Shown here: in pieces, positions 1-64,000 of the stretch | Layout: every line of letters starts with the position of its first letter | Position numbering within the stretch: position 1 is the first letter of the stretch | DNA from: Verrucomicrobiia bacterium | Lineage (GTDB): Bacteria > Verrucomicrobiota > Verrucomicrobiia > Verrucomicrobiales > DEV007 | Assembly (NCBI GenBank): GCA_030427505.1 | Contig: JAUICH010000004.1 | Coordinates: forward strand, 62,001-126,000 | DNA: 64,000 nucleotides | Direction: 5' to 3' | Notes under the pieces: model-generated | What the model was told of the DNA's origin: nothing | The model's input: the letters and a program-made list of their open reading frames with translations, nothing else | Databases searched by the model: none | Made by a program: the position numbers and the translations under genes

Positions 1-279
1 GCGGCGTTCCAGGATGCGGTTCAGCACCCCATACTCGCCCCGGTAAACGATGGGCGGCTCCTTGCGGATGTACTTGAGCCAGAAGCGCCGGACGAAGTTG
101 CTCCGCACCTTGGGGTGCACCTCCACGTCGGGGAATGGAAACTCCTCTTCGCAGCGGCGCTCTTTACACACGATAAACGTGTCAAACCGCGTCAAAGCGG
201 TGACCTGCCGGTAGATGTGCCGCATCTCCGGTTTCAGGAACGTGGTGCAGTAGCTGGCGACAACGGGTTTGATGGACAC
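1..279 (-). CDS. Glycosyltransferase (GT4-like), N-terminal fragment
   Basis: The frame stays open from a GTG at 277-279 to the left edge, giving the first 93 residues of a protein cut by the window. The start reads VSIKPVVASYCTTFLKPEM, followed by a segment like the N-terminal Rossmann half of family 4 glycosyltransferases (a conserved HIYRQ region, then TRFDTFIVCKERR). Upstream in this frame there is no ATG before a stop, so GTG is the likeliest start, although no strong ribosome binding site is visible. The donor-binding C-terminal half lies outside the window, so the sugar specificity cannot be judged. It lies downstream of obg on the same strand. Confidence 0.5.
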   Translation of the reverse strand, partial: MSIKPVVASYCTTFLKPEMRHIYRQVTALTRFDTFIVCKERRCEEEFPFPDVEVHPKVRSNFVRRFWLKYIRKEPPIVYRGEYGVLNRILERR

Positions 280-397
280 GGACCGGCGCGGCTGTGGGTG
301 GTGAGTCGATTCGGGCGGGAAGCGTCGAGTATTGTGGCGGGCCAGTGGCTCGTCAACCGAAGTCTCCTACCGCGCCACCAATGGACCAAATGCCCGG

Positions 398-1621
398 CTA
401 GTCCGGCCGGTGTCCCACCGTCTCCTTCAGGTAGGCTCGAAGTTCGCCGAGGCCCTCCCCCGTTTCCGCGGAGATGGGGAAAATCTTCACGCGCTTGAAA
501 CGCTGCTTCACGATCTTGAGGTTCTCTTGGGCTTCGGGAAGGTCGATCTTGTTGCCCACGATGACCCAGTCCCGCTTGGCCAAGTCTTCGTCGTAGAGCT
601 TAACCTCCTTGCGCAGCGTCTGGAGATCGGACACCGGTTCGCGGAAATCGACGCCCGCCAGGTCCACCACGAAGAGCAGCACCTTGCAGCGCATGATGTG
701 GCGGAGAAACTCGTGCCCCAGCCCCACGTTCTCGTGCGCGCCCTCGATCAGGCCGGGAATGTCCGCCACCGTGGCGCGGCTGTATCCGGAGAATTCCAGC
801 ACACCCACCATGGGTTTCAGCGTGGTGAAAGGATAGGCCGCGACCTTCGGCTTGGCGGCGGAGAGCTGACCGAGCAAGGTCGATTTTCCGGCATTCGGAA
901 AGCCCACCAACCCCGCGTCCGCGATATGGCGCAGTTCCAGGTAGAACCAGCCGTCCTCACCCTTCTCGCCCGGCGTGGTTTCCAGGGGTGTCTGATTGGT
1001 GGAGCTCTTGAAGTGAACGTTCCCCTTCCCCCCGGCTCCGCCCTGGCAAAGCACGAAGCGCTGGCCGATTTTCGTCAGATCGGCCACCAGTTCCCGGCCT
1101 TCGTCATGGCTGTTTTCCGCCGCCGATTCTTCCCCGCTGTCTTCTAATTCTTCTTCAAGCGCTTGATCTTCCGCTTCTGGATCGTCCACCAGGACCACTT
1201 CTTCCAGGTCCTCGTCATCTCCCCTCTCGAAGAAAGCCTCCACATCCGAACCCGCCGGCGTTTGATAGTCCGCCTGGTCCAAGTCCCAGGCCAGATCATC
1301 GTCGCCCACCACGGGTTTTGGAGGACGCACCCGGTAGATCAGGGTGCCGGCGGGAACTTTCAGCACCAATGGCTTGCCGGATTTTCCCGTTTTCAGGCGC
1401 CCTTTGCCGTGTTCGCCATCCTTGGCACGCTGGTTGGGTTGGTAGAAAAACGCCCGCAGGTTGTCGGTGTGCGGATCGACCTCCAGAACTATATCGCCGC
1501 CTTTCCCACCGTCACCGCCGTCGGGACCGCCTTTCGGGACATACTTTTCGCGGCGGAGGCTGGCGCAACCGTTCCCGCCGTCTCCGGCTTTGGCAAAGAT
1601 TCTGATGTGATCGACAAACAT
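398..1621 (-). CDS. obg: Obg-family GTPase with a large acidic insertion
   Basis: A 407-residue Obg/CgtA GTPase, a ribosome-associated protein that acts in late large-subunit assembly and stress control. The glycine-rich Obg fold (residues 1-96 and about 176-230) carries the typical KAGDGGNG and GGDGGKGG stretches. The G domain shows G1 GFPNAGKS (about 240-247), G3 DIPG (287-290), G4 NKID (357-360) and G5 SAETG. Between GTLIYR (92-97) and the usual LVADL.K.GQRFV segment (about 178-190) sit roughly 75 extra residues rich in Asp and Glu. Family members normally have about 15 residues there. There is no C-terminal extension, and the usual rplU/rpmA neighbours are absent. Confidence 0.95.
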   Translation of the reverse strand: MFVDHIRIFAKAGDGGNGCASLRREKYVPKGGPDGGDGGKGGDIVLEVDPHTDNLRAFFYQPNQRAKDGEHGKGRLKTGKSGKPLVLKVPAGTLIYRVRPPKPVVGDDDLAWDLDQADYQTPAGSDVEAFFERGDDEDLEEVVLVDDPEAEDQALEEELEDSGEESAAENSHDEGRELVADLTKIGQRFVLCQGGAGGKGNVHFKSSTNQTPLETTPGEKGEDGWFYLELRHIADAGLVGFPNAGKSTLLGQLSAAKPKVAAYPFTTLKPMVGVLEFSGYSRATVADIPGLIEGAHENVGLGHEFLRHIMRCKVLLFVVDLAGVDFREPVSDLQTLRKEVKLYDEDLAKRDWVIVGNKIDLPEAQENLKIVKQRFKRVKIFPISAETGEGLGELRAYLKETVGHRPD

Positions 1622-1762
1622 GGGGTGGCGGAAAAAATACGGGGCGCCGGGTTCCCGTGGGAATCCCCCAGGATACGGCGGCGCTCCCTATCCTACTCGC
1701 CCCGGCGGATTCCGCCAGAGGGAAGGCTAAAGGGCTAAGCGACAAACGGGCGCCGTGCCGCG

Positions 1763-2974
1763 CTATGCCCGGGAGGCCGTCACTTTCCGGTAGAGATCCA
1801 GCGTCTGGTTCGCGATCTCCGACCAACTGAAGTGCTTCAACACCCGCTCGCGGCCGGCTTTGCCCATGCGTTCGCGCATTTCCCGGTCGCGCATCAGCTC
1901 ATTGACTCGCGTGGCCAAATCCCCAGCGAAAGCATCGGGATGCAGCGCCTCAAAAGGACTCTCAGTCTGCTGTTCCAGCGGCACCAGGAAACCGGTTTCG
2001 CCATCGACCACGACCTCCGTCATTCCACCCACTTGGGACGCCACCACGGGCGTTTCACAGGCCATCGCTTCCAGGTTGATGATGCCAAAGGGCTCGTAGA
2101 TGGAGGGGCAGATGAAGACCTGAGCGTCTGAGTAGAGGGCGACCTTTGCGCTGAGGTCCACCATTTCTTCAATCCACACGATGTCCTCGTGCCGTTCCCT
2201 CGCCTTGGCCACGGCCTGCTTCATCTCTTCCGCGATCTCCGGCGTATCCGGCGCGCCCGCGCAGAGCACCACCTGGAAGCCGGGATCCAGGTACTGAATA
2301 GCGTTTACGAGGTGAATAATGCCTTTTTGCCGGGTGATGCGGCCGACGAACAGGACGTAGGGCTTGTCCGGGTTCACCCCGTAGCGGCGCAGGCGGTCAG
2401 GGTCCGGGTTGGGCCGGTATTCCTCCGGATCGATGCCGTTAAAGATGATGTGCACCTTTTCCTCCGGCACGTCGAAGTACTTCAACACATCCGCGTGAGT
2501 GGCTTTGGACACGGCGATCACGGCGTCCGCCATCTCGATAGCCGTTTTCTCCAGCCAGACCGTAAAGTCGTAACCGCCCCCCAGTTGCTCGCGCTTCCAG
2601 GGGCGCAGGGGCTCCAGGCTGTGGGTGGTGAGCACCAGCGGAGTGCCGTAGTTTATCTTGGCCAAAATACCGCCAAAGTGGGAGTACCAGGTGTGCAGAT
2701 GCACCACGTCGGCATCGATATTCCGGGTATTAAATTCCAGACAGCGTTGCAGGGCCCCGAAAACGGAGTGTAGCGGCGCTGGCGCCGTATAGCCCGAACG
2801 GTCCCAGCCGCAACCGTGAACCAGTGGATTCCCCTCTTCCACCAGTTGATCGCCAAAGCAGCGAACCTCCACGTCACAGAGCTTGGCCAGTTCCCGGCTC
2901 AGATATTCCACGTGCACTCCGGCCCCACCGTACACGTAGGGAGGAAATTCATTGGTAAGAAGCAAAGTTTTCAT
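1763..2974 (-). CDS. GT4 glycogen synthase / maltosyl-1-phosphate synthase (GlgA/GlgM type)
   Basis: A 403-residue GT-B glycosyltransferase of family 4. The N-terminal domain begins MKTLLLTNEFPPYVYGGAG with the acceptor-side GGAGVHVEYLSREL motif. The C-terminal domain has KPYVLFVGRITRQKG and the donor-binding E-x7-E region (SIYEPFGIINLEAMACE). Its length and motifs match the corynebacterial-type glycogen synthase family, which uses ADP- or UDP-glucose, or makes maltose-1-phosphate for the GlgE route. It is not the longer GT5 enzyme of E. coli (about 477 residues). It lies upstream of obg on the same strand with a 141-bp gap. No other glycogen genes are in view, so the exact product is uncertain. 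Confidence 0.8.
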   Translation of the reverse strand: MKTLLLTNEFPPYVYGGAGVHVEYLSRELAKLCDVEVRCFGDQLVEEGNPLVHGCGWDRSGYTAPAPLHSVFGALQRCLEFNTRNIDADVVHLHTWYSHFGGILAKINYGTPLVLTTHSLEPLRPWKREQLGGGYDFTVWLEKTAIEMADAVIAVSKATHADVLKYFDVPEEKVHIIFNGIDPEEYRPNPDPDRLRRYGVNPDKPYVLFVGRITRQKGIIHLVNAIQYLDPGFQVVLCAGAPDTPEIAEEMKQAVAKARERHEDIVWIEEMVDLSAKVALYSDAQVFICPSIYEPFGIINLEAMACETPVVASQVGGMTEVVVDGETGFLVPLEQQTESPFEALHPDAFAGDLATRVNELMRDREMRERMGKAGRERVLKHFSWSEIANQTLDLYRKVTASRA

Positions 2975-3129
2975 TCTTCAAAGCCCCCTCTGTCGCAATG
3001 CCCATTCCAGGAGATCACATGAACTTGTCCTCCTGATCTGGTGGCGACCGCGCGGGGCGAGCATCCTGCCAGCGGTCGGGTGGGGATTCAACCTGCGATT
3101 TGCGCCGTACGGCGTGGCGTTCTCCCACG

Positions 3130-3156
3130 AAAAAGGGCGGCCGTGGGGCCGCCCTT
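3130..3156 (-). terminator. Rho-independent terminator after the small acidic lipoprotein gene
   Basis: A perfect 10-bp inverted repeat (AAGGGCGGCC at 3133-3142 and GGCCGCCCTT at 3147-3156) has a 4-nt loop. On the minus strand it is followed by a run of five T. It lies about 60 bp beyond the stop of the gene at 3218-3412 and would also insulate the glycogen synthase gene. Confidence 0.8.
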
Positions 3157-3217
3157 CTCTCTCCGGGGGTTCCGGAGACTTTGGGGGGATGGGGCTTTGT
3201 AGCAAGCCCGCGCCGAA

Positions 3218-3412
3218 TCAGTTGGACACTTCTTCGGTGGCGTCCTCGACTTCATCGCCGATGTCATCAGCCGCATCACCGAGATCGTCGCTGACTTCCT
3301 TGGCCGCGTTCTCAAGATCGGAGTCATTGTCTTCGCAGCTCAGCGTAAACATCGACAGAGTAACCGCCGCACTGGCAGCCATCAGACTGGGGATCAAGTT
3401 TCTTCTCTTCAT
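3218..3412 (-). CDS. Small acidic lipoprotein, function unknown
   Basis: A 64-residue protein with a basic start (MKRRN), a hydrophobic segment and a lipobox-like FTLSC, so it is probably a lipoprotein anchored at about Cys26. The mature part is short and very acidic, with repeated alanine/aspartate heptad-like units (AAKEVSDDLGDAADDIGDEV) that suggest an amphipathic helix. It resembles small entericidin-like or stress-associated lipoproteins only in general design. It is followed by a good terminator and lies downstream of a CsbD gene on the same strand, which hints at a shared stress context. Confidence 0.7.
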   Translation of the reverse strand: MKRRNLIPSLMAASAAVTLSMFTLSCEDNDSDLENAAKEVSDDLGDAADDIGDEVEDATEEVSN

Positions 3413-3465
3413 GATATTCTAATTTATAAGGTTGGTGTTAAGTGGTAAGAAAGGTTCCCGGCACT

Positions 3466-3690
3466 TTAGGCGACATCTGACTTCTCCGCATCCTGATCTT
3501 TTCCGAGCAATTCGGAAAATTTGCTCATCAGCTTCTCGCGGGTCTCGCCCGTCTTTTCCTGGAGTCTGCCGAGCAGCTCGTCTTCCTTACCTTCGACGTA
3601 GGTCAGATCATCGTCGGTCAGTTCGGCATACTGCTGCTTCATCTTGCCCTTCAGGATGTTCCAGTTTCCTTTTAGTTCTTGCTTGTTCAT
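3466..3690 (-). CDS. CsbD-family general stress protein
   Basis: A 74-residue hydrophilic protein starting [20 protein letters not shown], the hallmark of the CsbD family (general-stress proteins of unknown biochemical role). The central [22 protein letters not shown] segment also fits the family, and the length is normal. It has no signal peptide and is predicted to be cytoplasmic and helical. A small lipoprotein gene follows 53 bp downstream on the same strand, so the two may be co-expressed under stress. Confidence 0.9.
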
Positions 3691-3826
3691 AAAATACTGT
3701 TTTCGAGGTTGTCTGTCAGTGGTTACGCGGCGAAGGCAGAAGCGGATTGACCCAAGGAAAGTAAGCCCATCCGACTTAGGGGATTTCCCTAGTGACAGAT
3801 CAGATCCGTTCCGGGCTCCCCGGGGG

Positions 3827-4564
3827 CTACTTCGAACGCTTGCGCAGGAGACTGACGACAGCCAGGCCTAACAGAACCACCACCCCACCGGCCACGCCCA
3901 GCCAGAGACCGGTATGTTCCTTCACGGAATCCCGCACTTTGGCCAGGAGCGGCTTCCTGATCTCTGCCTTCATCACGAGGGCTTCGTCAGTGGCCATGGC
4001 CACGGGAAAGGTCCATTCCACAGAGGTTCCACCCGGCTCGGCGTTGTCCGCGTTGGTGGAAAGTACCTCCGCCGGAAAGTGCATGCGATAGGTCAGGTGA
4101 CTGTCCTTCTGCATGGAAGCCCCAAGCTTGGCCAGGGGGTCCAGGGTGCCGGGTTCGTGCAGTTTGACCGTGCGGATCATGGTGTAGGAATCTTCATGCT
4201 TTTCCACGGTGAAGGTGCCGAAGTACTTGGCCACGCTGTCTCCCTGGCCACCTATCGCTTCGCTGAGCAGCGAGACGTGATCGAACACAATGGTGAAGTC
4301 CATGACCCGGCGGTCTTCGGTCTCAAAGGTTTTGTAGGAAGCCAGGGAGAGCCCATCCACGTCCGCGAACATGGCTTCCAGTTTTCCCTTCAGACCCTGC
4401 CCGTCATCCTTGGACAGAACTGGCGCCACGCGGATGACGGAATGAAGGCTCCCGGATCCATTGGCTTTAATCGTGAAGTCTTCTTCGTATTCCACGCAGG
4501 AGGCGGAGAACAACAACGCAGAGATGGAAAGAACGGTTCGGATGAGAGATGAAATGAGTTTCAT
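3827..4564 (-). CDS. Lipoprotein with C-terminal membrane anchor, unknown function
   Basis: A 245-residue exported protein. A signal segment ends in LLFSASC (lipobox Cys about residue 23). A beta-rich middle region follows ([20 protein letters not shown] onwards). Near the C terminus there is a hydrophobic stretch, [20 protein letters not shown], followed by basic RKRSK, a typical membrane anchor facing the cytoplasm. A lipid anchor at one end and a transmembrane helix at the other imply a periplasmic domain held in the inner membrane. It resembles proteins of the LppM/DUF3153 type in architecture, but I cannot confirm that family by eye. Confidence 0.75.
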
Positions 4565-4612
4565 AGAGTAGCAATTAGGTCTTGTTACCTTCTGTTACGT
4601 CGCGGCCCGGAT

Positions 4613-6013
4613 TCAGAACTCCACCGTTTCCCGCCAACGCGCCACGGAGACCTCGCCGGTCTGGTGCCGCTCTCTCAGCGTGTCGCAGAGCGCGCGGGAC
4701 TGTTCCGGCTCGCCATGCACCAGCCAGACTTTCTCCCGGGGACCGGTCATGTCTTGGAAATAATCCAGCAATTCACTGCGGTCCGCGTGACCGCTGAAGG
4801 AATCCAGGGCCTTGACCGAGGCGCGCACGGGATAGGGCTCGCCAAAGATGTTCACTTCCTCCCAGCCCTGACGGATCTTCCAGCCCAGGGTGTTCTCCGC
4901 GCAATAGCCGACAAAGAGAATCGTGTTCCGCGAGCTGCTGATGTTGTTTCTCAGGTGGTGCAGCACCCGCCCTGCCTCGCACATGCCGGAGGCGGAAATG
5001 ATGATGGCGGGCTCTTTCAAGCCGTTCAATTTCTTCGACTCGGAAACTTTCCGGATGAGGGTCAGGCTCTCGAAGCCAAAGGGATTCCGCCTTTCGAAAA
5101 GAAAGTCGTAGATCTCCTGGTTAAAGCACTCGGGGTGAATACGGAAGATTTCCGTGGCGTTCACCGCCAGCGGACTGTCCACATAAATCGGCACCTGACG
5201 AATGCTCTTGGACTCCGTCAGGTGGTGCAGCACATAGATGAGCTGCTGGGTCCGCTCCACCGCGAAGGCGGGAATAATGACTTTACCGTTCTGTTTGAGG
5301 GCGTCGTTCAGGATGTCCGCCAGGATTTCGTCCGCCACCGTTTCCAGTTCGTGCTCCCGGCCGCCATAGGTGCTTTCCATGATGAGAAAGTCCACGTCTT
5401 GCGGGATGCTGGGATCGCGGAGGATCTTGTTGTTCCCCCGCCCCACGTCCCCTGAAAAGACGAGCCGTTTCTTGCGTCCGGTGGCCTTTTCTTCCAGGTC
5501 CAGAACGACCTGGGCAGACCCGAGGATGTGCCCGGCATCGATGAAGGTGAGGGTCACGCCCTCCGCGATTGGCATGGGCCGGTCGTAGCCCAGCGTGACA
5601 AAGTTTCGCAGCGAGGCCTCCGCGTCGATTTCGTTGTAGATCGGTTCGATGGGCGGCAGGCTTTGTTTCTTACGTTTCCGGTTGATCCATTCGGTGTCGT
5701 AGCCCTGGATCTTGGCGGAATCCGCCAGCATGATCTGACACAGGTCGCGCGTGGCGAAGGTGGCATAGATATTCCCCTGGTAGCCCCGCTTCACCAGGTT
5801 GGGCAGATTGCCGCTGTGATCGATGTGGGCGTGAGACAAGACCACGGCATGCAGCGTGGCAGGATCGTAGTGAAAGTGCTGGTTCCGTTCGTAGGAATCC
5901 CGTCTGCGGCCCTGATACAGCCCGCAGTCCAGGAGAATGCGCTGTCCATTGATTTCCAGCAGGTGCTGGGACCCGGTGGTGGTGCCGGCCGCGCCGCAAA
6001 AGGTAAGCTTCAT
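4613..6013 (-). CDS. Beta-CASP metallo-beta-lactamase-fold RNA-processing hydrolase
   Basis: A 466-residue MBL-fold protein of the Ysh1/CPSF-like beta-CASP group, which in bacteria are probable ribonucleases. The start MKLTFCGAAGTTTGSQHLLE is typical. The zinc motif is SHAHIDHSG (His61, His63, Asp65, His66), with a later Asp in FSGDVGRG and His in SGHADRSEL. The beta-CASP region runs from about residue 190 to 390 (FAVERTQQLIYVLHHL; ISASGMCEAGRVLHHL). The reading frame stays open upstream by 310 codons, but that extension has no family similarity and overlaps the oppositely oriented sulfatase, so ATG at 6011-6013 is chosen. It is divergent from the sulfatase gene. Confidence 0.92.
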   Translation of the reverse strand: MKLTFCGAAGTTTGSQHLLEINGQRILLDCGLYQGRRRDSYERNQHFHYDPATLHAVVLSHAHIDHSGNLPNLVKRGYQGNIYATFATRDLCQIMLADSAKIQGYDTEWINRKRKKQSLPPIEPIYNEIDAEASLRNFVTLGYDRPMPIAEGVTLTFIDAGHILGSAQVVLDLEEKATGRKKRLVFSGDVGRGNNKILRDPSIPQDVDFLIMESTYGGREHELETVADEILADILNDALKQNGKVIIPAFAVERTQQLIYVLHHLTESKSIRQVPIYVDSPLAVNATEIFRIHPECFNQEIYDFLFERRNPFGFESLTLIRKVSESKKLNGLKEPAIIISASGMCEAGRVLHHLRNNISSSRNTILFVGYCAENTLGWKIRQGWEEVNIFGEPYPVRASVKALDSFSGHADRSELLDYFQDMTGPREKVWLVHGEPEQSRALCDTLRERHQTGEVSVARWRETVEF

Positions 6014-6169
6014 GTCAGGAGGGTTTGGTAGTGGCGGATAGATGTGAATCCCGCGACAAGAGAGGATTCGCGAAGGCCAGGCGGAATGACAAGCGGATTC
6101 CTGGCCTCCGGTCATTCCGCCGCCGGGGCGGGCATGCGTACTTGTCAGATGGCGCGTTCCGCGTGTTGA

Positions 6170-7699
6170 ATGCCCGCCATGAAGACACCCCCGCTCCCCT
6201 TTTCTGTTCCGCGCTGGGCGGCGCTCGCCCTGCTGGCCGTGGCGGCCGCCATGCCGGTCCCCGTCCGGGCGGACGCCGAGCCGTCCCTTCCCAACATTCT
6301 CTTCATCGTTTCGGACGACTTGCAGGCCTGCATGGGAGCATATGAGAATCCGGTTTGCCAGACGCCAAACCTGGATCGCCTGGCTTCTGAAGGCGTGCGC
6401 TTTTCGAACGCCTACTGCCAGTACCCCGTCTGCGGCCCTTCGCGGAACTCCTTCATGAGTGGGCTCTACCCAGGCCTGACCCGGATGAAGGGCAACAAGA
6501 AAGCCCTCGGCGCTTTTCACCTGACCAACGAAGACCTGGCCGAGCACCCCAGCATTGGCCAATTCCTGAAAGAACACGGGTACTTTTCCGCCCGGGTCTC
6601 CAAGATCTATCACATGGGAGTCCCCGGCGGCATCGAAGCCGGCGAACCCGGCGGCGACGATCCCGATACCTGGGACGTGGCCTTCAACGTCCTGGCCCCG
6701 GAGACTTACAGCCAGGGACTCTTCGAACTCCTGACGCCCAACCGGCTGCACTACGGCTCGAACTTCGCGAGCGTGATTGTTCCCAATGAACTGGATGCCA
6801 CGCAGGCGGACTCCATGGCCGCCACCCAAGCCATTGCCATCCTGGAAAACCGGGTGAAGGGCACCATGGAAGGCCAGACCAACCACACAAAGGTCAAACC
6901 GGGCCAGCCCTTTTTCCTGGCGGTGGGCCTGGTCCGCCCCCATGTGCCCCTGGTGGCTCCCCAGCGTTTCTTCGATCTCTACTCCGTGGAGGACATGAAG
7001 CTACCCGCCGTGCCGGAGGGCGACCTGGACGACGTCCCCGAACCCGCCCGCGCCATGAACAACGAGGGCCGGTATGACATGGACGAACTCCAGCAGCGCA
7101 AAGCCCTGGCCGCCTATTACGCAAGCGTCAGTTTCATGGACTGGCAGGTGGGCCGGCTGCTGGACGCCCTGGATCGCCTGGACCTGCGGAAGAACACCAT
7201 TGTGGTCTTCATTTCCGACCACGGCTACAACCTGGGCGAGCACCATTGCTGGCAAAAGCTCAGCCTGTTTGAAGACTCGACCCGCGTGCCACTCATCGTT
7301 TCCGCGCCGGGTTTCGAAGCCAGTGCCGGGCAGACCTCCGGAGCGGTGGTGGAACTGATCGACCTTTACCCCACCTTCGCCGACCTGACTGGCCTGAAGG
7401 ACCAGGCACCCGCGGCCCTGCACGGCACCAGCCTGCGCCCCCTGCTGGAGAACCCCACGGCCGCGGAGTGGACCAAGGACGCCGCCTACACCGTGACCCA
7501 CCTAAAGGGCGAATCCCTCCGGACCAGCCGCTGGCGCTACAACTACTGGGGTGACGCGGGCGAGGAACTCTACGATCATCTGACCGACCCGGGAGAATTT
7601 GAAAACCTGGCCGGATACACCGAGCACATGGATACCTTGAACTCCATGCGCGCCCTCCTGGAAAAGAAACGCACGGAGAGCCAAACCCTGAAAAAGTAA
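6170..7699 (+). CDS. Exported sulfatase (iduronate-2-sulfatase-like)
   Basis: A 509-residue sulfatase of the alkaline-phosphatase superfamily, which cleaves sulfate esters, probably from polysaccharides. A signal peptide covers about residues 4-36 (ending VRADA). The metal-binding start is NILFIVSDD. The formylglycine motif is CGPSR with Cys88, so it needs a formylglycine-generating enzyme. FISDHGYNLGEH near residue 350 supplies further metal ligands, and the LSLFEDSTRVPLIV stretch is typical of iduronate-2-sulfatase-like family members. Translation may instead start at the in-frame ATG at 6179, which gives a cleaner signal peptide. An alcohol dehydrogenase follows after 7 bp, so the two probably form an operon. 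Confidence 0.93.
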   Translation: MPAMKTPPLPFSVPRWAALALLAVAAAMPVPVRADAEPSLPNILFIVSDDLQACMGAYENPVCQTPNLDRLASEGVRFSNAYCQYPVCGPSRNSFMSGLYPGLTRMKGNKKALGAFHLTNEDLAEHPSIGQFLKEHGYFSARVSKIYHMGVPGGIEAGEPGGDDPDTWDVAFNVLAPETYSQGLFELLTPNRLHYGSNFASVIVPNELDATQADSMAATQAIAILENRVKGTMEGQTNHTKVKPGQPFFLAVGLVRPHVPLVAPQRFFDLYSVEDMKLPAVPEGDLDDVPEPARAMNNEGRYDMDELQQRKALAAYYASVSFMDWQVGRLLDALDRLDLRKNTIVVFISDHGYNLGEHHCWQKLSLFEDSTRVPLIVSAPGFEASAGQTSGAVVELIDLYPTFADLTGLKDQAPAALHGTSLRPLLENPTAAEWTKDAAYTVTHLKGESLRTSRWRYNYWGDAGEELYDHLTDPGEFENLAGYTEHMDTLNSMRALLEKKRTESQTLKK

Positions 7700-7706
7700 A
7701 TCTGAA

Positions 7707-8834
7707 ATGATCCCCGCCCCCATGAAAGCCCGCGCCGCCGTTCTCCGCGAACCTGGAAAACCCCTCACGATTGAGGAAGTGGAAGTGCTCCCGCCTGGCG
7801 TGGGAGAAATAACCGTGCGGATGAAAGCCGCCGGCGTCTGCCACAGTGACTATCACGTCATGTGTGGCGACCTGGCCATGCCGCTCCCCATCATCCTGGG
7901 ACATGAGGGCGCGGGGGTCGTGGAAGCCGTGGGCGAAGGCGTCACGAGCCTCGCGGTGGGCGATCACGTCATTCCCATCTGGCGCACCTCCTGCGGTATT
8001 TGCGAATATTGCGCCAATGGCCGCCCCGCCCTGTGCGACGTGGGCACCGCCATGCGTTTCACCGGCCTGATGCCGGATGGAGACACGCGCTTCCGCTCCT
8101 CCTCTGGGGAGTCCATCCGCCATTACGCGGGGGTCTCCACCTTTTCGGAACTCACCACCATGCCGGAGGCGTCCGCCGTGAAGATTCCGGCGGACTTCGA
8201 CTTGAAGAAGGCGGCCCTGATCGGCTGCGGGGTCATCACGGGCGTCGGAGCGGTTTTCAACACCGCCGAGGTCCGGCTGGGCGCCACCGTGGCGGTGATC
8301 GGCTGCGGCGGCATTGGCCTGAACGCGGTCCAGGGCGCCGCCATGGCGGGCGCCACGGAGATCATCGCGGTGGATGTTCACGCCAAAAAACTGGAGGACG
8401 CCGCCCGGATGGGCGCAAGCCAACTGGTGAACGCCGGGGAGACCGATCCCGTGGAGGCCATCAAGGCGCTCACCGGCGGCCTGGGCGCGGACTACACCTT
8501 CGAAGCCATCGGTCTGGCCCCCACCATCGAGCAGGCCTACGCCGCCACCCGGAAAGGCGGCACCTGCACGGTCATCGGCATTTCTCCAGCCGACATGACG
8601 GCGTCCATCAACGTCAATCAGCTGGTGTATGCGGAGAAGACGCTCAAAGGCTCGCTCTACGGCTCCACCCGGCCACGGATCGATCTCCTGAAGCTTATCG
8701 AACTCCATCGCCACAAGCGGCTCCTGCTGGACGAGCTGCTGACCCGGACCTACGCCCTGGACGAGATCAACGAGGCCTATAGCGCCCTGACGAAGGGCGA
8801 AGTGGCCCGGAGCCTGATTGTTTACGGGGAATAA
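7707..8834 (+). CDS. Zinc-dependent alcohol dehydrogenase (class III-like MDR family)
   Basis: A 375-residue medium-chain dehydrogenase that interconverts alcohols and aldehydes with NAD(P). Catalytic zinc ligands are visible as GVCHSD (Cys), GHEGAG (His/Glu) and IGCGVITG (Cys). The structural-zinc lobe has four cysteines in C-x2-C-x2-C-x7-C spacing (TSCGICEYCANGRPALC). The cofactor fold is VIGCGGIGLNAVQGA. It resembles S-(hydroxymethyl)glutathione/NDMA-dependent type enzymes, but the substrate is not evident. The start could be the ATG at 7722 (MKARAAVLREPG), which fits family N termini better. It is translated just after the sulfatase. Confidence 0.92.
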   Translation: MIPAPMKARAAVLREPGKPLTIEEVEVLPPGVGEITVRMKAAGVCHSDYHVMCGDLAMPLPIILGHEGAGVVEAVGEGVTSLAVGDHVIPIWRTSCGICEYCANGRPALCDVGTAMRFTGLMPDGDTRFRSSSGESIRHYAGVSTFSELTTMPEASAVKIPADFDLKKAALIGCGVITGVGAVFNTAEVRLGATVAVIGCGGIGLNAVQGAAMAGATEIIAVDVHAKKLEDAARMGASQLVNAGETDPVEAIKALTGGLGADYTFEAIGLAPTIEQAYAATRKGGTCTVIGISPADMTASINVNQLVYAEKTLKGSLYGSTRPRIDLLKLIELHRHKRLLLDELLTRTYALDEINEAYSALTKGEVARSLIVYGE

Positions 8835-8850
8835 GGCCTATTTCCCCGTA
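8823..8850 (+). terminator. Inverted repeat over the alcohol dehydrogenase stop codon
   Basis: Perfect 9-bp arms TACGGGGAA (8823-8831) and TTCCCCGTA (8842-8850) form a hairpin that includes the stop codon. No T-run follows, so termination would be weak or Rho-assisted. The second arm ends 3 bp before the first DnaA-box-like 9-mer. Confidence 0.5.
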
Positions 8851-8853
8851 GAG

Positions 8854-9061
8854 TTGTTCACATTGGCTCCCCGGGAAGCCCGCAATCATTTTTCGGAGTG
8901 ACCGTCAACGGTTTTGAGGTGAAATCCGGACATTTTTTGCGTTTTCCACGGGTTATTCACACCTCTCTGGAAACGTTCCACCTTACGTAAGGAACGTAAA
9001 AAGCAGGTTGTTCACGAGTTATTCACAATTTGGGGCGGTACTTTTCCCCAGGTTATTCACA
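8854..9061 (+). promoter_or_regulatory. Cluster of five DnaA-box-like 9-mers
   Basis: Within 208 bp of non-coding DNA the + strand carries TTGTTCACA (8854-8862), TTATTCACA (8953-8961), TTGTTCACG (9008-9016), TTATTCACA (9019-9027) and TTATTCACA (9053-9061). A sixth, TTGTTCACA, lies at 9581-9589. These match the DnaA consensus TTATNCACA at eight or nine positions and all point the same way. The region sits between the alcohol dehydrogenase and icd and has no convincing open reading frame. It could be a replication origin, a DnaA-titrating site, or a DnaA-controlled promoter region for icd. dnaA and dnaN are not in the window. Confidence 0.6.
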
Positions 9062-9111
9062 TTCGCTTCTTCCGGCTTCCCATGGTTCCCCGATGAGGCC
9101 AAAGAGTCGAA

Positions 9112-9146
9112 TGTTCCACCACCTGTTCCACGTCTGACGTGGAACA
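9112..9146. repeat. Split parS-like palindrome with an extra half-site
   Basis: TGTTCCACGT (9124-9133) and ACGTGGAACA (9137-9146) are perfect 10-bp inverted arms separated by CTG. A further TGTTCCACC lies at 9112-9120. The arms equal the halves of the conserved chromosomal parS site (TGTTYCAC plus GTGRAACA), but the centre is 7 bp longer than in a true parS. It may bind ParB weakly, bind another dimeric regulator, or be a degenerated site. Confidence 0.5.
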
Positions 9147-9150
9147 ATGG

Positions 9151-9171
9151 AATCTAGAATGACTCTAGATT
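9151..9171. repeat. Perfect 8-bp inverted repeat around TCTAGA
   Basis: AATCTAGA (9151-9158) and TCTAGATT (9164-9171) form a perfect inverted repeat with a 5-bp spacer, starting 4 bp after the parS-like palindrome. The size and spacing are typical of a dimeric regulator operator. No binding protein can be named. Confidence 0.5.
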
Positions 9172-9310
9172 GAGGCCGGTCATTTCTCCGGAAACTGGAT
9201 TCCGCTCCGATGTAGAAAACAGACCGCGCTAAAGGGTTCGCCTGGCTCCTTCGGGGTTAAGGATAGGTATTTTGGAGACGCTCACGCCCATTGAATCCTC
9301 ATAAGGCGCT

Positions 9311-9343
9311 CTTTTTAAATGTGTTGCGATACATTTTAAATTC
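9311..9343. other. AT-rich imperfect palindrome in the 8.8-9.7 kb gap
   Basis: TTTAAATGT (9314-9322) and ACATTTTAAA (9331-9340) are near-perfect inverted arms in the most AT-rich part of a GC-rich gap. It could serve as a DNA-unwinding segment if the neighbouring boxes form an origin, or as promoter DNA for icd. The rest of the gap (9344-9580) shows nothing I can name. Confidence 0.35.
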
Positions 9344-9660
9344 CTTGGCAATTCAGATTCCCCAAGGAAAAAATGGATGCATTCTGTCGCGGCATCGGTA
9401 GGTTGCCCCTCCTTTCGGCGCGGCCCCTGCTGTCAGTCTAGCCTCGCCAGCAGGTGGCGTCCGGAGGGAGACCTCCCACGGAAGGAGAATGCGTAAGACA
9501 TTGCCCGGCCCTCGCCCAGGCGGCTCTTCAGGCATTTACTGGCAATTTTTACGACAAGAGAAAGGACCGATTCCAAAAAGTTGTTCACATTTAGCCCCGA
9601 ACACCTCTCGACCTTTTTCATTCCAAAAGAAGATCAACCTAAGTAACCGCACCTAAGCTA

Positions 9661-10938
9661 ATGCCCTACGAGAACATCACTCCGCCCGAAGGCGGTAAGG
9701 TCAGCATCGACGCTGACGGTAAACTTCAAGTCCCGGACAATCCGGTCATCCCTTTCATCGAAGGTGACGGCACCGGACCGGACATTTGGCGCGCTTCCCA
9801 GCTCGTTTTCGACGCCGCGGTGGAAAAGGCCTACGGCGGCGCGAAGAAGATCGTGTGGTTCGAGGTTTACGCCGGAGAGAAGTCTTTCAATAAGTTCAAA
9901 GACGGGGTGGATGACCTGGCCAAGGCCTGGCTGCCGGACGACACCCTGAACGCTTTCCGCGAATACCTGGTGGGCATCAAAGGCCCCCTCACCACCCCAG
10001 TCGGTGGCGGCATCCGCTCCCTGAACGTGGCCCTGCGCCAGATCCTGGATCTGTATGTCTGCCTGCGGCCGGTCCGCTGGTTTGAAGGCGTGCCCAGCCC
10101 CGTGAAGCGGCCCGATCTGACGGACATGGTTATTTTCCGTGAAAACTCGGAAGACATCTACGCCGGTATCGAATTTCAGCAGGGTGAAGAGGACACGGAA
10201 AAGTTCCTGAAACTGTTTGAAGAGAACTTCCCGGCCCGTTACGCCAAGATCCGTTTCCCCAGCAGCACCGGCATCGGCATCAAACCCGCCTCCAAGGAAG
10301 GCACGGAGCGCCTGGTGCGCGCGGCGGTGGAATACACCATCGCGAACAAGCGCAACAGCCTGACTTTGGTGCACAAGGGCAACATCATGAAATTCACGGA
10401 AGGCGCCTTCCGCGACTGGGGTTACGGCCTCACGAAAAACGAATACGGCGCTCAGGACCTGGATGGCGGCCCCTGGCAGACTTTTGAGAAGGACGGCCAC
10501 ACCGTGACGGTGAAAGACGTCATCGCCGACGCCTTCCTCCAGCAGATCCTGACCCGCCCCGCCGAATACGACGTGGTGGCGACGATGAACCTGAACGGCG
10601 ACTACATCTCCGACGCTCTGGCGGCCTGCGTGGGCGGGATCGGCATCGCCCCCGGCGGCAACATCAACTATGCTACCGGTCACGCCATCTTTGAAGCGAC
10701 CCACGGCACGGCGCCGAAGTACGCCGACCTGGACAAAGTGAACCCCGGTTCCGTCATCCTGTCCGGCGAAATGATGCTGCGCCACCTGGGCTGGACGGAA
10801 GCCGCCGACCTGATCCTCAAAGGCATGGACGGCGCCATCGGCAGCAAGAAAGTCACCTACGACTTCGCCCGCCAGATGGAAGGCGCCACGGAGATCAAGT
10901 GCTCCGAGTTCGGCCAGAACATCGTGGACCACATGTAA
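9661..10938 (+). CDS. icd: NADP-dependent isocitrate dehydrogenase
   Basis: A 425-residue enzyme of the E. coli ICD type, converting isocitrate to 2-oxoglutarate and CO2 in the TCA cycle with reduction of NADP. The fold starts [16 protein letters not shown]. The isocitrate loop [13 protein letters not shown] holds the serine that is phosphorylated in enterobacteria. [28 protein letters not shown] and [20 protein letters not shown] are further family blocks, and the length is normal. ATG is at 9661, and a strong terminator follows 50 bp after the stop. The long upstream gap with DnaA-box-like sites may carry its promoter. No aceK is seen. Confidence 0.97.
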
Positions 10939-10988
10939 GGCGCGACGCCGTCTTACAGTTCAACTTTTCCGACCTTCGGAAAAACAGG

Positions 10989-11024
10989 AACCCGGACCGT
11001 TCGCGGTCCGGGTTTTTTGTTTTC
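10989..11024 (+). terminator. Rho-independent terminator of icd
   Basis: AACCCGGACCG (10989-10999), a TTCG tetraloop and CGGTCCGGGTT are followed by TTTT and a second short T-run. This is an 11-bp perfect stem with a classic tail. The remainder of the gap to 11263 contains another GC-rich imperfect inverted repeat near 11050-11095 and no supported gene. Confidence 0.95.
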
Positions 11025-11263
11025 AGGGAGGCGGAGGCGCTACGTCGCGAAAGGTGGTCCTCGACCTCCGGGCGGGGAACTCGCGAGCCGGGCGGACGAT
11101 CCAAAGCGGCACTCGATTTACTCCTGAAAGGAACGAAAGGGCTCCGGAGGAGTCGGTCATCAGGTCCAAATCAGGATATCAAGCCACCTCTCACTACTTT
11201 CGAGAATATGCCTGTCCGGCTCGGACCTCGGAGATCGCACGCCACCTTTCAGCTTCGGGGAAA

Positions 11264-11617
11264 CTATTCGACTTCCATCAAGTCTATCTTCCACGGGGCT
11301 TCTGAAAGGGGCACGATAAACTCCTCGATTTCGATCCGGGAAGACTCGAAGGCTTGAAGAATTTCGCCAATGTCTTTTTCCTGGAGTTTCATCGAAGATT
11401 CAAGACTGGCCTTCGACACGCTTTGAGAGGCGAGATATTTAGTTAGCTTAACCGGATCTTGAAAGACTTTGCCACCCGCCGAGAACGTGGCATTCGCGCC
11501 CTCTCCCAGAAAAAGAAGGACTTCCTCCTCATTCTCGCCGCGGCCACAGCCAGCCGTGAACGCACAGACGGCAGCCAAAAGCAGAGCGAACGCCTTGTGT
11601 CTGAAGCAAAGTCCCAT
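11264..11617 (-). CDS. Small lipoprotein, function unknown
   Basis: The ATG at 11615-11617 gives a 117-residue protein with a signal segment FRHKAFALLLAAVCAFTAGC ending in a lipobox (FTAGC). An upstream in-frame ATG at 11653 would add 12 residues before the signal and overlap glpK, so it is rejected. The mature part is acidic and helical (EKDIGEILQAFESSRIEIEEF) with no recognised domain. It lies 16 bp after glpK on the same strand and may be read from the same transcript. Confidence 0.65.
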   Translation of the reverse strand: MGLCFRHKAFALLLAAVCAFTAGCGRGENEEEVLLFLGEGANATFSAGGKVFQDPVKLTKYLASQSVSKASLESSMKLQEKDIGEILQAFESSRIEIEEFIVPLSEAPWKIDLMEVE

Positions 11618-11633
11618 GAAGCCGGACTCTACC

Positions 11634-13127
11634 TCAGGACTCCGCCCAATCACGGGATCTTTCCACCGAACGCTTCCACTGTTTCAGCAAACGCGCGGCG
11701 TCTTCGGGGTTCATGCCGGGCTCGAAACGCGCATCCACGCCCCAGTGGGTGGCGAGTTCTTCTTTGCTCGCCCAGAATCCGGTTGCCAAACCGGCCAGGT
11801 AAGCCGCACCCAAAGCGGTCGTTTCGGACACCTCGGGCCGGACCACCGGGGCGCCCAGGATGTCGCTTTGGAACTGCATGAGCAGTTCGTTCAGCGTGGC
11901 GCCGCCATCCACGCGAAGTTCTTTCAGCTGAATACCGGAGTCCGCCTCCATGGCTTGAAGAAGTTCCAGGCTCTGGAAGGCGATCGATTCCAGGGCGGCG
12001 CGGGCGAGGTGGCCCTTGTTGCTCCCCCGGGTCAGGCCCACCACGGTGCCCCGCGCATAAGAATCCCAGTAGGGCGCGCCCAAGCCAGAAAACGCGGGGA
12101 CAAAGTAAACTTCTCCGTTGTCCTCCACCGTCTTGGCGAGGGCTTCTATCTCGGAAGATTCCTGGATGATACCCAGTTGATCCCGCAGCCACTGCACGAC
12201 CGCACCAGCGATGAAAACGCTGCCTTCCAGGGCATACTCCACTTCGTCACCGATCTTCCAGGCCAGCGTGGTCAGAAGTTGGTTCTTCGACTTCACAGGC
12301 TCGCTGCCGGTGTTCATCAGGAGGAAACAACCGGTGCCGTAGGTGTTCTTCGCCATGCCTTTTTCGTAACAGGCCTGACCAAAGAGCGCGGCCTGCTGAT
12401 CTCCGGCAATGCCGCCTATGCGGATGGGCTCTCCGAACAGATCTGGAGAGGTTTCTCCATACACTTCGCTGCTGGCCCGCACTTCGGGAAGCAGGCTGGC
12501 GGGCACGTTCAGCAGATCGAGGAGCTCTGGGTCCCACTCCAGCGTGCGCAGGTTAAAAAGCATGGTGCGGCTGGCGTTGCTGACATCGGTCAGGTGCAGC
12601 TTGCCGCCCGTCAGCTTCCAGACCAGCCAGGTATCGATGGTGCCGAAGGCGAGTTCGCCCGCTTCGGCACGGTCCCGGGCGCCCTCTACGTGGTCCAAGA
12701 GCCAGCGGGCTTTCGTTCCGGAAAAGTAGGGGTCCACCACGAGACCGGTCTTTTCCTGGATGAGGTCCGCCTTTCCGGCATCCCTCAGCTCCCGGCAGAA
12801 CGCGGCGGTCCGCCGGTCCTGCCAGACGATGGCATTCCCAATAGGCTCACCCGTCTTCCGGTCCCAGATGACAGTGGTTTCCCGCTGGTTCGTAATGCCG
12901 ATGCCGGCCACGTCTCCGGGCGCGGCGCCCACTTTCTCCAGGGCCTCGCGGGCCACGGAAAGTTGGGATTCCCAGATGGCCATGGCGTTGTGCTCCACCC
13001 AGCCCGGCCGGGGAAAGATCTGCTCGTACTCCTGCTGCGCCACGGCGCGGATCTTCGCCGCGTGATCGAACAGGATTGCCCGGGAACTCGTAGTCCCCTG
13101 GTCCAATGCCAGGATGTAGTCCGCCAT
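11634..13127 (-). CDS. glpK: Glycerol kinase
   Basis: A 497-residue FGGY-family kinase that phosphorylates glycerol to glycerol-3-phosphate with ATP. The N terminus [18 protein letters not shown] is diagnostic. [49 protein letters not shown] and [22 protein letters not shown] match glycerol kinases closely, and the length is typical. No glpF transporter or glpD dehydrogenase is adjacent. A small lipoprotein gene follows immediately. Confidence 0.97.
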
Positions 13128-13202
13128 GGGAAAAGGAAACCAGAAGGCACGCGCGATAGAAAGGAGAACCTTTCCAGGCCCGCGCCGCTCTGTTGGCAGA
13201 AA

Positions 13203-13742
13203 TCAGGCTCCCTCTTCGACCAGCTTCTTCAAGTTGGCCAGGCCCTTTTCGTAGTCGCCCCCCAGCATGCTGTCCATGAGCAGGCCGAAGAAGCGTCCGA
13301 TGGGGTTGTAGCCGTAGTCGGTATCGAACTCCCAGGTCACTTCCGTGCTTCCGCCACCGCCGGCGGGTTCCAGGAGAATGGCGGCCTGAGCCGTGCCCAT
13401 GCTTCCGAAATCCAGGTCCGTCGCCACTTTCTCGTTCGGTTCACTTTCGACGATGGTCTGGCTGCCCTCGCCCATCTCCTCACTCTTCCATTTCGAAATG
13501 GCGCCAACACCGGCCTCTGGCCCTTCGTAGGTCACCTCCATGTCCGGGTCTTTCTCGGCCCAGGGAGACCACTCGTTCGATTTCTTGAGGTTGTTGACGT
13601 AGGGAAAGATCTGTTCCGGAGTGGCGGCAATGGTGGTGGAGCGCTCCACGTGCACTTCACGAGGCGCGACGGTCAGTAGAAGGGCCACGCCGATTGCCAA
13701 CAGGACAATGAGGGCCAGAAGGATACGAAGGAGGATTTTCAT
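13203..13742 (-). CDS. SRPBCC (polyketide cyclase-like) family membrane-anchored protein
   Basis: The ATG at 13740-13742 gives 179 residues. An N-terminal hydrophobic helix (ILLRILLALIVLLAIGVALLL) is followed by a START/SRPBCC-type domain beginning VHVERSTTIAATPEQIFPYV, with NEWSPWAEKDP and a C-terminal helix (DYEKGLANLKKLVEEG). Proteins of this fold bind hydrophobic ligands in a deep cavity, but the ligand here is unknown. The anchor would place the domain in the periplasm. It is upstream of glpK on the same strand, with a 75-bp gap. Confidence 0.85.
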   Translation of the reverse strand: MKILLRILLALIVLLAIGVALLLTVAPREVHVERSTTIAATPEQIFPYVNNLKKSNEWSPWAEKDPDMEVTYEGPEAGVGAISKWKSEEMGEGSQTIVESEPNEKVATDLDFGSMGTAQAAILLEPAGGGGSTEVTWEFDTDYGYNPIGRFFGLLMDSMLGGDYEKGLANLKKLVEEGA

Positions 13743-13828
13743 ACTTGGGCGGACGCTACACCAAGCCCGCACCCTCTGGCAAGCGTGCTCACCAAAGCTA
13801 AATCGTCACAATCGGATGAAGGGAATGG

Positions 13829-13857
13829 CCGCAGAAAGGGCGCAAGAAGCGCAAAAA
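13829..13857 (-). repeat. Interspersed GCG-rich repeat, copy 1 (inverted)
   Basis: This segment (GCCGCAGAAAGGGCGC then AAGAAGCGCAAA) is the near reverse complement of the segment at 13955-13985, with about 5 mismatches in 27. A third relative lies at 22930-22965. The first two flank about 95 bp of non-coding DNA between the SRPBCC gene and the isomerase gene. Confidence 0.5.
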
Positions 13858-13954
13858 TGAACCCTGGAAGGAGCCGGCCAGCCTCTCAAAGGCAAAGCGT
13901 CCGCGCTCCATTCGCGCCCCCAAGCCACCAAGTGTTCCGAACCCCAGAGACACC

Positions 13955-13985
13955 TTTGCGCCTCTTGCGTCTTTTTGCGGCTATT
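13955..13985 (+). repeat. Interspersed GCG-rich repeat, copy 2
   Basis: TTTGCGCCTCTTGCGTC, followed by TTTTTGCGGCTATTCC, overlaps the stop codon region of the neighbouring isomerase gene. It matches the copy at 22930-22965 in the same orientation, including the GCGGCTRTTCC-type end. Confidence 0.5.
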
Positions 13986-15126
13986 CCATCTCGGCCACTT
14001 CCTTGTGCTCCGGAAACAGGTCCAGAATCCCCTCTTCACTCGCCTCGCAAACGCCGCGCTCGGTAATGAGACCGGTCACTAGCCGGGAAGGGGTGACGTC
14101 GAAGGCGAAGTTCGCGGCTGAGGTATCTTCCGGGGTGAGACGGATGGTTGTCTCATTCACATTCCCCTCAGCCTCAATGGGAAGACCACTTATTTCCGTA
14201 ACTTCCGTAGCGTCTCGTTGCTCGATGGGAATCTCTTTTACCCCATCCCGGATCGCCCAATCGATGGTGGACGAGGGTAACGCGACGTAAAACGGCACCC
14301 CGTTGTCTTTCGCGGCCAACGCTTTCAGGTAGGTGCCGATCTTGTTCGCCACGTCGCCCGCGCGAGTGGTGCGGTCCGTGCCGGTGATGACCAGATCGAC
14401 CATGCCATGCTGCATGAGGTGGCCTCCCACGTTGTCCGCAATGACGGTGTGGAGCACGCCGTGGCCGCCGAGTTCCCAAGCGGTGAGACGAGCCCCCTGG
14501 TTCCGTGGGCGGGTCTCATCCACCCAGACGTGGATGGGAATGCCCGCGTCATGGGCCGCGTAGATGGGCGCGGTGGCGGAGCCAAAATCCACGAAGGCCA
14601 GCCAGCCAGCGTTGCAATGGGTCAGCACGTTCACCGGCTCGCCGGGGGCCTTGGTAGCGGCAATGGCTTCGATGAGTTTCAGGCCATGTTCGCCGATCCG
14701 GCGGCACCAGTCCGCGTCTTCGTCCGCGATGGCCAGAGCCGTTTCTTTCGCCACGAGAATTTGTTCTTCCACGTCACCGTCCGTTCCCAAAATGGCGGCC
14801 AACTGCCGGTCCACCGCCCATTTCAGATTCACCGCCGTGGGGCGGGTTTCGACCAGTTGCTTCGCCTTCGTTTCCAGAGCCTCTTTGAAATCCGGCGCAT
14901 TCGCCGCTTCCAGCGCCGCCACATACATGCCGTAACCGGCGGTGCCTCCGATGCAGCCGGCTCCGCGCACATGCATATCACGAATGGCCGTGGCCACGGC
15001 TTCCACCGTGGGCAGGTCCTCGATCTCGAATTCGAAAGGCAGCTTCCGCTGATCGATGATCTGTACCACGCGGCCGTCTTCTTCAGACAACCACACCGTC
15101 CGGTAGCGCTGGCCGTTTACCATCAT
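13981..15126 (-). CDS. mtnA: S-methyl-5-thioribose-1-phosphate isomerase-like protein
   Basis: A 381-residue member of the eIF2B-related MtnA family, which converts a 1-phospho-aldose to a 1-phospho-ketose in methionine salvage. The catalytic Cys lies in LTHCNAGWLA and the catalytic Asp in TGTDRTTRAGDVANKIGTY. VDETRPRNQGARLTAWEL and VPFYVALPSSTIDW are further family blocks. Compared with common MtnA sequences the substrate loop is altered (VRGAGCIGGTAGYG instead of VRGAPAIG) and GADRIA is GTDRTT, so a related pentose phosphate is possible. No other methionine-salvage genes are present. The second of two adjacent ATGs is an equally good start. Confidence 0.85.
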   Translation of the reverse strand: MMVNGQRYRTVWLSEEDGRVVQIIDQRKLPFEFEIEDLPTVEAVATAIRDMHVRGAGCIGGTAGYGMYVAALEAANAPDFKEALETKAKQLVETRPTAVNLKWAVDRQLAAILGTDGDVEEQILVAKETALAIADEDADWCRRIGEHGLKLIEAIAATKAPGEPVNVLTHCNAGWLAFVDFGSATAPIYAAHDAGIPIHVWVDETRPRNQGARLTAWELGGHGVLHTVIADNVGGHLMQHGMVDLVITGTDRTTRAGDVANKIGTYLKALAAKDNGVPFYVALPSSTIDWAIRDGVKEIPIEQRDATEVTEISGLPIEAEGNVNETTIRLTPEDTSAANFAFDVTPSRLVTGLITERGVCEASEEGILDLFPEHKEVAEME

Positions 15127-15293
15127 AGCGCCGGAACCCTATGCCAATGCTTCCGCCTTCTCTACCCGCAATCCACGGGATTACTTTCCGCCAGGAAACT
15201 TCGTGTGAAACGAAACCGGCACAGGAGCCGCCAACCCGCGCTTGTCATCTCCAAAGGTCCGGCTTAAACAGGCTTTCCATCCCCTTTTTCGCC

Positions 15294-15848
15294 ATGACGC
15301 CATCTTCCCCTACTCTTTCCTTTCGTGGATCTCGTTGCGCCTTCGGGTTGCTGGCGCTGCTCGGCTTCTTCCTGTCTCCAGTAGCCGTCCGGTACTCCAT
15401 CGCGGAAGAAACCAATGGCTGGCCTTTCCAGACCTACACGAGCGTCAAAGGCTACTGCTACGACTACACGCAGGAAGATACCCCCACCTTCATGCCGGAG
15501 GGCCGCTTTCACGAGGGGCTCATCACTCCGGCGGGCGTCCGCCTTTCCGGCGCCCAGGCCGAGGATCTCATGAACGCCATCACCGGCAGCCACCCCGCGC
15601 TGGACGACATGTCCTGCTACCGGCCACACCATGCCTTTGTCTTTTACAATGAGAAGGACGAACCCGTGGGCGTGGTGGAGGTGTGTTTCGCGTGCAGCAC
15701 CTTCCGCTCCTATCCGGAAGAAGGCCTGGCCCGGCGCTGGGACCTGAAGGCCATCAAGGCACTTTGCCATGACTTGGCGTTGCCCCTGCATGGAGACAAC
15801 GCTGGTTACACGGCGGAGTGGCGGAAGGCGAAAGGAAAGCGGCCTTAG
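15294..15848 (+). CDS. Exported protein with CFAC motif, uncharacterised family
   Basis: A 184-residue protein from the ATG at 15294. A signal peptide (SRCAFGLLALLGFFLSPVAV) is followed by a domain with MSCYRPHHAFVFYNEKDEPVGVVEVCFAC. The pattern of Cys-Tyr-x-Pro-x-His, a beta hairpin and C-F-x-C recurs in uncharacterised secreted proteins of several phyla. The cysteines and histidine could bind a metal, but that is only a guess. An upstream in-frame ATG at 15141 adds 51 residues without a signal and is less likely. It is divergent from the isomerase gene and convergent with the sulfatase at 15897. Confidence 0.7.
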   Translation: MTPSSPTLSFRGSRCAFGLLALLGFFLSPVAVRYSIAEETNGWPFQTYTSVKGYCYDYTQEDTPTFMPEGRFHEGLITPAGVRLSGAQAEDLMNAITGSHPALDDMSCYRPHHAFVFYNEKDEPVGVVEVCFACSTFRSYPEEGLARRWDLKAIKALCHDLALPLHGDNAGYTAEWRKAKGKRP

Positions 15849-15896
15849 GCTTCTCAAGCGCCTTCCCCTGGCACAGGAAATCAAGCAGATGCTATT

Positions 15897-17369
15897 TTAC
15901 TTTTCCCCGTATTTCACCCGGGCCGCTTCCACCTCGGCGTTCATGGCATCGTAGAGCTTCTGTAGCCGCTCCACGACGTCGGGGCGCTCGGCTGAGAGAT
16001 CGACTTGCTCCTGCGGGTCCGCTTCCAGGTCGAAGAGGAGTCCGGCCTTGCTTTTCACGCCATTCGGGTTGCCGGGAAATTGCTCGGGCCGGGCCTGTTC
16101 GTATGGAGCCAGAATGGTCACGCCGTCCGGGGCCCGCGGGTCCACCCAGTCCGGGCCGAAGCGCTCGTACGGGGTGCGGGGCTCTTTGACGTGCAGCTTC
16201 CACCGGCCACTGCGCACGGTAGCCAGTTGATTGCCGCCCAGGCAGAACAAGGCTTCGTGCGGCGAGCCCAGGCCTTCACCGGTAAGGAGCTTCCACAGGC
16301 TGAGGCCGTCAAACTTGTGGCCTTCTGGCTCCGTGACTCCCGCCAGTTCGCACAGGGTGGGCATGACGTCGATGGTGCTGCACGGGGCGCCGGACTCCTG
16401 CCCGGCCGGAATTTTCCCGGGCCAACGGGCAATGAAGGGGATCTTATAGCCGCCATCCCAGGTGCTGGCTTTCATGCCGCGCAGGCCGCCCGTGCTGCCC
16501 CCAAACCACGGTCCATTGTCTGAGGTAAAGATAACCAGCGTATTTTCCTCCAGCCCGCTCTCTTTGACTTTTTTCAACACCTCCCCCACGGACCAATCGA
16601 GTTCGCTGAGGACGTCGGCATAGAGATCCTCCCGCGTTTCGGGCGTATAGAAGTCCGGGGACACGGCCAGCGGCTTGTGCGGCATGGCATGGGGCAGGTA
16701 GAGGAGGAAGGGCTCTTCCCTGTGCCGCTCGATGAAGTCAATGGCCCGCTCCGTATAGCGGCGGGTGATGGTGGCCTGAACCACGGGGTATTCCACCACG
16801 GTTTCGTTTTCCCAGAGTTCCACGGGCCGCATGTCGTTGGAATAGAGGATGCCGAAATACTCGTCGAATCCATGCTTGCGCGGGTAGAACCGTGGCTTGT
16901 GACCCAGGTGCCACTTGCCGATCATGCAGGTGGCGTAGCCTTCGGTCTTCAGCGCTTCGGGAAGGAGCCAGGCTTCGTCCGGGATGCCGCGGTCATCGAT
17001 GCCGCTGTTCGGCGGGCCATCCGGCGCGGGGTTCGAAAACATCCCGGACCGGAAGTGGTACTGCCCCGTCAGCAGCGAGGTCCGGGACGGCGCGCAGGCG
17101 GGAAAGGTGGTGTAGAAGTCCGTCAGGCGAATCCCCTCCTCCGCCATCCGGTTCAGGTTCGGCGTTTTGAAAACCGTGCTGCCGTAGCACCCCAGGTCTC
17201 CGTAGCCCAAGTCATCGGCAAAGATAACGATGAAGTTGGGCTTCTCCGCGGCCAAAGCAGCGCCACCAAGGCCAATCCCGAGGATTGTGACAAACACTCC
17301 GAGATACGCCGCCAAAGCCGGGCCGGCTTTGAATCTCCGATCGCCACATTTAAAGGAAAGCTTACTCAT
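15897..17369 (-). CDS. Exported arylsulfatase A-like sulfatase
   Basis: A 490-residue sulfatase with an N-terminal signal/anchor (about residues 18-41, GVFVTILGIGLGGAALA). NFIVIFADDLGYGDLG carries the metal-binding Asp pair. The formylglycine motif is CAPSRTSLLTG with Cys92, followed by GKWHLGH (catalytic Lys/His) and IFTSDNGPW (Asp/Asn metal ligands). This is the arylsulfatase A-like type, different from the iduronate-like enzyme at 6170. The DUF1080 gene lies only 5 bp upstream on the same strand, so both are probably on one transcript acting on an extracellular sulfated glycan. Confidence 0.95.
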   Translation of the reverse strand: MSKLSFKCGDRRFKAGPALAAYLGVFVTILGIGLGGAALAAEKPNFIVIFADDLGYGDLGCYGSTVFKTPNLNRMAEEGIRLTDFYTTFPACAPSRTSLLTGQYHFRSGMFSNPAPDGPPNSGIDDRGIPDEAWLLPEALKTEGYATCMIGKWHLGHKPRFYPRKHGFDEYFGILYSNDMRPVELWENETVVEYPVVQATITRRYTERAIDFIERHREEPFLLYLPHAMPHKPLAVSPDFYTPETREDLYADVLSELDWSVGEVLKKVKESGLEENTLVIFTSDNGPWFGGSTGGLRGMKASTWDGGYKIPFIARWPGKIPAGQESGAPCSTIDVMPTLCELAGVTEPEGHKFDGLSLWKLLTGEGLGSPHEALFCLGGNQLATVRSGRWKLHVKEPRTPYERFGPDWVDPRAPDGVTILAPYEQARPEQFPGNPNGVKSKAGLLFDLEADPQEQVDLSAERPDVVERLQKLYDAMNAEVEAARVKYGEK

Positions 17370-17374
17370 ATTCG

Positions 17375-18076
17375 TTACTCCACGATCTTGATCCGAATGT
17401 CCTTGAAAGCCGCCACGGTCCCTTTCCCGTGGTCTTGAAACGCGATAACGCCTTTTCGCCGCGCATACTTGGCATCCTTATCCGTCAAGTCTGACAAGAC
17501 CACTCCGTTTACCTTCTGGATCAGCCGCTCGCCATCCGCGATGACGGTCATTTCGTTCCATTCCCCTTCTTTAAACGCGGCCTGCACGGCGGAGGGCTCC
17601 GCGAGATTTTCGATCTCTTTATCGTCCGCGCTCTTGAGGACCACCTTCTGTCCGGCGGTGGCGAGAAATTTCCGGTAGTCCTCCGGCGACAGGGAATGGT
17701 GCCACAGGCCCATCTTGTCCTGCTGAGCCACTTCCACTTGGTAGCCGCTCACCTGAAAGTCCGGCTGTTCCTCGCTACGGACCTGCACGCCGGAGTTACC
17801 AGCCTCGTAGCGGAAGGTCAGCCGAAGCTCGAAGTTTTCCGGCTCGCCGCCTCGCCAGATGAGCCAGTTTTTTCCGCCTTCCTTCAGACCGGCGCACCAG
17901 ATGGCGCCGTCCCTGACCTCCCAGGCGCCCGGACGGCCCTCCCAGTCCGAGAGATCCGTTCCGTTAAAGATGGAAACAAATCCGGTTTCCTCGCCTGCCA
18001 CAGGCTTTCCTGACAAAGCCACTAAACCAATGGCCACGAACCAGCCTGAAAGTCGAATCAGTCGTATGGGGGTCAT
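17375..18076 (-). CDS. Secreted DUF1080 (3-keto-disaccharide hydrolase-type) protein
   Basis: A 233-residue exported protein. A signal peptide (LSGWFVAIGLVALSGKPVAG) is followed by a concanavalin-like DUF1080 fold beginning FVSIFNGTDLSDWEGRPGAW, with FELRLTFRYEAGNSGVQVR and WNEMTVIADGERLIQKVNGV. Some members of this domain hydrolyse 3-keto-glucosides; others act as binding modules. It is the first gene of a likely two-gene unit with the sulfatase (5-bp spacing). The 300 bp upstream (18077-18376) is non-coding and must hold the promoter, but I see no clear element there. Confidence 0.92.
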   Translation of the reverse strand: MTPIRLIRLSGWFVAIGLVALSGKPVAGEETGFVSIFNGTDLSDWEGRPGAWEVRDGAIWCAGLKEGGKNWLIWRGGEPENFELRLTFRYEAGNSGVQVRSEEQPDFQVSGYQVEVAQQDKMGLWHHSLSPEDYRKFLATAGQKVVLKSADDKEIENLAEPSAVQAAFKEGEWNEMTVIADGERLIQKVNGVVLSDLTDKDAKYARRKGVIAFQDHGKGTVAAFKDIRIKIVE

Positions 18077-18376
18077 GCCCCTGACTTCATCTCAGGAAGG
18101 TATTCGAGGCAAGCGTGAAAGCGTACGGATTTACGTCCGGCCTCCCGTTTCCACACCGGCCAGAAAGTACTGACGAAACGTGAATAAAATCCGCTCCGGC
18201 CCCATCTAACCGGGTAGCGAATTAAGTCTGCAAACCAAAGCGGCGGCCCATAAAACCTCGTTCATTTGGAATGACCTATGAAAGATGCGGCGCCTCCCCG
18301 AGCACTCAGTTCGTAACCTATAGCAACTGCTGATACAGCAACCCCACATAAACTATCACCCCAAATTACCCACCCC

Positions 18377-18628
18377 ATGAACACTATTGTTACATATTTA
18401 TCGAAGGTTAAATACCTGATTCTGGCGGGCGGCCTGGTGGCTATCTCCGCGTCCTGCACACCTACCCAGCGCGGAGCCACTATCGGTGGCTTGGGCGGAG
18501 CAGCCCTGGGAGCGGCGGTCGCCGACGACTCTGGCACCGGCGCCCTGATCGGCGGAGCTGGCGGCGCCATTGTCGGCGGCATGATCGGCCGAAGCCAGGA
18601 AGAACGCTACTACCACAGAGGCTACTAA
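18377..18628 (+). CDS. Glycine-zipper lipoprotein (YMGG/2TM type)
   Basis: An 83-residue protein with a signal ending LVAISASC (lipobox) and two glycine-zipper helices, GATIGGLGGAALGAAVA and GALIGGAGGAIVGGMIG, separated by a short DSGT turn. Such small outer-membrane-associated lipoproteins of unknown role are common in diderms and often respond to envelope stress. The C-terminal tail is basic and aromatic (RSQEERYYHRGY). After the stop, 18632-18665 can fold into a hairpin with CTCCC/GGGAG and TGGCA/TGCCA arms but has no T-run. Confidence 0.85.
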   Translation: MNTIVTYLSKVKYLILAGGLVAISASCTPTQRGATIGGLGGAALGAAVADDSGTGALIGGAGGAIVGGMIGRSQEERYYHRGY

Positions 18629-19095
18629 CAGACCAGCCTCCCCGTGGCAGTCATTTTGCCAAGGGAGAATCTGACAAGCTTCAGTTCTCTCTGAGTTGAG
18701 CCTGGCAGGGAGCGCGCAAGAGTGTGTGTTCAAGCGCGCCACCCACCAGGCTCAATCTATTCTTGAGCTGTCCGGCAGGATTACCCTGCTTACTTTAGTC
18801 GGTATCCAGTCTCGACCGCTCAGAACTCCCCTCGACTGCGTTCCCCTCTCGGCCGTGGAGGCGAAACTCCAAGCTCATCTTGGTTTTTCGCCGCCCCACA
18901 GGCTACTTCCAGCTGGTTCTCCGAGCGACTTGCCATGAAAGATTCGGACTCGGCCGGTACGCGACAATACTTTCGTGAGGACGGATCCAAATGGTTTCAG
19001 CCGGAAGCCGGAAGCTCCTTACTTCGCTGACTCTAACAGGCAGACAATTCTTCTGCTCCAAAACCCAGCCTTTGCCAGTTCGGGTAGCCTTGCCT
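18629..19095. other. Non-coding gap without recognised features
   Basis: About 470 bp lie between the glycine-zipper lipoprotein and the 3' end of the hybrid kinase gene. Apart from the hairpin directly after the lipoprotein stop, I find no gene, repeat or RNA that I can support. Short open frames here lack start signals and family similarity. Confidence 0.5.
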
Positions 19096-21585
19096 TCAGC
19101 GGCTTTCCTGGTCGGCTAGCTCATCTCGGGAAAACTTCTGGCCAGACTCAAAGAGCAACAGCGAATCGCTATTAGAAGATGTGTGGTGCGCCCCCAAAAA
19201 AGAGTCCAATACGGCGTACAGATCCTCCAGGGAGAACGGTTTTCGAATAAAACCATTCATCCCGGCTTTAGAGCATTTCTCTTCCATTTCCGTAAAGGCA
19301 TGCGCGGTCAGGGCCACGATGGGAACTTTCGCTTTCCTTCCCTCGTCTTCTTCGCGTTTCCGGATCATGGCCGCGGCATCTATACCCGAGACTCCCGGCA
19401 TCTGGATATCCATTAGGATCAAGTCATAGGGATTCTGGAAAAATTCCTCCACCACCTCCCGGCCATTTTCGACGATGGCCAAGTTATACCCTTTCGCTTC
19501 CAGGGCCATCTTGACGATGATCTGATTCGCGGAGTTGTCTTCCGCCATCAAGATACGGGAACCACTGTTTCGGCGTCTCTGGGTGTCTTTTTTTGGCGAA
19601 TGAAATTTTGTTCCTTCCGCCGGAGCTTCAACGGCAATTTCCAAAGGCAGGACAAAGGCAAATGTGCTGCCTTCTCCTTTGACGCTCTCCACGGACAGAG
19701 TGCCATTCATTCGGGAAACGAGTTGGGACGAAATGGATAGTCCCAGACCGGTTCCTCCGTATTCCTTCGTGACGGACGAATCGCCCTGTTCGAACACTTC
19801 GAAGATTTGCTTCACGCGCTCGCGCTCAATACCGATACCGGTGTCCGCCACGGTAAAGGAAATGAGCTGCCGGTCCGCGGTTTCGTCGTCCACTTTTATG
19901 CTGACGCCAATCCGTCCCTGCTCGGTAAATTTCACCGCGTTACCGATCAAGTTCACCAATACCTGACGTACTCTTAGCGGGTCGATCAGCAAGCGGGGCT
20001 GGACCCGATGGTCCACCGAGACCTCCAGTGAGACATCTTTCTGGGAAGCCTGGATGCGCAGAGGCTGAGCGGCGGCGGAGATGAGTTCTCTAAGGTCACA
20101 CGGCTCGCGCCGGATCTCCAGCTTGCCTGCCTCTATTTTGGCGAGATCGAGAATATCATTGATGATGCTGACCAGAGATCGCGCACTGCTTTCCGCGGAA
20201 CGGGCAAACTCCATTTGCTCTTCATCCAGATAGTTCTGCATGAGCAGTTGGAGCATTCCGAGCACCCCATTGAGGGGCGTGCGAATCTCGTGGCTCATGT
20301 TGGCCAAGAATTCGCTCTTTGCCCGGCTCGCCTTCTCAGCCTCTGCCTTGGCCTGCAAGATTTCCTCCTCGATCCGCTTTTGTTCCCGGATGTCCGTCGC
20401 CACTACAATGTAGCGAGCCGCCCGTGCTTGCCGCCCCTTCGGATCGAACGAGCTTACACTGGCCAAGATGGGGACAATCTCATTCTCTCCCCGCAATACT
20501 GTGTACTCTTTCGGATCGCTTAATCCTGCTTCTGAACAAACTTCCGGAATCGGGCAGAGGACGTCTGCTATTTGCCTGCCTTTGATCCTCTCCGGGCTCA
20601 AGCCTGTCAGCGCTTTCACTGCCTGGTTTGCGTAAACAATGGAGCGATCTTTGTCGCAAATGGTGACCGCGACGGGAAGTGAGTCCAGCAGAGCCTCCAT
20701 GAACTGCCGGGAAACCGCGTTCTGTTTCAGCGAATGGATCAACTCGTTGAAGGCAAATCCCAGTGCCTGCACTTCCTTTGGCGAAGTGGGGCACACCGAG
20801 ATCTCCTGGTAGGTGCCTTTGGAAATTGCCCGGACACCCTTGGCCAATTCCTCCACCGGTTTGTATACGCGGGCCGATATCGCGACAGAAAAAATGACCA
20901 GCACGATTACGGGAATCGACATTCCCCAGATTCCCGTCCAGAACAGGCTGCCATGGTCGTGGTGAATCTGCTTTCCCGTGACTTCAATGACCTCATCGAT
21001 CCAACGGTCCACTCCGTCGATCTCGAAATCGATCCGGTCCTCTATGCCTCTCGAAACCGCAATGACCTCCTGCAACTGTATCAAAGAGGCCTCCAGTTCG
21101 GAGGTACCTTCAAGGGAGGGATCCGCAAATTTCTCCGCGAGATTTTCGATGGCCTTGGCTTGGACGCGCAGTTCCGTCTCCCAGTACATGAGATTCGAGA
21201 CGCTCTCTGGCGTCAGTTCCGCCATGCCTTCCAGTTCTTGCCGTGCTTCTTCCACGATCTCGGACCCGCTTTCGATCCATGCCAGAGCCATCAGGCCACC
21301 CTCAGGGTCGAACCGGTCGATACCGCGGGTCAGCCGCAACAGTCCTTCGCGATAGTCCTGAACCGCTTCATAGGCTTCGAACTTTTCCTGAAAGCCATGG
21401 TATTGATTCAGAAGCTTCAAATACAGGCCCACTCCATACCCCCCTGAAGCCAGCACTACCACGCAGACCATCCCTATCATCGTGAGGAGCCGCACACGCA
21501 GACTGCGCCGGCGAGCCAGTTGCCCCTGCGGGTCTTCGTGAACGCTTTCCAGATCGATTCCCGTAATATCTTTCATTCTTGGCAC
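19096..21585 (-). CDS. Hybrid sensor histidine kinase (HAMP-PAS-HisKA-HATPase-REC)
   Basis: An 829-residue membrane sensor kinase. Two transmembrane helices (about 32-55 and 212-235) bracket a helical periplasmic sensor. They are followed by HAMP ([16 protein letters not shown]), a PAS domain (about 298-410), the HisKA box [12 protein letters not shown] (phosphoacceptor His about 431), and an ATPase domain ([34 protein letters not shown]). The C-terminal receiver domain runs from about 690 to 805, with Asp in [10 protein letters not shown] (about 725). There is no HPt domain and no adjacent response regulator, so the output partner lies elsewhere. The ligand is unknown. Confidence 0.95.
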
Positions 21586-21947
21586 GGACCGAAGGTTGAT
21601 AGCGGGGGGCTCGTGAGTTCGGCCATCAAAACGGCTTGCGCCCTCTCAGCGAGTCTCTGACTCTTGGAAAGGGAAGTCTGATGGCCTGCTCCTGGAAACA
21701 GATTTGCCGGAGTCGTCGTAAAAGTTGACTCCATTTCAGAGCTCAATACGACCGAATCAGCTATTGGGTGATAATTACTATAAAATCAACTACTTTCATA
21801 ATTACCACACAAGAATCGGTTAATAAAGAATTATTTATTGATAGGATGGGTCAGAATCTCGTCCCCACGAAATTCGATCCGGACAGATTGCCTCCGACTT
21901 GAACTGGCGGGCCGCTTTTCCCCCAGAGCTTTCAAGCCCTGGAACAT
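21586..21947. other. Non-coding DNA upstream of the hybrid kinase, AT-rich core
   Basis: This stretch holds the kinase promoter. Its most AT-rich part (21765-21845, with ATAATTACTATAAAATCAAC and a later TTATTTATTG) stands out in this GC-rich window and is a reasonable promoter or regulator-binding area. No precise -35/-10 pair can be assigned with confidence. Confidence 0.3.
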
Positions 21948-22160
21948 TAGGCAGTGTGGACAAATTGGAGAACGGACCGGAAAGGAAGAAAAAAAAGAAC
22001 TCAGCGCCACGAAGCGGCGAATTCCTGGAGACGCGGCCCTTTTTTCCCCTGGCTGCGTTCCCGCTCACTTTATTGGGGGTAGGCCCAATGCCGTCCGGCG
22101 CGCCTTGCCAGAAGTAAGATGGTCTCGCGCCGGGCAGTCCGCCAACTGGTCCACACGCCC
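21948..22160 (+). mobile_element. MITE-like element, shortened copy
   Basis: About 213 bp begin with GGCAGTGTGGACAAATTGG (preceded by TA) and end in a degenerate inverted copy, CCAACTGGTCCACACGCC. The interior shares long runs with the element at 54736-55029 (for example GAAGCGGCGAAT, CTGGAGACGC and GTTCCCGCTC), but about 90 bp of the middle are missing. There is no coding capacity. It lies between the hybrid kinase promoter region and the end of araD. Confidence 0.7.
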
Positions 22161-22191
22161 TTCGCCATGCGAACCTTCAACCAGGTGACTC

Positions 22192-22896
22192 TCAGGCTTT
22201 TTTCTGCCCGTAATAGGCATTGGGTCCGTGCTTGCGCAGGTAGTGCTTTTCCAGAATGTGGCGAGGGATTTCGTTGGCATCCGGGTTGAGTTGCCAGGTG
22301 CCGAGAGCCATTTGCGAGCAGACTTCCAGGGCCACGGCGTTTTTCACGGAATCCAACGCGTTCTTCCCCCAGGCAAAGGGCGCGTGGTGCTTCTGAAACG
22401 CCGCCGGCATTTCCAAGGGCTTCAGGCCCTGTTCGCGGAAACACTCCACGATGGCCCGGCCGGTATTGGTCTCGTAGTCCTCCGCCACCTCTTCCGGTGT
22501 CAGTTCCCGCACCACGGGAACGGTGCCGTAGAAGTGGTCGGCATGCGTGGTCCCCTGACAAGGCAGCGCCACCCCGGCCTGGGAAAGCATGGTGGCATAG
22601 ACACTGTGGGTGTGGGTGATGCCGCCGATGTCCGGAAACTCCTGGTAGAGCACCCGGTGGGTGGGCGTGTCGGAGGAGGGATTCAGGTCCCCCTCCACGA
22701 CCGCGCCATCCGCCAGACTTACGACGACCATGTGCTCCGCCCTCAGCTTGTCATAGGCCACGCCGCTGGGCTTGATGACGAAGAGGCCGGACTCGCGATC
22801 GACCCCACTCACATTCCCCCACGTCAGCCGTACCAGGCCCTCGCGCACCAGCATGAGGTTGGCCTCCAGCACTTGGTCTTTCAGGTCTTCAAGCAT
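22192..22896 (-). CDS. araD: L-ribulose-5-phosphate 4-epimerase
   Basis: A 234-residue class II aldolase-fold enzyme that converts L-ribulose-5-phosphate to D-xylulose-5-phosphate. Diagnostic blocks are LTWGNVSG, VIKPSGV, SSDTPTHRVLY and the zinc-binding THTHSVYA, followed by HADHFYGTVPV and the late KHHAPFAWG. Length and motifs match AraD/UlaF/SgbE, and the araB partner upstream favours arabinose. It is separated from araB by 85 bp that include an interspersed repeat. The final residues (HGPNAYYGQ) are typical of AraD. Confidence 0.95.
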   Translation of the reverse strand: MLEDLKDQVLEANLMLVREGLVRLTWGNVSGVDRESGLFVIKPSGVAYDKLRAEHMVVVSLADGAVVEGDLNPSSDTPTHRVLYQEFPDIGGITHTHSVYATMLSQAGVALPCQGTTHADHFYGTVPVVRELTPEEVAEDYETNTGRAIVECFREQGLKPLEMPAAFQKHHAPFAWGKNALDSVKNAVALEVCSQMALGTWQLNPDANEIPRHILEKHYLRKHGPNAYYGQKKA

Positions 22897-22929
22897 GTCA
22901 GCGAATACCGATCATCCTCCGGCTTTTCA

Positions 22930-22965
22930 TTTCTTGCGCCTTTTGCGCCTCTTCGCGGCTGTTCC
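22930..22965 (+). repeat. Interspersed GCG-rich repeat, copy 3
   Basis: TTCTTGCGCCTTTTGCGCC, then TCTTCGCGGCTGTTCC, lies in the araB-araD spacer. It matches the copies at 13829 and 13955 over about 25-30 bp. Confidence 0.5.
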
Positions 22966-22981
22966 TTTTTCCCCTGCTCTC

Positions 22982-24664
22982 TCACTCATGCACCTGCTTC
23001 CGGATATCCAACAGGCGTTTCATGACGTGATTCAGTTTCCCGGACCAGTCCGCTTTTCCAAAGGCGTCATGCACGGTGCTGTACAGTTCGAACAGATCCG
23101 CGTAGATGCCCTGGTTCTCCAGGATGGGTTGATAGACTTTCTCCCGCGTCTTGCAAACCGCCGTCTGCACGTCTTCCAACGCGACCTGGCCACTGCTGAC
23201 GGCGCCAAAGATAGCGGCGCCCAGGGCACAGGTCTGGTCGCTGGCCGCTACCTTGAGCGGGCGGCCCAGGATGTCGGCGTAGATCTGCATGAGGGTTTCG
23301 TTCTTCACCGCCAGTCCGCCGGTGTTCATGACTTCCATAATGTGGACGCCGTATTCCTCCATGCGGTTGATGATGGTCAGCGCGCCGAAGGCCGTGGCCT
23401 CGATGAGGGCGCGGTAGATTTCGTGGGCCTTGGTGTGAAGCGTCTGGCCCAGTAGCAAACCGGTCAGACGCACGTCCACCAGCACGGTGCGGTTTCCGTT
23501 GTTCCAGTCCAGGGCCAGGAGGCCGCTTTCTCCGGGTTTCAGGGCGGCCAGCTTTTCCTCCATGGCGGCGAACTTTTCACCGGGCGTCGCGCCGTAGCTG
23601 TCGGGCACCAAGTTATGGACGAACCACAGGAAAATGTCGCCCACGGCGGACTGACCAGCCTCGATGCCATAGGCCCCTGACAACACGGAACCATCCACAA
23701 TGCCGCAGACGCCGGGGATGTCGGCGAGTTCCTTGCTGGTGGGCGAAACCGTGATGTCACAGGTGCTGGTGCCGAGGATCTTGACCAAGGTGCCTTCCTT
23801 CACCCCCGCGCCCACGGCGCCCATGTGGGCATCGAACGCGCCCACGGCCACGGCGATGCCCTCCGGCAGGCCCAGCTTTTCCGCCCACTCCGCACAGAGG
23901 CCGCCCGCGCGGGTATCGGAGGTGACGGCCTTGTCGTAGAGGCGGTCCCGGAGATCGGCCAGGCCGGGGTCCAGCGCGGCGAGGAATTCCTTGTCCGGCA
24001 GGCCGCCCCATTCTTCGCAATACATGGCCTTATGCCCCGCCGAGCAGACGCCGCGGGCGATGGATTCGGGTTTCGTGTCCCCCGTGAGGACGGCGGGCAG
24101 CCAGTCGCAATGCTCTACCCAGGAGTAGGCCGCGTCGAACACGGCGGGATCGGCGTTTTTGCAGTGCCAGATTTTGCTCCACCACCATTCGGAGGAGTAG
24201 GTGCCGCCACACTTGGCCAGGAACTGAGGGCGCAGTTCGGCGGCTTTTTCGGTGATGCGGGCGGCTTCCTCGTGGGAGGTGTGGTCTTTCCAGAGCCAGA
24301 CCATGGCGTTCAGGTTGTTTGCGAACTCCGGCTTCAGCCCCAGCGGGGTGCCGGATTTATCCACGGGGATGGGCGTGCTGCCGGTGGTATCGACCCCCAG
24401 GCCGATGACTTCGGAGGGCTGGAAGTCCGGGCGCTTTTCCTTTGCCTGGGCGATGGCGCCGGTGACGATCTTCTCCAGGCCGTCCAAGTAGTCCTGGGGG
24501 TTCTGCCGGGCCACGTGCGGATCTTTGGAATCGGTCAGGACGCCCAGCTCGCCGGAGGGGTAATCGAAGACCACGGAGCCGAGTTCTTCCCCCGTCTCCA
24601 GATCCACCAACAGCGAACGGCAGGAGTTTGTGCCATAGTCGAGACCGATTGCGTATTTGCCCAT
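22982..24664 (-). CDS. araB: Ribulokinase
   Basis: A 560-residue FGGY kinase that phosphorylates L-ribulose. The ATG at 24662-24664 starts MGKYAIGLDYGTNSCRSLLV; an upstream in-frame ATG would add 7 residues. Ribulokinase blocks include GLGVDTTGSTPIPVD, the long WLWKDHTSHEEA segment, GAFDAHMGAVGAG, ILGTSTCDI and NTGGLAVKNETLMQIYADILG. Length matches the family, which is longer than glycerol or xylulose kinases. With araD it would bring L-arabinose carbon into the pentose phosphate pathway. araA and a transporter are not in the window. Confidence 0.95.
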   Translation of the reverse strand: MGKYAIGLDYGTNSCRSLLVDLETGEELGSVVFDYPSGELGVLTDSKDPHVARQNPQDYLDGLEKIVTGAIAQAKEKRPDFQPSEVIGLGVDTTGSTPIPVDKSGTPLGLKPEFANNLNAMVWLWKDHTSHEEAARITEKAAELRPQFLAKCGGTYSSEWWWSKIWHCKNADPAVFDAAYSWVEHCDWLPAVLTGDTKPESIARGVCSAGHKAMYCEEWGGLPDKEFLAALDPGLADLRDRLYDKAVTSDTRAGGLCAEWAEKLGLPEGIAVAVGAFDAHMGAVGAGVKEGTLVKILGTSTCDITVSPTSKELADIPGVCGIVDGSVLSGAYGIEAGQSAVGDIFLWFVHNLVPDSYGATPGEKFAAMEEKLAALKPGESGLLALDWNNGNRTVLVDVRLTGLLLGQTLHTKAHEIYRALIEATAFGALTIINRMEEYGVHIMEVMNTGGLAVKNETLMQIYADILGRPLKVAASDQTCALGAAIFGAVSSGQVALEDVQTAVCKTREKVYQPILENQGIYADLFELYSTVHDAFGKADWSGKLNHVMKRLLDIRKQVHE

Positions 24665-24783
24665 GCGGCACTGTATTAGAGGCAAAGCCGGAGGGCCTCA
24701 AGCCGGGAATGGCGCTTTACTTTGAGAACGAGCCAGCGGCGGAGATGGTGAGTCCCCTGTCTGTTTGCATAGTCTTCGAAGCC

Positions 24784-25551
24784 ATGAGCGAAATTTCTGA
24801 AAACGCGGACGCTGCCTCCACCGCGCTGACTCCCATCGGAGTGCTGCGGACCTGTTTCCCGGAGAAGTTTGGCGTGCCGCGTCAGCCGGGTTTGGCGCCG
24901 GAGGCTTGGGGTGTGATCGAGCTGTCGCCTCCTTTCAATCGCCCGGAAGCGCTTGCTGACCTGGAGCGGTTCAGTCACGTGTGGATCATCGGGCAGTTCC
25001 ACCAGTGCGTGGCGGCGGGCTGGAAGGCCAGCATCCGCCCGCCGCGCCTGGGCGGGAACCGGAAGACGGGGGTCTTCGCCAGCCGTTCCCCTTTCCGGCC
25101 GAATCACCTGACCCTCTCCGCCGTGAAGCTGGAACGGGTGGATGCCGCCGGCGGCCGGGTCCATGTGTCCGGGGTCGATCTGGTGGATGGCACGCCGGTG
25201 TTCGACCTGAAACCCTACCTCCCCTACGCGGACGCCATTCCGGAAGCAGCCTGCGGCTATGCCCCGGAACCGGCTCCGCTGCTGGCAAACGCCGCCATTA
25301 CTTACTCGGAAGCGGCGGAGGCCATGCTGCGTTCGCGGGGACCAGCTTTCCGGGCCCTGCTGGAGCGGACCCTCCGCCTGGACCCGCGCCCGGCTTACCA
25401 TGAGGAATCTGCCGCGGGTGAGGAGCGCGTCTATGGTCTGCGGCTGGAGGACACCAACGTCCGGTGGTGTGTAGCCGGATGTTCTCAAGACAAAGGCCAG
25501 ACCCCGGAAAGGAGCCTGGCCCTGCTTGTGGAGGCGATTGAATCTCTTTAG
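24784..25551 (+). CDS. trmO: tRNA (N6-threonylcarbamoyladenosine-37) methyltransferase TrmO
   Basis: A 255-residue TsaA/YaeB-family protein that methylates t6A37 in certain tRNAs using SAM. The N-terminal barrel shows TPIGVLRTCFPEKFGVPRQPG, FSHVWIIGQFHQ and the family block FASRSPFRPNHLTLSAVKLE, then HVSGVDLVDGTPVFDLKPYLPYAD. A C-terminal domain with the DPRPAY motif is present, as in the E. coli enzyme. The ATG at 24784 is chosen because an upstream ATG at 24628 would overlap the start of araB on the other strand. It is divergent from araB. Confidence 0.93.
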   Translation: MSEISENADAASTALTPIGVLRTCFPEKFGVPRQPGLAPEAWGVIELSPPFNRPEALADLERFSHVWIIGQFHQCVAAGWKASIRPPRLGGNRKTGVFASRSPFRPNHLTLSAVKLERVDAAGGRVHVSGVDLVDGTPVFDLKPYLPYADAIPEAACGYAPEPAPLLANAAITYSEAAEAMLRSRGPAFRALLERTLRLDPRPAYHEESAAGEERVYGLRLEDTNVRWCVAGCSQDKGQTPERSLALLVEAIESL

Positions 25552-25569
25552 AGACGGCGCCTTGGTTAC

Positions 25570-26442
25570 TTACTCCGAGCCTTTGCTCAACAAACCGGCC
25601 ACTGCCTTGCCCAGAGCATCGCCCCGCAAGTCCGTGGCGGCTACTTTGCCGTCCGGCCCCACCAGGAAGGTCGCGGGAATGGAATCGATCCCATACTTCT
25701 GGGCCAGGTCATTTTCCCAGCCTTTGCCATCGAAGTACTGCGGCCAGGGCATCTTGCGGGTCTTCACGAACTGCTCCAGCTTAGCTTTGTCGTCATCCAG
25801 AGAAATCCCGATGATCTCGAAGCCCTGGTCGTGGTAGTCGTTGTAGGCGGCGAGGACGTTAGGCAGTTCGGCCACACAGGGACCACACCAGGTGGCCCAG
25901 AAATCGACCAGCACCACTTTGCCCTTCATGTCGGAGAGGTTTACCTCATGCCCGTCCACCGCGATGAAGGCAATGTCCAGGGTATCGCCCACGGAGGGTT
26001 TCGTCAGACCGCCGCGCATCTGGTCCAGGACCTGGCTGATCTGCGGCGCCATGGGGTGAGCGGCCATCTGCTTTTCCACATCGTCGAGAAAGGCGTTCGC
26101 TTTCTCCTTGTTGCCGGTCTGCTGATACGCGCTCACCAGCGGCGCGATGGTGCCTTGAAACAGCACTTGGGCGTCGGCGTCCGCGCCTTTCGGGGCGGAC
26201 GCCCACTTTTCTTCCAGGACGCCCTGCGCGCTTTCGAAATCGCTGGTTTCGAAGTAGGTGCCCGTCAGTTGATCCAGGGCTTCTTCCCGGTCCGGGGCTT
26301 CCGGGTTGGCTTCCAGGTAGGCGGTCAGTTTGGCGATCTTCTCCTGGTTGATGGATTCCATTATTTCCGCGACGCTGTCGGCGAAAGCCGGCGTGGCGAA
26401 GAGAACGCCAAGAGCGGCGCAGAGGACGGGGATGGATTTCAT
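25570..26442 (-). CDS. Exported TlpA-like thioredoxin-fold protein
   Basis: A 290-residue protein with a signal peptide (MKSIPVLCAALGVLFATPAFA). The N-terminal half (about 25-160) is helical and TPR-like. The C-terminal domain is TlpA/ResA-like: GKVVLVDFWATWCGPCVAELPNV with the redox pair CGPC, then FEIIGISLDDD and SIPATFLVGPDGKV with the cis-proline. It probably reduces disulfides in the periplasm, for example in cytochrome maturation or on secreted proteins. The start at 26442 avoids 20 extra residues in front of the signal. It converges with trmO with an 18-bp gap. Confidence 0.9.
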   Translation of the reverse strand: MKSIPVLCAALGVLFATPAFADSVAEIMESINQEKIAKLTAYLEANPEAPDREEALDQLTGTYFETSDFESAQGVLEEKWASAPKGADADAQVLFQGTIAPLVSAYQQTGNKEKANAFLDDVEKQMAAHPMAPQISQVLDQMRGGLTKPSVGDTLDIAFIAVDGHEVNLSDMKGKVVLVDFWATWCGPCVAELPNVLAAYNDYHDQGFEIIGISLDDDKAKLEQFVKTRKMPWPQYFDGKGWENDLAQKYGIDSIPATFLVGPDGKVAATDLRGDALGKAVAGLLSKGSE

Positions 26443-26666
26443 AGTGTGTTTGTTAGTAGGGATTGTACCGGGTAAGCGTCCCGGCTGAGGCATTTTTTCC
26501 AAAAGCTATCCGGAATCTTCCTGGGAGGTTATGTCAATCTTCGTACTCTACGGTTACGAAACCGGAGGTCTTTCCGGTATCAGACCGGTTTCGGTCCGGC
26601 CGGCTTACAGGGAATGAGACTCCGTCCGGGGGTGAAGCATTCAAGAAAACTCTTTTTTGAAGGCGA

Positions 26667-27668
26667 TCAGGAAAACGCGCTGATGAATCCCGCCTCCAGG
26701 GCCAGGGTCTCGTGGACGTTCGTGTTGAGGTGGGTGCGCAGGGTTTCCACCGCGTCCACCTTCCGCCGGAGATCGTCGCCGCTGAGGGCTTCCGCCAGCC
26801 GGGCGGTAGCCGGGGCGTAGGCCGGGAGGTCCAGGCTGGAGGACCCGTTCTGCTGGCGCAGGGCATCGCCGAACCAGGCCAGGAGGTACTCCAGGAAACG
26901 GTTGCGGCGTTCCAGGTATTCGGACTCGGTGAGGGCTTTGAAGTAGTCCTCCCGCCGCTTCAGCCAGTCGCCGCCATCGGTGGTTCTTTTGTAGTGCGCC
27001 ACCTCGGCCTTCATCGCGTCGTCGTGCTTGTTCGCGATGCGGGCCTTTTCCGCTTTCAAGAGACCGGAAAAGGTTCCCATCAGGCTGAGGGCGCCAGAGA
27101 TGCCGCCCCGCTTTTCCTTAAAAAAGTCCTGAAGGGCCCGGACCAGGGCCTGACCGGACTCGCCCAAGTCCCCCAGCCCGCCACGGCCGATCAGGGGGAT
27201 GCGGATGCAGCGGGACAAAATGGTTTCCAGGAGCTGCTCCGGGTGCGCCGTGATGAGGAGCAGGACGCAGCGGGGCGGCGGTTCCTCCAGGGTTTTCAGG
27301 AAAGCGTTTTCCGCCGAGGCATTCATGCGGTCCGCCTCCACGATGATGGCGAACTTGTGCACGTTCGCCGGGGCGCTCATGTGCAGGCTGTGCTCCGCCT
27401 CTCGCATGTTGTCCACCGTGATGCGGCGGGACTTGGACTGCGGCTCCGTGACGGTGACATACTGGCTGCGTAAATCGCCCAAATCCTCCGGCTCCGGAGG
27501 TTCCGGCGAGCCGCCGCTTCCCTCCCCGTTGACCAAATAGATCAGCCGCCGGGCCAGGGCGCGTTTCCCGCTGCCTTCGGGGCCGGTGATCAGGTAGGCG
27601 TGCGCCAGGCGGCTGCCGGCGTGGGCGCGCTCCAGGTAGGAAAAGGCTTTGTCAGGGGAAAACGCCAT
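26667..27668 (-). CDS. holB: DNA polymerase III delta-prime subunit
   Basis: A 333-residue clamp-loader AAA+ protein. YLITGPEGSGKRALARRL is the P-loop region. FAIIVEADRMNASAENAFLKTLEEPP is the diagnostic HolB block, followed by the sensor-1/arginine-finger region ILSRCIRI. The zinc-binding cysteine module usual after the first helix is missing; that position is a Pro/Gly-rich linker (EGSGGSPEPPEPEDLG). Its start overlaps the end of tmk by 17 bp, the common tmk-holB arrangement that suggests translational coupling. Confidence 0.93.
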   Translation of the reverse strand: MAFSPDKAFSYLERAHAGSRLAHAYLITGPEGSGKRALARRLIYLVNGEGSGGSPEPPEPEDLGDLRSQYVTVTEPQSKSRRITVDNMREAEHSLHMSAPANVHKFAIIVEADRMNASAENAFLKTLEEPPPRCVLLLITAHPEQLLETILSRCIRIPLIGRGGLGDLGESGQALVRALQDFFKEKRGGISGALSLMGTFSGLLKAEKARIANKHDDAMKAEVAHYKRTTDGGDWLKRREDYFKALTESEYLERRNRFLEYLLAWFGDALRQQNGSSSLDLPAYAPATARLAEALSGDDLRRKVDAVETLRTHLNTNVHETLALEAGFISAFS

Positions 27669-28404
27669 GGAAATGCTTTTTCAGGAGAGACCAGATCTCT
27701 TCCGCGATGGTAGCCGAATCCCGCGCCGCGTCCAATACCGCGAATCGTTCCGGCTCCGCCTGGGCCAGGCCCAGATACCCGGCGCGGACCAATTCGTAAA
27801 ATCCGGCGGGCTGGTTTTCCATGCGGTCGCTCACCCCTTCGCCCTCTTCTTTCTTCGTCGAAACGTGGGCCCGCTCCCGTGCCGTGGCGGCATCCATATC
27901 GAGAAGAAACGTGATGTCCGGTACGCAGTTCCCCGAGACGAAGCGATTGATGGACCGGATGATGTCCAAGTCCAGCCCCCTTCCCGCGCCCTGATAAACC
28001 GTGGTGGAATCAAAAAACCGGTCCGCCACCACATGCGTCCCCGCCTCCAAAGCGGGCCCGATCACGTCGCGAACCAGTTGGGCCCGGCTCGCCGAAAACA
28101 GCAGCAGCTCCGCCTCCGGCGTCAGGGCTTCCCCCTCCGGATCGTATTGGAGCAGGCTACGTATTTTTTCCCCAATCGCGGTCCCCCCCGGTTCCCGCGT
28201 CAGCAGCACCTTCATCCCCGCCCCCTCCAGCCGCTCCCGCAGCAGCGCGATCTGGGTGGATTTCCCGCAGCCCTCCGAACCCTCAAACGTGATGAAAAGG
28301 CCCGTGGCGGAGTCTGAGGTGGCGATCTCTTCTTCAGCGGAAGCCTCACCGCTGGCGCCGGGGGCCGGTCTAATATCCTGATCCTGCGTCATTGACGCCT
28401 CCAC
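27652..28404 (-). CDS. tmk: Thymidylate kinase
   Basis: A 250-residue dTMP kinase (dTMP to dTDP). The P-loop is FEGSEGCGKSTQ, the dTMP-binding part LTREPGGTAIGEKIR, and the catalytic stretch ADRFFDSTTVYQGAGRGLD. A non-conserved, acidic N-terminal extension of about 35 residues precedes the core. Translation may start at the ATG at 28390-28392 (MTQDQD) instead. It is coupled to holB by a 17-bp overlap, and the STAND gene ends 67 bp upstream of it on the same strand. Confidence 0.95.
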   Translation of the reverse strand: MEASMTQDQDIRPAPGASGEASAEEEIATSDSATGLFITFEGSEGCGKSTQIALLRERLEGAGMKVLLTREPGGTAIGEKIRSLLQYDPEGEALTPEAELLLFSASRAQLVRDVIGPALEAGTHVVADRFFDSTTVYQGAGRGLDLDIIRSINRFVSGNCVPDITFLLDMDAATARERAHVSTKKEEGEGVSDRMENQPAGFYELVRAGYLGLAQAEPERFAVLDAARDSATIAEEIWSLLKKHFHGVFP

Positions 28405-28471
28405 CTATGGCGTGACGGCGGGGGCTTGTCGAACTGGAATTGGACGTTGACTCTTGTCCGCCCGGTACGCT

Positions 28472-31363
28472 TTAGTCCGCTCCTGGATCCGGCAGTCCGA
28501 CAGATGTGAACAGTTCAGACAGAGAAGCCTTGATCCGCTCCTCCGGCCATTCAAGCGCTTCAAGCAGGGAGACATAGTTCAGGAAGACTACCTCTTTGTG
28601 GGGATGGGCATGCCCCGTCCTCGCCTCGAAGAGTAAGAAGATTTTCAGACAATTGCGGGCATGCGGCGCCGCTTCCTCTTCGCGGTTGGTCGCCTGGAGC
28701 AGCTGGGCCAGGTTGTTGAGGTCGACCGCCACCGTGGGGTGCTCCGGACCCAGGGCGGCCTCGTCGATCCGCAGCGCCCGCTCCATCAGGGGCTCGGCTT
28801 CCTTGAGCCGGTTGGTGTCCTGGAGCAGCTGGGCCAGGTTGTTGAGGTCTCGCGCCACCGTGGGGTGCTCCGGGCCATAGGCGGCCTCGTCGATCCGCAG
28901 CGCCCGCTCCATCAGGGGCTCGGCTTCCTTCAGCCGGTTGGTCGCCTGGAGCAGCTGGGCCAGGTTGTTGAGGTCGACCGCCACTCTGGGGTGCTCCGGA
29001 CCCAGGGCGGCCTCGTCGATCTTCAGCGCCTGTTTCATCAGGGGCTCGGCTTCCGCATGTTCCGAGCGCCTGAACAGCCACAAAGCGAAATTATTGAGAA
29101 GAGTAGAGAATCCAGAAGGGAATGAGGTATCGCTTGCATGATGGCCTATGCAGGCCCGCAAATGAGATGAAAGCGCTTCCCACTTTTTCCACCCTTCCGG
29201 ATTGTATTCTGTCGAAGGTAAGCTTTGGACCAGGATGTCCACGACCTTTCCCCGTAACTCCGCACCGGAATCTTCGGAGGCCAATAAGTCGGCTCGGGTG
29301 ACTTCCTGAACCAACCGGTGGGCGGTAACCAGAAGACCATCCTTAGACCATTGAAGAAGGGAATAGTTAGCCAGTCGGGCCAGGGCATCCCGGTAGTCTA
29401 GGGGCTCGCTCTCGGACTCTTTCAAAGAATCAAAACACTCAATGGGAAAGGGCTCCGGAGCCAGCCAGGAAAGCACTTGGAGGATATCAAGCGCTGGTGC
29501 ACTGAGTTCTGAAATTGAAGACTGCCACACCAAGATTAGCGGCTCCGGGTAGCGATGGGAAACCGAAGAGTGCTGATAAGACAACAGAGGGTTCTTCTTC
29601 GCGCGTGCCTGCCATTCTTGGAGAGCTTCGGCGGGACCCACGTGCTTTTCGCGAAGATAAGCCGCCGCCAGGCGGAGGGCCAAGGGGTGGCGGCCAAGAA
29701 AGTCCGACAGAGCGTCCAACACTTCTTTCGAGTGCCGGCCGGGAAGCCGCTTACGAAGGAAATCTCTGGCTTCTTTTTCTGAAAACACCTCCAGCTCGCT
29801 CACGTTCATCGTATCGACATCCCACTCCGCCAGCCGGGACGTGATGATGACGGGACTGGCGATCTCCGGCAGCAGGGCATAGACCGCATCCCGCGACGTT
29901 TCGGTATCCACGTTATCGAGGATGATCAGCGCCCGGTTTGGATTGGCCCGGGACGCCAGCCACCGGAGCACGGCCCGAACGCGCGGCTCTCGTTCGACTG
30001 CGTCCTTCTCCGGCAGGTCAAGCTTGGTTACCAGAGCCGCCAGGCTATCCAACAGACTCCGGGGTGAGTTGGCCTGGACAAAGAGCGCGGCGTCCAGTTT
30101 TTCTTCCCGGAAAAGCTCCCAGGCAATTTCGACCGCCAAGGCGGTTTTTCCCACGCCACCCGTTCCGTAAACGGCGGCTGGCTGGGTGAAGACATTGGCC
30201 TTCCCCGCCCCACTGGCCGGAAGGCTCAGGCTATCCACCATCCTCTTTCTGATCCGGGCCCTGCCGGTGAAATTCTCGTCCAGGGGCAGAAACGGCAAGG
30301 TATGAACCGGAGAACTCAGGGCGACCGGCGCGGCGCCAGAGGACGAACGAGGCCCATGCACATAGTCTTTGACTTCCTCCAATGCCGAACGCATCGCCCG
30401 CAATTCGTCCTTCAGGCCTTCAAAGTCCTTCCGGGTCTCTCCGGCGAAGCGTGACAAATCGAGGCGGAGGTTCTCCTGAGACTTGAGGATGGTATTGTGG
30501 GAACCTCCCAAATCGGCTGCCAAGTTCTGACGCTGAACGGCGAAGAGGCTGGCGAGTTCGGTGGCCAGAGTCTGGTAGTGACTCTCCAGGGAGGGCCCAG
30601 GGAATGCGGCTTGTTGCAGCAGCTGATCCAGCTTTCCAGACAACTCCGCGTTCTGTCTGAGCGCCTCGTGAAGATCTGTCCTGATGTCCGCCACGGAAAG
30701 GCGCAGAAAGTCTCGCCACGCCGGAGTGCCGTCCTTCCCCTCCTGTTTCAGTTCCTCCCAGAAGAAAGCCTGGAGGCGGCTGTTGAGATATGCCAGGAAC
30801 CACTCCTGAAACAGAGACGGCAGGCCGTCGAGCGCGTTCCGGCTTAACTCGCCACGAATTTCCGCCAAGACTTCGGGAGACTCCGGCTCGTCCAAGAGCC
30901 GCTTCAGGAGATCTTCGCCGATGCCCTGGGTGAGCGAGAGGGCCGCGCCACTCTCCCGGCGTGCGTCCTTCAGCTGATCGAAAAAGCCGTCCACAGCCTC
31001 CCGCTCGTGGAGTGGAAGTTCATTCCAGAGAGTGGAATCGGTGATTCCGTTTTCGGGATCGGCGTAAACGGTTTTACGGAAATGCCGCCGGGCGTTGCCG
31101 CCGGAGGCATCCTCCAGCGCCCGGGACACCGCGCGGGCAAAGGCGGTTTGGAGGCTGCTGCCGGACTCCGTCAATTCATGGAGGAATCGACGTCGAAAGG
31201 CTTTCCCGGCGGCATTTAGAAGCTCGCCCGAAAAGGTAGTGGACAACCCCACGGCAAACCCGGAGAGACCGGTCGGGTCCACCAAGACAAAGGTGGCACC
31301 GACCAGGCCCAGTTTCATGACCGGTCCGGACAACTGGGAGAGGCGGTTGGGCACAGGTTTCAA
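28472..31363 (-). CDS. STAND NTPase with NB-ARC-like core and C-terminal TPRs
   Basis: A 963-residue signal-transduction ATPase of the NLR-like architecture. The N-terminal third (1-335) is not recognised; it has a Gly/Val-rich hydrophobic segment (about 16-50) and a long helical, coiled-coil-like part (about 260-335). The NTPase follows: ENFTGRARIRKRM, P-loop YGTGGVGKT (about 400), Walker B ALIILDNVD (about 480), sensor VIITSRLAEWD, and the GRHPLALRLA element equivalent to GLPLA. A winged-helix-like linker leads to TPRs of 42 residues (about 755-905), three of them nearly identical. Such proteins act as sensors, often in antiphage defence or regulation. No effector domain can be named. Confidence 0.85.
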   Translation of the reverse strand: MKPVPNRLSQLSGPVMKLGLVGATFVLVDPTGLSGFAVGLSTTFSGELLNAAGKAFRRRFLHELTESGSSLQTAFARAVSRALEDASGGNARRHFRKTVYADPENGITDSTLWNELPLHEREAVDGFFDQLKDARRESGAALSLTQGIGEDLLKRLLDEPESPEVLAEIRGELSRNALDGLPSLFQEWFLAYLNSRLQAFFWEELKQEGKDGTPAWRDFLRLSVADIRTDLHEALRQNAELSGKLDQLLQQAAFPGPSLESHYQTLATELASLFAVQRQNLAADLGGSHNTILKSQENLRLDLSRFAGETRKDFEGLKDELRAMRSALEEVKDYVHGPRSSSGAAPVALSSPVHTLPFLPLDENFTGRARIRKRMVDSLSLPASGAGKANVFTQPAAVYGTGGVGKTALAVEIAWELFREEKLDAALFVQANSPRSLLDSLAALVTKLDLPEKDAVEREPRVRAVLRWLASRANPNRALIILDNVDTETSRDAVYALLPEIASPVIITSRLAEWDVDTMNVSELEVFSEKEARDFLRKRLPGRHSKEVLDALSDFLGRHPLALRLAAAYLREKHVGPAEALQEWQARAKKNPLLSYQHSSVSHRYPEPLILVWQSSISELSAPALDILQVLSWLAPEPFPIECFDSLKESESEPLDYRDALARLANYSLLQWSKDGLLVTAHRLVQEVTRADLLASEDSGAELRGKVVDILVQSLPSTEYNPEGWKKWEALSSHLRACIGHHASDTSFPSGFSTLLNNFALWLFRRSEHAEAEPLMKQALKIDEAALGPEHPRVAVDLNNLAQLLQATNRLKEAEPLMERALRIDEAAYGPEHPTVARDLNNLAQLLQDTNRLKEAEPLMERALRIDEAALGPEHPTVAVDLNNLAQLLQATNREEEAAPHARNCLKIFLLFEARTGHAHPHKEVVFLNYVSLLEALEWPEERIKASLSELFTSVGLPDPGAD

Positions 31364-31467
31364 AGAACCCGGATTCGGAGAAAAGGAAAGGCAAAAAGGG
31401 TTAGCGGGAGGAAGGTGGAATTCGTTGGAGAGCAGGAAGCGGACACCGGGCCTTTGGGCGAACGTCT

Positions 31468-31572
31468 GGGCTGACGGCGGACGTCCGCTGGCGGACTTTC
31501 AGCCCGCTAAGATTTTTTCGATTTACCCAGGACTGAAGTCCTGGGCTTTGTGCGGCCGGGCCTTCAGCCCGG
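31468..31572. repeat. Three tandem REP-like palindromes
   Basis: GGGCTGA (31468-31474) pairs with TCAGCCC (31499-31505). CCCAGGACT (31526-31534) pairs with AGTCCTGGG (31537-31545). CCGGGC (31556-31561) pairs with GCCCGG (31567-31572). All share a CTGAAG-type core at or near the loop. They lie upstream of the STAND gene and directly before the octanucleotide array. Confidence 0.6.
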
Positions 31573-31627
31573 TTCTGGGATTGTGGTCTTGGGGTTTGAT
31601 GAGCGGTGTTGGGCATGGGCCGGGTTT

Positions 31628-31851
31628 GTGTCGCCGTGTCGCCGTGTCGCCGTGTCGCCGTGTCGCCGTGTCGCCGTGTCGCCGTGTCGCCGTGTCGCCG
31701 TGTCGCCGTGTCGCCGTGTCGCCGTGTCGCCGTGTCGCCGTGGCATCGTGGCATCGTGGCATCGTCGCATCGTCGCATCGTCGCATCGTCGCATCGTCGC
31801 ATCGTCGCATCGTCGCATCGTCGCATCGTCGCATCGTCGCATCGTCGCATC
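31628..31851 (+). repeat. Octanucleotide tandem array, 28 units
   Basis: The array is 14 perfect units of GTGTCGCC (31628-31739), then 3 of GTGGCATC (31740-31763), then 11 of GTCGCATC (31764-31851), all in one 8-bp phase with no interruption. Because 8 is not a multiple of 3, several frames remain open and give artificial repetitive peptides; I do not call a gene. The stretch from 31852 to 32141, up to hisI, has no other recognisable element. Confidence 0.95.
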
Positions 31852-32141
31852 GTGCGAGGATGAGGGCGTTGCCGTTTGGATGATGGTGTCACCGATGGGA
31901 AAGGTGGCGATGCCGCAAGGGATTGCCGTGGAGATGTTGGGGCCGGGGCCGGTATTAATTCGCTGGCCGCCGGCGGCTTGCTGAGAACCGCTTACCTCCG
32001 TGGTTGCATCCGGGGCGGAGGTCATTAAGGTTTTCGGCTCGCGATTTGGGTGAGTTTCGTATCTGTTTTGGTTCCTCTTTGGCGAACCGCTGTTATTGAG
32101 TTTCTCTCCCGAACCCGACTAACACCACTTCACTTCACATC

Positions 32142-32618
32142 ATGGACATTGAGAAAGAATTCTTCTTTGGCGAGCGGACGGACAAGAAGGCCGTGGAGGA
32201 GGCGATGACCTTTGCGCCGAAGTTTGACGAGAACGGCCTGATCACGGTGGTGACGCAGGACGCGGACACGAATGAGGTGCTGATGGTGGCCTACATGAAC
32301 GCGGAGTCCCTAGCGAAGACGATCGAGCGCGGGGAAGCGGTCTATTTCAGCCGGAGCCGGCAGTGTCTCTGGCACAAGGGCGACACCTCGGGCCACGTGC
32401 AGGAGGTCGTCAGCATGCTGGTGGACTGCGACCAGGACGCGCTGGTGATGAAGGTCCGCCAGAAGGGCCCGGGCTGCTGCCACGTGGGCTTCCGTAGTTG
32501 CTTCTATCGCCGCCTGCCGAAGCTGGAAGACCTGGAAAAGGCCGCCAGCGGCGAACCGGTGGGCCTTGAGCCGGAGATTGAGGATAAAGCGTACGATCCG
32601 GATAAGGTGTACTCATGA
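32142..32618 (+). CDS. hisI: Phosphoribosyl-AMP cyclohydrolase
   Basis: A 158-residue single-domain HisI that opens the adenine ring of phosphoribosyl-AMP in histidine synthesis. VLMVAYMNAESLAKTIERGEAVYFSRSR and WHKGDTSGHVQEV are family blocks. The metal ligands are in VDCDQDALVMKV and GPGCCHVGFRSCFYR. About 25 residues precede the usual start and about 30 acidic residues follow the core. No HisE domain is fused. It is not in a his operon here: its neighbours are the repeat array and a repeat-rich gap. Confidence 0.95.
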   Translation: MDIEKEFFFGERTDKKAVEEAMTFAPKFDENGLITVVTQDADTNEVLMVAYMNAESLAKTIERGEAVYFSRSRQCLWHKGDTSGHVQEVVSMLVDCDQDALVMKVRQKGPGCCHVGFRSCFYRRLPKLEDLEKAASGEPVGLEPEIEDKAYDPDKVYS

Positions 32619-32654
32619 GGTTTGGGGTCTTGCTTAGAGGGAGAGTGGCGGGTC

Positions 32655-33023
32655 GTGGCGACGCGCTGCGACAGACAAGGAGAGGGGGAGACAAGGAGAC
32701 AGGGAGTGGCTTCGCCCCGTGGGACGCCTGGGGTGATTTCGTTGGCTGTGGTTTTGTTTTGAGGGGGAGCGGTGGTTTGTAGCGACGCGCTGCGACAGAC
32801 AAGGAGAGGGGGAGACATTGGGACAAGGAGTGGCTTCGCCCTTGAGGTCTGCTTGAGGCGATTTCGCGAGCCGGGTATCGGAGGGCGTGCGTTTTCAGCA
32901 ATTTTTCCAGGTAACGGTGTGTTTCTTTTTCGAGATCCCCACTTTCCTCAGCCTGATTGCTACGCCCCGCCTAATTTCCTTATCTCCCCCTCTCCCCTTC
33001 TCCTTGTCTGTCGCAACGCAATG
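32655..33023. repeat. Duplicated and inverted repeat region in the hisI-parA gap
   Basis: Two direct copies of about 85 bp (from 32655 and from about 32779) share GCGACGCGCTGCGACAGAC, AAGGAGAGGGGGAGAC and GAGTGGCTTCGCCC. A third partial copy at about 32981-33023 is inverted (CTCCCCCTCTCC, then TTGTCTGTCGCAACGC). I see no gene in 32619-33229, and these repeats fill most of it. Confidence 0.65.
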
Positions 33024-33229
33024 ACCGCGCCGCGCCGCTCCCCTCTGGCGGGCGGAACGCGTAGTCCGGCCCCAAAGCTCCCTCGCCCACCAATAACGTA
33101 TGCCTCGCCCCATTCCCCCGACGGAATGAATTCCAAAGAGGGGTTAAGAATTCTACTCGCGCGGGGGGAGAAGTTCCGGCATGGTGTCGTTTGAGACGCG
33201 CTGGGGGCGCGGCTGCTTTCGAGGTTTTC

Positions 33230-34012
33230 ATGAGAATCATCGCCATTGCGAATCAGAAGGGGGGCGTGGGGAAGACGACCACGTCAATCAATCTGGGTGC
33301 CTGCCTGGGTGAACGGGGGTTGCGCACTTTGGTCCTGGACCTGGACCCTCAGGCCAATGCCACCAGCGCCGTGGGCCTGTCGCCCGGCGATCATGAGAGC
33401 GTTTACCAGTCGCTCATTCAGGGAAACTCGGACATGAACCGGCTGTGCGTGCAGACGAAGTACCCGAACCTGTCCATCATTCCTTCCGACATGGACCTGG
33501 CGGGTTGCGAGATCGAGCTGGCGCGGGATGACGATCACCTCATCCGGCTGCGGCGGCTGCTGCATGACTTCCGCCCCCAGGCGCCGTATGACGCCATGCT
33601 GATGGACTGCCCCCCTTCCCTGGGCGTGCTCATGACCTCCGCCCTGGCCTCGGCGGATGAGGTCATCATTCCTCTACAGTGTGAGTATTTCGGCCTGGAA
33701 GGCCTTTCCAAAATCGTGCGGGTTCTGGAGCAGATCAAAAACTCCGGGGCCAATCCCGGCGTGGAGATCGAGGGCATCGTCATGACCATGGCGGACACGC
33801 GCACGAACCTTTCGCAACAAGTCATCAACGATGTGCGGCAGCATTTTAACGAAACGGTCTATCAGACCATCATCCCCCGAAGCGTCCGGCTGGGCGAGGC
33901 GCCCAGCTTTGGTCAGGTCATCACGGACTACGCCCCGAACAGCACCGGGGCGCACGCCTACCGGTCCCTGGCGGACGAATTCCTGGACCGGCACGCCGTG
34001 GCGGCGGCGTAG
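33230..34012 (+). CDS. parA: ParA/Soj-type chromosome-partitioning ATPase
   Basis: A 260-residue ParA-family ATPase. The deviant Walker A is ANQKGGVGKTTTSINLG at the N terminus. Walker B-like VLDLDPQANAT and DAMLMDCPPSLG follow, then IPLQCEYFGLEGLSKI, as in Soj/ParA. There is no N-terminal HTH domain, which fits chromosomal Soj rather than plasmid P1-type ParA. ATG at 33230 is chosen over a start 39 bp upstream because it begins directly at the conserved MRIIAIANQKGG. parB does not follow; secA does. A perfect palindrome, GCTTTTCCCGGGAAAAGC (34013-34030), starts right at the stop. Confidence 0.92.
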   Translation: MRIIAIANQKGGVGKTTTSINLGACLGERGLRTLVLDLDPQANATSAVGLSPGDHESVYQSLIQGNSDMNRLCVQTKYPNLSIIPSDMDLAGCEIELARDDDHLIRLRRLLHDFRPQAPYDAMLMDCPPSLGVLMTSALASADEVIIPLQCEYFGLEGLSKIVRVLEQIKNSGANPGVEIEGIVMTMADTRTNLSQQVINDVRQHFNETVYQTIIPRSVRLGEAPSFGQVITDYAPNSTGAHAYRSLADEFLDRHAVAAA

Positions 34013-34030
34013 GCTTTTCCCGGGAAAAGC
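34013..34030 (+). repeat. Perfect palindrome after parA
   Basis: GCTTTTCCCGGGAAAAGC directly follows the parA stop. It could act as a weak terminator, though there is no T-run, or as a protein site. The rest of the 248-bp gap before secA has no recognisable element. Confidence 0.45.
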
Positions 34031-34260
34031 GGTTCCCCGGTGCCCGGCCGAGGCAACGAAATCGCAAGATTTCCCGGACCCGGACGTCTGTAATGTGATG
34101 CGGCTCAGCCAGGCAGTGCCCCCGCCCCGGATTGATTTGTTCCGGTTTCGCCGGGAAATGGCGGTTGTGAAATGCCCAAGGCGTCTTTAATTGTCAGCCC
34201 TTCTTACACGATAAGCCGTCCCCCAGGACGCTTGTATTCAGCCTTTAAGGAAATTTTACG

Positions 34261-37200
34261 ATGTTACAGTGGATTCTTAAGACCATCGTCGGCTCCCGGA
34301 ACCAGCGCGAGTTGAAGAAAATCTGGCCGGTGGTGGAGGAAATCAAACGGATCGAAGAGGAACTCCAGGGCCAGGACGAATCCGTGCTGAAGGAAAAGGT
34401 CGCCGGGTGGAAAGACTACCTCTCCCGCTACGAAGAGGGCATCACCTTCTACAACGAACGGAAGCTGGCCGCCCTGGAAAAGGAAGAGGTGGCGGGCATC
34501 CTGCAAGCCTGGGCGAAACGCTTCTCCCTGCTGGTGGAGGACTTTCCGCTGCTGAACGAGGCCATCACGAACCCGAATGACGTGTCCAGCATGCCGGCGG
34601 AAGAGATTTCCCGGCACATCCTGGCGAGCCAGGACTTCTACAACCGGATTCACGACGACTTTCCGAAGCTGCGGGCGGATTACTTAAACAAGATTCTACC
34701 CGAAGCCTTTGCCGTGGTAAAGAACGCGGCCCGGCGCCTGGTGGGCACGGAATGGATTGTGTGCGATCACCCGGTGAAGTGGGAAATGGTACACTTCGAC
34801 GTGCAGCTCATCGGCGGTTACGGCCTGCACAGTGGGAAGATCGCGGAAATGGCGACGGGTGAAGGGAAGACCCTGGTGGCTACCCTGCCTGTCTTTCTGA
34901 ACGCCCTGACCGGTCTGGGTGTGCACGTGGTGACGGTGAACGATTACCTGGCCCGCCGTGACTCGGAGTGGATGGGTCACCTTTTCAAGTACTTGGGCCT
35001 GACGATCGGCTGTATTCAGAACGAGCAGCACGGCGAACGCCGCCGGGAGCAGTACCAGCAGGACATCACCTACGGTACCGCCAGCGAGTTCGGCTTCGAC
35101 TACCTGCGGGACAATGGCATGGCCACGAGTAAATCGGGCCAGGTGCAGCGCGGCCATTACTACGCGCTGGTGGATGAGATCGACTCCATCCTGATCGATG
35201 AAGCCCGGACGCCGCTGATCATCAGTGGTCCCGTGACCGCGGGACGCCAGCATCAGTACGACCGCTACAAGCCCCTGATCGAGCAGCTTGTGCGCCGCCA
35301 GACCACGCTGTGCAACCAGCTCGTCGCCGACGCCAAGAAGGCGAAAGAGGCCGGCGACATGGAGTCCGCGGGCATCTCCCTTTTCAAAGTGAAGCTGGGC
35401 CAGCCGCGCAACCGCGGCCTGCAGCGCGTCATGGAGGACCCCGAAATGCGGCGGCTCCTGGAGAAGACCGAACTCTCTTATTACCAGGATGCTCAGAAAA
35501 CCGCGCTTTTCGAGTTGAAGGAAGAACTCTTCTTCGTCCTGGACGAAAAAGCACATGACGCGGACCTGACGGAACAGGGCCGCGCGTTCCTGAACCCGGA
35601 CGATCCGGACGCCTTCGTGCTGCCGGACCTGGCCTCCACCCTGAGCGAATTGGATGGGGACACTTCCATGTCCGAGGACGCGAGGGATAAGAAGAAGCAG
35701 GAAATCCAGGAAAACACCAACCAGCAGGCCGAAAAGCTGCACAACATTTCCCAGCTCCTGCGGGCCTACTGCATTTACGAACGCGACGTGCACTACGTGG
35801 TGGAAGACAACCGCGTGATGATCGTGGACGAGAACACCGGCCGGAAGATGCCGGGCCGCCGCTGGAGCGATGGCCTGCACCAGGCGGTGGAAGCGAAGGA
35901 AGGCGTCAAGATCGAGGGCGAGACCCAGACCTACGCCACCATCACCATCCAGAACTACTTCCGTCTCTACGAGAAGCTGGCGGGCATGACCGGCACCGCC
36001 GAAACGGAAGCCGCGGAGTTCCACGACATTTACAAGCTGGACGTGCTGGTCATTCCCACGAACCGCCCCGTGGCGCGAATCGACCAGAACGACCGCATTT
36101 ACAAAACGAAGCGCGAGAAATTCAACGCCGTGATTGAGATGGTGCGGGAGGCCCACCAGAAAGGTCAGCCCATCCTTCTCGGCACCGCTTCGGTGGAATC
36201 CTCCGAAGTGCTTTCCCGCATGCTGAAGCGGGCGAAGATTCCGCACAACGTGCTGAACGCGAAGTACCACTTGCAGGAAGCCGAGATCGTGGCCCGCGCG
36301 GGCCTGAAAGGCTCCGTGACGGTGGCGACGAACATGGCGGGCCGGGGCACGGACATCAAGCTCAGCCCCGGCGTGGCCGATTTGGGCGGCCTGAAAGTCA
36401 TCGGCACGGAACGCCACCAGTCCCGCCGGATCGACCGCCAGTTGCGCGGCCGTTGCGCCCGCCAGGGCGACCCGGGCGAGTCGATCTTTTTCGTCAGTTT
36501 CGAGGACGACCTCATGATCCTCTTCGGCGCGGCAGAGCGCATGACGAAGATGATGGAACGCTTTGGCCTCGAGGAAGGTCAGGAACTGGAGCACCCCTGG
36601 CTGAACAAGAGCGTGGAAAACGCGCAGAAGAAGGTCGAACAGCGCAACTACGTTTCCCGGAAGCATGTGCTGGAGTATGACGACGTCATGAACCAGCAGC
36701 GCATGGTGGTCTATGGCTACCGCAATGAAGTGCTGGAAACCGAGGACCCGCACGCCCTGATCACGGAAGTGATCGAGGAAGCGGTGCCCGCCAAGCTGGA
36801 AACTTTTGTGGACCTGGACGGCGGTTCGGAGGCCACGCTCGACTACACAGCGGCGGTGAACTGGATCAACATGACCTTCCCCCTCCGGCTGAATCAAGAA
36901 CAGGCCGGATTCGACACCCGCGACACCAATGCCAACATCGAGTTCATCGTGGACAAGGTAAAGCAGGCCTACGAGCTGAAGACCAAGCACGAAGACCCCG
37001 ACATCCTGGAAGACCTGGAGCGCTTCACCATCCTGAGCGCGATCGACCGGCTCTGGCAGGAGCACCTTTACCAGATGGACGCCCTGCGCGACGCCATCCG
37101 CTGGCAGGCCCAGGCCCAGAAGGACCCCCTGGTGGAGTATAAGAACGCGGCCTACAAGATTTTCGTGGAGCTGATGGACAACATCAAAGGCGAGGTGCTG

Positions 37201-37518
37201 CACAACCTTTTCCGCCGCACCACGAACCCGCAGGAGTACGAAAAATTCCTGCGCAATCTGCCCAAGCAGCTCAGCCACGATACCGACATCCTCACCGGAT
37301 TTTCCGGTGGCGGCGTATCGCCCGGCGCGGGCCAGAGCCGCCCGGCGTCTGGTGGCGCGGTGACCGCCTCTGGCCCCGGCGCGGGAGGAGGCGGCGACGA
37401 AGAACGCCCGAAAATCAGCCTGCCCATCCGGCGGGACATGCCCAAAGTCGGCCGGAACGATCCCTGTCCCTGCGGCAGCGGGAAGAAATACAAACAGTGT
37501 TGCGGTAGGTCCGCGTAA
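34261..37518 (+). CDS. secA: Protein translocase ATPase SecA (enlarged)
   Basis: A 1085-residue SecA, the motor that drives preproteins through SecYEG. Walker A is [10 protein letters not shown] (about 198-207), roughly 95 residues later than in E. coli because of an N-terminal helical insertion. [13 protein letters not shown], the DEID-type [26 protein letters not shown] and [11 protein letters not shown] are all present. A second insertion lies in about residues 345-480, around the preprotein-binding domain. The C terminus is flexible (Gly/Pro/Ala-rich), then ends in the zinc motif [20 protein letters not shown] that binds SecB or ribosomes. Confidence 0.97.
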
Positions 37519-37566
37519 CCGCTAAGAAACAGCGGAGCGTTCAATTCCCCCCCTCCCCTATCCGGC

Positions 37567-38049
37567 ATGACCACTATCATCCTGCTCGCTGTCTTTGGGA
37601 TCGTGGCCATCCTGCTGGAGTTCGTGCTGCCGGGCGGCATTCTGGGGCTTGCGGGAGCGGGCTGTATGGTCGCGGCGGTAGGGCTGACCTTCGCCCACTA
37701 CGGGGCCCTGGCAGGCGGGATCGCACTGGTGGCGATCCTGATCTTCTTTGGGGTGGCCTTGTCCATCTGGATGAGCCAGTTTCACCGGCTGCCGATTACG
37801 AAGCTCATGGTCCTAAAGTCCAAGGTCGGCGGGGACCAAGGCAATGGAGGCTCCATCACGGCGGCGGACGGAGGCAGCCTGGTGGGACAAACCGGCACCA
37901 CCCTGACCGACCTCCTCCCCTCCGGCAAGGCCACCATCGGCGGCGCCAAGTATGACGTGGTCTCCGAAACCGGCCCCATTGAGAAGGGCACGGAGGTAAG
38001 AGTCGAGAGCGTGAGCACTTTCCGCATCGTGGTGCGGGCCACGTCCTGA
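37567..38049 (+). CDS. NfeD-like membrane protein
   Basis: A 160-residue protein with three hydrophobic helices (about 1-78: ILLAVFGIVAILLEFVLPGG, GLAGAGCMVAAVGLTF and GIALVAILIFFGVAL) and a C-terminal OB-fold (LVGQTGTTLTDLLPSGKATI, then EVRVESVSTFRIVV). This is the truncated NfeD type that partners flotillins. The floA gene follows 156 bp downstream on the same strand, the common NfeD-flotillin pairing that organises membrane microdomains. Confidence 0.9.
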   Translation: MTTIILLAVFGIVAILLEFVLPGGILGLAGAGCMVAAVGLTFAHYGALAGGIALVAILIFFGVALSIWMSQFHRLPITKLMVLKSKVGGDQGNGGSITAADGGSLVGQTGTTLTDLLPSGKATIGGAKYDVVSETGPIEKGTEVRVESVSTFRIVVRATS

Positions 38050-38205
38050 CCTGGGATCTTCCCGGGATTCGGTTCGGCAACCGATTTTCATTGCCGTTGC
38101 CTACTAGCTTGTTAGGTTGCTCTCGATGCCGCTGGATTACGGCCCGGCAGGCGAAATCGCGGACCGGTCCGCGGCTGATCTAACCACTATCCATTCTTGA
38201 ACTTT

Positions 38206-39222
38206 ATGCCCCCCCAGTTACTTCTCTACGGCTTGGTTGTCCTGGTCGCGCTGGTCCTCATTTTCATCCTCGCGAAATACTTCGGCATCTGGATTCGCGC
38301 GCGGGTCGCCAACGCGCCTGTCGGCATCCTGAACCTGATCGCGATGTCTCTGCGGAAAGTGCCGCCGGCGCTGATCGTGGACAGCCGGATCACCGCGGCC
38401 AAGGCGGGCCTGGACTTCACGACCGATCAACTGGAAGCCCACTACCTGGCGGGCGGTGATGTTCCGGCGGTGACGCTCGCAATGATCGCGGCGGACAAAG
38501 CCTCCATTCCCCTGGCCTTCGACCGCGCCTGCGCGATCGACCTGGCGGTGAAAGGCACGCGGAAGACGGTGCTGGAAGCCGTCCGCACCTCCATCAACCC
38601 GGCCGTCATCGACTGCCCCGCGCAGCATGAGGGCAGCGCCCCTACCCGATACATCGACGCGGTGGCCCGGGATGGGATTTCCGTGAAAGCCCGGGCCCGG
38701 GTCACGGTCCGCACGAACCTGGACCGCTTCGTTGGCGGCGCCACGGAAGAGACCATTATTGCCCGCGTGGGTGAAGGCATCGTGACGTCCATCGGTTCCG
38801 CCCCTTCTTACAAGGCGGTGCTGGAGAATCCGGACCACATTTCCAAGCATGTGCTGCAGAAGGGCCTGGACGCCAACACGGCCTTCGAAATTCTTTCCAT
38901 CGACATCGCTGACGTGGACGTGGGCGAAAACGTGGGCGCCAAGCTGCAGACCGAGCAGGCCGAAGCCGACAAGCAGGTCGCTCAGGCCAAGGCGGAAGTC
39001 CGCCGCGCCGCCGCCGTGGCCACGGAACAGGAAATGGCCGCCCGCACCCAGGAGATGCGCGCCAAGGTGGTGGAAAACGAAGCCCAGATCCCACTGGCGA
39101 TTTCCGAAGCCTTCCGCAGCGGCAACCTCGGCATCATGGACTACACCCGTTACAAGAACATCGTGGCGGACACGGACATGCGCCAGAGCATTGCCGGCGA
39201 CCAAGGCGGATCTGAGGACTGA
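38206..39222 (+). CDS. floA: Flotillin-like protein FloA
   Basis: A 338-residue UPF0365/FloA protein. One N-terminal membrane segment ([24 protein letters not shown]) is followed by an SPFH-type domain ([26 protein letters not shown]) and an Ala/Glu-rich helical tail ([23 protein letters not shown]). FloA assembles functional membrane microdomains with NfeD. ATG at 38206 gives MPPQLLLYG; an ATG three codons earlier is also possible. Length and motif order match B. subtilis FloA closely. Confidence 0.95.
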
Positions 39223-39334
39223 TGGTAACGCGGCGGGCTGAAGAACCCTGTGGCGACTTTGCGGAAAAAAAGCGCCGCCGCTTCCCCCAGCCCAGCCCAA
39301 GATTCACTATTCGGAAACATGAAAGGACCCGGCC

Positions 39335-39883
39335 ATGGATGAGTTTCCGTTTTACGGAGCCCTGCTCGTCATCTTCTTCATTGCCTGGGTGCTTCGCCGG
39401 ATCCAGGAGTGGTTTAGGTCGAAGATCAACTCGGGAGGAGAGGCCCGTCAGGACCCAGGCGACTGGCTCCCGGACAGTCAGCAACCGAACGACGTCGAGG
39501 ACGAATTCCGCAAGCTCTTCGAAGCGCTGGGCACGGACGTGGTGCGTCCGCCCAAGCCGGTGGAAAGAGAGTTGCCGCCCGAACGTCCCAAACCTCCACC
39601 GCCACGAAAGCCCGCCGTCACCGCTTCGGCAAAGCCACCAGCGCTGAGCGCCAGCGAGCAGCGGGCACTGGACGCGATCAAAGCCGGGGAGGTCCGCCCC
39701 TACCGGCGGCCCTCGGAAAAGAGACGGTCCCTGCATGGCGTTTCCATGAGTAACATCGGTCTGCGCGCCCTTCTTCAAAGTAACAACGGCCTCCGCAACG
39801 CCGTCCTTTTGAAGGAAGTGCTGGATGAGCCGCGCGCCCTGCGGCCGGAAGTGCGGGGTGACAATTTATCTGGACCGGCGTAA
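39335..39883 (+). CDS. Membrane-anchored protein with proline-rich linker, unknown
   Basis: A 182-residue protein with an N-terminal transmembrane helix (FYGALLVIFFIAWVLRRI), a proline- and lysine-rich stretch (about 72-105, ERPKPPPPRKPAVT) and a conserved-looking C-terminal end (ALLQSNNGLRNAVLLKEVL then DEPRALRP). The C-terminal pattern suggests a short interaction motif. It follows floA by 112 bp and precedes the toxin-antitoxin pair by 12 bp, so it may belong to the FloA transcript. I do not recognise the family. Confidence 0.7.
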   Translation: MDEFPFYGALLVIFFIAWVLRRIQEWFRSKINSGGEARQDPGDWLPDSQQPNDVEDEFRKLFEALGTDVVRPPKPVERELPPERPKPPPPRKPAVTASAKPPALSASEQRALDAIKAGEVRPYRRPSEKRRSLHGVSMSNIGLRALLQSNNGLRNAVLLKEVLDEPRALRPEVRGDNLSGPA

Positions 39884-39895
39884 GTTTTTCTCCAG

Positions 39896-40084
39896 ATGAC
39901 CGTTGCGCAAGTCCTCCACGAAATCAGAGCTCTCGACCCGAAGGATCGGGCGGAAGTTCTGGATTCGTTATTGAAAATGGAAGAAGAGGAGAGTCTTCAG
40001 CAAGCGGGTGACGAGGATTTTGACAAAGTTTCTGACCGTGTTCTGGAACGGCACCAGGATTTAATGCGAAAGCTCGCTCAATGA
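39896..40084 (+). CDS. Antitoxin-like protein of a Doc-type toxin-antitoxin pair
   Basis: A 62-residue acidic, helical protein (MTVAQVLHEIRALDPKDRAE, then VLDSLLKMEEEE) typical in size and composition of type II antitoxins of the addiction-module type. Its stop overlaps the start of the toxin by 4 bp (ATGA), the standard coupling of antitoxin before toxin. The C-terminal part (DKVSDRVLERHQDLMRKLAQ) would be the toxin-binding helix. It has no obvious DNA-binding fold, so autoregulation is uncertain. Confidence 0.75.
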   Translation: MTVAQVLHEIRALDPKDRAEVLDSLLKMEEEESLQQAGDEDFDKVSDRVLERHQDLMRKLAQ

Positions 40085-40461
40085 GAGAACCTCGGTTCCT
40101 CACGATTTCCCAAGTCGAGCGTCTGCACGCCAAATCGATTGACCGTTTCGGTGGAGTCCATGGGTTGCGAGATCGGCACTCTTTCGAAAGCGCTGTAGCC
40201 CATCCATACAATGTTTACGCCTATACCAAAGGCGACCTATTCGATGTAGCGGCCGCTTACGCGTTCCATCTATCTCAAGCACAAGCATTCCTTGATGGGA
40301 ACAAACGCACAGGAATGGCTGCGGCACTCACGTTTCTGGAGCTAAACGGAGTTATTTTGCCCATTGCCGACAGTCAATTATACGAGTCGATGATCGCCAT
40401 TGCGGAGAAGCAAATGGACAGGACGGCATTCGCAAATCTTCTCAGGCAGCTTTCCAAATGA
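40081..40461 (+). CDS. Doc/Fic-family toxin with variant active-site motif
   Basis: A 126-residue death-on-curing family protein. FLTISQVERLHAKSIDRFGG and GVHGLRDRHSFESAVAHP are typical N-terminal blocks. The Fic motif reads QAFLDGNKRTG, where Doc and Fic proteins normally have H-x-F-x-D/A-G-N-K-R. The general-base histidine is thus replaced by glutamine, while the anion-binding GNKR part is intact. Doc phosphorylates EF-Tu, but whether this variant is active is unclear. It forms an overlapping pair with the antitoxin and is followed 90 bp later by tRNA-Leu. Confidence 0.88.
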   Translation: MREPRFLTISQVERLHAKSIDRFGGVHGLRDRHSFESAVAHPYNVYAYTKGDLFDVAAAYAFHLSQAQAFLDGNKRTGMAAALTFLELNGVILPIADSQLYESMIAIAEKQMDRTAFANLLRQLSK

Positions 40462-40551
40462 GGAAAGGAGGAGGCAAGGGACTGTAACCTTTCCTTGCAT
40501 TTAAGCGCTTCTCTTTTACCATCTCCGTCTGGCCCTTTCGGCCAGTGGAAG

Positions 40552-40633
40552 GCCGGTGTGGCGGAATTGGTAGACGCGCACGACTCAAAATCGTGTTCCT
40601 TCGGGAGTGAGGGTTCGATTCCCTCCGCCGGTA
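40552..40633 (+). tRNA. tRNA-Leu (anticodon CAA)
   Basis: A complete cloverleaf can be drawn. The acceptor GCCGGTG pairs with CGCCGGT (with G-U at 1-72 and 6-67). The D arm is GCGGAATTGGTAGACGC. The anticodon stem CACGA/TCGTG has loop CTCAAAA giving anticodon CAA. There is a long class II variable arm and a T arm GAGGG-TTCGATT-CCCTC. The discriminator is A73 and CCA is not encoded. It reads UUG codons. Confidence 0.95.
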
Positions 40634-40691
40634 CTTTGTTTGGCTTGGCTTGGTTGCAATTCCGCCCGCGTTGACGCACGATAGTTGCTTA

Positions 40692-41957
40692 ATGACGGTC
40701 CCCGCGGTTGTTGTCTGCGCTCTCCTGTTGGTAGGGGTGTGTTTTCTTTCCGCCCTGCTGTCCGCGCTGGAAACCGCTCTTTTCTGTCTGAAAGAGCACC
40801 ATGTGGTCAGCCTGGCCAAGCAGCAGCCGAACCTGGCCAACACCATCCGGAAGATCGCCAGACAGCCGGAGCAGAGCGTAAACCAGGTGCTGGCGCTAAG
40901 CGTGGTGAGCAATCTGATCGTTGCCGGTCTGGCGCTCCTACTGGTCCGTGAAACTCAGGGCAGCGTGCCCTTCAATCCTCTGGTGTCCGCGCTGGTGTTG
41001 TTCGGCATCATCATCCTCCTCTGCGACCTCATTCCGAAGGCCATCGCTCTGCGTGAACCCGGTGGCGTTTTCCGGCTGACCATTCAGCCCTTGATGAAGA
41101 TCAGCCCCTGGGTGGAAAATTTCACGGATGGGGTGATCAGCCTGACCGACAAGGTCGCCGCCGCCGTCATTCCTTCCAGCCTGAAGCCCCGGGGCGACGT
41201 AACGGACGAGGAATTGGAAACCCTGGTGGAATTGCATCACGAGGAAGGTTCCCTCCTCAAGAGTGAAAGCGAGATCATTCAGGACATCATGAAGCTGGGC
41301 GACAAGACGGTGAAAGACTGTCTCATCCCCCGCGTGGACGCCGTGCTGATCTCCGATGACCTGGAGGAAGCGGAAGCTCAAGCCCTGGTTCGCGAGAGCG
41401 ACTACTGGCGCATCCCGGTTTACCGCGATACTCCGGACGTCGTCATCGGCATCCTGGACGTCAAAAGCTACTTCCAGAATCCGTCCGCCGGCTACCACCA
41501 CCACATCGAGCGACCGGTTTTCGTTCCGGAAACCATGATGGTGCTGGACGCCTTCCGGGAATACCTGAGCGCGCCCCACAGCCTGGCGGTGGTGCTGGAC
41601 GAATACGGGGGCCTGGAGGGCGTCATCTCGCACGACGACATCGTGGAGGAAATCATTGGCCATGCCGTACCTCACGCGGGCCAGGAGCCGGAAATTCAAC
41701 CGCTGGGCAAGGACCGCCTGCTGGCGGCGGGAAGCGCGCGGCTGGATGAGATTGGTGAAATCCTGGAACTGGATCTCGAATTCGAGGGGCTCGACACCAT
41801 CGGCGGACTGATTTTCAACCAGCTCGGCCATGTGCCAGACCCGGGCACGGTGTTTGAGATGCCCGAGCAGCGGCTCCGGACCACCGTCCGAAAGACTTCC
41901 GACAAGCGGATCGAAGAAGTGCTGGTGCAGTGCCTTCCGCGCCTCTCCGAAGACTGA
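40692..41957 (+). CDS. CNNM/CorC-family transporter (DUF21-CBS-CorC_HlyC), copy 1
   Basis: A 421-residue membrane protein. The DUF21/CNNM transmembrane domain (about 1-150) includes SALLSALETALFCLKEHH and VVSNLIVAGLALLLV. A CBS pair follows (DCLIPRVDAVLISDDL, then WRIPVYRDTPDVVIGILDVK), and FVPETMMVLDAFREYL with LAVVLDEYGGLEGVISHDDI. A C-terminal CorC_HlyC domain (about 340-420) closes it. Such proteins are linked to magnesium efflux. ATG at 40692 is used; an earlier in-frame ATG would start only 17 bp after the tRNA. It overlaps the next paralogue by 1 bp (TGATG). Confidence 0.92.
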   Translation: MTVPAVVVCALLLVGVCFLSALLSALETALFCLKEHHVVSLAKQQPNLANTIRKIARQPEQSVNQVLALSVVSNLIVAGLALLLVRETQGSVPFNPLVSALVLFGIIILLCDLIPKAIALREPGGVFRLTIQPLMKISPWVENFTDGVISLTDKVAAAVIPSSLKPRGDVTDEELETLVELHHEEGSLLKSESEIIQDIMKLGDKTVKDCLIPRVDAVLISDDLEEAEAQALVRESDYWRIPVYRDTPDVVIGILDVKSYFQNPSAGYHHHIERPVFVPETMMVLDAFREYLSAPHSLAVVLDEYGGLEGVISHDDIVEEIIGHAVPHAGQEPEIQPLGKDRLLAAGSARLDEIGEILELDLEFEGLDTIGGLIFNQLGHVPDPGTVFEMPEQRLRTTVRKTSDKRIEEVLVQCLPRLSED

Positions 41958-42928
41958 TGCTCTCTCCAACCAACATCTGGATCCTGATCCTCCTCAGCTT
42001 GCTGGCGTCGTTTCTGTTTTCCGGCATTGAGTCCGCCATCTTGTCAGTCAGCCGGGTCAGGCTCCGGCACCTGGCCAAAGAGACCACCCGGGGCGAGAAA
42101 CTGGCCCAGGTGCTGGACGACCGGCAGCGCATCCTGGTGCCCGTGTTGCTGCTGACCGCCACGGTGAACCTCGCGGCCTTTGCGCTGATCACCAAAGTGA
42201 CGGTGGATGCCCTGGGCCCCTGGGGTTACTTGGTTGCCTTTGCCATCTCCCTGCCGGTTTACGTGTTCTGGGTGGAACTCTTACCCAAGTCCATTTTCAA
42301 GCGCTTCCCCTACCGGCTGCTGTCTCTGAACCTTCCGGTCCTGCGGTTCATCGACTTCACGGCGGGAAATCTCCTGCGAGCCCTGAGTTGGATTCCGCGA
42401 CATAGCTCAGCAGGAGGTCAGGAGATCATTCCAGAGCGGTCACCTTTTCTCGGCTCCCGGGAGGAATTCAAATCCCTGACCCGGGTCTTCGAGCGGGAGG
42501 GCCGCCTGAATCCCGAGGAAACGCGCATGATCCGTAGCGTGCTGGACTTTCACGCCGTCCGGGTGTCCGACGTCATGATTCCCCTGTCCAAAGTGACCGC
42601 CATTCCGCTGGACATGCCGGTTTCCACCGTAATGACCCTGGCCAAAGAAACCGATCTGGACCAATTTCCCGTGCTCTCCGCGGAGGGGGAAGTCGTGGGA
42701 CTCCTGGACATTCGCGCGTTTCTGCGCGCGCCCACCGAAAATGCCCGGGTCATCAACTACGTCCGGCACATCGTGATGGTCCGGCCAGAGGAGTATGGAC
42801 TACAGGTCACGGCCCGAATGCGGCGGGCGGGGATTCTATTGGCGGTGGTGAACAGTCCTAAGGGACGCCCATTGGGCATCGTCAGCGCGGAAGACCTTAT
42901 CCAGAGGATGATTCAGGGCCGGTCCTGA
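41957..42928 (+). CDS. CNNM/CorC-family protein lacking the C-terminal CorC domain, copy 2
   Basis: A 323-residue paralogue of the preceding gene. The DUF21 membrane domain (about 1-150) has FLFSGIESAILSVSRVRLRHL and WVELLPKSIFKRFPYR. A CBS pair follows (VSDVMIPLSKVTAIPLD; LDQFPVLSAEGEVVGLLDIR; LAVVNSPKGRPLGIVSAEDL). It stops after the CBS pair, with no CorC_HlyC domain. Start and stop are fused as TGATG with the upstream gene, so the two are translated together and may form a hetero-oligomer. Confidence 0.9.
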   Translation: MLSPTNIWILILLSLLASFLFSGIESAILSVSRVRLRHLAKETTRGEKLAQVLDDRQRILVPVLLLTATVNLAAFALITKVTVDALGPWGYLVAFAISLPVYVFWVELLPKSIFKRFPYRLLSLNLPVLRFIDFTAGNLLRALSWIPRHSSAGGQEIIPERSPFLGSREEFKSLTRVFEREGRLNPEETRMIRSVLDFHAVRVSDVMIPLSKVTAIPLDMPVSTVMTLAKETDLDQFPVLSAEGEVVGLLDIRAFLRAPTENARVINYVRHIVMVRPEEYGLQVTARMRRAGILLAVVNSPKGRPLGIVSAEDLIQRMIQGRS

Positions 42929-43397
42929 TTGCCATTTCCAGCCTCAAAAAACGGCTGGGTGGCTCCCTCAAACACCGTTTTAAACGGGTGTTGCGAGCAA
43001 TTTCTGGGCCGGGCGAGCCCGAAACGAGATTGGAACTTGCTGAATCGTCACACTGCCTTAGGCTGTGGGCGGTAATCCTTTTTGATGGACTCATTTCTGA
43101 TCAGTCCAGTTGGGTTCGGTGCGTCACCCCACGGAAATGGCCTTGGTTCAGCTTTGGCCGCGTATGCGCTACCCCGGGAATACCAAAAAAACCGGAGTTT
43201 TTGGATAGCAATGGTCCCCGCGCTCACGGGCGGGATGGAAACTTTAGACCTCTGCTATCGGTCGGATACGTTGCCGGCCCAAGGTTTGCGAGACACTCGC
43301 CCATCGGAGGCAATCCGGGCGCTCGCAGGGGAAATGGCAACAGGCTCCGGGATTGTAAATACGGCCCCACGAGGGTCACTCAACAGTTTAGAATCCC
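42929..43397. other. Non-coding gap upstream of the RRM gene
   Basis: About 470 bp without a convincing gene. Two weak hairpins follow the CNNM stop: CAGCC/GGCTG near 42939-42957 and an ACACC/GGTGT stem near 42971-42990. A third, CCAAAAA (43183-43189) with TTTTTGG (43198-43204), lies in the second half and could be part of a long leader for the RNA-binding protein gene. Confidence 0.4.
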
Positions 43398-44174
43398 ATG
43401 GAAAGTTCATCCACGAGCGGCCAGGCAGGCCGCACAGCGAAGGAGCCCCGCCAAGGAGGCGGAGGTGGAGGAGGAAGAGGCCGCCGTCGGAGCGGCTCGC
43501 GCCGCCGAAGCGGAAACTCCCGTAACCGGCAAGGTCAGGGCCAAGGCAACGAAAACCGGTCCTCCCAGTCCGGAGGCGGCGGGAATCGCTCCTCACATCA
43601 ACACCGGAACAACGGTGGCCAACAGAGAAGTGGCGGTGGCAGACGCCGTTCCAACCGCCGGCGGCCGGAACCGCCGAAACCAACCCTATGGCAGAAAATC
43701 CTGTCCGCGCTGACTTTCGGTCTGCTCGGCCAGCCCACCGCGCCCAAGCCCTACGGTAAAAAGGCGCAGCCCAACCGGAAGCCCGAGGACAAACCCAGCG
43801 TGGCCGAGCGGAAACCCACCGCCCCGGAGACGGAGGAGCAGAAGTCGAAGCGGGTTCCCCAACTGGCGGAAGTGACCAGCGGCCGCCTCTACGTCGGCAA
43901 TCTGGACTACGAAGCCACCGAAGCGGATCTCGAAGAGCTCTTCAACGGAGTCGGCACGGTGCAAACCGCGGAAGTGGTGGTCAACCGCCGCACCCAGCAG
44001 TCCAAGGGCTTTGCTTTTGTGGAAATGAGCCACATCGACGAAGCCAAACGCGCCGTGGAAATCCTGCACGACAAGGACTACATGGGCCGCCGCCTCGTGG
44101 TCAGTGGGGCCAAGAGCGAGGGCGTCAAAGGAGACGAAGACGAACCCGGCGAAGAAGAAGAGTCCCAGGATTGA
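43398..44174 (+). CDS. RRM RNA-binding protein with Arg/Gly-rich N-terminal region
   Basis: A 258-residue protein. The first 90 residues are low-complexity and rich in Gly, Arg, Ser, Asn and Gln (for example QGGGGGGGRGRRRSG), resembling RGG regions. A linker (PTLWQKILSALTFGLLGQ) leads to one RRM (about 162-240) with RNP2 RLYVGNL and RNP1 KGFAFVEM, then an acidic tail (EDEPGEEEESQD). Bacterial RRM proteins of this kind are often cold-induced RNA chaperones. The disordered RGG part suggests phase-separating behaviour, which is inference only. It ends before a strong terminator. Confidence 0.9.
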   Translation: MESSSTSGQAGRTAKEPRQGGGGGGGRGRRRSGSRRRSGNSRNRQGQGQGNENRSSQSGGGGNRSSHQHRNNGGQQRSGGGRRRSNRRRPEPPKPTLWQKILSALTFGLLGQPTAPKPYGKKAQPNRKPEDKPSVAERKPTAPETEEQKSKRVPQLAEVTSGRLYVGNLDYEATEADLEELFNGVGTVQTAEVVVNRRTQQSKGFAFVEMSHIDEAKRAVEILHDKDYMGRRLVVSGAKSEGVKGDEDEPGEEEESQD

Positions 44175-44211
44175 TCCTGGCTACGAATCGTTTTAGATCG
44201 CAAATTTAGCT

Positions 44212-44248
44212 GGCGCGGCGTCTCTTCGGGGCGCCGCGCCTTTTGTTT
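44212..44248 (+). terminator. Rho-independent terminator after the RRM gene
   Basis: GGCGCGGCG (44212-44220) pairs perfectly with CGCCGCGCC (44232-44240) over an 11-nt loop, followed by TTTTGTTT. It separates the RRM gene from miaA, whose ATG is 20 bp further on. Confidence 0.92.
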
Positions 44249-44268
44249 CTCCCCATCCCTTTCGCCAC

Positions 44269-45201
44269 ATGTCTGCCGCCGCCCAGCACGCTTTCTTCAT
44301 CGCCGGTCCCACTGGCTGCGGAAAGTCCGCCGTGGCCCAAGCGCTGGCCAAGGCCTGCGGCAACGGGGAGATCGTGAACGGCGACGCCTTCCAGGTCTAT
44401 CGCGGCCTGGAGGTGCTGACGGCGGCTCCCGCCACGGAGGACCGGGCGCGGACGCCGCACCACCTGTTCGGCATTCTGGAGCCGGAGGAAGAGTTCGACG
44501 TGGCCCGCTACCTGGAGCGGGCCGTTCCCCGCCTGGAGGAAATCGTCCGGCGCGGGGCGAAGCCGCTCATCACCGGTGGCAGCGGGATGTATCTGAAAGC
44601 GCTGACCCACGGCCTGAGCCCCACCCCGCCGGGCGACCTGGCGCTGCGCGCCGCGCTGGAGCCGCTCTCCCTGGAGGAACTGGTCCAGTGGTTGGACACT
44701 TTGGACCCCGAGGGCGCCGCCGCCACGAACCTGAAAAACCGCCGCTATGTGACCCGGGCGCTCGAAATTTGCCTGCTGTCGGGAGAAAAGGTTTCCGTGC
44801 TGAAATCCAGTTGGCAAACCCAGCCCACCGGCATCCGGGGAGTCATCCTGGAGCGGAACCGGGAGGATCTCTACGAACGTATCAACCGGCGGTCCGAGAA
44901 AATGCTGTCGGGCGGAGCTATTGAGGAAGTGGAGGCAGCAGACCACTTCTCCGTGACCGCGTTGAAAGCTATTGGCGTCCCGGAGATCCGGCGGCTATTA
45001 CAGGGCAAAATCAGCCAGGAGGAATGCGCCGCGGCCATCGCCCAGTCCACCCGGCACTATGCAAAGCGCCAGTCCACCTGGTTCCGCCGGGAGCGGGTTT
45101 TCAAAACGATTTGCCTGGAACCGGACGAGACGGCAGAGTCAGCCTGCCGCCGGATTCTAGACCTGTTTCCGGAACTGGCCGAACCCGGTCCCCTGCCCTG
45201 A
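44269..45201 (+). CDS. miaA: tRNA dimethylallyltransferase
   Basis: A 310-residue enzyme that adds the dimethylallyl group to A37 of tRNAs reading UNN codons. The P-loop is IAGPTGCGKSAVAQ, followed by NGDAFQVYRGLEVLTAAP, HHLFGILEPEEEFDVARY and ITGGSGMYLKALTHGL. The C-terminal HYAKRQSTWFRRE block binds tRNA. NGD replaces the more usual NAD or SAD at the catalytic Asp motif, with the Asp itself intact. aroB starts 1 bp after its stop (TGACATG), so the two are translationally coupled. Confidence 0.96.
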   Translation: MSAAAQHAFFIAGPTGCGKSAVAQALAKACGNGEIVNGDAFQVYRGLEVLTAAPATEDRARTPHHLFGILEPEEEFDVARYLERAVPRLEEIVRRGAKPLITGGSGMYLKALTHGLSPTPPGDLALRAALEPLSLEELVQWLDTLDPEGAAATNLKNRRYVTRALEICLLSGEKVSVLKSSWQTQPTGIRGVILERNREDLYERINRRSEKMLSGGAIEEVEAADHFSVTALKAIGVPEIRRLLQGKISQEECAAAIAQSTRHYAKRQSTWFRRERVFKTICLEPDETAESACRRILDLFPELAEPGPLP

Positions 45202-45202
45202 C

Positions 45203-46309
45203 ATGCCCCAAGTAACAGACACCGAAACCGGCACCCGCATCACCGTCGAACTCGGCGACCGCGCCTACGACGTCCTGGTGGGCGAGGGCCTTCTGGCGAG
45301 CGCCGGAACCCAGATCGCCGCCCTGCCGAAAAGCCTGGGCCGCCACTGCGCCCTGATCACCGACCACACGGTGGACGCACTCTACTCGGAGCCCGTCGTG
45401 ACCAGCCTGCGCGCCGCCGGAATCGAAGCGGAAGTTTTCCCCGTCCCACCCGGCGAGGCGTCCAAGTCCATGGATGCCGTGACCGATCTCTGCCGGAAAT
45501 TGCTGCGCGCCGGGTTCGACCGGAAGTCCTTCGTCGTCGCCCTGGGCGGCGGGGTCGTGGGCGACCTGGCGGGTTTCGTCGCCGCCATCTTCCAGCGCGG
45601 CGTGCCTTACGTCCAGATCCCCACCACCGTCGTTTCCCAGGTGGACAGTTCCGTGGGCGGCAAGACCGGCGTCAACACGCCGGAAGGCAAAAATCTCATC
45701 GGCGCCTTTCACCAGCCCCGCCTGGTGCTCGCGGACGTGACCACCCTCTCCTCTCTCCCGGCCCGCGAATACAACGAAGGCTTTGCCGAGATTATCAAGC
45801 ACGCCGCCATCCGGGACGCCGCCATGCTGGACGTCATCCGCGCCCAGGGCCTCTCCCGCGAAAACCTGACGCCCCTCATCGCCCGGAACGTCGCCATCAA
45901 GGCCGCCGTGGTGGAGGAAGACGAAAAGGAAACCACCGGTGTCCGCGCTCACCTGAACTTCGGCCACACTATCGGCCACGGCATCGAAGCCGCCGCCGGC
46001 TACGGCCGCCTCCTCCACGGCGAAGCCATCAGCCTCGGCCTCGCCGCCGCCGCCCGCCTCTCCCACCAGATCGAGGGACTACCTCAAGCTGACGTGGATG
46101 CTCTGATCGATCTGCTGAAAGCCTATCACCTGCCGGTGACGCTGGACGACGACATAACCACGGAGTCCATTCTTTCCGCGATGAAGACGGACAAGAAGTT
46201 TGAGGCGGGGCAGATCCGGTTTGTCTTGCTTAGGACGCTCGGAGATGCGGTGCTTAGCAACAAGCTGTCACACGAGAGTATTATTTCTGAAATTGGATCC
46301 CTTCGGTAG
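45203..46309 (+). CDS. aroB: 3-dehydroquinate synthase
   Basis: A 368-residue enzyme that converts DAHP to 3-dehydroquinate in the shikimate pathway, with NAD and a divalent metal. ALGGGVVGDLAGFVAAIFQRG, PTTVVSQVDSSVGGKTGVN and GKNLIGAFHQP are diagnostic. The metal-binding HTIGHGIEA and HGEAISLG histidines are present. Length is normal. It is coupled to miaA with a 1-bp gap, and the AT-richer unknown gene follows after 66 bp. Confidence 0.97.
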   Translation: MPQVTDTETGTRITVELGDRAYDVLVGEGLLASAGTQIAALPKSLGRHCALITDHTVDALYSEPVVTSLRAAGIEAEVFPVPPGEASKSMDAVTDLCRKLLRAGFDRKSFVVALGGGVVGDLAGFVAAIFQRGVPYVQIPTTVVSQVDSSVGGKTGVNTPEGKNLIGAFHQPRLVLADVTTLSSLPAREYNEGFAEIIKHAAIRDAAMLDVIRAQGLSRENLTPLIARNVAIKAAVVEEDEKETTGVRAHLNFGHTIGHGIEAAAGYGRLLHGEAISLGLAAAARLSHQIEGLPQADVDALIDLLKAYHLPVTLDDDITTESILSAMKTDKKFEAGQIRFVLLRTLGDAVLSNKLSHESIISEIGSLR

Positions 46310-46375
46310 TCGACATTACTACGGTGTTGTTTCGACTCTTTGTCACGACTTGCGGACCAGCTTCCGAATAGTTTC

Positions 46376-47746
46376 ATGGCTGACACAAGACAGACCGTAA
46401 TTTGGGCTCTAGAAATGCGTTGTCCCTTGCGTGACAGTGAGGACTCCTCAGTCTCCCCGTCTTCAGCACGAAACGCGGTCTCACATGCACGCTCCTATTC
46501 GCAAGCCATTAGAGATAAGCAAGATGGATTTGGAAACTATGGAGATGTGCATGTATGGTCCTACACATTTGGAAGCCGTCCTGGAAAACCTAAGGACGGC
46601 GAAGATCCCTGTTACCCTTCTGCCGGGTTTGTCATTTCAAAGGAATTTGAAAAAGTAGGGGGAACGGAAGCGCTATTTCGGATGTGTTTCGCCTGCCAAG
46701 CAAATGTCCGGCCACACGAAATCGCCTCATGTGTCGGTACAGTTTCTCGATGGCCTGACTCGCCCGAAACAGAAGCTCAACTGAAAAACATCATCTCGCG
46801 TCTAGGTCTAGAACACGACGTTGCTGCGGCATTTCCCAAAACCGAGCCCATCTGGTACGGATTGTGGGCTGTTTCACCAGTCCCAGCCGACTCTCTCCGG
46901 GTTTTGAGATTGCTTCTGAAAGAAATTCTCAAAGAAGATCTGGCAGAAACTGACTCATCAAGCTCTGCGGAACATGAACAGTTTCGCGAATTCAGCGCAG
47001 CTATTGGAGCTATAGAGGTAGCCGATACCAGAGGGTTAAAGCTCCATGTAAAACTATTGCCTCGAGGTCACACAGACTTTGGAATCCATACAGTTTTTCC
47101 GCACTGCCCGTTCTGCAGTGCCACCGCAAACGTACAACGGTGGCAACGCAGATATCCCTCGGAACTTCGGTCGTGTGAGGTCTGCGGAACCCAGTTTTCT
47201 CCCGCGGAAACCGCGACTTCCGAAAGAATTGATTGGAGTGGTGATGATCTTCGCGACCTCCTAGGACAGGAGAAATTCGAGCAGTTTGCCAGAGATTATC
47301 TAATTGCAAATGGAGAAGAACCCTCAGATGCCGATGGCATTGTCAAGAAGACTGAAGCGAAAGAAGCGGAGAGAATGGAGCTTTGGCGCAAAAGAGAGGA
47401 ACTTGATCGGCAGCAAGAACGCTACTTGGAAACGAATATTTTTGCCGGACTGAAATGCTTACCGATTCCTCCTTCTCACCTTGATGAAGACGACGATTTT
47501 CCCAACCCCGAAAGCGATTGCACCAGATGGTTTGGCGCCCCAGAAATGTTAATCGTTCTGAACCGGTGTGCGGAACACAATATTAAAGTCGTCATGATGG
47601 AACACTACTCTTCTGACGGCGCAATGGACCGATTCAAAACGAATATCCATGGTTCACCAATCGATCTCCTCCTGAAGTGGCAATCAGAAGGGTGCGCTGA
47701 GAAGTTTCATGCAATCTGTCAGGTTCCTGACTCTCTTGTGAAGTAA
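46376..47746 (+). CDS. Unrecognised protein with zinc-ribbon, AT-richer than its neighbours
   Basis: ATG at 46376 gives 456 residues. I do not recognise the family. A central zinc-ribbon-like element is formed by CPFC and, 23 residues later, CEVC (about residues 246-275). An acidic helical stretch follows (DGIVKKTEAKEAERMELWRK, then REELDRQQERY). There is no signal peptide or membrane segment. Base composition and codon use are visibly less GC-rich than the flanking aroB and dprA genes, and the intergenic DNA is also AT-richer. This points to transfer from elsewhere. An upstream ATG at 46340 would add 12 residues. Confidence 0.75.
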   Translation: MADTRQTVIWALEMRCPLRDSEDSSVSPSSARNAVSHARSYSQAIRDKQDGFGNYGDVHVWSYTFGSRPGKPKDGEDPCYPSAGFVISKEFEKVGGTEALFRMCFACQANVRPHEIASCVGTVSRWPDSPETEAQLKNIISRLGLEHDVAAAFPKTEPIWYGLWAVSPVPADSLRVLRLLLKEILKEDLAETDSSSSAEHEQFREFSAAIGAIEVADTRGLKLHVKLLPRGHTDFGIHTVFPHCPFCSATANVQRWQRRYPSELRSCEVCGTQFSPAETATSERIDWSGDDLRDLLGQEKFEQFARDYLIANGEEPSDADGIVKKTEAKEAERMELWRKREELDRQQERYLETNIFAGLKCLPIPPSHLDEDDDFPNPESDCTRWFGAPEMLIVLNRCAEHNIKVVMMEHYSSDGAMDRFKTNIHGSPIDLLLKWQSEGCAEKFHAICQVPDSLVK

Positions 47747-47814
47747 AGCTCCAGGACAACCATCCCGTCTCGCCATTCCATTTATCTTACTCGCCCCATC
47801 TTTGTACAGTTATC

Positions 47815-48915
47815 ATGACCACCACCGACGCCTACCTCATTCTCAGCCTGCTTCCGAAGATCGGGCCGGTGCGGGTGCGGCGATTGGTGGAGCGGTTCGG
47901 GAGTCCGGAGAGGGTGCTGTCCGCCTCCCGGGCGGAGTTGCGGAAGGTGGAGGGCCTGGGGCCGGAGACGGTGGAGACCGTGGCGTCCTGGGAGGACCAG
48001 GTGGACCTGGAAGCTGAGAAGGGCCTGATTGGGGAATTTGATCTGGAACTCCTCACCTTAGACTCGGAGGACTACCCGCCCCTGCTCCGGGAGATTCATA
48101 GCGCGCCCTTCCTCCTCTACCTGCGGGGCACTTTGGAAAAGCGAGACCGGCATGGCATCGCGGTGGTGGGTTCGCGCCGGGCCACGCACTATGGCACGGA
48201 AGCCACGCGGAAGCTTAGTTTTCAACTGTCCTACGCGGGCGTCACGATAGTGAGCGGCCTGGCGCGGGGAATCGATACCGCCGCGCATGAGGCGGCGCTG
48301 GCGGCGAAGGGGCGCACCATTGCCGTCATCGGCAGCGGGCATGGAGAGCTTTACCCGCCGGAAAACGCGGCCCTGGCGGAACGCATTGCCCAGAACGGCG
48401 CGGTGCTTTCGGAGTTTCCGGTGCGGCAGCGGGCGGACAAGAAGACCTTCCCCCTGCGCAACCGAATCGTCAGCGGCATGTGCCTGGGCACCCTGGTGAC
48501 GGAAGCGCCGGAACACTCGGGCGCACTGATCACCGCGTCCCAGGCTCTGGAACAGGGACGCAATGTATATGCGGTTCCAGGCCCCATCGACCGGCCTAAC
48601 TCCGCTGGTACGAATCGCCTGATCCAGCAGGGCGCAAAGCTGGTGATGGACTCCCGGGACGTGCTGGAGGACCTGGAAATGCTCTTCCCTATTCCTAACG
48701 AAACACCTGATTTCTTCCCTGCAAAACCCGCCACGGATCTCTCGGAAGACGAACTTTCCGTCTACAACGCCATCGAAGATGGCGAGACGGGAATCGATTT
48801 CATCATCGAGAGAAGCGGTTTGCCAAGCGCAAGGGTGTCCTCTACTTTGCTCCGCCTTGAAATGAAACGCCTGGTGAAACAATTGCCAGGAAAGTTTTTC
48901 GTCAAGCTCGTCTAG
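47815..48915 (+). CDS. dprA: DNA-processing protein A
   Basis: A 366-residue DprA/Smf protein that loads RecA on incoming single-stranded DNA in natural transformation. An N-terminal helix-hairpin-helix region (LLPKIGPVRVRRLVERFGSP; KVEGLGPETVETV) precedes the Rossmann-like core with AVVGSRRATHYG, VSGLARGIDTAAHEAAL, AVIGSGHGELYPPEN and FPLRNRIVSG. A C-terminal winged-helix domain (DFIIERSGLPSARVSSTLLR) is present. topB follows 68 bp later, a frequent dprA-topoisomerase pairing, although the enzyme here is of the TopB rather than the TopA type. Confidence 0.96.
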   Translation: MTTTDAYLILSLLPKIGPVRVRRLVERFGSPERVLSASRAELRKVEGLGPETVETVASWEDQVDLEAEKGLIGEFDLELLTLDSEDYPPLLREIHSAPFLLYLRGTLEKRDRHGIAVVGSRRATHYGTEATRKLSFQLSYAGVTIVSGLARGIDTAAHEAALAAKGRTIAVIGSGHGELYPPENAALAERIAQNGAVLSEFPVRQRADKKTFPLRNRIVSGMCLGTLVTEAPEHSGALITASQALEQGRNVYAVPGPIDRPNSAGTNRLIQQGAKLVMDSRDVLEDLEMLFPIPNETPDFFPAKPATDLSEDELSVYNAIEDGETGIDFIIERSGLPSARVSSTLLRLEMKRLVKQLPGKFFVKLV

Positions 48916-48983
48916 CTCCCATTAATTGGGGAGAACCACACCCTTCTAAAGAGTATTGACACGCCGTTGACCATCCTTCGCCC

Positions 48984-51554
48984 ATGGCCAAAACCCTGAT
49001 TATTGCTGAGAAACCCAGTGTCGCCAACGATTTGGCCCGCGCCCTTTCCACCCGTTCCTCGATCGGGAAGTTTCAGAAAGAGAAAGACTATTTCGAGAAC
49101 GAGCACTACGTCATCTCGTCCGCCATCGGGCATTTGGTGGAGCAGAAACTGCCGACCCTGCCCAACGGGAAGACCCTGCCCTGGAAGTTCGAGAATCTGC
49201 CGATTCTCCCCGACGAGTTCGAATTGCAGCCCATCGACGGCAGTAAAGCTCGCCTGAACCTCCTGATCCGCCTCATGAAGCGGAAGGACGTGAGCGAAGT
49301 GGTCAACGCCTGTGACGCCGGGCGCGAGGGGGAACTGATCTTTCGCTACATCATGAAGATGGCGAAGGTGGACAAGCCGGTGCTCCGGCTCTGGATGCAG
49401 TCCATGACCATCCAGTCCATCCTGGACGCCTTCGACCACCTGCGGAAGAACGAGGACATGGAGCCGCTGGCGGACGCGGCGGTCTGCCGGTCGGAGAGCG
49501 ACTGGCTGGTGGGCATCAATTCCACCCGGGCCATGACGGCCTACAATTCCAAGTACGGCGGCTTTAACAAGACGCCCGTCGGCCGGGTGCAGACCCCTAC
49601 CCTGGCGCTCATGGTGGAGCGGGAAATGGAGATCGCGGAATTCGAACCGCGCACCTACTACGCGGTGCAGGGCGACTTCAAGGTGGAGGCCGGGAACTAC
49701 CTGGGGCGCTGGTTTGACGAAAATTTCAAAAAGGACGAGTCCGACACCCACGCCCGCGCCGACCGCATCTGGGACAAGGAGGCGGCCTATGCCATCCAGG
49801 CCCGGTGCCAGGGAAAGACGGCGGAGGTCACCGAAAAGAAACGGCCCGCCAAGCAGGCGCCGCCCCTGCTCTATGACCTGACCAGCCTGCAGCGCGAAGC
49901 GAACGGCCGCTTCGGCTTCAGCGCCCGGCGCACCCTGCAACTGGCCCAGGCTCTCTACGAGCGGCACAAGGCCGTGACCTACCCGAGAACAGACTCCCGC
50001 TACCTCCCCGATGACTACATCGGCACGGCATCCGGAAGCCTGCGCCAGATCTCACAGGGCAGTTCTCCGGTATTGGGAAACTTATCAGGATTCGCCGCGA
50101 AGGTGCTGGACCAGAAGTGGGTGCACCCTAACAAACGCATCTTCAATGGCGCGAAGGTCAGCGATCACTTTGCCATTATCCCCACCGGGCAGATTCCCAA
50201 CAAGCTGGACGAAGCCGAGCAGAAGCTCTACGACATGATCTCCCGCCGCTTTGTGGCGGTCTTTTATCCCACCGCGGAATTTGAAGTGACCACGCGGATC
50301 TCCCGTATTGGAGAGGACGCTTTCCAGTCAAACGGCAAGGTGCTGGTGGTTCCCGGCTGGCTGGAAGTCTACGGAAAGAACGCGGAAGCCGCGGAAGGCA
50401 ATGGCAGCGACGACAAGAACGGAAAAACCCTCGTGGCCGTGAAGCCGGGCGAAGATGCCCTGGCGGAGAATGTGGACGTGGAGGAGCGCGAAACCAAACC
50501 GCCGCCGCGCTATAATGAGTCCACCCTGCTTTCCGGCATGGAAACCGCCGGAAAACGGGTCGATGACGAAGAGCTTCGCGAAGCAATGAGCGAACGCGGC
50601 CTGGGCACGCCGGCCACGCGGGCTGCCATTATCGAGGGCCTCATTCAGGACAAATACGTGACCCGCAATGGGCGGGATTTCGTCGTAAACAACCGCGGCA
50701 TCCGCCTCATCGAGCAGCTCCGCGAGATGAAGATAGACATCCTCGCCTCGCCCGAAATGACGGGCGAATGGGAGTACAAGCTGAAGCAGATGGAGCACAA
50801 CCACTTTCAGCGCCCGCTCTTCATGAACGAGATCCGGGAACTGACGGAAAATGTGGTTCAGACCGCGAAAGACTACGCCCGCTCCGCCCTGGAGAAAGAA
50901 TATCCACCCTTCCCCGTGCCCTGCCCCGTCTGCGGCGCGCCGGAACTGGCCCAGGACGATGGCCGCTATAAGTGCGCCCAGCCGGACTGCAATTTCAGCC
51001 TGTCCAAAGTCGTCGCCAGCCGCCCGCTTTCGGAAGAGGAGGCGAAACAACTCATCACGACCCGGCATGTGGGACCGCTGGAGGGCTTTCTGAGCCGGTT
51101 CCGGGAACCCTTCGACGCTGCCCTGGAACTCGTGGAAGACAAAAAGGCCGGCCTGAAAGCCAGTTTCGTGTTCGAAAAGACAGACGCCGAGCGGACCGAG
51201 GAAGACTCCATCAGCGAGGAAAATCGCCTCTGCCCCTGCCCAGCATGCGGCAAAGGCCACATTTACGACACTCCCGTGTCCTACGTCTGCGACCAGCGCG
51301 TGGCGGGCAATGGATGCAAAGCGCGCCTCAGCAAAGAGTTGTGCAAGTTTGAAATTCCCCGCGAGCAGGCGATCAAGTTCTTCAAGGACGGCAAGACGGA
51401 TTTCATCGACAAGTTCATCTCGAAGAAAGGCCGCCCCTTCACCGCTCGCCTGGTTTGTAATCCAAAAGGAAAGCGGATCATGAACTGGGAGTTCCAGCCC
51501 AAGGAGAAGAAGCCAGCCGCCAAGAAAAAGGCTCCCGCGCAGAAAGAGGCTTAA
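48984..51554 (+). CDS. topB: DNA topoisomerase III (type IA)
   Basis: An 856-residue type IA topoisomerase. The toprim part starts KTLIIAEKPSVANDLARAL, with VVNACDAGREGELIFRYI. SDWLVGINSTRAMTAYN and GRVQTPTLALMVERE are core blocks. The catalytic tyrosine lies in TYPRTDSRYLPDDY (about 333). The C-terminal third has zinc-finger-like pairs (CPVCGAPELAQDDGRYKC; CPCPACGKGHIYDT) and ends in a basic Lys/Ala tail. It can decatenate DNA and resolve recombination intermediates. Length and motifs fit TopB rather than TopA. Confidence 0.95.
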   Translation: MAKTLIIAEKPSVANDLARALSTRSSIGKFQKEKDYFENEHYVISSAIGHLVEQKLPTLPNGKTLPWKFENLPILPDEFELQPIDGSKARLNLLIRLMKRKDVSEVVNACDAGREGELIFRYIMKMAKVDKPVLRLWMQSMTIQSILDAFDHLRKNEDMEPLADAAVCRSESDWLVGINSTRAMTAYNSKYGGFNKTPVGRVQTPTLALMVEREMEIAEFEPRTYYAVQGDFKVEAGNYLGRWFDENFKKDESDTHARADRIWDKEAAYAIQARCQGKTAEVTEKKRPAKQAPPLLYDLTSLQREANGRFGFSARRTLQLAQALYERHKAVTYPRTDSRYLPDDYIGTASGSLRQISQGSSPVLGNLSGFAAKVLDQKWVHPNKRIFNGAKVSDHFAIIPTGQIPNKLDEAEQKLYDMISRRFVAVFYPTAEFEVTTRISRIGEDAFQSNGKVLVVPGWLEVYGKNAEAAEGNGSDDKNGKTLVAVKPGEDALAENVDVEERETKPPPRYNESTLLSGMETAGKRVDDEELREAMSERGLGTPATRAAIIEGLIQDKYVTRNGRDFVVNNRGIRLIEQLREMKIDILASPEMTGEWEYKLKQMEHNHFQRPLFMNEIRELTENVVQTAKDYARSALEKEYPPFPVPCPVCGAPELAQDDGRYKCAQPDCNFSLSKVVASRPLSEEEAKQLITTRHVGPLEGFLSRFREPFDAALELVEDKKAGLKASFVFEKTDAERTEEDSISEENRLCPCPACGKGHIYDTPVSYVCDQRVAGNGCKARLSKELCKFEIPREQAIKFFKDGKTDFIDKFISKKGRPFTARLVCNPKGKRIMNWEFQPKEKKPAAKKKAPAQKEA

Positions 51555-51744
51555 CCGTTCTGAATTTCCCGCGGCGGCCCGCCGAATCCCGGCTTTAGCG
51601 GTATTTCACCCGTTCCTCTCCTGAGCGGCAGGGATTTGCGTAGCCTCGTGTTTGCCGCCACCCGGCAAGCCGGAAACCCGGTCAAGGCAGCGCGCCGCCA
51701 GCGCGGCTCAGAAAATTGGGTCCAGGCTTCTAATTTGGAGGAAA

Positions 51745-51760
51745 AAACTATATCTTGTGG
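51745..51760 (+). promoter_or_regulatory. NrdR-box-like sequence upstream of nrdR
   Basis: AAACTATATCTTGTGG matches 13 of 16 positions of the NrdR box consensus ACACWATATATWGTGT. It lies about 57 bp upstream of the chosen nrdR start. NrdR boxes normally occur in pairs and I see no convincing second copy, so this may be chance or a degenerate autoregulatory site. Confidence 0.35.
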
Positions 51761-51816
51761 CGTTTTAGCAATTGACGCCCCAAGATATTGTTGCGATTCT
51801 CACCCCTGAGACTCAA

Positions 51817-52314
51817 ATGCGCTGTCTAAAGTGTCATAGCCTGGAGGACAAAGTCATCGATTCCCGGATGAGCAAGGATGGGCTTTCCATCCGCCGCCGC
51901 CGGGAGTGCCTGGACTGTGGATACCGCTACACCACCTACGAACAGGTGGAACGGCATGACCTGCGAGTCATCAAGCGAGATGGCGCCCGGGAGCCCTTTC
52001 GCCGGGACAAGCTGCTCGACGGCATGCTGAAGGCCTGCGAAAAGCGCCCGGTAGACATCGACACCCTGGAAAACGCCGCCATGGATATCGAAAACGAGCT
52101 GCGGAATGAGGGCCTGAAAGAGGTCCCCTCCAAAGCCATCGGTCCCTTGGTGATGCACAAACTGAAGAACATCGATCCCGTGGCCTTTGTCCGCTACGCG
52201 TCAGTCTATCGTCAGTTCCAAGAGGTCGGCGAATTCATCGAAGAGATCCAGTCTCTGGAGAACCAGCCGCTCAGTGACAGACTGCAACGGGAGCTTTTCC
52301 CGTCAAAATCGTAA
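51817..52314 (+). CDS. nrdR: Transcriptional repressor NrdR
   Basis: ATG at 51817 gives 165 residues, the normal size. The N-terminal zinc ribbon is MRCLKCHSLEDKVIDSR with RRRRECLDCGYRYTTYE. An ATP-cone follows (LRVIKRDGAREPFRRDKLLDGMLKACEKRP, residues about 50-140). NrdR senses dATP/ATP and represses ribonucleotide reductase genes. An upstream TTG start at 51772 would add 15 residues before the zinc ribbon, which family members lack. The next two genes follow closely on the same strand. Confidence 0.95.
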   Translation: MRCLKCHSLEDKVIDSRMSKDGLSIRRRRECLDCGYRYTTYEQVERHDLRVIKRDGAREPFRRDKLLDGMLKACEKRPVDIDTLENAAMDIENELRNEGLKEVPSKAIGPLVMHKLKNIDPVAFVRYASVYRQFQEVGEFIEEIQSLENQPLSDRLQRELFPSKS

Positions 52315-52368
52315 CAACAATCTCCACCCCAACACCCTCTCCTTCGTCCCACAACAACACCGCGTTCC

Positions 52369-52929
52369 ATGATTGCCCTGCCTGCCCGATTGCCCATGAT
52401 CCAACTCAGCCAAGACCAGGTCGCCGCCTGCGAACCGGACTGGCTGCTCCGCACCCTCCAGAATGCCACGAAAGGCACTTCCATTCCCGAGTGGCTAGCG
52501 AACGACGTCCTGCGAGGCGTACTGTTTTATCTTCAGGAGAATTTCGATGGGAGCGTCATCGGCGTGAATGAGCTCTTCGACCGCCTGCGCCGCAGCCTGC
52601 AATCCGTGGGTCTGAAAGAGGTGGCCGAGAATCTGCCCACGACACCTCCCCCGGTCCGCATTTCCCTGACGGATCTGGCCCGGCGGGCCGGCACGGGCTA
52701 CGAGCTGGCGTTTTTCAGTCTTCTGGAAGATCAGGTCCGCCAGGCCGCCCACGGTGGCGCGCAGAAGCTGCACTGCTACGGGCTGCGGAAGTGCGTCAAA
52801 CAATTGGCCGCCCGGCAGCGCTGGAACCGGCGGTGCGAACGGCTCCAGACGGAAATCATGCGCTTCCTGCAGGATCAATTCAGCCGCCTGAGCACGACAC
52901 AGCCGGAGTTGGCCCTTGCCATCAACTGA
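52369..52929 (+). CDS. Conserved-looking helical protein, unknown function
   Basis: A 186-residue soluble protein, mainly helical, with no signal peptide. Recognisable stretches are SIPEWLANDVLRGVLFYLQE near the start and LHCYGLRKCVKQLAARQRWN near the end. The basic C-terminal half may contact nucleic acid or a partner. I do not recognise the family. It lies 54 bp after nrdR and 47 bp before the HIT gene, all on the same strand, so it could share their transcript. Confidence 0.7.
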   Translation: MIALPARLPMIQLSQDQVAACEPDWLLRTLQNATKGTSIPEWLANDVLRGVLFYLQENFDGSVIGVNELFDRLRRSLQSVGLKEVAENLPTTPPPVRISLTDLARRAGTGYELAFFSLLEDQVRQAAHGGAQKLHCYGLRKCVKQLAARQRWNRRCERLQTEIMRFLQDQFSRLSTTQPELALAIN

Positions 52930-52976
52930 GGGTGCGGTGAAGAGTAAGGGGAGCGTATCTTTCCTTTCCAGAAATC

Positions 52977-53348
52977 ATGCCTGGCGAAACTTCCTCCTCC
53001 CCCACCATTTTTGAAAGAATCATGGCCGGAGAAATTCCGGCCGAACTCGTGCACGAAGACGAAGTGTGCATTGCCTTCCGGGACATCAGTCCCCAAGCGC
53101 CCACCCACGTCCTGATTGTGCCGCGAAAAGTGATTCCCCGGGTGGGAGAGGCCACGGCGGACGATCAGGCCACGCTGGGTCACCTGCTGCTGACAGCGGG
53201 AAAAGTCGCTGAAAAACTGGGCGTGACAGACACCGAGAACGAAGGCTTTCGCCTGGTTATCAATCACGGCCGGAACGGTGGAGAATCCGTTCCCCACCTG
53301 CACGTCCACCTGCTGGCGGGACGCCTCCTGGAGTGGCCTCCTGGTTAA
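52977..53348 (+). CDS. HIT-family hydrolase (HinT-like)
   Basis: A 123-residue histidine-triad protein of the HinT branch, which hydrolyses nucleoside phosphoramidates. TIFERIMAGEIPAELVHEDE and FRDISPQAPTHVLIVPRK are typical. NHGRNGGESVPHLHVHLLAGR holds the H-x-H-x-H active site. Length is normal with about 8 extra residues at the start. It is followed 165 bp later by tRNA-Asn. Confidence 0.95.
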   Translation: MPGETSSSPTIFERIMAGEIPAELVHEDEVCIAFRDISPQAPTHVLIVPRKVIPRVGEATADDQATLGHLLLTAGKVAEKLGVTDTENEGFRLVINHGRNGGESVPHLHVHLLAGRLLEWPPG

Positions 53349-53513
53349 GGACTCGCTGGTTTCGAAAGTCTTCAGGAGAGGTTAAAAAATCCGCTTGCAA
53401 TCCCCCGCCTGAGCCCCCACATTCCGACTCCCTCGTTTGCCCCGCTCCGCGGCACCTTCGCCCGCAAAACCCCAGCGGACAATCGGTGGAAAAACCAGTC
53501 CTTTTAGGCAAAA

Positions 53514-53588
53514 TCCTGCGTAGCTCAGCGGTAGAGCGGGTGGCTGTTAACCACTAGGTCGTTGGTTCGAATCCAACCGCAGGAGCCA
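53514..53588 (+). tRNA. tRNA-Asn (anticodon GTT)
   Basis: The acceptor TCCTGCG pairs perfectly with CGCAGGA. The D arm is GCTC-AGCGGTA-GAGC. The anticodon stem GGTGG/CCACT has loop CTGTTAA giving anticodon GTT. The T arm is GTTGG-TTCGAAT-CCAAC. The discriminator is G73, and CCA is encoded at 53586-53588, unlike the tRNA-Leu in this window. Confidence 0.97.
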
Positions 53589-54022
53589 TTTTCGAAAGTT
53601 GGGGACTGATCCGTTTTTCAACCGTACTCCGCAAACACTCTCAAGCGATAGCTGTGGCGGTTTTTGAAGCCACAGGCTCTTCGCCGGACGAGTTCCATCT
53701 TTTTGAATGGAAGCTCTCAGTGATGCGGTGGGATCTGGAGAAACGCACGGGTAGACCGATTGCAGAAAGTCTGTTCGAAAATTGAAAGAGGAGGAAGGAA
53801 GAAAGCTCGCTTCGCCCGGATAGTATGGAGACCCGGCACCAAATTCCCCGTGGTTTTGTTCCTTTTCGGTCGCGGATTTCAGTCTAGCCCCTGGTCTGCC
53901 CGGCTCCGGATGCCCTCGGAGACAGAAGCGCGGGGAAAAATCCATCAGCTCTTGACCCCAGTATGGGAGGATTGCGCAAACTGGGAGGTTTATGGGTCGA
54001 CAGGCGCATCTGAACTGGTTAA
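53589..54022. other. Non-coding gap after tRNA-Asn
   Basis: About 430 bp between the tRNA and the exported protein gene. A few short frames are open but none has a plausible start with coding signature. I see no integrase remnant or repeated tRNA end that would mark an insertion. Confidence 0.4.
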
Positions 54023-54703
54023 ATGTCTTCTGAAATGTTCTCCCTCAGAAAACTCCTCGCCACGGTAGTGGCGGCCGCGGCATTGTTTGCTGGCGCCGAG
54101 GCGTCCCAAGCGCAGGTGCTGGTCTACAAAATGGATTTCTCCAAGACTGGTGGCAGCATCAATTTCAGCTTCTTTGACCGGGCTTATTTCGTCGTCGACG
54201 CCTTGGGTGGCGTGGGCTCATTCATTTTTACCTACCGGGAGGACGGGCGGGATTTTTACCTGACGGCGGAGGATTCGGGTGAAATGTTTTTCGCGGTCAA
54301 ACCCGGGGAGGTGGAGCGGGCCGTGGTCCGGGCGACGGCGACCAATGGAACCGCCCAGTCCGAGTATCTGGCCATCGGAAGGTTAGATCGAACAGTCAGT
54401 TTCAACCCCAGGGGTCAACGCATTTCCGCGCATGTCGCCAGCACCCTCCGGGGGAATGTTCTCGCGTCGGACTCTGAAGAGGATGTCTCCTTTGAATTCG
54501 ACAAGGCGATTGGATTTGCCGGGTTTGCCGAACTCAAAGCTACTTTGGATGAAACCCGGACGGATTCCGCCAATCGTGGAGACCTGACTGTGTCGGGAAC
54601 AATCGCCGAAATTGTCGACGACCTCACCGGGATGGGCTTCGAAGAAGACACCGGCGATACCGGTGACGACGAAACCGAATCGGACGAGGAAGAGTCTCAG
54701 TAG
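54023..54703 (+). CDS. Exported protein with acidic tail, unknown function
   Basis: A 226-residue protein with a signal peptide (RKLLATVVAAAALFAGAEA, cleavage near SQA-Q). The mature part looks beta-rich (VLVYKMDFSKTGGSINFSFF, then DRAYFVVDALGGVGSFIFTY) and ends in a strongly acidic low-complexity tail (EEDTGDTGDDETESDEEES). I do not recognise the family. The ATG at 54035 (MFSLRK) is an equally possible start. It is monocistronic, ending just before the MITE-like element. Confidence 0.7.
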   Translation: MSSEMFSLRKLLATVVAAAALFAGAEASQAQVLVYKMDFSKTGGSINFSFFDRAYFVVDALGGVGSFIFTYREDGRDFYLTAEDSGEMFFAVKPGEVERAVVRATATNGTAQSEYLAIGRLDRTVSFNPRGQRISAHVASTLRGNVLASDSEEDVSFEFDKAIGFAGFAELKATLDETRTDSANRGDLTVSGTIAEIVDDLTGMGFEEDTGDTGDDETESDEEESQ

Positions 54704-54735
54704 GTCTTTCTTTCCGGTCCTACACCGCGCCCCTC

Positions 54736-55029
54736 TAGGCAGTGTGGACAAATTGGGGGCGGACCGGAAATGAGGAAAAGGAAAAATAACCCAGCGCAGC
54801 GAAGCGGCGAATATCTGGAGACGCAGCCCAATCTTATCCCGCCTTTGCGGGCAATGCCGACACCTTTCGCTTCGCTTCAGGGGGTTGCGAGCCGCTTCGC
54901 GGCCGAAGCAGTCTGCCTGGCTGTGTTCCCGCTCGCTCTATTGGGGATAGGCCCGATGCCGTTCGCGGCGCCTTGCCAGACAAAAAATGCTCTCGCGCCG
55001 GTCCGCCTCCAATTTGTCCACACCGCCTA
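54736..55029 (+). mobile_element. MITE-like element with 21-bp terminal inverted repeats
   Basis: A 294-bp non-coding element. The left end is TA followed by GGCAGTGTGGACAAATTGG. The right end is its inverse, CCAATTTGTCCACACCGCC followed by TA, with a single mismatch between the arms. Both ends begin or end with TA, as for elements that duplicate a TA target (IS630/Tc1-mariner type). A second, shorter and decayed copy is at 21948-22160. No transposase is encoded, so mobility would depend on an enzyme elsewhere. It lies 10 bp from the gspD stop. Confidence 0.8.
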
Positions 55030-55038
55030 AAGGTAACG

Positions 55039-57363
55039 CTAGTTTTTCCCTCCGCTCAGGAGCTTCTGGAACCAGTTGCGCTGCTTCTTGGCGGGCCTTG
55101 CCACAGGCTGGACATCGGGCGGCAAGGCAAACTCCAGGGCTTCGTCAGACAAATCGTACCGGCTGTCGTTTTCCCGGTCCGCCCGGACCATGTCTCGATT
55201 TGTGTCGATAATCTCCGGTTGAATGAAGACCAGTAACTCCTGCCGGTTGGATGTTTTCCCCGTCGAGCCAAATACCTTGCCCACCAGCGGTAGATTGACG
55301 AACAAGGGCAAGCCAGACTCGGACTTGGAGTCTTCTTCCGAAATGAGTCCTCCGAGCAATACGGTGGAACCGTTAGGGACGATGACGGTCGTCTCCAGGG
55401 CCTGGGTACCGATGGTCGGGATCTCGTCCCCCCCGATGATCTGACTGCCGACGATGTCATCATTGATCTGGTGAATCCGCAGCATGATCTCATCCTCGGC
55501 ATTAATCAGGGGCTTCACCGCGATCTCCAGGAGGACTTCTTCGAAATCAATCGCAGAGGTTACCACTTGGTTCGTCACATTCTGGTCGGGGTCGAGCACG
55601 GTGGAAGTGCTGCGCGGCACCGCGATCTTTTGACCGGTAAAAATGAGCGCCTGCCGGTTGTTCAACGTGTAGATCGTTGGCCGGGAGAGCACCTTGAAGC
55701 GATTGGTCGACTCCAGCGCGGAGAGGTACCCGTTTAGGTAGGGATTGATTTGCCCATACAGCGTCAGCCCTTGAGCCGCCGGGAGGAAGTTGCCCACTAC
55801 GTCCAAGGCATCGATATCCAAAATGGACTGAGATTCACCCGTCCGGGATTTCAGAACACCGGCGCCATTGTAGCGGCGGCCGTCGGGTCCCACGGTCTCC
55901 AGGGTGCGCAGGACGTCCACGCCGTATTCCAGGCCGTCCCCCAGGGTCAGCTGAGCGATCACGGCGGAAATGCGGATCTGCCGGGGCCGCTGGTCCATGG
56001 TCTCCAGGAGATCCTCGATGATTTTGAGGTGCTCCGGCGGGCCGGAAGCGATGAGCGTGTTGTGAACATTGTCCGCCACCAAGAGCGTCTTATCGATCAC
56101 AACGGATTGCGGTCCAATGTCATCCTCATTCAATGACAGGCTACCGGCGCTAAAGCCGGAGGAAGAAAGGCCGCTACTTCCGGACGACCCGCCTCCTCCA
56201 AAACCCGCCGAAGAGGAACCCGAGCGCGACGCCGTGCCCCCCTGCTCCATGGACTCGCCGCCGGAGATTCCCTGCGAACCCTCAGTCTGGCCACCCACCA
56301 ACCCGCGCAACAAGGTGTCGCTGGCGATAGGCAGAAAGGCAGAGACCTGCATGTAGTTCAGCTTCCGCCGCAGCATTTGGGCTTCCTCCGGAGGCGCGTC
56401 GAAGTAGGCCACCAGGCTTTCGATGTAGGCCACATCCACCGGACGCCCCACCACGAGGATCCGGTTGGAACGCTGAATGGCCCAAACTTTGGGCTGGACC
56501 GGTTGGAAACCCAATCCTCCGCCGGGAAGGCCGGCCCCACCGCCAGCCGCCGCGCCCGGGCCTCCGGACGCCTGAGCATTCGCCCGCTGATTTCCCTGGC
56601 TCTGGACTGCCGGCACGGTCCTGGTGGCGCCGCCGCTGCCGGAAGAGGTGTTGGAAGCGTCCAATTCCAGCAGCGTCACCAGAGCTTCCGCCACCTCCGT
56701 GGCATCCGCGCGTTGCAGTTCGATGGCTTTGTGTTCGGTCTCCGACGGCGGCACGTCGATCTCATCCCGAAACTCCACGATGCGCCGGATGACGTAGGCG
56801 CTTTCCGTTATCACGAGCGCCTGGGCGTGAGAAAGCGGAGCCACCACTCCGAATGCGTGAGGCGGAAAGACCTGGGTAACGGTCTTGGCGGCCTCTTCCG
56901 GGTCCAAATGGGAAAGCGGAAGAATAAATGTAACCACCTCATCATCATCGGGTAAATCCTCCACCCTAGTGAACATCGGCACCCCTTCGCTACTAGGTTT
57001 ATTGGCTCCGGTAAAAGCGATGATCTTCAGCGTGTCCGGCCCGCTCGGCACCAGCGCGTAGCCATTCAGCAGGAGGCTCTTCTCCACGAAAACCGCCGCC
57101 TCCTGCCGGGTCAGCTTGTGGATCGTCTCGATGCTGACCGTGGCGCCCAAAATGGCATTGTCCCGGATGATCCTCTGTCCGGACCACTTTTCATACTCAT
57201 TCAGAATCAGAGCCAGCGGCGTATTCGGAAAACTGACCGACACGTCTTGCGTCTCATCGTCCAGCGCCGGAGCCTGCGCGCGGACTTCTTTCGACAAAAA
57301 CGAAAAGGCCACACAAAGAATGATGGCCGTCGATATTGGAACACGGAGATTCGATACTGACAT
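55039..57363 (-). CDS. gspD: Type II secretion secretin GspD
   Basis: A 774-residue outer-membrane secretin, the channel of type II secretion. A signal peptide (IPISTAIILCVAFSFLSKEVRA region) is followed by N0-N3 periplasmic domains (IRDNAILGATVSIETIHKL; HAQALVITESAYVIRRIV; QPKVWAIQRSNRILVVGRP). N2/N3 loops are long and Gly/Ser-rich (about 375-420). The secretin core has LTLYGQINPYLNGYLSALES, VPNGSTVLLGGLISEEDSKS and GLPLFVNLPLVGKVFGST. It is the last gene of the minus-strand cluster. Confidence 0.95.
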   Translation of the reverse strand: MSVSNLRVPISTAIILCVAFSFLSKEVRAQAPALDDETQDVSVSFPNTPLALILNEYEKWSGQRIIRDNAILGATVSIETIHKLTRQEAAVFVEKSLLLNGYALVPSGPDTLKIIAFTGANKPSSEGVPMFTRVEDLPDDDEVVTFILPLSHLDPEEAAKTVTQVFPPHAFGVVAPLSHAQALVITESAYVIRRIVEFRDEIDVPPSETEHKAIELQRADATEVAEALVTLLELDASNTSSGSGGATRTVPAVQSQGNQRANAQASGGPGAAAGGGAGLPGGGLGFQPVQPKVWAIQRSNRILVVGRPVDVAYIESLVAYFDAPPEEAQMLRRKLNYMQVSAFLPIASDTLLRGLVGGQTEGSQGISGGESMEQGGTASRSGSSSAGFGGGGSSGSSGLSSSGFSAGSLSLNEDDIGPQSVVIDKTLLVADNVHNTLIASGPPEHLKIIEDLLETMDQRPRQIRISAVIAQLTLGDGLEYGVDVLRTLETVGPDGRRYNGAGVLKSRTGESQSILDIDALDVVGNFLPAAQGLTLYGQINPYLNGYLSALESTNRFKVLSRPTIYTLNNRQALIFTGQKIAVPRSTSTVLDPDQNVTNQVVTSAIDFEEVLLEIAVKPLINAEDEIMLRIHQINDDIVGSQIIGGDEIPTIGTQALETTVIVPNGSTVLLGGLISEEDSKSESGLPLFVNLPLVGKVFGSTGKTSNRQELLVFIQPEIIDTNRDMVRADRENDSRYDLSDEALEFALPPDVQPVARPAKKQRNWFQKLLSGGKN

Positions 57364-57426
57364 GAGGAAGGAACCCTAACCCACTACCGAGCTCCCTGAC
57401 AAGCTAACTTGCCCCACTGGACTCAC

Positions 57427-58236
57427 TCACTGCCGGGGGCGGGCGTTTGGCACCACAATGCGGCGGCGTGAGGCCTCGTCCGGGTCACTGGTATTGGAGT
57501 TGTCCGCTGTCTCCACCGTATTCGGACTCAGCTTTTGATCGGCAGGCTCAGGCTTCTCCCGGGGTGAAGGAATGTTCAGCGGAGAACTGCCGCCTCCCCG
57601 GTTGGCATTGTTAGCGTTTCCAGCATTCACCCCGGCCTGGCCCGCCCGATTGGACGATACTTGCTGCTGCCGGCTCGTCCGGTTGGCGGCATTCCCCGCG
57701 GAGGCCAGCGCCACCTGGTCGTCATAGGTAAAACGCGCCTCTTCTTCTCCTTTCCGTATGCCTACCTCGATATCGCGCACACTTTCCGCGTCTTTGTAGA
57801 TACGCACCAGTTCGAACTCTCCCTCTTTTTCCTGATTGGAAACCCGCTGAGTCGCTCCGGTTTTCCGGTTCATCAGATAGACAATGGTCTCACTACCCTG
57901 TTTCATCATGGCGATCAGGGCGTAGTCCGACGCAAAGGACTTCTTCGCCGCCTTGGATACCGCCGGGGCCGCCTCCAGCTCGAACGGGCTGTTTTGCCAG
58001 ATGTCCCGGTAGCGGGTCACCGGATAAGCGGAAGGCAGGCCGGTTGGCGTCATGGGAACTCCGCTCGCCTCGCCGCGTTCCCCTTGTCCCACGGCTGGTC
58101 CTGGCGTGATGGCCGGTAGCATCGCCCAGCCCCCGAGCAGCAGGCACAAGATCCCACGCAAGGTCACGCCGCCGCCGAACTGGGGGACCTTCCCCCCCGC
58201 GCAAAGATGTCTAAGATGATGTATCGGCCGGCGCAT
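57427..58236 (-). CDS. Periplasmic protein of the type II secretion cluster (GspC-position)
   Basis: A protein of about 269 residues from the ATG at 58236, which overlaps the upstream gene by 26 bp; a GTG at 58167 is an alternative. A hydrophobic segment (ILCLLLGGWAMLPAITPG) could be a signal or anchor. VTRYRDIWQNSPFELEA recalls the HR-type start of GspC-like proteins, which link inner-membrane parts to the secretin. The C-terminal third is low-complexity (Asn, Ser, Pro) and ends basic. No PDZ domain is seen. Its place between the GspM-like gene and gspD supports a secretion role, but homology to GspC is not proven. Confidence 0.6.
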   Translation of the reverse strand: MRRPIHHLRHLCAGGKVPQFGGGVTLRGILCLLLGGWAMLPAITPGPAVGQGERGEASGVPMTPTGLPSAYPVTRYRDIWQNSPFELEAAPAVSKAAKKSFASDYALIAMMKQGSETIVYLMNRKTGATQRVSNQEKEGEFELVRIYKDAESVRDIEVGIRKGEEEARFTYDDQVALASAGNAANRTSRQQQVSSNRAGQAGVNAGNANNANRGGGSSPLNIPSPREKPEPADQKLSPNTVETADNSNTSDPDEASRRRIVVPNARPRQ

Positions 58237-58738
58237 ACCAACGCAACAATTCCAAGGTGCACCGCACCTTGCGGCCATCATCCGGGTCAGGCAAGACGCG
58301 AATGTTACGCACCACTCGAAAAGTCTCCGGCCTTTGCAGGTTATAGATCCACTCAAAAACGGCTTCCAGCGTCCCCGTGGCGGTCATGCTGACCCCCGCC
58401 TGTTCGAAGTAGGCGCTGTCCACCGGCTCCAGCAGGTTGATGCCGGACACCTCCACGCCGGACACGCCCTCCGCGTTTGCTTCCTTGAAGATCTGGTTGT
58501 CCGCCGCCTCCTGGCTTTCGAATACCGGCTGGTTGGCGCGGCGCCACTCGTCCCGAGCCAGCCAGAGATCCCGCTCTTCCAGCAGGGCTTCGATTTCCAC
58601 CAGTTCCAGGTCCAGTGCCTCTTTCCGGTCTTCGATCGCCTCCGCTTTCCGGCGGTAGAGATCGAACAGGATCACGCTGCCCCCTCCGACGAGGATGAGC
58701 AAAAACATCAACACCAGTCGCCTTTCGCTAGCTTTCAT
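58211..58738 (-). CDS. GspM/PilO-like inner-membrane assembly protein
   Basis: A 175-residue bitopic protein. An N-terminal transmembrane helix (LVLMFLLILVGGGSVILFDL) is followed by a coiled coil (about 30-75) and a small ferredoxin-like domain (VSMTATGTLEAVFEWIYNLQ, then RVVRNIRVLPDPDDGR). This is the architecture of GspM and PilO, which pair with GspL/PilN on the inner membrane. It overlaps the upstream gspL-like gene by 11 bp. Confidence 0.75.
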   Translation of the reverse strand: MKASERRLVLMFLLILVGGGSVILFDLYRRKAEAIEDRKEALDLELVEIEALLEERDLWLARDEWRRANQPVFESQEAADNQIFKEANAEGVSGVEVSGINLLEPVDSAYFEQAGVSMTATGTLEAVFEWIYNLQRPETFRVVRNIRVLPDPDDGRKVRCTLELLRWYAPADTSS

Positions 58739-59972
58739 CCGTTAATGCGTAGCGGTAGTTTCCAAAGGCCACAAAGGTCGCCGTATCGCCCTTGATATCG
58801 GGTTGAGGCTGCCGCCATTCGTAGTCTTTGAGTTCCGGGCTTTTTTCCAAGAGCCCCTTAAAGCTGATGGCCAGATGCACGTTGCTGGCCTCTCCCCGGA
58901 CGACCACCTGGTTTCCCCGGACTTCGAAATGTGTCAGGCGAATGCCTTTCTGGGGAAGCAGTGACGCGACCCGATGGAACACCTCCACCGGGTAGCGGTC
59001 CGCGTCCACCGCCGGGCTCAGCCGGTCCCAGCGGTCGCGGGCATCGCGCACCACTTCCGCTTCCGGCCCCAGAATGGCGATCTCTTTCTCCAGACGGCGG
59101 TTCACCTGCTGCTTGCGGTAGAGGGATAATACCGCGGCCGCCACGACCAAGGCATAGATGGCGGCGATGGCACAGGCCATCTGCAGGGCCCGGCGACGGT
59201 CCCGGCGTTGGAGCCGTTCCCGGACAATGGCCTCCGGCACCACGTCGATACCCGCCGCCAGCGAGGTATCCGGCGCCGGCCGGGGCTGTATTTCCACTGG
59301 GACACCCAAGATTTTTGTCAGCAGTTCCAGGCTTTCGCCCGGCACGCTCCCCTCCGCCGAATCCGACCAGATGACGACGCCTTCCACCATGTCCACCTGG
59401 TCCCGGCCTTCCAGTTCCGCGTAAAGGCACGCCACTTCCCGGACGCGGTCTCCGTCCAGGCCGCCCTGTCCGAAGCTTTGAAAATGAACCAGCCGGCCTT
59501 CCCGGCTGAAGGCTACCACCCAGCGGCCCAGTTCCCTCCAGAGGGCGATCCGCCGCCGGGGCACGGGTAGCGCGCAGGGCGACGGGAAAAAGCCCACCCA
59601 CTCGGCACCGCCGGGCGCGTCCGCCTCCAACTCCGCGGGAATCAACAGGGCCTGCACCAGGCGCCTGGGGCCATCCCGGCCCACGGGCCGGATGGCGAGT
59701 TGAGTTTCGGACTGCTCCGGCGTCACTGGCGCGCTCATGAGATCCAGCTCGGTGGCTACGATCTGCCGCGTGATCTGGGGATCATCCGAACTGACCCACA
59801 CCGGGAAGGAGTGACAGGCAAAGGCGCTGAACCCGTGCAACGCATTCTGCTGCTGATTCGCGGAGGTGGGAGCGTCCTTTCGCGGCGTCCAAGCGCCATT
59901 TCGCGCCGGTTTCCACCATTCCCATCCGGTCTCTCCCGGAAAATAAAGTGCCGTGCCTTCCTGTTCCTTCAT
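58728..59972 (-). CDS. GspL/PilMN-like inner-membrane protein
   Basis: A 414-residue protein. The cytoplasmic part (1-260) resembles a degenerate actin-like GspL fold, with no clear ATP motifs. One transmembrane helix (ACAIAAIYALVVAAAVLSLY, about 266-285) is followed by a coiled coil and a periplasmic ferredoxin-like domain (IRLTHFEVRGNQVVVRGEAS). GspL couples the assembly ATPase GspE to the platform. Its start overlaps the end of gspK by 4 bp and its end overlaps the gspM-like gene by 11 bp. Confidence 0.75.
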   Translation of the reverse strand: MKEQEGTALYFPGETGWEWWKPARNGAWTPRKDAPTSANQQQNALHGFSAFACHSFPVWVSSDDPQITRQIVATELDLMSAPVTPEQSETQLAIRPVGRDGPRRLVQALLIPAELEADAPGGAEWVGFFPSPCALPVPRRRIALWRELGRWVVAFSREGRLVHFQSFGQGGLDGDRVREVACLYAELEGRDQVDMVEGVVIWSDSAEGSVPGESLELLTKILGVPVEIQPRPAPDTSLAAGIDVVPEAIVRERLQRRDRRRALQMACAIAAIYALVVAAAVLSLYRKQQVNRRLEKEIAILGPEAEVVRDARDRWDRLSPAVDADRYPVEVFHRVASLLPQKGIRLTHFEVRGNQVVVRGEASNVHLAISFKGLLEKSPELKDYEWRQPQPDIKGDTATFVAFGNYRYALTDES

Positions 59973-60934
59973 TTCAGCCGTCTGATGTGGTGGTCCAGCC
60001 AGGCTGGGTTCTCGCCCCGGCTGCTCACCACCACGGTCCGTTCCACCGAGAGATCGCCAAATCGTCCGATCCCGACCAGCCGCACGGTAGCATCGCCCAC
60101 GCTAACCAGATTGGCAACGATCTCCGCGTCCGCGCCGCCCGTCCCCAGCAGGGCCAGCGCTTCCTCTGGAGTTTCGGCCAGCCGGTCGTCCTCGGTGTAG
60201 GGCAGGCCATCGTCTCCATTCCGGTTCTCAATAAACTCGTCCGCCGTCAGCCGGCTACAGTTCAGCAGCGCCTGGATCACCTCGGGCCCAGCTTCGTTCA
60301 GGTCCACCTTACCGCTGCTGTACAGGGTGAAGGCATCCTTCCAGCCGGGCCGCAGCTCGGCCACCCGGCCCATGCCTTTCACCAGCAGAGCTTCGTCCAG
60401 AGTCCGAAACGGTTTATTAAAGGGCCGGTCCAGGAGGCCCAACTCCCGGTAGTCCTCATGCTCGGCCCCGCCCTGCCCGGCGATCTCATCATCCGTATCC
60501 ACCCAGTCGGTCAGCGCGTCCACCACGTCCATGGACTCGTCCCGCTCCATTCCCCACAGCTCAAAGAGCCGCTCCACCACCAGCCGGTTGCCACTCAGCA
60601 GCAGGGTGTTCAGGTTCAGCCTGCCGCCTTCGCTGAGAATGCGGCCCTCGAAGCTCTCCACTTCGGAAACTTCCTGCCGCAGCAGGGGATCGCCCCGCTG
60701 CACCGCGGGATTCGCCGCCACGGCCAGAGCCATGCCCGCCAGTTGCTCCGCCCGGAAGGCCTGGCGGTCGCTCGCTTCGGACTCCACCTCGGACAACAAA
60801 ACCTGCGCCGTCGCGAAGACGCCCAGAGACAGAATGGCGATCAGCCAGTAAACCGCCAAAAGCGCCGAGCCGCGCGGACGGCGGACCCGCGAGAATAGGC
60901 TGGTAACGGGCGCTGTCTCTATGACCTTCTTCAT
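59969..60934 (-). CDS. gspK: Type II secretion minor pseudopilin GspK
   Basis: A 321-residue protein. A short basic leader and hydrophobic helix (GSALLAVYWLIAILSLGVFA) are followed by a large domain with GGRLNLNTLLLSG, DALTDWVDTDDE and YSSGKVDLNEAGPEVIQALL. These are the helix-hairpin-helix-like repeats seen in GspK, which caps the pseudopilus tip. As usual for GspK, the residue after the hydrophobic start differs from the Glu5 of other pseudopilins. It overlaps gspJ and the gspL-like gene by 4 bp each. Confidence 0.9.
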   Translation of the reverse strand: MKKVIETAPVTSLFSRVRRPRGSALLAVYWLIAILSLGVFATAQVLLSEVESEASDRQAFRAEQLAGMALAVAANPAVQRGDPLLRQEVSEVESFEGRILSEGGRLNLNTLLLSGNRLVVERLFELWGMERDESMDVVDALTDWVDTDDEIAGQGGAEHEDYRELGLLDRPFNKPFRTLDEALLVKGMGRVAELRPGWKDAFTLYSSGKVDLNEAGPEVIQALLNCSRLTADEFIENRNGDDGLPYTEDDRLAETPEEALALLGTGGADAEIVANLVSVGDATVRLVGIGRFGDLSVERTVVVSSRGENPAWLDHHIRRLK

Positions 60935-61704
60935 GGCTGATTCGGCCCTGGGATCACCCGGCTTTCCTGCTCTCCATCCTGTCCCGGAGTTTGTCCATCC
61001 CCCTCCCCATCCGGGGCGGGTTTCTGAAGGGAATTTCCGCCCGGAGCGGCGCGGTTTTCCGGCACCCAGAAGACCAGCCGCTCCGGCGCTGCGTCGCCCT
61101 CCATTTCAAATAGCAGCGACACCATTGGGGGATTTTCCCGCCCGGCCTTCCAGGTTTCCACCCAGAGCTTCCGCCGCCGGTCGTAAAACCGCCAGGTGGC
61201 CTGGCGGAGCCGCCCCACCAAGGGAAAACGCTGACACTCGCTTAGTACCCGCTCCTGCTGCCCTTGAGTCCACGCCTCGTTCTGGCGCGCGTCCAGGTAG
61301 TAAAGAAACACACCGGTGAACCCGCTGCTTTCCACCTCGGACGCCAGGATCACCCGGCTCACGTCCAGCGACCGGGAGGCGCTGGCAAAAGCGCTGGGAT
61401 CTCCCTCCACGGACAGGTAGCTCGTGTAGTAAGCTCCGCTGTCCACGTTGGTCAGCTCCAGCTTGGCGTGGGCGGGCAGGTTTTCCAGATTGAACCGGCA
61501 CAGTTCGAGGAATTTCCGGCGCAGTGCTTCCCGGTCCTGATACTCCACCAGTTCCGCGGACAGTTCCACGCTCCCGGCGGCCAGGGAATAAATGCCCGCC
61601 GCAAGCAGGGCCATAAGCCCGATGGAAAGGGTCACCTCCAGCAGGGTAAAGCCGCTCCCGCCGTGCCGGTCCGGGTTACCGGAAATCTGGAGAACGGTCC
61701 TCAT
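60931..61704 (-). CDS. gspJ: Type II secretion minor pseudopilin GspJ-like
   Basis: A 257-residue pseudopilin from the ATG at 61702-61704. The leader GGSGFTLLEVTLSIGLMALL is a type III (prepilin) signal with Phe at +1 and Glu5. A beta-rich body follows (TWRFYDRRRKLWVETWKAGR), with a Pro/Gly-rich tail. It overlaps gspI by 4 bp (ATGA) and gspK by 4 bp, indicating translational coupling. Assignment to J rests on gene order and size. Confidence 0.85.
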   Translation of the reverse strand: MRTVLQISGNPDRHGGSGFTLLEVTLSIGLMALLAAGIYSLAAGSVELSAELVEYQDREALRRKFLELCRFNLENLPAHAKLELTNVDSGAYYTSYLSVEGDPSAFASASRSLDVSRVILASEVESSGFTGVFLYYLDARQNEAWTQGQQERVLSECQRFPLVGRLRQATWRFYDRRRKLWVETWKAGRENPPMVSLLFEMEGDAAPERLVFWVPENRAAPGGNSLQKPAPDGEGDGQTPGQDGEQESRVIPGPNQP

Positions 61705-62144
61705 CTTCCGGAAAACAGCGGCCGGTAAATCCACGTCTCCGCCCGGTCGATGGGCTCGGAGTTCGCGCTTCCCTGGTAGGCGGTTACCTCTATCCTAAGC
61801 ATGCCGGGCAATTTCTTCCCGTCTTCGTTCTGGAGGGCCAGTTCCTCCACCTCCGTTTCCAGCCAGATGCCGCGCTCGTCGGGTTCGGTCTTAAGATGTC
61901 CGGCCTGCAGACCGCCGTCGTGCACTACTTCGGTCAGATAGGAGCGGAGTTGCCGCGTGACAAACGCGCTGTCCCCCGACTCCAGGGTCGCCAGGCTGAC
62001 CTCATTCAGCGCCCCCATCAGGCCCACCGCCACCAGGGCAAAGAGGCCCATGGCGAGGATGATCTCCAGCAAGGTGAACCCCCGCGAAGCGTGTTTCTCG
62101 TCCGGTCCCGGTCTCCGCCGGGCTGCTGATAGATGAGCCTTCAC
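61701..62144 (-). CDS. gspI: Type II secretion minor pseudopilin GspI-like
   Basis: A 147-residue pseudopilin with a basic leader and the prepilin motif RGFTLLEIILAMGLFALVA (cleavage before Phe, Glu5 present). The rest is a short alpha/beta body with TRQLRSYLTEVVHDGGLQAG and a C-terminal beta strand ending WIYRPLFSG. Size and position between H and J fit GspI. It overlaps the next gene by 4 bp. Confidence 0.85.
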   Translation of the reverse strand: MKAHLSAARRRPGPDEKHASRGFTLLEIILAMGLFALVAVGLMGALNEVSLATLESGDSAFVTRQLRSYLTEVVHDGGLQAGHLKTEPDERGIWLETEVEELALQNEDGKKLPGMLRIEVTAYQGSANSEPIDRAETWIYRPLFSGR

Positions 62145-62160
62145 AAGGCCAGGGTCCGTC

Positions 62161-62685
62161 TCAGGGAAAATAGAAATGCTCCTCCGCCACCCGTGAGGTC
62201 AGCGGGTTGTAGGTCTGCTCCACAAAAGCCTTCCCTCTGGAGAACCGGACGATCATGGGATCGCTCAGGCCGGCGGCGGGAAATACCCAGGCGAAATGTT
62301 CCGGGGTGGCCCACTCCTTCTGACCCACGGTCCGGACTTGCAGGGCGATGTCCTTTGGCAAGATCTGGCCTTCCATGTCCTGCCTGACCGTTGCCTCCAG
62401 CGGGCCGCTGCCCGCCGGTCCCTGGTCGCTCATCCAGAAGCCTTTCTGGTCCAGGATGATCCGGTAGTCCTCTCCGTAGGCCGAGGCCATGCGGTTCGCC
62501 CGCTGGGCCAGCACGCTCAACTCCGACGCCGCGTCCCGGAGGCCCTCGTCATCGGACTCCTCCACGAACCGTACCACGAAAAACGTCGTCAGCATGGCGG
62601 CAATGGCCAGCGTGATGATGACCTCCAGCAGGGTGAACCCGGCCTCCGCTCCTTCCAGCGGCGGCTTTGAGCTCGCGCTCCGCAT
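62161..62685 (-). CDS. gspH: Type II secretion minor pseudopilin GspH-like
   Basis: A 174-residue pseudopilin from the ATG at 62685, 13 bp after the gspG stop and preceded by an AGAG ribosome binding site. Earlier in-frame ATGs at 62718 and 62739 would overlap gspG. The motif AGFTLLEVIITLAIAAMLTT has Phe+1 and Glu5. The body includes SELSVLAQRANRMASAYGED, typical of GspH/FimT. Confidence 0.85.
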   Translation of the reverse strand: MRSASSKPPLEGAEAGFTLLEVIITLAIAAMLTTFFVVRFVEESDDEGLRDAASELSVLAQRANRMASAYGEDYRIILDQKGFWMSDQGPAGSGPLEATVRQDMEGQILPKDIALQVRTVGQKEWATPEHFAWVFPAAGLSDPMIVRFSRGKAFVEQTYNPLTSRVAEEHFYFP

Positions 62686-62698
62686 TCTCTGGAACGGA

Positions 62699-63142
62699 CT
62701 ACCAGTTCCCAATGTCATCGGAGGTGCCTTCCTTGCCATCCAACCCCAGGGAAAAGATGTCGTAGGACTCCGGGTTGAACTTTCCGGGGTAACGGTACTG
62801 ATACTTCTGCCCCCAGGGATCGATGATGCCCTTTTCCTTCATCAACGGCTTCCAGCCCGCTGGCTCGGGTCCGGTGGTGGGCCGGGTCACCAGAGCGTCC
62901 AGTCCCTGCTCGGTGGTGGGATAGATCCGGGCTTTCGTTTTGTAGCGGATCAGGCTGGCGTTCAGAGCCTGGATGTCGGCGTGGGCTTTCCCTTCTTCCG
63001 CGTCGCCCAGCACGTTCACCATGAAGTAGGAACCCACGCCCAGGAGCATGGCGATGATGCCCAGCACCAGGATCATTTCCATCAGTGTAAACGCGCGGGC
63101 TCCCCCGTTTTTCCGTCGTGTGTAGTGCATGGTCTTCATCAT
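62699..63142 (-). CDS. gspG: Type II secretion major pseudopilin GspG
   Basis: A 147-residue protein, the main subunit of the pseudopilus. The leader RAFTLMEMILVLGIIAMLLG carries the prepilin peptidase site and Glu5. The C-terminal half has the GspG signature: YPTTEQGLDALVTRPT, DPWGQKYQYRYPG and SLGLDGKEGTSDDIGNW, the last being the calcium-binding end. gspF ends 10 bp upstream. Confidence 0.97.
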   Translation of the reverse strand: MMKTMHYTRRKNGGARAFTLMEMILVLGIIAMLLGVGSYFMVNVLGDAEEGKAHADIQALNASLIRYKTKARIYPTTEQGLDALVTRPTTGPEPAGWKPLMKEKGIIDPWGQKYQYRYPGKFNPESYDIFSLGLDGKEGTSDDIGNW

Positions 63143-63152
63143 AGTTAGTATC

Positions 63153-64000
63153 TCAGCGTGTTCGCAATATCGTAATGGTGTCGTAAATCAACGTAATCAT
63201 CATGTAAGCCATGAAGCCCACCACCGTCGCCATGACCAGGATGATGACCGGCTGGACCATGGCGCTGATGCGCTCGATGCGCTTGTTGAGATCGCGGTCG
63301 TAGCGTTCTCCCGCCTTGATTAAAGACTCCTCCAGCTTCCCCGTCTGCTCGCCAATTCTCAGCATGTCGATCAGACCCGGGGGAAACACCCCGCGCCGCT
63401 CCAGGGCCCGGTAGAGTGGAGAGCCGTCCGCCACTTCCTCCGCCACGATGCCGATCTGCTCCTGGAGGAAGGGGTTCGGCGTGCTTCCCACGCACAGTTC
63501 CAGGGACTTCATGAGGGTCAGTCCATTGCTCACCATGTTCCCCAGCGTTTCCAGAAACTGGACGTGGAACCGCGAGGACAGCAGCGAGCCATACAGGGGC
63601 AGCCGCAACTGGACCCGGCCCCACCAGAGCTGGTTCCCCGGCGCCCGGATAAACATGACCACGCAGGTCAGCACGATGACGATTCCCGAAAGCAGGGCCC
63701 ACCAGTACTGCCCGACAAACCCGCTGGCCGCGATGGCGAAGCGCGCAACCAACGGCATCTGTGCGCCGGTGGACTCAATGAGCATGCTCAGGCGCGGGAT
63801 GAGGTATAACACGAACATCATCGTCACCGCAAAGCCTGACACGAACAGAAAGGCCGGGTATATCAGCGCCGTGACGACGCGCCCCTTCAGTTCCTGCAAG
63901 GTGGTCAGGTACGTTACCTGCCGGCGCAGGATGGAAGGCAGGGCGCCGCTTGCCTCCCCGGCGGCCACGAGGTTGCAGTAGAGATCGCCGAAAGACGGAG
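63153..64000 (-). CDS. gspF: Type II secretion inner-membrane protein GspF (partial)
   Basis: The frame runs off the right edge, so the N terminus is missing. The visible part has DLYCNLVAAGEASGALPSIL, the GspF signature, then three transmembrane regions (ALIYPAFLFVSGFAVTMMFV; YWWALLSGIVIVLTCVVMFI; MVQPVIILVMATVVGFMAYM). GVFPPGLIDMLRIGEQTGKL is the second repeat signature. GspF is the inner-membrane platform protein. gspE would be expected upstream, outside the window. Confidence 0.96.
   Translation of the reverse strand, partial: PSFGDLYCNLVAAGEASGALPSILRRQVTYLTTLQELKGRVVTALIYPAFLFVSGFAVTMMFVLYLIPRLSMLIESTGAQMPLVARFAIAASGFVGQYWWALLSGIVIVLTCVVMFIRAPGNQLWWGRVQLRLPLYGSLLSSRFHVQFLETLGNMVSNGLTLMKSLELCVGSTPNPFLQEQIGIVAEEVADGSPLYRALERRGVFPPGLIDMLRIGEQTGKLEESLIKAGERYDRDLNKRIERISAMVQPVIILVMATVVGFMAYMMITLIYDTITILRTR

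Follow-up and report, generated by a model that had tools for sequence, protein, structure and literature searches.

The window analysed here, a stretch of 64,000 nucleotides, corresponds to positions 62001-126000 of contig C45 in a 6.41 Mb draft genome of 56 contigs. A gene for a zinc-dependent alcohol dehydrogenase (7707..8834, + strand; Pfam PF00107 and PF08240) is followed by the isocitrate dehydrogenase gene icd of the Iso_dh family (9661..10938, + strand; Pfam PF00180 and comparison with relatives), in agreement with the flanking genes named in an earlier note on this DNA. Between the stop codon of the former at 8834 and the start of the latter at 9661 lies an intergenic gap of 826 bp with a GC content of 0.50 (8835..9660), which carries a cluster of DnaA boxes. 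An exact scan for TTRTTCACR finds six sites in this gap on the + strand (8854, 8953, 9008, 9019, 9053 and 9581) and none on the - strand, reproducing the five same-strand 9-mers within 8854-9061 and the sixth at 9581 that the earlier note had reported; the seventh site of the 64-kb window lies at 18179 on the - strand. The exact scan returned two single boxes TTGTTCACA, at 8854..8862 and at 9581..9589, the latter 80 bp 5' of the icd start, both on the + strand. The other four sites belong to 20-nt copies at 8942, 9008 and 9042, grouped by a repeat finder as family D1, each of which consists of a weaker box, two bases and TTATTCACA: TTTTCCACG-GG-TTATTCACA (8942..8961, second box 8953-8961), TTGTTCACG-AG-TTATTCACA (9008..9027, boxes 9008-9016 and 9019-9027) and, with a weak first box, TTTTCCCCA-GG-TTATTCACA (9042..9061, second box 9053-9061), all on the + strand. 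A doublet pattern also matched all three. As read from the sequence, the copies are double DnaA boxes on the same strand with a 2-bp spacer (8942/8953, 9008/9019, 9042/9053), situated some 600-720 bp 5' of icd. This pairing at 2 bp is a regularity that the earlier note did not contain. The boxes were read with the generally known DnaA-box consensus.

Two further elements were noted in the gap. An inverted repeat, TGTTCCACGT-CTG-ACGTGGAACA (9124..9146, no strand assigned), was recognised by reading the sequence and by the places of GTTCCAC/GTGGAAC; its half-sites are parS-like and separated by a 3-nt spacer. It was considered as a parS site and rejected, as a parS scan with two mismatches did not return it. 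GTTCCAC/GTGGAAC motifs of this kind, resembling parS halves, recur in box-bearing gaps of several genomes (L206, L204 and L253). The most AT-rich 40 nucleotides of the gap (9314..9353, no strand assigned; 72% AT) constitute a weak candidate for an unwinding element. Beyond the box families two inverted repeat pairs were found, neither overlapping the boxes, and an RNA element was rejected, its three matches all scoring far under the gathering scores.

How unusual is such an accumulation of boxes? In 20,000 first-order shuffles of the 826-bp gap no site occurred 19,547 times, one site 444 times and two sites nine times, never more; six are observed. Shuffled versions of the 64-kb window contained on average 0.99 TTRTTCACR sites and at most 4. 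The whole genome (6.41 Mb) contains 104 sites, compared to 36 for the reversed control. Among the 100 matches listed, sites at most 300 bp apart are found elsewhere only at C6:746160-746262 (four sites) and C29:4229-4281 (two sites, together with near matches ending in CACC), and since these are the only two other groupings among the listed places, the box density of the icd gap is uncommon in its own genome; a similar density in many other gaps was not found among these 100 places. A looser two-box pattern has seven matches in the genome: three fall in the icd gap, two belong to the C6 cluster, and the remaining two stand alone at C6:426027 and C47:118680. Scored for boxes per 300 bp, the icd gap reaches 31.7, the highest value of six stretches of this genome that were scored, compared to 24.5 for the C6 and 22.5 for the C29 cluster. 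Thus neither the word scan nor the two-box scan nor the scored stretches revealed a denser cluster elsewhere in the genome. By the same score, origin-like loci of relatives spread from 10.7 (G040) over 15.2 (G013), 25.0 (G055) and 27.5 (G043) to 35.5 (G037), and the value of the icd gap falls inside this spread. The two other same-strand clusters, C6:746160-746262 (L003:8161-8263) and the one on C29 (L004:4218-4401), also lie in gaps without dnaA. Neither qualified as origin: at the C6 cluster the GC skew is 0.000 to the left and +0.054 to the right over 50 kb, at the C29 cluster it is negative to the right, and there is no clean switch at either.

The identity of the words as DnaA boxes can be judged from the places they occupy in a set of 57 genomes. 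In G055, a single-contig genome with a DnaA domain match at 385-879, the sampled skew is negative up to about 1.11 Mb and positive thereafter, and at this turn (1111234-1111341) lie TTGTTCACA, TTATTCACA, TTATGCACA and again TTATTCACA. A similar layout is found in G043, likewise a single contig, at 1237894-1238002, the minimum of the sampled cumulative skew. Both clusters are located between two parS sites, one exact and one with a mismatch, 2-4 kb away, and both contain a box followed by TAGAAGAAGAAG, a DnaA-trio. The regions G055:C1:1111164-1111450 (L246:7164-7450) and L252:7700-8109 of G043 are probable oriCs, with divergent TTATTCACA, TTGTTCACA and an AT-rich element beside ribD, more than 1.1 Mb from dnaA. 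The DnaA-trio consensus and the DnaA signature of E. coli are general knowledge. When a trio pattern is derived from the sites of G055, G043 and G040, it matches seven times, in seven of the 57 genomes; the additional matches are in G047 (between its two parS sites), G049, G052 and G042, and the site of G013 is missed. In G036 a cluster of TTATTCACA and TTGTTCACA lies between hemB and dnaA, just 5' of dnaA. Because the same words stand at skew-switch origins with trio and parS in G055 and G043 and 5' of dnaA in G036, it is very probable that this order uses TTATTCACA as its DnaA box. The reading of the words as DnaA boxes in the earlier note is thus well supported by these placements and by the 2-bp doublet architecture. 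A search for the DnaA signature matched 27 of 33 distinct loci, all with GGRDHGTV. A two-box pair at 2639184 of G055 lies near the skew maximum and warns against equating a pair with an origin.

The doublet is not confined to the window. The pattern TTNTNCNCRNNTTATTCACA has 39 sites in 31 of the 57 genomes and its reversed control none in 57; 25 genomes have one doublet, five have two, and the genome of the window has four, three of them in the icd gap. Nine of the 35 doublets in other genomes adjoin dnaB (G014, G015, G024, G038, G039), icd (G013, G034, G046) or dnaA (G004). According to their coordinates, the remaining 26 of 35 lie away from these three genes, and linkage to dnaB or icd is therefore rejected as a rule for all doublets. 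For the 30 best dnaB loci of 56 genomes (the own genome included), the 700 bp 3' of the gene contain 12 copies of TTATTCACA in nine loci, all on the dnaB strand and none on the other, compared to a shuffle mean of 0.12; the dnaB of the window's own genome, on C48, has no box downstream. Within the 900 bp upstream of icd, G013, G034, G008 and G046 have boxes, four of the 13 other icd loci of the order (the split gene of G053 is left out of the 13), whereas 80 loci taken from named records, 20 of them classed by title as Verrucomicrobia and kin, have none. Linkage to icd does not hold as a rule either, as nine of the 13 other loci of the order (families f2, f3 and f5 and genome G025) are without a box, including all six f2 loci. 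Relative to icd the boxes stand at -25 in G013, -179 and -508 in G008, -449 and -499 (other strand) in G034, and -225 and -569 in G046, the distances between box and icd ranging overall from 25 to about 810 bp. The doublet of G013 ends about 16 bp 5' of icd, and in G008 dnaB comes first, then the gap with the boxes, then icd. In G004 a double box (C98:6856-6875; L231:2723-2742) lies about 140-500 bp upstream of dnaA, the start codon of which is uncertain, on the opposite strand.

Is the icd gap the chromosomal origin? With six boxes and three doublets it has the DnaA-box cluster of an oriC. The earlier note had remarked that this would be an unusual origin location, and the analysis speaks against an origin here, with no skew switch, a parS pair on another contig (C51), no DnaA-trio and matching gaps of relatives that keep their mean skew sign; an origin at the icd gap is made unlikely by these sequence features. 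Skew sampled in 2-kb blocks to 66 kb on each side is -0.039 ± 0.008 on the left (24 blocks) and -0.040 ± 0.011 on the right (30 blocks), so that the skew minimum looked for at the gap is not seen as a sign switch on these flanks. Over 15 kb the values to the left and right are -0.029 and -0.066, over 35 kb -0.048 and -0.016 ± 0.013. The cumulative skew has a local minimum near 23 kb of the window and is still falling at the window end. For comparison, the skew at loci taken as origins changes from -0.028 to +0.059 in G055, and, with centres picked after viewing the profile, from -0.139 to +0.140 in G038 (mnmG/parS) and from -0.079 to +0.172 in G040. In the box-bearing relatives, the matching gaps have left and right skews of +0.140 and +0.038 in G008, +0.109 and +0.087 in G034, and +0.208 and +0.303 in G038 (dnaB gap), and in G046 +0.141 on the left and +0.046 and +0.138 in the two blocks on the right; the mean skew sign is thus unchanged across the matching icd or dnaB gap in all four. 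The most AT-rich 40 nucleotides of five origin-like loci of relatives have AT fractions of 0.70-0.82, compared to 72% AT in the icd gap.

The pattern used for parS is a commonly known variant of the site. Scanned with it, the genome has one exact pair only, at C51:5731 and C51:6615, and no site near the icd gap of the kind seen near the boxes in G055, G043 and G047. The site at C51:6615 lies inside a gene that we take from its protein sequence, as we do its homologues, to be mnmG-like, followed by one small gene and a ribD-like gene. The pair is at least about 76 kb away from the icd gap under any joining of contigs, and the skew of C51 is positive from the contig end onward. The mnmG-like gene was found in nine genomes (11 pieces), with ribD-like genes beside it in five. 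A skew switch is clear at or near parS in G055, G043, G038, G040 and perhaps G013, ambiguous in G036, G037 and G046, and not present around parS in G048, G034 and G008. In these last three, parS inside the mnmG-like gene is without a skew switch over 20-40 kb (L319, L320, L323-L324); the smc-side cluster of G048 lies in noisy skew. No DnaA-trio was found in the icd gap, and a looser trio scan of the genome returned four scattered matches, none of them on C45 or at a box cluster. Its own oriC was not located, positions 1-40000 of C51 being without a strong box cluster, and the neighbourhood of dnaA was rejected, since there is no box cluster around the DnaA domain at C6:531553. In G013 a box with the trio TTTTCCACAGTAAGAAGAAGAAG lies 5.7 kb from parS, on another contig than its icd doublet.

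What, then, is the box cluster before icd? That the boxes have come together by chance is hardly credible: none of the 20,000 shuffles reached even three sites, the reversed doublet is missing from all 57 genomes, and a chance cluster is already refuted at the sequence level. Very improbable, too, would be sites of another DNA-binding protein that shares TTATTCACA by coincidence. It could be argued for this protein that position 5 is T here and C in E. coli, and that several gaps contain GTTCCAC motifs alongside the boxes. Against it, the words recur at origins marked by a skew switch, a trio and parS, as well as immediately 5' of dnaA in G036, and the DnaA boxes of Epsilonproteobacteria as a rule have T at position 5 (PMC5043019). 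A DnaA operator that raises or lowers icd transcription and so couples central metabolism to replication appears possible, if rather unlikely. All boxes lie upstream of icd and on its strand, boxes precede icd also in G013, G008, G034 and G046 and in none of the 80 named records, and in E. coli, DnaA bound upstream of genes also acts as a regulator of transcription (PMC11317965). Against an operator, the doublets are about 600-720 bp away from icd here, with no consistent distance among relatives, the same doublet also occurs 3' of dnaB with a gene other than icd next in line (a carB-like one in G038), and a single weak promoter-like match was found, no more than expected by chance.

It could also be imagined that the icd gap is the oriC of this genome, relocated and with skew and parS yet to catch up, or a second functional origin; the ancestral origin at mnmG/ribD/parS would have lost its boxes and initiation would have moved to the expanded doublet site. 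We consider this distinctly improbable given the missing skew switch and DnaA-trio, the parS pair with mnmG-like and ribD-like genes on C51, and the single mean skew sign kept across the gaps of G008, G034 and G046 and the dnaB gap of G038. It draws some support from the highest box score among the scored stretches of the genome, the AT-rich 40-mer at 9314-9353, origins in the order that are not tied to dnaA, and the disagreement of skew and parS in G048, G034 and G008, because of which both marks can mislead. Since the scans (box clusters in C51:1-40000 and trio) found no other oriC and the gap is the strongest scored cluster of its genome, relocation keeps a small share of the probability. 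Altogether, the origin marks that were tested (parS, skew switch, trio) are absent at the icd gap, in a genome whose oriC the scans did not locate. We therefore lean, with modest confidence, towards a DnaA-binding locus outside the origin that probably titrates or modulates DnaA in the manner of datA or the DnaA-box clusters (DBCs) of Bacillus subtilis and perhaps also regulates icd. Among the alternatives offered by the earlier note, the DnaA-regulated or titrating locus would thus fit best and the origin would not.

Like datA and the DBCs, the icd gap holds several DnaA boxes in one gap, and it is best read as a further case of the DnaA-binding clusters that are known to exist outside oriC. 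E. coli datA has five boxes (PMC5295017) and holds or modulates DnaA (PMC5295017, PMC4585315); together with DARS1 and DARS2 it resembles the icd gap as a non-coding DnaA-box cluster, and lies away from oriC, as the icd gap probably does (PMC5295017, PMC4585315). In E. coli, datA promotes the hydrolysis of DnaA-ATP. It works with IHF (PMC5295017), and DARS2 reportedly with IHF and Fis (PMC4245941). The E. coli loci differ from the icd gap in their C5 box core, gene context and lineage. In B. subtilis, removal of six DnaA-box clusters leads to early initiation, and the same source (PMC5295017) also doubts a significant role of these clusters. They lie outside oriC, as is probable for the icd gap; the icd gap differs by its same-strand doublets, spaced 2 bp and placed before icd. 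The DnaA of E. coli has a preference for double boxes with 2-3 bp between them (PMC11317965), and the boxes of all three icd-gap doublets lie within this spacing. The double box of purH, with an upstream box matching at 7/9 positions and a perfect downstream box (PMC11317965), is similarly closely spaced, purH having one doublet and the icd gap three. Identical TTATTCACA and TTGTTCACA connect the icd gap to the probable oriCs of G055 and G043. These differ from it by boxes on both strands, a trio, a skew switch, a parS no more than about 4 kb away and an AT-rich element, of which the icd gap shares only a weaker AT-rich stretch.

With respect to the box itself, these sites have a TTCAC core, T standing at position 5, in common with Epsilonproteobacteria, for which the core was proposed as a hallmark (PMC5043019); it appears to be used in this order too, together with a GGRDHGTV DnaA. 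The boxes of Helicobacter pylori oriC all have one orientation, as do those of the icd gap (PMC4285127 for H. pylori). The Epsilonproteobacterial boxes are oriC boxes, and that class is said to have changed the DNA-binding motif of its DnaA, in contrast to the GGRDHGTV found here.

How could such a locus act? DnaA would be expected to nucleate on the strong TTATTCACA boxes and to bind each double box cooperatively as a dimer, contact across the 2-bp spacer helping it to occupy the weak upstream box. With three doublets on the same strand, an ordered assembly of DnaA could start from here. Most likely, the locus would hold some of the cell's DnaA, or alter its activity, and thereby help to time initiation elsewhere, a function modelled on E. 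coli datA and, possibly, the B. subtilis clusters. DnaA at the icd gap may additionally tune icd. The boxes and doublets, the fact that they are enriched and recur across the order, in some cases at icd or dnaB gaps, and the lack of the tested origin marks are directly computed; DnaA binding, titration and an effect on timing or on icd we infer from them.

There are few bacteria in which the control of initiation is understood in detail. The present results suggest that a DnaA double-box element is widespread in the order, mostly with one copy per genome and in some cases next to dnaB or icd, and that several relatives have an mnmG/ribD/parS origin carrying a DnaA-trio; both the doublets and the mnmG/ribD/parS loci are testable sites for DnaA titration and origin mapping. 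A literature search returned no title on such a locus in this bacterial group among the matches listed. An origin away from dnaA has already been published for gut bacteria including Akkermansia muciniphila (PMC10197239).

Several loci deserve mention in their own right. Contig C23 of the window's genome (L002, 3183 bp) encodes a second, distant protein with a Bac_DnaA domain (38 bits). An origin-like site on C135 of G013 (L318:8430-8640), a genome of the same family, has TTTTCCACA followed by TAAGAAGAAGAAG and an AT-rich stretch. In G040, a single-contig genome, a box stands with a trio motif where the skew switches (C1:497100-497700; L326:9100-9700), and by eye a second copy with a weaker box follows about 0.5 kb further on. 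Finally, contig C32 of G037 (L327:1856-2081) contains eleven words resembling DnaA boxes, many at steps of 11-12 bp and arranged in two opposed halves; the contig also carries five parS-like sites and an apparent tRNA gene.
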